Below are positions 1 to 32,402 of a DNA stretch of 32,402 nt, one piece after another. The DNA is taken from assembly GCA_016764895.1 (NCBI GenBank), contig JAESRA010000186.1:1-32402 (forward strand). The letters run 5' to 3'. Each line of letters begins with the position of its first letter. Position 1 is the first letter of the stretch. The notes under the pieces are model-generated. The model had not been told where the DNA came from, did not search any database, and saw only the letters and a program-made list of their open reading frames with translations. This stretch comes from Phycisphaerales bacterium. Lineage in GTDB: Bacteria > Planctomycetota > Phycisphaerae > Phycisphaerales > UBA1924. Made by a program: the position numbers and the translations under genes.

Positions 1-1908
1 AGAAACCGTCCCGAACTCAGGGCCGATGAAGAGCCCGGCTCGTTTTTCGGTGCCGGTTTCGTCGTCGCCTTCCATGTACCGACCCTCGGCACAGATATAT
101 CTCCCAGGCCAAGGGGTGAGCGATGAGAACTTGATGCGGCCTTCCTTGTGGGCCTGCTGCACGCCGGAGGTCTTGAGGTTCTCCAAGATCATTTGTCCGA
201 AGTCCACTTCGCTGTCGGTGCGAGAGGATTGCTTGGCAGGGTCGATCAGCTCGTCATCTTCATCCACGCCGAGCGTGCGGTGTGGCGAGAGACTCTCGAC
301 GGTAAACGGCCCGGCGACACGCACCTTCTTCTTGTCCTCGTACGGCTTGTCATAGAGATACTTAGAATCTACCTTGGCCGCGATGGACGCATCGATCTCC
401 TTCTGCCGAGCGATCCGCTGCTCCCACCATTGGGCGTGCAGTTTCTTAGTAGTGTCCGACCATTTGTCCTCTGGCTCGCGTGGAATCTCCCACTCTTCCC
501 ACTTCTGTTCGAGAGCATTATTGAGATCCTCGCGGAGAGGTTCGAGTGTCTCTTGGAACTTGTCCCAGATGACATCAATTTCTAAGTTGTTGGCAATGGA
601 CTTGAGCATGATGTGAGGCACCCGCTCATAAACAAATCCATGGCGAATGTCTCCAATTACAGGCTGTAATTTTGGTGCAGTCGAAGTTATTTCGGCTTCC
701 TTGAGTTGGCCATCTTCGGAATCGGTCAATATGTAAAACGGATAGCGAGAACCCATAATGCGAGCACGGGCTAGAGCAAGGGAAACTCGTGATGTATCAA
801 TTGTGATCCAACGCCGCCCCCATTGTTCGGCAACGGTGGCCGTGGTGCCAGAACCGCAAGTTGGGTCCAGTACGAGGTCTCCAGGGTCCGTTGCCATGAG
901 GATACAGCGCTCAACGACCTTTGTATTTGTCTGAACTACATATATGTTTTGTACAGCAAAAGTACTTTGAATAGTGTCAGTCCACATATTGCTGAATGGG
1001 GCAACTGGAAAATCATCGGCGTATCGTTTGAATGTAAGAGTATTTCCTGCCCCGAACAATCGGTCGGCAAGCGACAACCGACCAAGACCAATTACATGGG
1101 TTTTCCAATGCTTGTTGCCCCCGATTTCAAATGACTGACCTCGCCAAATAAATGGTTTCGACCCAATCTCAGAAGCCCCTTGAGAGGTTAAATTAGATGC
1201 CTGAAATCGGCGAAAATCTGAATGCCCATCTTTAAGAGCTTGATTTACACTCATCATTTTACGATCAGACAACTCGGCTCGATTGAAGCCGGATTCGATC
1301 ATTTCTTTTGGTCTGTAATATTGTAGTTGACGAACTTTACAAACGGATTTTCGTTTTGAATACCAGAGGATGAAATCGCATGTATTTGCCAAATAGTCTG
1401 TGGCTTGGAATGCAGTCTTTCTGAACTGAATTAAACTGATAAAATTCTCATCTCCGAATACTTCATCCATTACCGCCCGAACACGGTGAACATTTTCATC
1501 CCCGATTTGAATAAAAATGGATCCTGTGTCAGCAAGAAGATCTCTTGCAACGGTCATCCTGTCACGCAAATAGGTCAGGTACGAATGAATCCCATCTCGC
1601 CATGTGTCGCGGAATGCTTTGACTTGTTCTGGATCGCGAGTGATGTGTTCGGCTTTCCCATCCTTCACATCACGGCTTGTTGTTGACCACTGGAAGTTCG
1701 AGTTGAACTTAATGCCGTAAGGCGGATCGAAGTAGATGCACTGCACCTTCCCACGCAAACCTTCCCGCTCGGCGAGCGAGGCCATGACCTGGAGCGAGTC
1801 GCCGAGGATCATGCGGTTGGTCCAGTTGGTGTCGTGCTGATAGAACTCGGTGCGTGCATCGTCATCGGGCAAGCCGTTGAAGTCGGCGTAGAGGTCCGCA
1901 AGCCGCAT
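1..1908 (-). CDS. mod: Site-specific DNA-methyltransferase (adenine-specific, beta-class/type III Mod-like), catalytic part; 3' end beyond the window
   Basis: Open minus-strand frame from ATG 1908 to position 1, absent from the ORF track because it has no stop in the window. Translation: MRLADLYADFNGLPDDDARTEFYQHDTNWTNRMILGDSLQVMASLAEREGLRGKVQCIYFDPPYGIKFNSNFQWSTTSRD... with DPPY (motif IV) before DPTCGSGTTA (motif I), the beta-class order. Confidence 0.9.
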   Translation of the reverse strand, partial: MRLADLYADFNGLPDDDARTEFYQHDTNWTNRMILGDSLQVMASLAEREGLRGKVQCIYFDPPYGIKFNSNFQWSTTSRDVKDGKAEHITRDPEQVKAFRDTWRDGIHSYLTYLRDRMTVARDLLADTGSIFIQIGDENVHRVRAVMDEVFGDENFISLIQFRKTAFQATDYLANTCDFILWYSKRKSVCKVRQLQYYRPKEMIESGFNRAELSDRKMMSVNQALKDGHSDFRRFQASNLTSQGASEIGSKPFIWRGQSFEIGGNKHWKTHVIGLGRLSLADRLFGAGNTLTFKRYADDFPVAPFSNMWTDTIQSTFAVQNIYVVQTNTKVVERCILMATDPGDLVLDPTCGSGTTATVAEQWGRRWITIDTSRVSLALARARIMGSRYPFYILTDSEDGQLKEAEITSTAPKLQPVIGDIRHGFVYERVPHIMLKSIANNLEIDVIWDKFQETLEPLREDLNNALEQKWEEWEIPREPEDKWSDTTKKLHAQWWEQRIARQKEIDASIAAKVDSKYLYDKPYEDKKKVRVAGPFTVESLSPHRTLGVDEDDELIDPAKQSSRTDSEVDFGQMILENLKTSGVQQAHKEGRIKFSSLTPWPGRYICAEGRYMEGDDETGTEKRAGLFIGPEFGTVS

Positions 1909-2227
1909 CTTCCTCCTTGGCCTGCTCCTGCTTGTGCGTCCTGCGGAGCAGATCATCAATGAGCACCTTGGGATGAACCTTCTCCTGAATAAACAACGGC
2001 GGCGCATTGACCACCAGATCCGACCAATCCTGCTCATCCTTCCCCCGCCACACCAACTGCGGGTCCAGATCCCGATTCCGCCGCTCATATGCTACTTGAA
2101 TGGGCGTCTGATCTTCCTTTGACATCACAGACTGAAACTCAGCCGTCGGGATGTTTGGCCGCTTGGCTTCATCATGCGTGAGCGTTTCGACTTGCTTGCG
2201 GGATTTCTTCTTTGTCTTCTTAGCCAT
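1862..2227 (-). CDS. N-terminal fragment of the Mod methyltransferase, out of frame with the catalytic part
   Basis: MAKKTKKKSRKQVETLTHDEAKRPNIPTAEFQSVMSKEDQTPIQVAYERRNRDLDPQLVWRGKDEQDWSDLVVNAPPLFIQEKVHPKVLIDDLLRRT... resembles the usual N-terminus of this Mod family. The frame leaves the Mod frame near 1905-1912 and stops at 1862. The track ORF starts at a GTG at 2248; ATG 2227 is the likelier start. Confidence 0.75.
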   Translation of the reverse strand: MAKKTKKKSRKQVETLTHDEAKRPNIPTAEFQSVMSKEDQTPIQVAYERRNRDLDPQLVWRGKDEQDWSDLVVNAPPLFIQEKVHPKVLIDDLLRRTHKQEQAKEEDAACGPLRRLQRLAR

Positions 2228-2244
2228 GAATGGATACTTTCGGT

Positions 2245-3087
2245 TCACGCCTCAAGCGAGTCAGGGTTCTTGTTTGATTTTTTCTTGTCCGACTCAATGC
2301 GTCGTTCAACCTTCTTCAAGTCTTCCGCAGCAGGCAAGCTCTCAGGACGAATGCCACGATTGATCAATGTATCACGAACAGCTTGATTATTCGTGACATG
2401 CTCTTTAGAGATTGCTGCTTCCGACCTCATGCCCTTCTCGCGAGCATTGTGGATTGTGATCTCTGTGGCGAAGTCTTTGGCTTTGAGAATGATGGTCGGC
2501 GCAAAGTCCGCGAGTGGTCGCCCGGATGGAACTTTCCACTGTGCCTTCATGGCTCGCGTCGTCTTGCCAAAGAGTGCCTGGTCGCCCTTGCTACGGATCA
2601 GGGCGAAGTCCTGGTTGCCACCGGTTTGCTCAAAAATGACACCGGAGAGTTCTTTCTCTGTATTGGTCAACTTCTTCCTCGCAGAGACCCGCTCGGCTTC
2701 AAGAACCCGCTGCTCGATCAGCTCGGCTCGGCGGGTCTGGATGGCGAAATATGTTTGGGCAAAGGCGATCTGTGACTTGCTTGGATCTCCATTCTGGGCA
2801 ATGAGATAGCACGCATAGCGGGTGAGCATAATATCAGGAATTTCCCGCTGACTGCCTGAGCCGAGATCAACCATTTTCCCGACATCAGCAAAATGGTCTG
2901 CTACCTCGTGCCCTGAGACTTCACATGCCGTTTTTGCCTTGGAAACGACATTGAGGAAGTTGTCCCACTTGGTGTAGCCCAGCAAGTGCTGAAGATCGCG
3001 TGCAAGCCAGTATTCGATGCCGCCATCGGTCTGCTGCGCGTGCCCCTCAAATGTATCGGTGAGATTACGGATTATATCAGATTTCAT
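2245..3087 (-). CDS. dinD: DNA-damage-inducible protein D (DinD-like)
   Basis: 280 aa: IEYWLARDLQHLLGYTKWDNFLNVVSKAKTACEVSGHEVADHFADVGKMVDLGSGSQREIPDIMLTRYACYLIAQNGDPSK..., characteristic of DinD. Start overlaps the res stop (ATGA at 3084-3087). Confidence 0.92.
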   Translation of the reverse strand: MKSDIIRNLTDTFEGHAQQTDGGIEYWLARDLQHLLGYTKWDNFLNVVSKAKTACEVSGHEVADHFADVGKMVDLGSGSQREIPDIMLTRYACYLIAQNGDPSKSQIAFAQTYFAIQTRRAELIEQRVLEAERVSARKKLTNTEKELSGVIFEQTGGNQDFALIRSKGDQALFGKTTRAMKAQWKVPSGRPLADFAPTIILKAKDFATEITIHNAREKGMRSEAAISKEHVTNNQAVRDTLINRGIRPESLPAAEDLKKVERRIESDKKKSNKNPDSLEA

Positions 3088-6000
3088 TCTTTCCCCTCCA
3101 CCAGTGAACTGCTTACAGATTCAATCATCTCATTGAATTTTTCTTCCACTTTCTGTTCAAAATCTTGTTGCATTTCATACACATCAGTAAACTCCGCAAA
3201 TGCCCAACGACCAAATCGTTTGTGGTTATTCACACCTGGCACCCAGTAAGTCTTCATGGTGCTGGCTTTTTCTTTGGCATCCTCTCCGCGATACCCCTTG
3301 ATCTCCACAATGAGATTCAACAAATCTTCATCCCCATGCCCATCATCTACAAGCACTATGAAGTCAGGAATGTACCGACGGGATACTGAACCAAACTGGT
3401 ATGGAACTTCAAACCCAAGGCTGTGGTTCTTGACATAGGCCTTCACCTTTGGATGAGCCTCAACCACACGACAAAACTCCGCTTCCCAATCGCTGTCAAG
3501 AATAACCCAGTTCACATGCGATTTGTCTACAGCCGTTTCCCAGCGATCTCGCTTGGAAGTGTGGAAGTTCACATTGGCTGTCGAACCAGCCTGGTTATAT
3601 GGGTCAAGGACTGCTTTCACAGGACTCTCGCCTACAAGGCTTTCGGTAATCCCGCGAGTGATTTTCTCACAGGCCATGTCCATCAGGTTTTGATATTCCA
3701 ACTGGGCTGGATATGTGCCACCTTTACACTCAAGACAACTATTCAACCATTGGCGAGTAATCCGCTTGAGCTGCCCAAAGAGATAATACTTGGGGTCGTC
3801 TCCAGGATCACGCCAACTCGTTTCAATGAGACGCTGCGTTATCTTGAAAGACAATGTAGATTGCCTCATATCCTTTGTATGATCTAGTGTCAGATTCGCT
3901 GTTTCACCGATGATCCCAGCATTTTGGGTTTCAGTGGCACCAACCAAATCTGGTGTCAAGACCAAAACTGAATCAGAATCAAAGCTTGCCGTCAGCTTTT
4001 CTTCCGGCAGTTCTACTCTGTATCCTGCAACTCTGGGAAACTCGATACAAAGATCATCCCGCTCAGGACGCATCGCCTTCACATGAATTGTCTCTCTCGG
4101 CGGCTGCGGTGGTGCGACTACTGGCTTGGCAGTGAAGTCAAACGGTATACCGAGCACATCGGCATACTCAACATTGAACAAACCATCTTCATTCAGATCA
4201 TACGACTGCCGCCTCAGTGCCCGCCCGATGACTTGCTCGCAAAGAAGTTGCGTGCTGAACGCACGAACTCCAAGAACATGAGTCACCGTATTCGCATCCC
4301 AACCTTCTGTAAGCATTGAAACTGAAACTACGCAACGGATGGCTTCCCCAAGCCTTCCTTTTTTACCAACGGTATTCATGACCTCTCTAAGTAAATCTTG
4401 ATCGCTGATATTCTCAGCTTGCCTCTTATCACCAGTGCGTTCAATAATTTCTCTGCGGAACAACTCGATCTCATCGGATGCCATTGCACGAAAGTTCTTA
4501 TCGAGAGCATCGCCTGACTCCAACTGACTACTGTCAATTAAAAGTGTGTTGGGACGGGCAAGAGCATTTCCATGTTCATCATGGTTTCTGAACAAATCGA
4601 GCCGGCCATGCTCAAGCGTGCTTGAGCCATCCTTTTTTTCTCTCAAGAATCCCGACACATAGTCGTAAACCAGCTTGGAAGAGGCTGTATTGTTGCACAC
4701 AATGATAAAACAAGGAGGAACTCCAACTCCTGCCTGTGCCCAGAGTTCAAATGTCTGTTTGTAGTGGCCATACAAGGCTGCTAATGCCGTCTGCAACTGC
4801 GCTGGCAAATCTAACGGGTCATTGATAGCATCCTTGCTGCGACGCTTCTTAGGCATATCGGCACGAATATGAGACCAAAGCTCGCGGTACATTGGCATTT
4901 CACCATGCGGGATATTGTCCGAAATAGGAACACGCGGCAACTTGACGATTCCGCATTCGATCGCATCCATGAGTGAGAAATCGCACATGGTCCACGGAAA
5001 CAAAGTTCCTTCTGCATAGCCTGAGCCACGAAGAAAGAATGGTGTAGCGGACAAATCGAATACCTTTAGTACACCAAGCTTTGACTCAACAGCTTCAATC
5101 CCACGGAACCACATTCTTGCGGCTTCTTGGTTATCCTTCGCCTCATCCGCATCGTCCCCCTTGAGATCCGTTTCATTTGATTCGCCTGGTTTCTCAGCGT
5201 AACAGTGATGGGCTTCATCATTGAGAACAGCAATCTTCTTCATCCCCATCAATTCTGGCATGACACGCTGGATCATCTGGCCAACACTCTCAGTCGTTGA
5301 GAGTTCTTCACCGCGTCCCTGTAATAATGCTCGCCCGCCCTTAGAAATGTCCATCGTTTCACGCAACTTGAAAGCGTGATAATTTGTGATGACGATTTTC
5401 GCACGATCAATATCACCAAGCATATCGCCTGGTACGATCTCTCTACTCTTGTAGTAGCTGTATGGATCATTTGGCATCAAAACTTTCAGACGGTCACGAA
5501 TCGTTATTCCGGGAGCTACAACAAGAAATCCGCGAGTGAATTTCTTACTTGTTGGCCTTCGCACTGCGTTGACTGTTTGCCATGCTATCAGCATTGCCAT
5601 GACGGTTGTTTTTCCCGCACCAGTAGCCAGCTTTAATGCCAATCTTGACATCCCGCCATTGGCTGCATCGTTGGCATCGTTTAGATGTTCAAGAATTTTC
5701 TTGCATTCTTTTCCGAGCTTTGGTGCTACCTCAGTCAGCCAAATAGTGGTTTCCACAGCTTCAACTTGGCAGAAAAACGGCCGTAAACCTTCAAACTTAT
5801 GGTGACGCCAATGCTGAAGCAAGCGTGCTGTTTCAGGTGTCACTTTCCAATCGCTTGGATTGGGTATTGCTCGCCAATGCCCAACCAACCTGCGGACTTC
5901 ATTAATTATTGGAGTGGGATCATACTGTTGGTCTGCGGTGGACAGCCCATGCTTATCCGTAAAGACCAACTCAAGCTCTTCTTTTCTGCGTTTCTTTGTC

Positions 6001-6149
6001 TTTGGAATCGGAGTAAAATACTCCGCCCGCCGTCGGTTAGAAACGACATCGTTTGTTGGTTGCCCACTATCATCTTCCAACTTCCAGTGCCGGGCTGGAT
6101 AGTCGTATGGCGAGTTCAGGATTGGCTGTTGAAAGAAATCTTGCGTCAT
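3084..6149 (-). CDS. res: Type III-like restriction enzyme, DEAD/DEAH helicase-nuclease (BPTD_3080-like family, from recollection)
   Basis: Walker A LATGAGKTTVMAMLIAWQ, DEAH-type LNDEAHHCY, motif VI QVIGRALRR, C-terminal PD-(D/E)xK-like PDFIVLV...LIVEIKGYRG. N-terminus MTQDFFQQPILNSPYDYPARHWKLED matches the family; ORF is open to ATG 6161. Confidence 0.92.
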   Translation of the reverse strand: MTQDFFQQPILNSPYDYPARHWKLEDDSGQPTNDVVSNRRRAEYFTPIPKTKKRRKEELELVFTDKHGLSTADQQYDPTPIINEVRRLVGHWRAIPNPSDWKVTPETARLLQHWRHHKFEGLRPFFCQVEAVETTIWLTEVAPKLGKECKKILEHLNDANDAANGGMSRLALKLATGAGKTTVMAMLIAWQTVNAVRRPTSKKFTRGFLVVAPGITIRDRLKVLMPNDPYSYYKSREIVPGDMLGDIDRAKIVITNYHAFKLRETMDISKGGRALLQGRGEELSTTESVGQMIQRVMPELMGMKKIAVLNDEAHHCYAEKPGESNETDLKGDDADEAKDNQEAARMWFRGIEAVESKLGVLKVFDLSATPFFLRGSGYAEGTLFPWTMCDFSLMDAIECGIVKLPRVPISDNIPHGEMPMYRELWSHIRADMPKKRRSKDAINDPLDLPAQLQTALAALYGHYKQTFELWAQAGVGVPPCFIIVCNNTASSKLVYDYVSGFLREKKDGSSTLEHGRLDLFRNHDEHGNALARPNTLLIDSSQLESGDALDKNFRAMASDEIELFRREIIERTGDKRQAENISDQDLLREVMNTVGKKGRLGEAIRCVVSVSMLTEGWDANTVTHVLGVRAFSTQLLCEQVIGRALRRQSYDLNEDGLFNVEYADVLGIPFDFTAKPVVAPPQPPRETIHVKAMRPERDDLCIEFPRVAGYRVELPEEKLTASFDSDSVLVLTPDLVGATETQNAGIIGETANLTLDHTKDMRQSTLSFKITQRLIETSWRDPGDDPKYYLFGQLKRITRQWLNSCLECKGGTYPAQLEYQNLMDMACEKITRGITESLVGESPVKAVLDPYNQAGSTANVNFHTSKRDRWETAVDKSHVNWVILDSDWEAEFCRVVEAHPKVKAYVKNHSLGFEVPYQFGSVSRRYIPDFIVLVDDGHGDEDLLNLIVEIKGYRGEDAKEKASTMKTYWVPGVNNHKRFGRWAFAEFTDVYEMQQDFEQKVEEKFNEMIESVSSSLVEGKE

Positions 6150-6438
6150 ATCACCCCGCATCTCACTCTAACAGCACTTCTATGTCAAGTAGATCTATTC
6201 GTGACAAGTAGGGCTATCCACAGAGAGAAATCTGTACTCATGGTCTGTTCACCAATCATATCCCTAAACCGTCCGCAATACATTCGAGAGACAGCTCAAA
6301 TCCCAACCAATTGCCCAAATTAACCACATGGTCGTTTGGCGCGAACTGGCGCAGCGACGGTGTTCAAACCCAAGCAGCCATGTTTTTTGAAGTGCTAAAA
6401 AGTGTTTGAAATCAATGGCTTGGGGTCATAGAAAGGCG

Positions 6439-6483
6439 CTGATAAGGGCGAGGTCGGCTGTTCGAGTCAGCCCAGGCCCACCA
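6439..6483 (+). other. 3' half of a tRNA-Ile(GAU) gene (anticodon loop to CCA), probable attachment-site remnant
   Basis: CTGATAA-GGGCG-AGGTC-GGCTG-TTCGAGT-CAGCC-CAGGCCCACCA matches bacterial tRNA-Ile(GAU) from the anticodon loop to the 3' end with encoded CCA. The 5' anticodon strand (CGCCC expected), D-arm and acceptor 5' strand are missing upstream. Confidence 0.8.
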
Positions 6484-6521
6484 CCCGTACTCCGCAGATT
6501 CCCGCCATTCTTCCAATTCAG

Positions 6522-6549
6522 AAAAAAGAGCCAAAATCGCGTTTGGCTC
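6522..6549 (-). terminator. Rho-independent terminator downstream of hipA
   Basis: Minus strand GAGCCAAA-CGCGAT-TTTGGCTC followed by TTTTTT: perfect 8-bp stem plus U-tract. Confidence 0.8.
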
Positions 6550-6648
6550 AACTTTGGCGCGGAAATCCCTCAAAGCACTATAATGCCCCCCACTTACTTG
6601 ATGAAACATGGTTGGCATTCTTTGCTCTAACCATCACACAGATATCGC

Positions 6649-7944
6649 CTACAGGCGATGAACTGAAGCGATTTGGTCTGCCTGCTTTGTAGAGACCCCC
6701 GCTTGTGAAGCGAACTCATGCCATTGCTCTACGACTTCCTTCACTTCGCCCACGATTGATTCAGCCAAGCCTCGCTTCATGGACACAGTTTCCGCAACGG
6801 CCTTGAAATCACCCATCGTGAATCCAGAACGCTTGCCGTTCAAACTCATCTGGTGCTTGGAAGTCCAACGACCCGATGGGTTGTAGCTGTACATGACATC
6901 AAAGGCAGGCGATAGTGACCACTTGCCCTGCTTGTCCATCAAGAACGCGATGTTCTTGACATGGTCGTCCTGATTTCGAGCAATGACATTGAACACCATT
7001 CTGCGAAACTGTTCTTCAATATCATCCATCGCCAGCCCAAGCTTACGGATTACGAGCATTGCTTGCTCGTAAGAATGAGCACCGGCATCGTTGAAGTCAA
7101 AGTGAGCCATTGCCCCCAATGACTGCATGTGCAGCTTCTCTCCACTGGGCAACCGATCGAAGCGTTGGGTCATAAAATGGCGACGCCCACTTTCCTCGAA
7201 AATCCTGCATTCGGCCATGCGAATACCTGCTGCCTTTGCCATCAATGAGTACGCATATTCAATCGCACCAAACCCCACCGGGTCTGCCAGTTCTTTGTCA
7301 CTGTTGCCGTCCACGCCATCAAACTTGAACAGCCAGTATTCAAAGCCTTCTGGTGCAGTGACCTGCCCAGACCGCACCTCGTTTGTTTCAGGGTTCCATG
7401 CGATGACCGCCTTTGCACGGGCACCACCAGCCGAGGCACCGACACGAAGAATCTCTCGCAAAGCGTGTTCTTTTTCCTCGTCGGCAAATGATGCTTGAAA
7501 ATCTTCTCGCCCCTGCAAAACTTCTGTGGCAAGGCTCACAAGTTCATCCACATGTACCAACATTGATTCATCTGCTTGTAATCCCTTGGCTGGGCGAAAC
7601 TCCAATGCACCCATCCCTCGCATACCCGTATAGCAGAGCCGCTCGACTGCATCTATCTCGTCAGGCAATCGCCCTTGTGCTGAAAGCCATGTATTGATAA
7701 CCGCATTGCCGAACTTGTCCGGCAACGCATCAGCAAGCAACCCCGGCAGGCCATGAAATGAATCCATTTCAAGATCAGAAAAACGGTAGATACGATCGGA
7801 GAGCGGCATCATCAACGGGGCAATCTCAATCCCGCTACCAACAAAAGCATCCGTGTACTGGAACGAGGCGACTTGCCTCGGCCCCTCAACCGTGACTGCA
7901 CCGATTTGACGACCCCACATCCGAACTTCTGCAATTGTGCTCAT
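6649..7944 (-). CDS. hipA: HipA-family serine/threonine kinase toxin
   Basis: 431 aa with HipA-type motifs: LPGLLADALPDKFGNAVINTWL, VGASAGGARAKAVIAWN, MTQRFDRLPSGEKLHMQSLGAMAHFDF, VFNVIARNQDDHVKNIAFLMDKQGKWSLSPAFDVMYSYNP. Confidence 0.95.
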   Translation of the reverse strand: MSTIAEVRMWGRQIGAVTVEGPRQVASFQYTDAFVGSGIEIAPLMMPLSDRIYRFSDLEMDSFHGLPGLLADALPDKFGNAVINTWLSAQGRLPDEIDAVERLCYTGMRGMGALEFRPAKGLQADESMLVHVDELVSLATEVLQGREDFQASFADEEKEHALREILRVGASAGGARAKAVIAWNPETNEVRSGQVTAPEGFEYWLFKFDGVDGNSDKELADPVGFGAIEYAYSLMAKAAGIRMAECRIFEESGRRHFMTQRFDRLPSGEKLHMQSLGAMAHFDFNDAGAHSYEQAMLVIRKLGLAMDDIEEQFRRMVFNVIARNQDDHVKNIAFLMDKQGKWSLSPAFDVMYSYNPSGRWTSKHQMSLNGKRSGFTMGDFKAVAETVSMKRGLAESIVGEVKEVVEQWHEFASQAGVSTKQADQIASVHRL

Positions 7945-8321
7945 GATTCACCATCCCCATCATTTTCATTGCCCCAAGTCCAGTCTTTCTCGCCTTGCTT
8001 TGATTGAGCCGACCGCCCTGATGCCCGCTTGCGTTCCTTGCCCTGCATACGGAGCAACTCCACCGGGCTTGATGGAGGTGGTGGTACAAAGCTATCAAGA
8101 TTGTTCAGCAAACCGAGCACACGGAGAATACGAATCAGGTTGGTCAACTGGGTGGATCCCCCAGCCTCTAGGCGTTCAAGGGTGCGTTTGGAAACTCCAG
8201 CCTCGTTGGCAAGCTCTGCCTGGGTAAGATTCTGCTTGAGACGGTACTGGGCCAGCCGCTGGCCAAGTTCTGCAAGCACTATTGAATCTGTCATCTGATT
8301 GGCCTTTTCTTTATTCGCCAT
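7941..8321 (-). CDS. hipB: HipB-like HTH antitoxin/repressor
   Basis: Xre-type HTH (LAELGQRLAQYRLKQNLTQAELANEAGVSKRTLERLEAGG); ATGA overlap with hipA (7941-7944). Confidence 0.92.
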   Translation of the reverse strand: MANKEKANQMTDSIVLAELGQRLAQYRLKQNLTQAELANEAGVSKRTLERLEAGGSTQLTNLIRILRVLGLLNNLDSFVPPPPSSPVELLRMQGKERKRASGRSAQSKQGEKDWTWGNENDGDGES

Positions 8322-8370
8322 TACTGTCTACTTTATCGTCTATATTGCTGCAATTCGCCAGTTTTGTCTA
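8313..8370. promoter_or_regulatory. Candidate hipBA operator/promoter repeats
   Basis: Imperfect 18-bp direct repeats ATTCGCCATTACTGTCTA (8313-8330) and ATTCGCCAGTTTTGTCTA (8353-8370), 15/18 identical, 40 bp apart, with a further GTCTA at 8338; the first overlaps the hipB start codon. Confidence 0.5.
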
Positions 8371-8463
8371 GTTATTTCTAGGATTGCACCCTAAATACCA
8401 CACCAAATCTGTTTTTTTGCCCTTTATTCTGACATTTCATGACGAATATGCGAAAATATTGGC

Positions 8464-9225
8464 ATGGAGACAGCCCCCCACCGGCAAAGCAACCCAAGTA
8501 CAGCAGGGGAAATACGCCACCGTGTAGAACGCGACGGAGACAAATTGTGGTGCACCAATGACTTCGACGATCTACCACATCAAGCGGTTGCCCAGTCACT
8601 CTCTCGCATGAGCCGCTCTGGCGAACTCAAACGGTTGAGCAAGGGGGTGTATTACCGCTCTCGCAAAACCGTCTTCGGGGAAAGTAAACCCAACCCATCA
8701 GCCTTGCACCAACTGCTCACCAAAGATCACACAGTATTCCCCGCTGGCATAACCGCCGCCAATTTGCTGGGCTTTACCAGCCAGAACCCCGCCCGCACAG
8801 AGTTGGCAACGACAGCAAGAAGCTTGCCTCGCATGCTTCTTGGTAAAGATACGGTTCTACACACAAGACGACCAGAAGCTTGGAACAGTTTGACCACCGA
8901 GTGTGCGGCATTGCTCGACTTCATGCGAACCCGAGGGGTATCCACAGAACTCACTTCCCACGATACGGCAAAGCGATTGTTGGTGTTGATAGGTCAATCC
9001 AATCGGTGGGAACAACTGACACAAGTTGCCAGCACCGAACCACCACGGGTTCGTGCAATGCTTGGTGCCATAGGCGAACACCTTGATTGTGATCCAAGTG
9101 TATTGACCCATCTTCGCCAATCACTCAATCCAGCATCAACCTTTGACTTCGGGATACTGTCAGCATTGCCTAACGCCCACGCATGGCAGAGCAAGACGAG
9201 TAGTATTGGCAATCGTTTGGGCTGA
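8464..9225 (+). CDS. AbiEi/DUF6088-like winged-HTH antitoxin-family protein
   Basis: 253 aa; N-terminal wHTH pattern (WCTNDFDDLPHQAVAQSLSRMSRSGELKRLSKGVYYRSRKT) as in AbiEi/DUF6088 proteins. Divergent from hipBA. Confidence 0.7.
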   Translation: METAPHRQSNPSTAGEIRHRVERDGDKLWCTNDFDDLPHQAVAQSLSRMSRSGELKRLSKGVYYRSRKTVFGESKPNPSALHQLLTKDHTVFPAGITAANLLGFTSQNPARTELATTARSLPRMLLGKDTVLHTRRPEAWNSLTTECAALLDFMRTRGVSTELTSHDTAKRLLVLIGQSNRWEQLTQVASTEPPRVRAMLGAIGEHLDCDPSVLTHLRQSLNPASTFDFGILSALPNAHAWQSKTSSIGNRLG

Positions 9226-10314
9226 ATCCCCAAACAACTTCTCTATTGAGCGGGCAGCATCCATCAGGTAATCGGGATGGTGCTTTGCATAGATTTCTGT
9301 TGTCCGCGATTCGGTGTGCCCCAGCATCCCCGCAATCTGACGGAGTGGAACACCGGAAGCAGCCATCAGTGTTGCTCCCGTATGCCGAAGTGTGTACGGC
9401 GTGACATCATCCAAGCCAGCCCGTATACATGCTCCACGAAATGACTTCTTCACCGTACATAATGGGTGGCCTTGGTATTCGAGAATATACCCTCTCTCTG
9501 ATTCGTCCATTGCTTGCTCAAGCATTGGACGCAGACTTGGGGTGATAGGCACCACAGGACGACGCTTGTTGGATTGCATACTGCCGGAGGGCAAAAAATC
9601 AATGCGGTTCCAATCCAAATCCACCTGCTCTTTCCGCAATGAAAAGATAGCGATTGGCCGCTGCAATGTGTGCAATGCCAACATCACAAAGAGATGCAAA
9701 TGAGGATACTCACACGCTTCGATCAAACGACGCACCTCATGAGATCGAAGGAACCGATCCCGTGGCGGTGGCGACGGCAACAACTCAATATGCGGGTAAG
9801 ACTCCAATCTCCCCCGCTTCCACGCAAGCCGAAGTGCGGCCTTCATCACACCCAATTCTCTATTCAAGGTTCCGTTTGATGCTGTGTATCCTTGCTTGAG
9901 CATGGTTCTTTGCCGCCAATGGATATATGACTGCTGGGCATCCAATCCGAAATCCGAAACCAGATTGATACCGGATCGTCGCACAAACTCATTGAAGTGC
10001 TTGAGGCTTGTCCGGCTAGCCGGATAATAATGCTTGATCCGCCTATTCATCCCTTCTGCGTAATCCACCAACACATCAAGCAGCATCACATCTTCTGGGC
10101 GACGCTTCTTCGGGTGAAGCTCTTCATGCTCTTTGACAAATACAATCAACCGTCGCTTTGCTTCATCAAGATCGCGTGTGCCCGTGCTTTTGCGACGAGC
10201 GCCGCTGGGCTTTCCGCTGATGGACTTTGGTTTCCAATAAATAAAGTAGTTTGGTGTATCGGGTCTGCTGACAAGCATGTGGCCTTCATATTCCCAAACT
10301 GGTTCGTAGAACAT
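9160..10314 (-). CDS. Tyrosine recombinase/integrase (Int1)
   Basis: Arm-type N-terminus (YFIYWKPKSISGKPSGARRKSTGTRDLDEAKRRL); catalytic segments LHTLQRPIAIFSLRKEQVDLDW, TPYTLRHTGATLMAASG, MLGHTESRTTEIYAKHHP. Strong SD GGAGGAAGG before ATG 10314. Confidence 0.93.
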   Translation of the reverse strand: MFYEPVWEYEGHMLVSRPDTPNYFIYWKPKSISGKPSGARRKSTGTRDLDEAKRRLIVFVKEHEELHPKKRRPEDVMLLDVLVDYAEGMNRRIKHYYPASRTSLKHFNEFVRRSGINLVSDFGLDAQQSYIHWRQRTMLKQGYTASNGTLNRELGVMKAALRLAWKRGRLESYPHIELLPSPPPRDRFLRSHEVRRLIEACEYPHLHLFVMLALHTLQRPIAIFSLRKEQVDLDWNRIDFLPSGSMQSNKRRPVVPITPSLRPMLEQAMDESERGYILEYQGHPLCTVKKSFRGACIRAGLDDVTPYTLRHTGATLMAASGVPLRQIAGMLGHTESRTTEIYAKHHPDYLMDAARSIEKLFGDSAQTIANTTRLALPCVGVRQC

Positions 10315-10637
10315 TCTTTTCCTTCCTCCGCCTGCTGTGCAAGATAAGCACGCACATGCTCAGGCGTATACAGCACCCGTCTACCAATCCTCAGATGCCT
10401 GAGACGACCCGCCACACGCTCTCGATGCACGGTATTGCGATGAATCCGAAGCATCGAGGCCACTTCTTGTGTTGTCCAGACCACCGGCACACCATGCCGA
10501 CTGGGGTGTTTATCCTGTTTCTTGTTTTTCAGTTGTTCATCCAGCGCGCGCTCAGCGTGAGAACTCAATGGTTGTGCCCATAATTCTGCACACAAATCAT
10601 CTTGGTGTGGCGCAGCATCATCAATACCACCACTCAT
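10146..10637 (-). CDS. Excisionase-like HTH DNA-binding protein
   Basis: WTTQEVASMLRIHRNTVHRERVAGRLRHLRIGRRVLYTPEHVRAYLAQQ is an excisionase/MerR-like HTH. Start overlaps the upstream ORF stop (ATGA at 10634-10637); 3' end overlaps int1. Confidence 0.8.
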   Translation of the reverse strand: MSGGIDDAAPHQDDLCAELWAQPLSSHAERALDEQLKNKKQDKHPSRHGVPVVWTTQEVASMLRIHRNTVHRERVAGRLRHLRIGRRVLYTPEHVRAYLAQQAEEGKECSTNQFGNMKATCLSADPIHQTTLFIGNQSPSAESPAALVAKARAHAILMKQSDG

Positions 10638-11239
10638 TCCAGCCGCTCCACGCCTGGATATGGGATCACTGGAAGCCCTCGCGCCCGCCGATTCTTATTT
10701 GCCTCAGCAACCAATCGTCGTGCATCAACAAGACGGCCATCGAGTAGGAAATCACGACGCTTCGATGGCCTGACCCGATCACCAAGCTCGTCAATTGCCA
10801 CTTGCAAAGGGCGCGATGGCCAAGGATCAGCCAATGAAAGACTAGGAGGCCTTGGCCAATCGGTGGACGGGAAAATGATTTCTCCAAGATTTCCAACCAA
10901 CTCGCCAAAATTGGGGACTTTATTGTCATTGGCTGGAAGCCGACCTCTCCGTTCAAGGTCAGTCCAAGGGTACACCAACTGCTCCCGACCATGACGATCA
11001 ATCACAACTCGAATACATTTGGGTGGTGAATCATCATAAAAATCATTGAATGTCACCTTGCCCCCACTCAGTTCTTTGATTTTGCTCAAAATGGTGTCGT
11101 TGGGCACCCTCTCTCCGCTGATGTATCGAAGCACCGTACTTCGACTTTTTACACCAAGCAAGACTCGGAGTTGTCCAGGAGTCATGCCTGATTGATACAT
11201 ATAATCTGCTAATTTCATCCAACTGTCATAGCGTACCAT
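10634..11239 (-). CDS. HTH regulator-like protein of the Int1 module
   Basis: From internal ATG 11239: MVRYDSWMKLADYMYQSGMTPGQLRVLLGVKSRSTVLRYISGERVPNDTILSKIKELSGGKV... with a Cro/YdaS-like HTH. The 310-aa track ORF start at 11566 would overlap immA antisense. Confidence 0.65.
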   Translation of the reverse strand: MVRYDSWMKLADYMYQSGMTPGQLRVLLGVKSRSTVLRYISGERVPNDTILSKIKELSGGKVTFNDFYDDSPPKCIRVVIDRHGREQLVYPWTDLERRGRLPANDNKVPNFGELVGNLGEIIFPSTDWPRPPSLSLADPWPSRPLQVAIDELGDRVRPSKRRDFLLDGRLVDARRLVAEANKNRRARGLPVIPYPGVERLE

Positions 11240-11308
11240 TCGTTGGTGTGAAACCGAGTCCCCAGCCACAGCACCTTTGACTGCACGCCACCGCTTGCGA
11301 GTAAAAAC

Positions 11309-12061
11309 ATGACCGCATACGACAGCACTCCATTTCTTCTCCGCTTGTCGGTTCGTGCAGCAGATGCCCGTGTGGAACTGGCCGCTTCTACGCTGCTTGA
11401 CAAAATCCGACACAAACTCTCGATTTCTGATCTCCCCCTCCCACTGCCCATCGACCAATGGATTGAAACTCCACTGGGATTCGACTTTGCCATCGTTGGC
11501 GACGATCAACTTGACCCAGAAGTGTTGGGATTGGCACGCCCAACACTCAATCAAATCCTGATTCATGAATCACTGCTTGAGCATGAAGGTCGGTTTCGAT
11601 TCACCTGTGCCCACGAGTTGGGGCATTGCATACTCCATAAATCTGTTGCCGAGGAGTTATCCGATGCTGAACTCCCCCGTAGCGGAAAAATATCCGCGAT
11701 TGAACATGAAGCAGATCGCTTCGCTTCATCCCTGCTAATGCCACTGAGCACACTGGCACAACAACTTGCAAAAGTGATGCGAGATCATCAACTCAACAAC
11801 TCATGCGTTGAACTACTCCGAGGTGATGATGTTCGCACGGTGTGGCTCTGGCGACGGTGCATCTTGCCTGCACTCTGCGATACCTATGGTGTATCACGGG
11901 CAGCAATGGCCTACCGATTCCGCGAACTCAGACTCCCCGGCCAACGAAGGATTCTCAAGCCCTCAATGATTTCACTGATGGTTGCCCCAGAAAAAACCCT
12001 TGCGGACTTGCCACTTGATCGAATCATCGTGCGTGATGGCATACCAGTGCTCGAAGAATAA
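11309..12061 (+). CDS. ImmA/IrrE-family metallo-endopeptidase
   Basis: HExxH in FTCAHELGHCILHKS and downstream EHEADRFASSLLMP, the ImmA/IrrE signature. Confidence 0.92.
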   Translation: MTAYDSTPFLLRLSVRAADARVELAASTLLDKIRHKLSISDLPLPLPIDQWIETPLGFDFAIVGDDQLDPEVLGLARPTLNQILIHESLLEHEGRFRFTCAHELGHCILHKSVAEELSDAELPRSGKISAIEHEADRFASSLLMPLSTLAQQLAKVMRDHQLNNSCVELLRGDDVRTVWLWRRCILPALCDTYGVSRAAMAYRFRELRLPGQRRILKPSMISLMVAPEKTLADLPLDRIIVRDGIPVLEE

Positions 12062-12105
12062 TTTTCAGCTTTTTCGGATATGGGTCTTGATCTTACCCTG
12101 AAATC

Positions 12106-12125
12106 TGTTAGCATGTATGCGAACA
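12106..12125. promoter_or_regulatory. Operator 1 upstream of the XRE gene
   Basis: TGTTAGCAT-GT-ATGCGAACA, inverted repeat with one mismatch; plausible -10 TAGCAT lies inside and -35 TTGATC at 12087-12092 (16-nt spacer). Confidence 0.7.
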
Positions 12126-12149
12126 GGCAATTTCGCTTGAGAGAACACC

Positions 12150-12548
12150 ATGCCCACAAAGCCAACCCAACCCATCGGCGAGATCATCCGCCATCAACGC
12201 ACGGAAGTGCTCATGGTTGGCTTGCGGGATATGGCCAAACTGCTTGAGATCGCCCCGGCACACCTGACCGACATCGAAAAAGGACGCCGTTCGCCATCAG
12301 AAGCCCTTCTTCTGCGCATCACAATCCAATACAAAATCGACGAAGCCACCCTGCGTGCAGGCTGGGGTAAGGCAGAATCCGATGTTGGCGAGATTGCATC
12401 CAGCAACGCCATCAATGCAGCCAAAGCCCCTGAACTGCTCAGAGCAGCCAAAGACCTTGATGCAAAGCATTGGGACGCTTTGATCTCTCAAGCCCGCACA
12501 ATGGCCGACAAAGTCGCCCGCAAGACCACCAAACCACCCAAGTCGTAA
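12150..12548 (+). CDS. XRE-family transcriptional regulator
   Basis: IGEIIRHQRTEVLMVGLRDMAKLLEIAPAHLTDIEKGRRSPSEALLLRI is an Xre HTH. Confidence 0.88.
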   Translation: MPTKPTQPIGEIIRHQRTEVLMVGLRDMAKLLEIAPAHLTDIEKGRRSPSEALLLRITIQYKIDEATLRAGWGKAESDVGEIASSNAINAAKAPELLRAAKDLDAKHWDALISQARTMADKVARKTTKPPKS

Positions 12549-12588
12549 ACCTTGGATTATCCATTGGGTTGATTTCACACGGACACAG

Positions 12589-12608
12589 TGTTCGCATGAA
12601 TGCGAACA
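12589..12608. promoter_or_regulatory. Operator 2 upstream of the AlpA-like gene
   Basis: TGTTCGCAT-GA-ATGCGAACA, perfect 9-bp inverted repeat; TTGATT at 12569-12574 and TCGCAT as -35/-10 candidates (17-nt spacer). Confidence 0.75.
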
Positions 12609-12609
12609 G

Positions 12610-12867
12610 ATGGAGCGAATCATGCATTCAAATCTGAACCAATCCCCCACCACCCCAGACATCAACGACCGCTGGCTCAGGTGCCGAGATGTTGCCATGT
12701 TGCTGGCTGTTTCCGAACGCCAAGTCTGGCGGCTGGCTCAGAGCGATGGAGTGTCTCCACCAATCTTAGAGCCAACCCGCCTGCGTATGCCTGGGCGAAC
12801 ACGACCGATGACCCGCTGGCGGCTCAGTGATGTTCACCGATTGCTCAATCCCAGTGAAGACATTTGA
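12610..12867 (+). CDS. AlpA/excisionase-like small HTH protein
   Basis: WLRCRDVAMLLAVSERQVWRLAQSDGVSPPILEPTRLRMPGRTRPMTRWRLSDVHRLLN is AlpA/phage-regulator-like; located directly before an integrase. Confidence 0.75.
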   Translation: MERIMHSNLNQSPTTPDINDRWLRCRDVAMLLAVSERQVWRLAQSDGVSPPILEPTRLRMPGRTRPMTRWRLSDVHRLLNPSEDI

Positions 12868-12913
12868 GATTCCTATTCATGGTGCCAATTATCTAGAAAT
12901 CAGGAGCGTACCA

Positions 12914-14497
12914 ATGCCAAGAATCACCACACGCGAGCGACAGAAAGCCAAGCAAGCAGGACGACGGCCTCGCTACCTGTGCACATGGACTGATGAGCAT
13001 GGCAAACGCTGCCAACGATTGGCATTTACTGATAAGAACGCCGCCACACGATTCGAACTCGATCAACGCGACCGTGCCAAAGCAATCAAAGCAGGCCTGA
13101 TTGAACCTGAACAAGAAGCAATACGCGAACACCGCACCGCTTGTATCTCCATCCATTTGGATGCGTTTGAGCAGCAACTCGCCCTTGTGGGTATTGGTGG
13201 CGGACGACGCTCCAAACCTTCTCTCAAATATGTGCAAAGCGTGCGGGTAAGCCTTGACCGATTTGTTCAATGGACAGGGCCAAAGTATTCAAACTCAGTA
13301 AAAAATATCCAAGACATCACCCTTGAACGAGCCATTGCCTGGGCTGACGATCTCGAAACTCACGGCTGGACAACACCCACAGGCAAGCACAAGCCCTACA
13401 GCGGCCATTCAATCAACACCTTCATCGGGAACCTGACTATGTTCACCGCATGGGCCGAACGAACAAAGCGAATCACCAGCGATCCACTCAAAGACTTTGG
13501 CCGCCGCCGTACCTCAAAGCTCCACAGCCAACGAACCCATATCAGGCGTTCCATCACACCCGAGCAAATCGCGAGTCTGCTGGAAGCCGCAGAATCCAGA
13601 CCGCTCACCGCAGCACGAACAATCAATCGTGGCCCACGCAAAGGCCAAATCGGTGCCAAAGTCGCCGAAGATCGTATCACCCAACTCATCGCCAAAGGCC
13701 AAGAGCGGGCAACGCTCTACCTCACACTGTTCTGGACAGGGCTACGCCGCTCCGAAGCCAAGGCATTGGAATGGGGTGATGTGATACTCGATGCCCAGCA
13801 GCCGCTACTCAGACTCCGTGGGCACACCACCAAGTCCAAGCGATCCGATGTACTCGCTCTCCATCCTGAACTCGTATCACGGCTTGTTGAGTTGAAGGCA
13901 TCACGCAGCCCGGAAGTTTCCGATTGTGAGCCGGTGTTCACCACCATACCAAACCGCTACACCTTCAGAAAAGACCTCGAAGCCGCGGGCATTGAAGCGG
14001 TGCAAAATGACCGTCACTTTGATATGCACGCTATTCGTGTATCACTCACCACCTTCTTGGCAAGCCAGGGTGTTGGGCAACGCATCGCCCAAGCCCATAT
14101 GCGGCACACCGATCCAAAGCTCACCGCAATCACATACACCGATGCAGAAGCCCTTCCCATCGCCGCAGCCATCAACACGCTGCCTGACATTTCTCAGAGA
14201 AATAATTCAGTAAATGGAGCGAATCAGCCGCCCGCAGGTCGCAATGGTTCAAGCGGCGAAAGAAATCCGGCCGCTTATAGGCCGCTTTTGAGGGGCGGTT
14301 TTGGGCAGAATGAGTCAATTCCTGTCACAAACCAAGACATAAAAAAAGCAGAAGGAGCAAGTCGCAAACCCCTTACGGGGCATGACTTGTCACCTTCTGT
14401 CATAATCAGGGAGACAGGACTTGAACCTGCGACCTTCTGGTCCCAAACCAGACGCTCTACCAAGCTGAGCTACACCCTGTTGTGCCCGGAAGTGTAG
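12914..14497 (+). CDS. Tyrosine recombinase/integrase (Int2); the last ~90 codons are probably read-through of terminator and tRNA antisense
   Basis: Catalytic segments TLFWTGLRRSEAKALEWGD, FDMHAIRVSLTTFLASQG, AHMRHTDPKLTAITYTD. Start set at ATG 12914 (MPRITTRERQKAKQAGRRPRYLC). The C-terminus RETGLEPATFWSQTRRSTKLSYTL is translated antisense tRNA. Confidence 0.92.
   Translation: MPRITTRERQKAKQAGRRPRYLCTWTDEHGKRCQRLAFTDKNAATRFELDQRDRAKAIKAGLIEPEQEAIREHRTACISIHLDAFEQQLALVGIGGGRRSKPSLKYVQSVRVSLDRFVQWTGPKYSNSVKNIQDITLERAIAWADDLETHGWTTPTGKHKPYSGHSINTFIGNLTMFTAWAERTKRITSDPLKDFGRRRTSKLHSQRTHIRRSITPEQIASLLEAAESRPLTAARTINRGPRKGQIGAKVAEDRITQLIAKGQERATLYLTLFWTGLRRSEAKALEWGDVILDAQQPLLRLRGHTTKSKRSDVLALHPELVSRLVELKASRSPEVSDCEPVFTTIPNRYTFRKDLEAAGIEAVQNDRHFDMHAIRVSLTTFLASQGVGQRIAQAHMRHTDPKLTAITYTDAEALPIAAAINTLPDISQRNNSVNGANQPPAGRNGSSGERNPAAYRPLLRGGFGQNESIPVTNQDIKKAEGASRKPLTGHDLSPSVIIRETGLEPATFWSQTRRSTKLSYTLLCPEV
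14341..14399 (-). terminator. Long hairpin rho-independent terminator just downstream of tRNA-Pro
   Basis: Minus strand CAGAAGG-TGA-CAAGTC-ATG-CCCC-GTAA-GGGG-TTTGC-GACTTG-CT-CCTTCTG, then G and TTTTTTT: three paired segments plus U-tract. Confidence 0.8.
14406..14479 (-). tRNA. tRNA-Pro(UGG)
   Basis: CAGGGTGTAGCTCAGCTTGGTAGAGCGTCTGGTTTGGGACCAGAAGGTCGCAGGTTCAAGTCCTGTCTCCCTGA folds as a cloverleaf; anticodon loop TTTGGGA gives anticodon TGG; no encoded CCA. Confidence 0.95.
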
Positions 14498-14552
14498 ACC
14501 TGTATCGGGCGGGCTGCCAGTTAACTTGGGGTTACATTCTGAATCTGACTGA

Positions 14553-17500
14553 TTACATGGGAACTTCTCGGAGGAAGAGGATTTTGGGGGTGTCTCCGGG
14601 GTCTACGACATTGGTTCGGTCGACGACCATGAGATACCGCTTGGCGATTGAGGGGATTAGGGGGTCTTCTGGGAGGAGATTGGTGACATCGGACTCTTGG
14701 TAGGCGTGGATGACGAACCAGACGGCGTAGTAGTCTGAGCGGACGGAGATGGTGTTGAGTATGCCGTTGGCCATGGCGAGGCGTTCGGCGTAGTCGTCAA
14801 CGGTGGAGCCGTTTTTGGTGCCTCCGAAGAGTTGAGGGTCGATTGCTATTTCTGTGTCCGAAATGCCATCGAGGTTCAGGGTGTCTGAGCCGTATTGTTG
14901 GATGTCGAGCTGGCTGTAAAAGCTCGGCAAGCTTGCACCACCTTCGCCCAATGCACCTGAATCGATGGTTGCCATCAGGATTTCGCCTACGGACCCGAAG
15001 CCTGGAGTTGGGCGGAGGCCATTGACACCGGCGATGGTTGCTCGATCGCGGTGATCGTCGGTCTGACTCAACTCGCTTGCGGTTTGCTCTTGGAGCATGT
15101 TTCCTAGCTGAGTTTCTTCGGTGATTGGGAGGCTTGAGTACCTGATTGGATTGCTCTCGATTAAAATATTTATGCCGGGAGCATTTGGGATGTAAGAGGA
15201 GAGACGCGGCATCGCTTTCAACCGATCTCGGTAGGCGACGATGAGCGAGGCGACATCGGGGGTTCTGAGTTCTGGGGATGCCGGGTCAAATGGTTTGCTG
15301 AGGTTGGGCAGATCGAGGTCGGGGAAGTCATTGGCCCACCACTCATCGGTTCCTGGGGCCGTGTTGTCGGCGTAGTAGTTGGTGCGGCTTGGGGTGAGGC
15401 CTGGGAGGAGACGGAGGACTTCGACGGGTGCGGTGTTGATGTTGATGAGGCCGTAGGTTGGGGTTGTTAAGGGATCGGCGGAGGTATTTTTGGGCGCTAG
15501 GGGGCGGGCTTGGTCGAGGACACCGAGGGCCATGGGGACGCCGGTGCCTCTGCGGATATCGGTGAGGGTGTCAAAGTCTGGGCTCAACTCTGAGGTGTCT
15601 ACATTGTAATAGGCGACATAGTTATCGAGTGCGAGGTGGCCGTTGTCGAATACTTCGCCGTTCGCGCTCATTGCTTGGTACCAGACACTTTCGGCCTGTG
15701 ATTCTGAGGCAATATGTGCATCGACGGTTTCGTAGCCAATCCCAAGAGCGATCGCTTCTGGGAGTGTCATCCAGCGGAGTCCCTCGTCTTGGCCTTGAAT
15801 ATTGGTGTCATCGAAGGAGATGTCGATGGGGCGGCGGTCCGGGTCTGGTGTGTGGGTTGGGCCGATACCCCAGGCGAGCAAGAGATCTGCGAGGCGTGGT
15901 GTGCCGTTGAATCTGTTTGCGTTGGGGAGGAGTTCTGGGACGAGATCACTGTCTAGAGCATGGAGGATGTCGCCCACACTATTTGCGGGGAGGTATTTGG
16001 TTGGATAACGGATGTCAAAGTTGATACCGAATGGTGTGGGCTCATTGGAGTCGATAATTTTCCATTTATTGGCTGGTTTGCGAACGATGGTCTGGACCAG
16101 AACCTTGCGGCTATTGACAAATACTTCTTCCCAGAATCCCCGGAATGTTCGATCAACTTCATAATCTATCTTCGCACTTGATAAGAAAGTTGGTGCACTC
16201 AGAGCTGCTAGGGAATCGTCTAGGAAATCTGCGATATCTAGATCGCCATCATTGCCTGCGTCGATCGGGTCATGCGAGAAAATGGTGAACTCATCTGGGG
16301 CCGAGCGTGAGCTCAGCATCCATGCACCGATCTGGCCGCTGCGGTATTTTTGGGAGCTTTCATTGTCCGGGTTATCGAGGCGGCGGACGGTTGCCCACCT
16401 TGCGATGGAGAGGCCGAAGTTGTCATTGCGTGCGCCGATGGTGTTTTCGTCGGCCATTGGGAATACGGCGGTGTTGTACCCGAAGCTCCCTTGGATCGCT
16501 TGATTGCCATCGGGCAGCGGCCGGTTGAATGTTTCCCCGGTAGGAACTTTGAGACGATCGACAAGCATGTCGTTCTGGATGAGGTTGTCCCGCTCGGCAC
16601 CGGGAGGAGGGGAGAGTTCGATACTTTCTTCGAGCGACCCCTTGATTTTGAGCCACAACCGAGCCTCGCTGTGGTCGTGGGTTCTTCCGCTTGTTGTATT
16701 GTCTTCGTATAGAGGGTCGTCTGGAGATACCATGAGGTTGTGGAAGCCGTCTTCTTCGACCAGCAAGCCTGTGGTTGGGTCGAACTGATGGATGTGTACT
16801 GGTGGGAGCCCGCCTCGGGTTCCGAGTTGACGATTGACCCATTCCTGCGCGGGTCCTGTCCAGCCTTGGCCGTCTAAGCCGTCGGCAAGACCGTCACCAT
16901 CGAGATCGTTGGTAGCGATGTCGGTGTAGGCCGTTGGATTGCCGAGTTCGTTTTGCCAGTCGGCATCAAGCCCGGTCGAGCTGTCTTCGGTATCGTATCG
17001 GCCATCTGCGATCGCATAGAAGACCCGTGAGGAGTTGGCGGGAATGGTGACGCTTTGGTATTGGTACTCGTCGTGATCGGAGGTGATGGGGCCATTGATT
17101 GGTGGCGAAGCGGGATCATTGACATCGCCATAGCGGTTGTCGAGTGGATTGTAATCGACAAACTCTCCGAGTTTGAAGAAGCGGCCGCCGAACTCGATGT
17201 AGTAGTTGAACTCGAGATTGATGTCGCTGGGTGAGTTGATGTTTTCGCCGAGGTAGCCCATCGGTCCTGAGTCGCCGCCGATTTGAATATCTTCGTTCCA
17301 GGGGTTGGTGAGTTGGAATGCGATGAGCTGGATTTTGAGATCGGTGTTGATTTCGGTGACATCGCCGTTGATGGTCACTTCGACCAATGGGTTTGGGAAC
17401 TGAACAATTCCATTCCTACGCCTGGGCGCGATTGGGCTTGCATCGTCGCCCCCCGACCCGTCTGCGGCACCCTGCTCATTGGATGAATCCGCATACACAT

Positions 17501-20219
17501 AGAGCGATGACATTTCGGTCAGGAATGGCATGGGTTCGATGCCGAAGATATCAACCACCTTGCGGTGTTCTTGGTCTCCGGTGAACCCATTGTTTGGAAT
17601 GGTGTTGCCCGGGTTGAACACATTGCCGGTTGCCCGGCCGGCGTAATGGGTGTACTCTGTGGAGTTGCGTGTTTCTGGGTCATAGTCCTCCAAAAAATCG
17701 TCTGCTACGGACAAATCCATTATCAGAGTCACGGCGGTGGGCGTTTGATTGTCGTCGTACAAATCTTTCATATTGACAGCGGTATGGGCTGCGATCCGCA
17801 AGGCTAATTCGGGGCCTCGGTGGCCATAGAAGAGGGTGGCGGTTTCTTTGTCACGCGCATCGGTTGGGTCTAAGGCAAAATGATTGTCGATCGGGCTGGC
17901 GAGTTTATTGAAGCTGAGCTCGCCGGCCAGAGCGTTGGTGTAAAGATTGAAGAGCTGCGAGGGGCTTGAAAGCACACTCTGAAGAGTTGGCGCATTTTGA
18001 CCGACAAGGCTTGGGGAGTTCGGGTTTGCGATTGCTCCGGATTTGAGGTGGGTGGCGCCGCTGATGGTGGTCATCAGGCGGCGGGGTGAGGTGGCGAAGA
18101 AGGCCATGGATTCTTTGGCGATGCCGCCGCTGATTTCGCGTTTGTCGCGTGGGTCTGCGATCATGTAGCTGTTGACATAGCCGCGTTCGTCGATGTATCC
18201 GTGCTGCTTTCTATCGAGATCGAGCGGGCGGTTGGAGAGTAGAGGCGTGAATGCACGCTGGTTCTGCTCATAGATCGAGGGCATGCGGCCCATTGCGGCT
18301 TTTTCGAGGCGTGTGTTTGCGGAGGGATCGTTGAGTCCCCAGAATGTGAGGAGTTCGATGAGGTCGTCGTTGTCGTAGAGTGCGTTGGGTTCGATGTCGA
18401 GGCCGGCGATTGATGTGTTGTTCGGATTGAGGGCGCCGTACTCTTCATAGAGTTCCTTGCGATCCTGGGCCAGTTCGGTGCCTTTGAACTCTTGTGTGAG
18501 GCGATAGTTTAAATCATTGGCGTTGAAATCTGTATTCGGCGGGTTGAAGACTTCATCAAAGTCGCCTGTGTTTGGTGCGGCGATTGGGTCGCCGATGCGG
18601 GCTTGTGATTCTGGTGGCCATGCGTAGTAGCGGTCGTCGAGGGTGTTAATATTAACCATGCCTCGCTTGATGGAGTCGTAGGCGTATCGACCGATGCTGA
18701 GGGATGTGGAGTGCGGGTAGACCTGGATGTCTGTTGGATCGTCCGTATTGATCATGCTGCGGTAGTAGAAATAGTCGTCGTCTCTGATCTGCTCCGGGAA
18801 ACTCCCTGCGCGGTTGAGGCGGGCACCACGCGGGCGATGGTACTGTGAAGGCGAAACGCTTGATTTTGCGAATGGGGAAGAGATTGCGTAGTTTTCTGCT
18901 GCGTCTTGCATGGTGAGCAAGCGGCGGAGGTCGACTTCGCCCGGCGTTGCGCCCAGGGGGGCGCCTTCGTCAGGTTCTGGGATAGCGAGTTGATCTGTTG
19001 CGGTGTTGATATTGACAATTGAGGACAAATCCATGATGCGGACTGCGGCAAAGATACGACTCTTGCCCGAATCATACAGACGCTCGACATCGGTGCGGGG
19101 GTTTGATGAAGCGGATTGGGTGTCTTGGGCGGATGTGAGTTCGAACCAGCGGGAGTCGGTCATGCCGTCGCCGTCGGCGTCGGCCCATTGGTAGTTGATG
19201 TAATCTGGGTCGGCCCAGGTTGAGATCTGGTCGTGGCGGTTGACCGTCAGGAAGGGTTGGTTGATTGGGAGGAACGCGAAGCGTTGGTACATGGTCCAGA
19301 CGGCGGGGGTGTTTGGAATATCGAGACCGGTGACACTAACTGGCTCGTTGCGTCCGGGGAGCCAGACAGCGCCGCTTTCTACGGGGTCAAAGGCTTTGAT
19401 TCTTGAGCTGGCGATGCCGGGTTGTTCTTGATTCCAGAGTGAGAGGTACTCGCTCATGCGGCGGATCTGGCGGCCGTCGGGGAGATCGACTACGCCGATG
19501 CCTGGCTCAGAATCAAAGCCGCCGAGGCGGGTGTCGTCAAAGCCATTGTTTCGGTTCGATTCAAGAACATTTGGCCGGAGATTAAAGAGGTTGACGAACC
19601 GGCCATCGGGTGCGAGGTTTGAGATTTGGAGCCAGTCGCGATTGTCAAGGAAGCCTGATGAGTAGGCGCCGCCGATGAACTGTTGCAGGGTTGCGGGATC
19701 GCTGTAGACGGTGGTGATGAGAGAGCCGAAGGGCCTTAAATCGTTGCCACTGGATGGTTGTCCTGGGTCACCGAGATAGGTTGGGGTTGTTGAGGCGAGC
19801 CAGGGGTCTGAGGCGACGCGGTGGTCGGTTAAGGCGATGTTTCCAGGAAGCCAGTGGCGGCCGGAGGGGTTGAATCGTTCCCATAAGTTGTCTGACTCTG
19901 AGAGCATGGTCCAGTCGGTGTATTGGGCGTCTGTGAGTTCTGGGATGACGAAGACGGCGGTGCCGCCGTCTATGTGCTGGGTGAAGAAGTCGAGGCGGTC
20001 ATCGCGGAGGACTTCGAGGACATGGTTTGCGACGGTGTCGGCGTTGGCGTTGAGTTCATTGCGGTTGGAGATCGAATCGGCCACGCGTTGATCGCTCTGG
20101 CCGATGGAGATGTAGATGGCTGCAAAGACTGCGATGAGCGCGAGTGTTCCCACGACGATGAGGATTGCTGAACCTCGGCGTGAAGGTGAGCGGGTTGAAT
20201 AGTATTTGTGTGTCATCAT
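14553..20219 (-). CDS. Giant GspK-like general secretion/minor pseudopilin protein
   Basis: 1888 aa; N-terminus RRGSAILIVVGTLALIAVFAAIYISIG is GspK-like; SSIVNINTATDQL, GMVNINTLDDRY and YGLININTAPVEVLRLLPGL are GspK-like NINT(A) motifs. Confidence 0.8.
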   Translation of the reverse strand: MMTHKYYSTRSPSRRGSAILIVVGTLALIAVFAAIYISIGQSDQRVADSISNRNELNANADTVANHVLEVLRDDRLDFFTQHIDGGTAVFVIPELTDAQYTDWTMLSESDNLWERFNPSGRHWLPGNIALTDHRVASDPWLASTTPTYLGDPGQPSSGNDLRPFGSLITTVYSDPATLQQFIGGAYSSGFLDNRDWLQISNLAPDGRFVNLFNLRPNVLESNRNNGFDDTRLGGFDSEPGIGVVDLPDGRQIRRMSEYLSLWNQEQPGIASSRIKAFDPVESGAVWLPGRNEPVSVTGLDIPNTPAVWTMYQRFAFLPINQPFLTVNRHDQISTWADPDYINYQWADADGDGMTDSRWFELTSAQDTQSASSNPRTDVERLYDSGKSRIFAAVRIMDLSSIVNINTATDQLAIPEPDEGAPLGATPGEVDLRRLLTMQDAAENYAISSPFAKSSVSPSQYHRPRGARLNRAGSFPEQIRDDDYFYYRSMINTDDPTDIQVYPHSTSLSIGRYAYDSIKRGMVNINTLDDRYYAWPPESQARIGDPIAAPNTGDFDEVFNPPNTDFNANDLNYRLTQEFKGTELAQDRKELYEEYGALNPNNTSIAGLDIEPNALYDNDDLIELLTFWGLNDPSANTRLEKAAMGRMPSIYEQNQRAFTPLLSNRPLDLDRKQHGYIDERGYVNSYMIADPRDKREISGGIAKESMAFFATSPRRLMTTISGATHLKSGAIANPNSPSLVGQNAPTLQSVLSSPSQLFNLYTNALAGELSFNKLASPIDNHFALDPTDARDKETATLFYGHRGPELALRIAAHTAVNMKDLYDDNQTPTAVTLIMDLSVADDFLEDYDPETRNSTEYTHYAGRATGNVFNPGNTIPNNGFTGDQEHRKVVDIFGIEPMPFLTEMSSLYVYADSSNEQGAADGSGGDDASPIAPRRRNGIVQFPNPLVEVTINGDVTEINTDLKIQLIAFQLTNPWNEDIQIGGDSGPMGYLGENINSPSDINLEFNYYIEFGGRFFKLGEFVDYNPLDNRYGDVNDPASPPINGPITSDHDEYQYQSVTIPANSSRVFYAIADGRYDTEDSSTGLDADWQNELGNPTAYTDIATNDLDGDGLADGLDGQGWTGPAQEWVNRQLGTRGGLPPVHIHQFDPTTGLLVEEDGFHNLMVSPDDPLYEDNTTSGRTHDHSEARLWLKIKGSLEESIELSPPPGAERDNLIQNDMLVDRLKVPTGETFNRPLPDGNQAIQGSFGYNTAVFPMADENTIGARNDNFGLSIARWATVRRLDNPDNESSQKYRSGQIGAWMLSSRSAPDEFTIFSHDPIDAGNDGDLDIADFLDDSLAALSAPTFLSSAKIDYEVDRTFRGFWEEVFVNSRKVLVQTIVRKPANKWKIIDSNEPTPFGINFDIRYPTKYLPANSVGDILHALDSDLVPELLPNANRFNGTPRLADLLLAWGIGPTHTPDPDRRPIDISFDDTNIQGQDEGLRWMTLPEAIALGIGYETVDAHIASESQAESVWYQAMSANGEVFDNGHLALDNYVAYYNVDTSELSPDFDTLTDIRRGTGVPMALGVLDQARPLAPKNTSADPLTTPTYGLININTAPVEVLRLLPGLTPSRTNYYADNTAPGTDEWWANDFPDLDLPNLSKPFDPASPELRTPDVASLIVAYRDRLKAMPRLSSYIPNAPGINILIESNPIRYSSLPITEETQLGNMLQEQTASELSQTDDHRDRATIAGVNGLRPTPGFGSVGEILMATIDSGALGEGGASLPSFYSQLDIQQYGSDTLNLDGISDTEIAIDPQLFGGTKNGSTVDDYAERLAMANGILNTISVRSDYYAVWFVIHAYQESDVTNLLPEDPLIPSIAKRYLMVVDRTNVVDPGDTPKILFLREVPM

Positions 20220-20335
20220 GACTTACTCCATGCCTGCAATTGATATGCGGGCGTTGCACCTTGATAGGGGATGTCGGCGTGTCATTGCTGCGTGGTGCCC
20301 GCAGAGTCCCAGTGCCGGTGTGTTGTCTGAGACGG

Positions 20336-22168
20336 TCAGTTGTTTGACGCGTCTGGGATATCGAAGATCATTTGGAATGTTCTTTCGAGGGTTAAATCGT
20401 TTGTATCTGCGATGGAGAGGGTAATGCGGATGAACTTTGGCCAAGGCCATTGCGTGCCGTTGATGTCTGGGTATCCGAAGGTGGCGATCTCTGATAGTGG
20501 CGGCGGCCCGAATCCGGGGATGGTTGCGGGGTGTCCGACAATGAGTTGTGGGTCTGGGCCTCTGTCGTAGTCTGGGATCGAAGGGACGGCGGGGCGTTTG
20601 CTGTAGAAGTTGGCGACGCGTTGGTCTTGACCGGGAACGAGTCCGGGATTGACGGGTTCAATCAAGCCGTTTTTGTTTGAGTCGATCCAGCGATCCATGC
20701 CGTACCAGAGCATTTTTTTGTATCGAGGGCTGGATGGATCTGTGATCGAAGCGTCGATGAATCCGAATGACCATTCGACGACGAACTCGGTGCATTGGGG
20801 GATGAAGACGGATGAGCCGAGCATTTCTTGGTCGGCTTCTGCGTAGATCCGCTTGCGTTGATTTTCGGGGGCAGTCGGGGCCCCGAAGGCATCGTCGTCG
20901 TAGAGGAGGCGGGTGGGGATATCTTCGTAGCGAACGCGTGAGAGTTGGATCGGCTCGGCTGGGGAGACTGGGTTGAGATCCCAGAGGGAGGGGAGAGCGT
21001 CGATCATCCATTTTCGGACATTTGTGAAGTGAGGCGATGAGCCACCATTGACCGGGAGATTCAGAGTAATTGCATCCGATGGACTTGGCACAGTATTTGG
21101 ATCCCAGAAATCCAAGGCGAACTCGTCGTATGACTCGTCCATCTCCAATGGGTTTTGGTTGAGATTTCCGCGATCCCAGTAGGTGATTGGGCTGTAAGAG
21201 GATGAGAGGCCGTAGAGGGTTGTGCGGATGCTGGCGAGGTCGTCGGTGACGATGTCGAGCAGGCCGGAGGCGCGGAGGACCGGGCTGGTATATCCGAAGG
21301 GTACCGGGCCGGCGGCGGGTTGGTATTCTTTGTACCACTTGGGGAGATCATAATTTGCGGCTACTGGAGGGGCTCCAGCGAAGCCGGTTTGGGAGAGGGA
21401 GTTGAAGATTGATCGTCCTGCTGGTTGGAGTGCGATTTGTCGCTGTGAATCTTCAAGCCACTGGCGATCTGTTCCGATGCGAGTGACGCCGTAGACATCG
21501 TCGGGGAGTGCTTGTCCTGCGGATTGGGGTTGTGCTAGGAGCGTGATATGGCGCAGGAGCGACCAATCGCGGGCGTACTGGTTTGGATTCAGCACGGCTG
21601 TGGGTGCGGTTCCGAGAAGAGCGTTGGCATCGATGTTGGTGTCGGTGGTTTGTGGATTGAAGAAGAGGTTGTTGAGATTGTCCGGTCTTGGATCATTGAG
21701 GTCTGGGACTCGTTTTTGGCCGTGGCCGTAGTAGATGGCGGCTTCTGATGATCTGGCGACCATTGCTGTTGATACGGCGCGTCTGGAAGATTCGTACTGG
21801 CCTCTGCTGAAGAACATGATTTCGTCGACGCGGCGTGGTCGGCCTTTGTTGTTGTGACCGGTTGCATCTCCGGGTGAGAGTTGAACATCACGAGCGAAGT
21901 TGGTACCCACAGCGTGCTGATGCGCGATGACCAAGAACCCGTCGCGGGTCATGTTTTCGAAGTCCTGCCGCATGATGCGTTCGAGTTGGGCGGCGATGCG
22001 ATTGATTTCCGAGACTCGTTTGCCCGTATTGACTGTTTCGGAGATTGAAGTGAAGATTGTGGAAACACCGACTGCGATAATGACAAGGATACCGATGGTG
22101 ACGAGCACCTCGATGATGGTAAATCCTTGGGCAGGACGGACTCGATGATGAGGGTGACTCATGCTCAT
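20336..22168 (-). CDS. GspJ/PilW-like prepilin-type N-terminal methylation protein
   Basis: MSMSHPHHRVRPAQGFTIIEVLVTIGILVIIAVGVSTIFTSI; start overlaps the upstream stop (ATGA at 22165-22168). Confidence 0.82.
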   Translation of the reverse strand: MSMSHPHHRVRPAQGFTIIEVLVTIGILVIIAVGVSTIFTSISETVNTGKRVSEINRIAAQLERIMRQDFENMTRDGFLVIAHQHAVGTNFARDVQLSPGDATGHNNKGRPRRVDEIMFFSRGQYESSRRAVSTAMVARSSEAAIYYGHGQKRVPDLNDPRPDNLNNLFFNPQTTDTNIDANALLGTAPTAVLNPNQYARDWSLLRHITLLAQPQSAGQALPDDVYGVTRIGTDRQWLEDSQRQIALQPAGRSIFNSLSQTGFAGAPPVAANYDLPKWYKEYQPAAGPVPFGYTSPVLRASGLLDIVTDDLASIRTTLYGLSSSYSPITYWDRGNLNQNPLEMDESYDEFALDFWDPNTVPSPSDAITLNLPVNGGSSPHFTNVRKWMIDALPSLWDLNPVSPAEPIQLSRVRYEDIPTRLLYDDDAFGAPTAPENQRKRIYAEADQEMLGSSVFIPQCTEFVVEWSFGFIDASITDPSSPRYKKMLWYGMDRWIDSNKNGLIEPVNPGLVPGQDQRVANFYSKRPAVPSIPDYDRGPDPQLIVGHPATIPGFGPPPLSEIATFGYPDINGTQWPWPKFIRITLSIADTNDLTLERTFQMIFDIPDASNN

Positions 22169-23328
22169 GGTGAGTTCTCCTCGAGTGTGACTACACGGAT
22201 GGCTAGGGGAGTGCGTGGGGTGAAGACTATTTGGCGGACCCATGAGGTGCGGGCCGCGATCTTTGCTTGTTCATCGGCAAGGTTTTCGGGATCGTTGTTG
22301 TCTGCGTTATATGAAACTGAGTCATTTGCCGCATGGCTTGGTTTGAATGGTGGGTCAATCCGGACAATTCTTGTGTCGGGGATTACAGAGTCCGGGCCGG
22401 TCGCTGGGCCGAGTACGGTGCGGACGGTGCCGGTGTTGTCGAGAAGTTTTTGACCGGGCTTGGTGGCGAAGGAGATGGAGGTGTCGAACATGGGATTGTT
22501 GGCGTCCTCGAAGATCAGCCAGTCGAGGTGGTCACTGACGACCTGGACTTGGAGTGCTTGGGGAGCGGCGTAGACAATGTTGTCGCCAAAGTCGGCTTCG
22601 TGGTCTACCACTGGTTTTCCGGTCAATCTATCGAGAGCGACTGGGAGTGCCGGGGCATCACCTGCGGTGCCTGCGGTTCGGACGAGGACATCGCTGAGTG
22701 TTGCGTTGATGGGGACTCTGATGCGTTGGTCGATCAGGCGGATGAAGATGCCGAGTTGGGGGCGGTTGCTGCCTGGGGTTCTGCGGGCGACGAGGTCCCA
22801 GACATATTTGGGATCTTTGCCGGAGTATGGCTGCGGGATCAGGCGATCGGCGACGGATAACGCCTTGCTGAGATCGACGGAGGTGCTTGGGCGGGTGTCG
22901 AGGTCATCAAGGTTTGGATACCAGTAGCCATCTTGAGAGCCATTGAATGAAGGGTCGCCGTTATCGTTGACAAAGCCGGGTCGTTGCTGATAGCCGTTAT
23001 ATGGCTCCAGTGGTCCAACAATCCACTCGTATGTGATGGCACCAGTACTGTCTTTGCCAAAGTGCTCCGCAGGACTCCCCAGTGTTGTGTCAAACCAATC
23101 TGAGAAATCGATGATCTCTGGGGACGAGGTGACGATGGCTTCGGCCATGCTGGCGACGCTTTCGCCCTCGACAACCGTCACTGCGTTTCGCTGCTGGACG
23201 ATGACTGCGGGAAAGACCGCGCCGAGCCCGAGTAATCCGAGCGCGAGGATCAGCATCGCGATGAGGACTTCGATGAGCGTAAATCCAGAGACGCTGCTTT
23301 GGGGCCTGGTTGATTCAACGGTATTCAT
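22165..23328 (-). CDS. GspI/PilV-like prepilin-type protein
   Basis: MNTVESTRPQSSVSGFTLIEVLIAMLILALGLLGLGAVFPAVIVQQRNA; ATGA overlap at 23325-23328. Confidence 0.82.
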   Translation of the reverse strand: MNTVESTRPQSSVSGFTLIEVLIAMLILALGLLGLGAVFPAVIVQQRNAVTVVEGESVASMAEAIVTSSPEIIDFSDWFDTTLGSPAEHFGKDSTGAITYEWIVGPLEPYNGYQQRPGFVNDNGDPSFNGSQDGYWYPNLDDLDTRPSTSVDLSKALSVADRLIPQPYSGKDPKYVWDLVARRTPGSNRPQLGIFIRLIDQRIRVPINATLSDVLVRTAGTAGDAPALPVALDRLTGKPVVDHEADFGDNIVYAAPQALQVQVVSDHLDWLIFEDANNPMFDTSISFATKPGQKLLDNTGTVRTVLGPATGPDSVIPDTRIVRIDPPFKPSHAANDSVSYNADNNDPENLADEQAKIAARTSWVRQIVFTPRTPLAIRVVTLEENSP

Positions 23329-24665
23329 CGCATCACCTCTTGGAGTTTGCCTGAGTAGGGCTGGATGAGATAGAGGCGAGAGAGTGGTTCGTCGAACCCG
23401 ACGGCAAGGTCTGGGTCTTCGGTATCTGTAAATCTGATCACACCATCTGGCCAAGGGCGGCCGTTAACCTCCGGGCCTCCGGTATCGCCTTGAATCCAAC
23501 GGTTTATTGCGATGCGGAGATTGTCTACGCTGGGCGGATTTGTTGGCCAGAGTTCGTCGATGTCGAATTCGATTTCGGATTCGGAATCGTCTTGGTCGTA
23601 GTCTTTGTAGAGTGTGCCGGTGATTTTGTTGAGTTCTCTTGCGCCGAGATCGCGTGCCATTTCTTGTTCGTTGTAGAGTGCGATGCGGGTGACTGCTTTG
23701 ACCAGGACTGTGTCGTGGGAGATGTTTCCTATCCAGAGTGATCTGGTGAACTGGTCGCCGTTGGTCCATTGCGTTCCGTTGGAATCTGTATCGGCTGCCA
23801 AGAGCATCCGAACCCCCCACCGCCGAGTGCTTTCTGAAAGGTCTACGCGTTTCCAACGATCCTCTATATCTGGACGATCTCCGAATGGGCGTTCTCTGCT
23901 CACGCGTGGGTTGATGAAGAGGGCGGGGGTTGTGGATCTGCTCAGTTCGCCGGTTCGCCCATCGAAGCGGATCATAAAGGATTGCCTTGGGGAGCGGAAC
24001 TGCGACTGCATTGATCCCAGGCTTCCGTTGTCGGTGTTTCCACCGACATGCTGGGCATCTTTGGCGAATAGGTTGGTTTCTGGGAAGACCCAGTGTCCTT
24101 CGTCTTTGATAGGGCTGTTGATGTCTGAGCCGCCGTACATTGGGGAGTTGTACCAGATGGCAATCGATCGATCTGCGTTGATGTCGGCGGGGACGAATTT
24201 GTCGATCATGCTTCCGATGGGTGCGTAGCCTCGCACAAACCAGGACTTTGGAAGTTGGATTGAGGTGCCTGTATCAAGCGGGCTGAATACCTCGATCACG
24301 ACATAATCATAATCAAACGATTGAGAACCGATGTCACCCGGAGGGGAGAGGTAAGGCTCGCGGTAGGAGCCGATTTTGACTGCGGGGACCATGGTGAGGC
24401 GGCCGTTGTCATCGACGAGGAAGACGATTGCCCCGTCTTCTCCTTCTTTGCCTTCAAGAGCGAGGTCTTGGGCAGCTTGCACAGCGGCCTGGACTGAGTT
24501 GACCGCGAGGGAACGCTCTGACGAATCGATGAGTGATTGGAATGCAGGAACTGCGATCGTCAGCAGGATCAGCCCGATCACGATCACGACGAGAACTTCA
24601 ACAAGAGTGAACGCAGCGCGCCGAATGCTCATTGAGCCGACCTGGGTTGTGTGCTGGGTGTTCAT
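23325..24665 (-). CDS. GspH-like prepilin-type protein
   Basis: RRAAFTLVEVLVVIVIGLILLTIAVPAFQSLIDSSERSLAVNSVQAAVQAAQDLAL. Confidence 0.8.
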   Translation of the reverse strand: MNTQHTTQVGSMSIRRAAFTLVEVLVVIVIGLILLTIAVPAFQSLIDSSERSLAVNSVQAAVQAAQDLALEGKEGEDGAIVFLVDDNGRLTMVPAVKIGSYREPYLSPPGDIGSQSFDYDYVVIEVFSPLDTGTSIQLPKSWFVRGYAPIGSMIDKFVPADINADRSIAIWYNSPMYGGSDINSPIKDEGHWVFPETNLFAKDAQHVGGNTDNGSLGSMQSQFRSPRQSFMIRFDGRTGELSRSTTPALFINPRVSRERPFGDRPDIEDRWKRVDLSESTRRWGVRMLLAADTDSNGTQWTNGDQFTRSLWIGNISHDTVLVKAVTRIALYNEQEMARDLGARELNKITGTLYKDYDQDDSESEIEFDIDELWPTNPPSVDNLRIAINRWIQGDTGGPEVNGRPWPDGVIRFTDTEDPDLAVGFDEPLSRLYLIQPYSGKLQEVMR

Positions 24666-24710
24666 TGTGGCGTGTTCTCGTGTGCTTTCCTGAATAACTG
24701 GTTGCTGGGT

Positions 24711-25910
24711 TTATTTACCAAGGGCGATAACATTGTCGTCCATTGCCTTTTGCCGGAGCCTTGCAATCTCTGTTTCATCACCTGCGGGATCACTCCGGCT
24801 TAACTGGCTTACAAGATACTCAACTGGCTCAGTGCCAAAGAGCCCATCGGCGCCGGCGCCGACGATTGCAAACCGAGCATTGCGGAGTTCAAGATTGCCG
24901 TTGGTCAGGTCGTATTCTTTGGCGTTTGCGTCGTTGTTTTTGAGTTCAACGAGTACCAGCGGATCGAGCAGGATTGGCGGTATATTAAGGTCAAGCGTGG
25001 ATTCAATGACTAAGCGACGCCCCTCGTCGTAACGACCTGGCTCCCAGCGGTAATAGCGGTAGGCGGTGCCAAAGTTATCAATCAGAGCGACCAGGCGGTC
25101 CTGGTCCTCGTCGGCATAGAGGTCGTAGACCATGTCTGGGCTGAGTGCATCAAGATCGACTGCCCCCGGGTTATGTTCAGCAACTTCTATGGGACGGGCG
25201 TAACCGGTCCGGACATCGATTCCGTCTCGGTTGGTATCGATGGTTGGTTGATAGCGTTCCCGCGTGCTTCCGACCGGGTATCCGACATTGGCGAACCCGC
25301 CGTTTGAAAGCGGGCGGCTCATGCCTTGGCCTGCGATTCCATCGACTGAGCGTGGTAGAACTCCGGCCAGGTAATACGCAAGGGCATAACGAGAATAGCG
25401 GCGGTCGTCCCATGCGGATTCGATATCCCATACACCACCGCCCACGCTATCGACTTCGTCATTGGCGCCGCCATCTCGACGACGGAAGAAGTTGAAGTCG
25501 GTCCCTTCGGACCAGACGATGAGCGTGCTGTACTCATAGGTCTCGGAATGACGCTGGGTGGGGCCATCGGGGTATGGTGAGCCGTCTGGTTGAACTGGAT
25601 TGTAATCGGAATCGCCTGTGCTGATGATCTCGCCATCATGAACCAGCGGCGGAAGGAAACCAAACTGTATCCTGAAATGTTCAACAGAAACGGCTATCGC
25701 TTCTGCCGATCTTTGGCTCGCGGTTTGACGGGCAGAGGTCGAGGCTCGTCCCAGAGCCGATGCTAAGAAGGTGATCATGAGCACGATGATAGCGATCACA
25801 ACCACGAGTTCGAGAAGCGTAAAGGCTCGGCCGTCACTGGCGGGTTTGCCGAGGCGTTTGGGATGTGAAGTGCGTGTGTGCACTGGTTGGAACTCCGTAA
25901 ATGGGAACAT
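24711..25910 (-). CDS. GspG-like prepilin-type protein
   Basis: PASDGRAFTLLELVVVIAIIVLMITFLASALGRASTSARQTASQRSAEAIAVSVEHFRIQFGFLPP. Confidence 0.8.
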   Translation of the reverse strand: MFPFTEFQPVHTRTSHPKRLGKPASDGRAFTLLELVVVIAIIVLMITFLASALGRASTSARQTASQRSAEAIAVSVEHFRIQFGFLPPLVHDGEIISTGDSDYNPVQPDGSPYPDGPTQRHSETYEYSTLIVWSEGTDFNFFRRRDGGANDEVDSVGGGVWDIESAWDDRRYSRYALAYYLAGVLPRSVDGIAGQGMSRPLSNGGFANVGYPVGSTRERYQPTIDTNRDGIDVRTGYARPIEVAEHNPGAVDLDALSPDMVYDLYADEDQDRLVALIDNFGTAYRYYRWEPGRYDEGRRLVIESTLDLNIPPILLDPLVLVELKNNDANAKEYDLTNGNLELRNARFAIVGAGADGLFGTEPVEYLVSQLSRSDPAGDETEIARLRQKAMDDNVIALGK

Positions 25911-25940
25911 TGGTTGGTTTTGTCGTCGCCTACTGATTAC

Positions 25941-25966
25941 TGGCTGCTGGCTGCTGGCTGCTGGCT
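25941..25966. repeat. 7-bp tandem repeat (TGGCTGC)3 plus a partial copy, between gspF/pilC and the gspG-like gene
   Basis: tggctgc tggctgc tggctgc tggct directly read. Confidence 0.85.
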
Positions 25967-27257
25967 ATTGGAGGCTTTCGATCATTTTGACCATGGGCAG
26001 GAACATTGCGACGACGATGGTGCCGACCATGCCGCCCAGGAAGACGACCATGATGGGTTCGAGGAGGGAGACGAGTGATTCGACGGCGACATCGACTTCT
26101 TCGTCGTAGTTGTCGGCGATTTTCATGAGCATCGAGTCCATGTCACCGGTTTCTTCGCCAACATCAATCATGTTGACCACGATGGCATCACAAACTTTGG
26201 ATTCACGGAGCGGGTCGGCAAAGGTTTCGCCTTCTCGGATTGAATCGTGGACTTTTCGGAGTGCTTTTTCGAACACATAGTTGCCCGATGTTTGCCCTGT
26301 AATGGTGACTGCTTCGAGGATGGGTACGCCTGCGCTGATGAGGGTGCCGAGGGTTCTGGTGAAGCGGGCGATGGTGGTTTTACGAACGAGTGTTCCGAAG
26401 ACCGGGGTGCGGAGCATCATCCAATCGAGGACTGCTACGCCGGGCTTGGTTTTGCGGAGAAGTTTGACACCGAAGAAGATGACAAACGGGCCGAAGATAA
26501 TGATTATCCATCCTGGGATTTCTTGGCCCGGTAGCTTCCCGACCACCCAGTTGGATGTACTCATGAGCCAGAGGGTCAGGGCTGGGAGTTCGACTTCAAA
26601 GTCGGTAAAGATTTCGACAAACTGAGGGATAATAAAGACCATAATCCCGGTCAGGATGACCATCGCAATAAGGATGACCACGATTGGATAGACCATCGCG
26701 CCCTTGATTTTTCGTTTGAGGCGCTCGGATTTTTCCATAAACTCAGACAGGCGTTGGAGGATGATGTCAAGAACACCACCGATTTCGCCGGCGTTGACCA
26801 TTTTGACATAGAGGTGATTGAAGGCTTTTGGTTGCTTGGCCATGGATTCTGAGAGTGATGAGCCGCCTTCGACATCTTCGGTCACATTTTGGAGTACATT
26901 TTTGAGTACGCCTGGTTTTTGCTGGCTTTCTAGAATTTGAAGCGAGCGAAGCAGCGGCAAGCCTGCGTCTTGGAGTGTTGAGAGTTGGCGTGTAAAGAGG
27001 GTGAGGTGTTTGGCGCTGACGCCGCCGATGGTAAAGCTGCCGCCTTTTTTCTTCTTCTTTTTGGTGGCTGTTGCGGTGGCGGCCAAGCCACCCTTGGCGC
27101 CGGCTTTGCTTTTCTTTTCTTTCTGAGGCTGTACGGATGTGGGGAAATAGCCCTGAGATTTGATGCGTTGGATCGCATCTTCAGAACTGGCCGCTTCAAC
27201 AGTCCCCTTCTGGGTCTTGCCAGCCGCGTTGAGTGCTTGATATACAAATGTCGCCAT
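25965..27257 (-). CDS. pilC: Type II secretion/type IV pilus inner-membrane platform protein (GspF/PilC)
   Basis: MATFVYQALNAAGKTQKGTVEAASSEDAIQRIKSQGYFPTSV; LTLFTRQLSTLQDAGLPLLRSLQIL; RFTRTLGTLISAGVPILEAV; EPIMVVFLGGMVGTIVVAMFLPMVKMIESLQ. Confidence 0.95.
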   Translation of the reverse strand: MATFVYQALNAAGKTQKGTVEAASSEDAIQRIKSQGYFPTSVQPQKEKKSKAGAKGGLAATATATKKKKKKGGSFTIGGVSAKHLTLFTRQLSTLQDAGLPLLRSLQILESQQKPGVLKNVLQNVTEDVEGGSSLSESMAKQPKAFNHLYVKMVNAGEIGGVLDIILQRLSEFMEKSERLKRKIKGAMVYPIVVILIAMVILTGIMVFIIPQFVEIFTDFEVELPALTLWLMSTSNWVVGKLPGQEIPGWIIIIFGPFVIFFGVKLLRKTKPGVAVLDWMMLRTPVFGTLVRKTTIARFTRTLGTLISAGVPILEAVTITGQTSGNYVFEKALRKVHDSIREGETFADPLRESKVCDAIVVNMIDVGEETGDMDSMLMKIADNYDEEVDVAVESLVSLLEPIMVVFLGGMVGTIVVAMFLPMVKMIESLQ

Positions 27258-27331
27258 GACTTCATCCTTCCGGTGATCCAACTTAGGATCCTGTTGGGAA
27301 CGGTTGGTTCCCGAAGTGCCCCATTGAGAAT

Positions 27332-29062
27332 TTATTCTTCTGCCAATGTTTCGCGAACGACTTCGTCAATAGTCGTCTGTCCTTCGTAGATCGCCAGCAT
27401 GCCACCGTCACGCAGTGACCGCATGCCTTTTTTTCGTGCTAGGTTTCTGAGCACGGTTGTGCTTGCATTTTGAACGATGAGTTCTCTCATTTCGTCGTCG
27501 AGTGTCATGATTTCAAAGAGCGCCATTCGCCCTTTGTATCCGCCGCCGACTCCGCTTGATGCGTTGGGCCTGTAGAACTTACGGCCTTTGACATCGTCAG
27601 GCCTCAAGGAAAGTTCCATGAGTTCCTGCTCGGTCGGCATGTATGATTCTTTGGTTTTTGGGTCGAGGGTACGAACCAGGCGTTGGGCAACGATGCCTTC
27701 GATTGTTGCGGTCAACAAGAACGGCTCGATGCCGAGATCGACGAGACGAATAATCGAGCTGGGCGCGTCGTTGGTGTGGAGTGTTGTGAGAACAAGGTGA
27801 CCTGTGAGCGATGCCTGAACTGCGATCTGTGCGGTTTCAAGGTCACGAACTTCACCGACGAGGATGATATCGGGGTCCTGTCGCAAGAATGAACGGAGTG
27901 CCTTTGCGAAGGTGAGCCCGACCTCGGAGTTGACCTGGACCTGACATAACCCGTCGATATCGTATTCGACGGGGTCTTCGGCGGTGAGAACCTTGGTTCC
28001 AATAGTATTGAGTTCCGACAACGCGGCGTACAGCGTAGTTGTTTTGCCAGAACCAGTAGGACCCGTCACAATAACGATGCCGTTGGGTTTGTGGATGAGC
28101 CCCTGGAAGGTTTCGAGTTCTTCTGGACGGAAACCGACGCGGTCTAATGAGAGTTCGACATTTCCGCGGTCGAGTACACGCATCACGACGCTCTCGCCAT
28201 AGATTGTGGGCAGTACAGCAACACGCAGGTCAATGGGGTTTCCGCCGACGGTGAGTTCGATGCGACCGTCCTGAGGCAAGCGGCGTTCGGCGATGTCCAG
28301 ATTGGCCATGACTTTGACACGCGAGGTGATTGCGCTGCCGAGGTGTTTGGGCGGGGGGACCATTTCGTACAGGACGCCGTCGATGCGGTACCGCATTTTG
28401 AACTCGTGTTCGAATGGCTCGAAGTGGATATCTGATGCTCGATCACGGATTGCTTGGAGCAGCACCATATTGAGCAGTTTGATGACCTGGTTGTCATCGG
28501 CGGCATCCATGATCGCGTCGAGGTCGATGGATTGATCTGAGACGCCACCAAGATTTTTGAGGTTGTCGTCGGCGGCCAAAGCGCCCATGACATCTTCCAT
28601 GGATTCGGATTTGGCAAAGTGCTTGGCGAGCAGTTTGTCGATGGAGGCCGGCGAGGCGATGACTGCTTCGACCTTGGCTCCCATGAGCAACCGGAGGTCG
28701 TCTACTGCCTGGAAGTTATCCGGACTTTTGAGGGCAACTTTGAGCTTTCTTGTTTTTGGCTCGTACTCGATTGGGATACATTGGTAGGCTTTGGCGTTTT
28801 CAGCGGGGATCGCGCCGATGATCTCGTCGGTCAACTCGATCTCGTCTATATCTATATATTCCATCCCGGCCTGACCGGCGAGTGCCCGGTCAATATCGAT
28901 CTGGGAGCATAACTCGAGCTCGATCATAATCTGACCGATCTTTATCTTTTGAGTCCGGCCCCTTTGGACACCCATGGCCTGGTGGACCTGCTCACGGGTA
29001 ACCACACCCAACTTGGTGAGCACACGCCCTATCTTGCGGCCTTTGAGTTCAGATGGTTCCAT
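27332..29062 (-). CDS. pilB: GspE/PilB-family assembly ATPase
   Basis: Walker A VTGPTGSGKTTTLYAAL, LRQDPDIILVGEVRDLETAQIAVQASLTGHLVLTTLHTNDAPSSIIRLVDLGIEPFL. Confidence 0.95.
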   Translation of the reverse strand: MEPSELKGRKIGRVLTKLGVVTREQVHQAMGVQRGRTQKIKIGQIMIELELCSQIDIDRALAGQAGMEYIDIDEIELTDEIIGAIPAENAKAYQCIPIEYEPKTRKLKVALKSPDNFQAVDDLRLLMGAKVEAVIASPASIDKLLAKHFAKSESMEDVMGALAADDNLKNLGGVSDQSIDLDAIMDAADDNQVIKLLNMVLLQAIRDRASDIHFEPFEHEFKMRYRIDGVLYEMVPPPKHLGSAITSRVKVMANLDIAERRLPQDGRIELTVGGNPIDLRVAVLPTIYGESVVMRVLDRGNVELSLDRVGFRPEELETFQGLIHKPNGIVIVTGPTGSGKTTTLYAALSELNTIGTKVLTAEDPVEYDIDGLCQVQVNSEVGLTFAKALRSFLRQDPDIILVGEVRDLETAQIAVQASLTGHLVLTTLHTNDAPSSIIRLVDLGIEPFLLTATIEGIVAQRLVRTLDPKTKESYMPTEQELMELSLRPDDVKGRKFYRPNASSGVGGGYKGRMALFEIMTLDDEMRELIVQNASTTVLRNLARKKGMRSLRDGGMLAIYEGQTTIDEVVRETLAEE

Positions 29063-29214
29063 GTGCCAACTCCGTGGTCAATACCGATCCAAGATCGGCG
29101 TGTGGTAATGTTCGCATAGAAACCGAGTCCGGCTGGCTCGATTTCACCTGTTTAACTGGTTTTGCACGATGCGACACCGAGACTGTGACTTTTCCCGCCG
29201 GTGCCAATGTGTCA

Positions 29215-30342
29215 TTATTCTGGCGGCTCTTCGTTGGCTTCTGGGTCGTCGAGTTCTGGACGCCCGATAACTCCGCCTGACTGATGCACCTTGGTTCGGA
29301 CTGCCATTGAGTCTTTGCACTTGTCGATCATCTCTTCGGCACCGATCATGCCTTTGGCATAGAGCGACCACAGGTGGTCGTCGAGGAGTTGCATCCCGTA
29401 TTTTTTACCGGTCTGAATGGCCGAGTCGATTCGGTATGATTTGTTATCACGGATGAGGTTGGCGATTGCGGGGGTGACGACGAGGAACTCGTAGGCGGCG
29501 ACCATTCCCTTGGTGTCTACCCGTCCCAGAAGTACCTGAGAGAGCACGCAAATGAGAGCCGTCGAGAGTTGGACCCGGATCTGGTTTTGCTGAGAGACTG
29601 GGAAGGCGTCAACGAGACGGTCAATGGTTTTGGCGGCACCGGTGGTGTGGAGCGTACCGAAGACAAGGTGACCGGTTTCGGCGGCTCGAACCGCTGCTTC
29701 GATGGTTTCGAGGTCACGCATTTCGCCCACGAGGATCACATCGGGGTCCTGACGCAATGCACGGCGGAGAGCCTCGGCAAAGCTGGGAACATCGTTTCCG
29801 ACTTCTCGCTGGTTCACGATCGATTTTTTATGTTGGTGGTAGTATTCGATGGGGTCTTCCATCGTGACGATATGGCGATCCATATTCTGGTTGACATGAT
29901 CGATCATGGTCGCCAGTGATGTGGTTTTGCCTGAGCCGGTTGGGCCGGTGACTAAGAAGAGTCCACGCGGGCGACGGATGAGATCGCGGCAGATTTCAGG
30001 CAGCCCGATCTGATCGAAGGTCAGAAGTTTGTTGGGGATTTGGCGGAGAACAATGGCGATGTCGCCTCGTTGACGGAAGACTGAGACGCGGAAACGAGCG
30101 GCTTCGCCGTATGCGAAGCCGAAGTCGGTACCGCCTTCTTCTTGGAGTTCTTGCTGATTGCGTTCTGGTGTGATGGACTTCATCAGCGAAACCATGTCGT
30201 CGGATTCGAGAACCTTTGTTTCGAGGTTTCGGAGCCCGCCATGGAGCCGAATGGTGGGCTGTCGCCCAACGGTGAGGTGAAGGTCCGAGCCGCCGGTTTT
30301 GACGACGGTATCGAGTAATCTATCGATCTGAACTGTGGACAT
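29215..30342 (-). CDS. pilT: PilT-family retraction ATPase
   Basis: VTGPTGSGKTTSLATMIDHVN; RQDPDVILVGEMRDLETIEAAVRAAETGHLVFGTLHTTGAAKTIDRLVDAFP. Confidence 0.95.
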   Translation of the reverse strand: MSTVQIDRLLDTVVKTGGSDLHLTVGRQPTIRLHGGLRNLETKVLESDDMVSLMKSITPERNQQELQEEGGTDFGFAYGEAARFRVSVFRQRGDIAIVLRQIPNKLLTFDQIGLPEICRDLIRRPRGLFLVTGPTGSGKTTSLATMIDHVNQNMDRHIVTMEDPIEYYHQHKKSIVNQREVGNDVPSFAEALRRALRQDPDVILVGEMRDLETIEAAVRAAETGHLVFGTLHTTGAAKTIDRLVDAFPVSQQNQIRVQLSTALICVLSQVLLGRVDTKGMVAAYEFLVVTPAIANLIRDNKSYRIDSAIQTGKKYGMQLLDDHLWSLYAKGMIGAEEMIDKCKDSMAVRTKVHQSGGVIGRPELDDPEANEEPPE

Positions 30343-30382
30343 TGGTCAGTTTCCTCTGAAAATACTGGATCGAAGTGTGTGG

Positions 30383-32119
30383 TTAGTGTCCGCCGGTAAC
30401 CTGGCTGACGGCTGCGATTTCTTCGGGCGTTGTGACCCCGTTGAGCACCTTGGTCCGCCCGTCTTCGACGAGCTCTTTCATACCTGCAGCGATGGCTGCC
30501 TTGCGAATATCTGATGCTTGAGCTTTGTTAAAGGTCAGTTCTCTGATCTCAGGGTTCATCTGCATCATCTCAAAGATTGCCTTGCGGCCTTTGTAGCCGG
30601 TCGGGATGTCTGTTGTTGGGACAGGTTTGTAGACTTTGCCCAATGCGTCTTCCATTTTGAGATTGATCAGATTGAGATACTTGTGATCGAGGTCTTCTTC
30701 CTTGGCCAGTGTTTTGGTGTTGGCAAGGACTCTGATGAGTCGCTGGGCCATGACTGCTTGGATGGACGAAGCGACAAGGAATGGCTTGATGCCCATGTCA
30801 ATAAGACGGGTCATTGCGCTGGGCGCGTCGTTGGTGTGGAGTGTTGAGAATACCAAGTGGCCGGTGAGAGCTGCCTGAATCGCGATTTCGCCGACTTCGC
30901 GGTCACGAATTTCACCGACCAGAATGACATTTGGTGCCTGGCGAAGCATTGAGCGGAGAACACTGGGGAATGTAAATCCGATGTCTTCGCGGATCTGGCA
31001 TTGGTTGATTCCGTCGAAGTTGTATTCAACGGGGTCCTCGGCGGTGATGATTTTTTTGTCTGGGCGGTTCAGCACATCAAGGGCTGAATACAGGGTTGTT
31101 GTTTTACCAGAACCGGTTGGGCCTGTGACCAAGAAGATGCCGTTGGGGCGTTTGATGATGCGATTAAAGACTTCGAGGTTTTCGGGTTCAAAGCCGATAT
31201 TGGCAAGGCCGATGCGTACTGCATCTGGGCGGAGGATACGAAGAACGATTGATTCGCCGTGATATGCGGGGCAGGATGAGACACGGAAGTCGATCGGGGT
31301 TGGCTCGGGTTCACCTAGATCAACATGGATTTTAATGCGGCCGTCTTGCGGGACTCGTTTCTCTGAGATGTTCATCCCGGCCATGAGTTTGATGCGGGAA
31401 AGCACCGCGTTCTGCATGCGTTTGGGGAGGTTGTCGCGTTCTGAGCAAACACCATCGACGCGGTAGCGGAGTCGAACACGGTCGTTCATGGGCTCGACAT
31501 GGATATCAGAGGCGCGGAGTTTGACGGCTTCATCGAGGATCCGGCTGACCAGTTTTACGATCGGAGAATCTTCGGATGACACATCGATGGATTTATCCAT
31601 CGAACGGTCAACAGAGCGGTCGATCGAACGATCAATGGAGTCTGTGATGAGCGACTGCTGGGGAACTGCTCCGCCGCCGCTGTCGGACGCTTCGCTACCG
31701 GAGATGATGTCTTTGAGTTGGGCTTTGGTTGCCAGCAGGGGTTCGACATCGCAGTTGAGGACAAAGCGGAGGTTGTCGAGTACTTGGAGATCGTTTGGGT
31801 CGTGGATGGCGACGCGCATCTTGCCGCCTGACTTGCCCATGCCCAGGACGAGATGCTTTTTCATGACGCTTTTGTCGATGGCGTCTTTGTCGATGAGTTT
31901 GGCGATCTTCTCGTTGGCTAGGTCAACATATTTGATCCCGTGCTGGACGGCGAGGGCTTTGAGGACCTGATGATCGGTACAGAGTCCGAGTTCGGTGAGG
32001 GCTTCACCGATGCGGATACTGTTTTCCTTTGCTTTTTTGAGTCCTTCGTTGACCTGTTTGGCGTCGATGACACCTTGGGCGACGAGGATTTCACCGAGTT
32101 TCTTGCGACTTCTGGCCAT
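30383..32119 (-). CDS. pilB: GspE/PilB-family assembly ATPase (second paralogue)
   Basis: VTGPTGSGKTTTLYSALDVLN; LRQAPNVILVGEIRDREVGEIAIQAALTGHLVFSTLHTNDAPSAMTRLIDMGIKPFLVASSIQAVMAQRL. Confidence 0.95.
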   Translation of the reverse strand: MARSRKKLGEILVAQGVIDAKQVNEGLKKAKENSIRIGEALTELGLCTDHQVLKALAVQHGIKYVDLANEKIAKLIDKDAIDKSVMKKHLVLGMGKSGGKMRVAIHDPNDLQVLDNLRFVLNCDVEPLLATKAQLKDIISGSEASDSGGGAVPQQSLITDSIDRSIDRSVDRSMDKSIDVSSEDSPIVKLVSRILDEAVKLRASDIHVEPMNDRVRLRYRVDGVCSERDNLPKRMQNAVLSRIKLMAGMNISEKRVPQDGRIKIHVDLGEPEPTPIDFRVSSCPAYHGESIVLRILRPDAVRIGLANIGFEPENLEVFNRIIKRPNGIFLVTGPTGSGKTTTLYSALDVLNRPDKKIITAEDPVEYNFDGINQCQIREDIGFTFPSVLRSMLRQAPNVILVGEIRDREVGEIAIQAALTGHLVFSTLHTNDAPSAMTRLIDMGIKPFLVASSIQAVMAQRLIRVLANTKTLAKEEDLDHKYLNLINLKMEDALGKVYKPVPTTDIPTGYKGRKAIFEMMQMNPEIRELTFNKAQASDIRKAAIAAGMKELVEDGRTKVLNGVTTPEEIAAVSQVTGGH

Positions 32120-32331
32120 GGATAAACAGATCCCTTTGAATCGGCTCTTGAGGCCGGGTTTGATCGAGTGTCACTATAGCGTCCCCTCCCCCACTGTTGG
32201 GGCCTTAATCGGGATCATTCCTTCATATAGAAGAGACTGAAGTGATAGGAATTGGCGACTACTGGACATAAAGGTTCTACGATAATGGCCACGATCTGTT
32301 CCATTGGACCAGATTCTCTCTTCCAACCGAA

Positions 32332-32402
32332 CCCCCCAAAGTTAAGACCCCCCAAAGTTAAAACCCCCCAAAGTTAAAACCCCCCAAAGTTAAAACCCCC
32401 CA
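32332..32402. repeat. 16-bp tandem repeat CCCCCCAAAGTTAARA, at least 4.4 copies, continuing past the right edge
   Basis: ccccccaaagttaaga (32332-32347) and ccccccaaagttaaaa at 32348, 32364 and 32380, then a partial copy at 32396. Confidence 0.95.

Follow-up and report, generated by a model that had tools for sequence, protein, structure and literature searches.

The window analysed here, a stretch of 32,402 nucleotides from a Phycisphaerales contig, contains two closely matching palindromes, one before the gene of an XRE-family repressor and the other before the genes of a putative excisionase and a tyrosine integrase, with an ImmA-like protease gene alongside. This arrangement raises the question whether a single repressor controls both its own synthesis and the excision of an integrated element. 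Taken as a whole, the evidence discussed below makes it highly probable that the locus is an XRE/ImmA excision switch with two operators and, as part of the same explanation, that it is the control switch of a genomic island integrated in a tRNA-Pro gene. The features concerned are the following:

1-14403, no strand: right-hand part of the island, with a restriction enzyme, DinD, HipA, an AbiEi-like protein and a second Int/HTH pair, followed by the switch
11309-12061, plus strand: ImmA-like zinc peptidase (M78) with intact HELGH and EADRFA motifs (Pfam Peptidase_M78, 7.8e-14)
12087-12092, plus strand: -35 element TTGATC of the XRE promoter, with TTGAC/TTGAT conserved at this position in nearly all of 33 loci
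12106-12125, plus strand: operator OP1, overlapping the -10 element of the XRE promoter, in which GTTA shows no or almost no variation across 33 loci
12150-12548, plus strand: XRE (ImmR/DdrO-like) repressor of 132 aa (HTH_3, 5e-5)
12569-12574, plus strand: possible -35 element TTGATT of the xis-int promoter, shared without change by L034 and L035
12589-12608, plus strand: operator OP2, a perfect palindrome before xis-int, which a matrix built without OP2 ranks as the best second site
12622-12867, plus strand: AlpA/HTH_17-like putative excisionase, assigned from the Pfam matches of its positional equivalents (mechanical open reading frame 12610-12867)
12914-14497, plus strand: tyrosine integrase Int2, 527 aa in the integrated state, reading through the tRNA gene (Phage_integrase, 8.7e-14)
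14404-14452, no strand: attachment core attR of 47-49 bp, with a second copy where the element ends on the far side
14406-14479, minus strand: tRNA-Pro(TGG), the integration target, with empty sites in genomes G326 and G335

The order ImmA-OP1-XRE-OP2-xis-int is that given by an earlier, sequence-only reading, namely protease, then repressor, with the recombination genes downstream, and the M78 match together with the intact HELGH motif bears out its adjacent ImmA metalloprotease. Profile searches with ImmA recovered CapP (4e-18), the best solved relative, and IrrE (3e-6), and a structure model of modest confidence matches the IrrE/PprI folds. The XRE profile matches the HTH domains of DdrO, ClgR and ICEBs1 ImmR (E=0.003 for ImmR), as well as SinR, with DdrO and ClgR closest among natural proteins; an AlphaFold model of XRE (4-sequence alignment, pLDDT 52) was set aside. 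The AlpA-like protein of the window has no Pfam match of its own, and its positional equivalents in a 29-member set contain HTH_17 in 23 cases and Phage_AlpA in six; its likely start is the ATG at 12622, 6 nt 3' of a GGAG, as in L034 and L036. In Int2, the near-invariant columns R278, K307, H372, R375, H398 and Y408 fit the R-K-H-R-H-Y catalytic set.

The two palindromes, of 20 bp each, lie exactly where they had been reported, and both are 9-2-9 inverted repeats, with the qualification that only OP2 (TGTTCGCAT-GA-ATGCGAACA) is perfect and that OP1 (TGTTAGCAT-GT-ATGCGAACA) has a single arm mismatch (A12110 in place of the C required by the other arm). Matches to the palindrome with up to three mismatches number four in the window (two places, both strands), against 0.04 expected per dinucleotide shuffle. 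The genome scan for additional sites that the sequence-only reading had suggested, run on the whole 2.6 Mb assembly, returned only the OP1 and OP2 places at 0-1 mismatches and one further place, on another contig and weak with 3 mismatches; thus, no operator of similar strength beyond these two was found in the window's genome. In the close relatives L034 and L035, both sites are retained with 0-1 changes while the flanks vary (L035 and L036 are two labels of the same locus).

As proposed earlier, a TTGAT(C/T) hexamer precedes each site at -35 spacing. The accompanying claim of a plausible -10 element at each site is right for the first site, where TAGCAT (12109-12114) lies 16 bp from TTGATC and is conserved in relatives, and weak for the second, where the candidate TCGCAT is poor, having no A at position 2. 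A generic sigma-70 promoter scan listed neither promoter and gave background level only. Across the family, the first operator overlies a TTGACT-N17-TAGCAT promoter in nearly all of the 33 loci, from many genera, with TAGCAT embedded in TGTTAGCATRTANGCGWACA; position 5 of this operator is A in 33 of 33 loci, which would fit a compromise between the half-site GTTCGC and the -10 box TAGCAT. Before the second operator, the loci of canonical layout contain a nearly invariant TTTTTTTG tract, 8-15 bp upstream and shortly 3' of the ImmA stop, with a G 8 bp before the operator in most loci; the window lacks this tract and has TTGATT and the poor TCGCAT in its place. An intrinsic terminator was considered for the tract and rejected, because no hairpin precedes OP2 (mean z -0.08); the tract more probably belongs to the xis promoter.

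Of 397 genomes of the class, 30 contain relatives of XRE; two public contigs, one titled Planctomycetota, have them as well. In the phylum sample there were none outside the class, the plasmid search found none, and the phage search gave a single weak match of 34%. The analysed set comprises 33 loci from 28 genomes, with at most 20 kb of sequence context each; a degraded operator or XRE, or a weak match, led to the exclusion of L038, L068 and L069, the operators being degraded or missing in L038, L063 and L068. When an operator matrix was built from OP1 sites only, leaving out the tested locus and its close relatives, the second operator came out as the best other site within these contexts in 32 of 33 loci, directly following the repressor and protease genes and ahead of xis/int. 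Its scores are usually far above those of shuffles; in some loci (e.g., L050, L052 and L055) they do not exceed the best shuffle score, and for these loci the argument rests on the fixed position. The second operator of nearly all canonical loci lies 14-26 bp after the ImmA stop, about 990-1240 bp from OP1, and in loci of the window type (the window, L034, L036, L037 and L064) it lies ~40 bp after XRE and 466-511 bp from OP1. Moreover, the half-sites of the two operators co-vary within loci (permutation p=0.0019 for 21 representatives, with kinship only partly removed; shared ancestry inflates the conservation and covariation figures alike), and L107, a relative from a viral contig that did not contribute to the matrix, shows GTACGC/GCGTAC half-sites in both operators.

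The gene content is similarly stable. An M78 zinc protease is linked in 32 of 33 loci, all 32 matching M78, with HExxH conserved. The exception is L064, in which no ImmA was detected within 20 kb, so that the protease may be dispensable there or supplied in trans. Small HTH genes and then a tyrosine integrase follow the second operator: 30 of 31 large downstream open reading frames match Phage_integrase, and a co-directional integrase occurs within about 3 kb in 31/33 loci, by a profile that includes the same proteins as the Pfam count, with one of the two exceptions at a contig end. Outside the genus of the window, the integrases are mostly only 12-30% identical to Int2, as against 46-66% for the repressors; thus, the switch is more conserved than the recombinase that it would control. 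The usual order elsewhere is OP1-XRE-ImmA-OP2-xis-int, with ImmA directly 3' of XRE in most relatives. In the window lineage, ImmA lies 5' of OP1, and the protease gene is therefore not placed under the promoter of the repressor; L037, whose ImmA gene is 3 kb upstream, is grouped close to the window by the XRE tree, at no more than moderate support.

The attachment sites define the element on which such a switch would act. The 3' half of tRNA-Pro (14404-14450/52) recurs in far-end contigs of the same genome (C260) and of two others (G291:C15 and G397:C68), and the sister genomes G326 and G335 have an empty site with one core copy and both flanks joined; these repeats and empty sites argue for an element able to excise and integrate. 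The first 141 bases of the window match the end of C260 at 98.6%, so that this contig is probably the left part of the island, which would be about 31 kb long if the contigs join. C260 encodes a TrwC relaxase, a coupling protein, ArdC and a CBASS set (cyclase, E2 and SAVED-HNH). Relatives target tRNA-Gly, Asp, Ser, Thr and Met genes, and four related islands, whose ends rest on paired repeats of 38-63 bp, span about 48-69 kb; CBASS, restriction and Hachiman-like genes are among the cargo of related islands. The TrwC relaxase was rejected as a family hallmark, since relaxases do not adjoin the switch in complete genomes, as was a phage nature, with no structural-gene family among the 25 commonest PHROG and the 25 commonest Pfam matches upstream of the switch.

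With respect to mechanism, we propose that an XRE dimer binds OP1 over the -10 element of the XRE promoter, thereby restricting the amount of XRE, and that binding to OP2 would keep the AlpA/HTH_17-like xis gene and int off, such that the island stays integrated. Once activated, probably by a signal of DNA damage (for instance single-stranded DNA, to which CapP and PprI respond), the ImmA-like protease would cut XRE and open both promoters, whereupon Xis and Int could excise the island. The cleavage of ImmR by ImmA (PMC8960796) and the activation of PprI and CapP by single-stranded DNA (PMC10904395) make these steps likely. The footprint of the two operators in 32/33 loci and their covarying half-sites support sites for the repressor at its own promoter and at that of the excision genes, and the predicted autoregulation and xis/int repression by one repressor, as first suggested from the sequence, accordingly gain in plausibility.

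The likeness to ICEBs1 ImmR/ImmA drawn in the sequence-only reading holds for the protein families and fails for the layout. In this Bacillus subtilis element, ImmA cleaves ImmR, and int, immR and immA are transcribed counter to the Pxis operon (PMC8960796). The planctomycete system shares the XRE repressor and the metallopeptidase, with a predicted control of excision; the divergent xis operon is not encountered, the repressor, second operator, xis and int being co-directional with int inside the repressed unit, and the ImmA gene of the window lies 5' of OP1. As to conjugation genes, C260 has the relaxase and coupling protein, and relaxases in other genomes do not adjoin the switch. In TnSmu1 of Streptococcus mutans, a different element from another phylum, an ImmR-like repressor and ImmA keep the integrated element quiet, and the element circularises in response to mitomycin C (PMC10233336); the main text of that paper does not use the words operator, binding site, palindrome or inverted repeat. 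In the CapH/CapP pair of CBASS operons, the metallopeptidase cuts an XRE-type repressor and is stimulated by single-stranded DNA (PMC10904395, PMC10233336), but CapH represses a defence operon whereas the proposed targets here are xis and int. Deinococcus PprI is likewise activated by single-stranded DNA; its DdrO/IrrE (PprI) system has the same repressor and protease families, there controlling a chromosomal DNA-damage regulon, and its operator motif RDRM is stated as known only in Deinococcus (PMC10904395). A limited literature search, with subscription papers mostly outside it, found no such switch described in planctomycetes.

These parallels bring up the alternative that XRE/ImmA is mainly a stress or defence regulator of cargo genes, of the DdrO/IrrE or CapH/CapP type, and lies next to int incidentally. 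The affinity of the XRE HTH to DdrO and ClgR and of ImmA to CapP would agree with this, as would the CBASS, restriction and Hachiman-like cargo. Against it, besides OP1 and OP2 there is almost no strong operator in the 20-kb contexts (L061 has a third), and scans of 30 genomes give few others; furthermore, the second site stands before xis/int in nearly all loci despite the divergence of the integrases. We thus regard this alternative as improbable.

The same low probability attaches, in our estimate, to the view that OP2 is a site of activation by XRE, or an arm-type site for Int/Xis, that resembles OP1 through shared ancestry. A perfect palindrome near recombination genes is what such a site might look like, and in tRNA-Gly elements similar palindromes, with TTGCGTCA repeats on their flanks, occur 123 bp inward of the far attachment site; yet the half-sites of OP2 co-vary with those of OP1, and OP2 lies between the T-tract or -35-like element and the start codon, where a bound protein would be expected to block transcription. 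Finally, fortuitous similarity or a dispersed repeat, to which the mere two copies in the window might point, is refuted by the fixed-position conservation in 32/33 loci and by the shuffle and genome counts, and we assign it a negligible likelihood. The two-operator excision switch therefore remains our preferred explanation. What began as a guess about two sites in a single contig thereby becomes a conserved system controlling a set of tRNA-targeting islands, several of which carry anti-phage defence genes, and the operator provides a precise motif from which the starting point of such islands can be predicted. Cross-talk among islands with a common repressor and operator can now be tested directly, as can the question whether DNA damage is linked to the spreading of defence genes.

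A further form of control may reside in the integrase gene. The Int2 open reading frame runs through the attachment core (14404-14497), and integration therefore swaps its C-terminus: joining attP in silico gives a circular-form integrase of 604 aa (588 aa in the two relatives), against 527 aa in the integrated state. The circular-form tail is similar in the window and two relatives, a W..LP..I..I-like motif is again present in the tail from genome G003, and dN/dS of the integrase tail is 0.5-0.85; in several Gly-type islands the change affects only eight residues. The integrase frame overlaps an antisense tRNA in 22 of 31 loci. In archaeal SSV-type integrases, integration splits the integrase gene, a situation that the window integrase resembles without being the same. 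We tentatively raise the possibility, doubtful as it is at this point, that these islands combine two state-dependent controls, namely the XRE/ImmA repressor switch with its two operators (and a third in some elements, 123 bp inside the far attachment site) and an integrase with a state-dependent C-terminus. If true, integration would set the direction or activity of recombination through the integrase sequence in addition to repression.

Several minor observations concern these sequences. Orphan open reading frames with a tRNA-like peptide at the head and the integrase tail described above at the end occur in further genomes, and the left ends L088, L089 and L090 formed part of the integrase C-terminus comparison. 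In L038 (G282), the operator looks shortened (CTGTTAGCGAACAG) and the integrase keeps its C-terminal tail in one uninterrupted frame. In tRNA-Gly islands, the third operator-like palindrome lies exactly 123 bp inward of the far attachment site, at L095:6865 and 15401 (G052) and L096:6168 (G248); it is weak in L140 (G171), and in G052 and G248 it is flanked by TTGCGTCAG direct repeats and TGACGCAA; a similar palindrome arrangement is present at L097:9496 (G077). In C260, the probable left half of the island, the CBASS set (L088:12069-16551) adjoins an XRE-M78 peptidase fusion protein (PADLOC RmrA). On the minus strand of the window, the gene of a BPTD_3080-family restriction endonuclease (3084-6161) overlaps that of DinD (DNA damage-inducible protein D; 2245-3087). 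Positions 6440-6484 hold a lone stretch resembling a tRNA 3' end (GGCTGTTCGAGTCAGCCCAGGCCCACCACC), with no complete tRNA and with the surrounding 148 bp 96% conserved in L091; this may be what is left of the attachment site of a nested element to which Int1 (9160-10314) and the HTH_17 protein paired with it (10146-10637) would belong.
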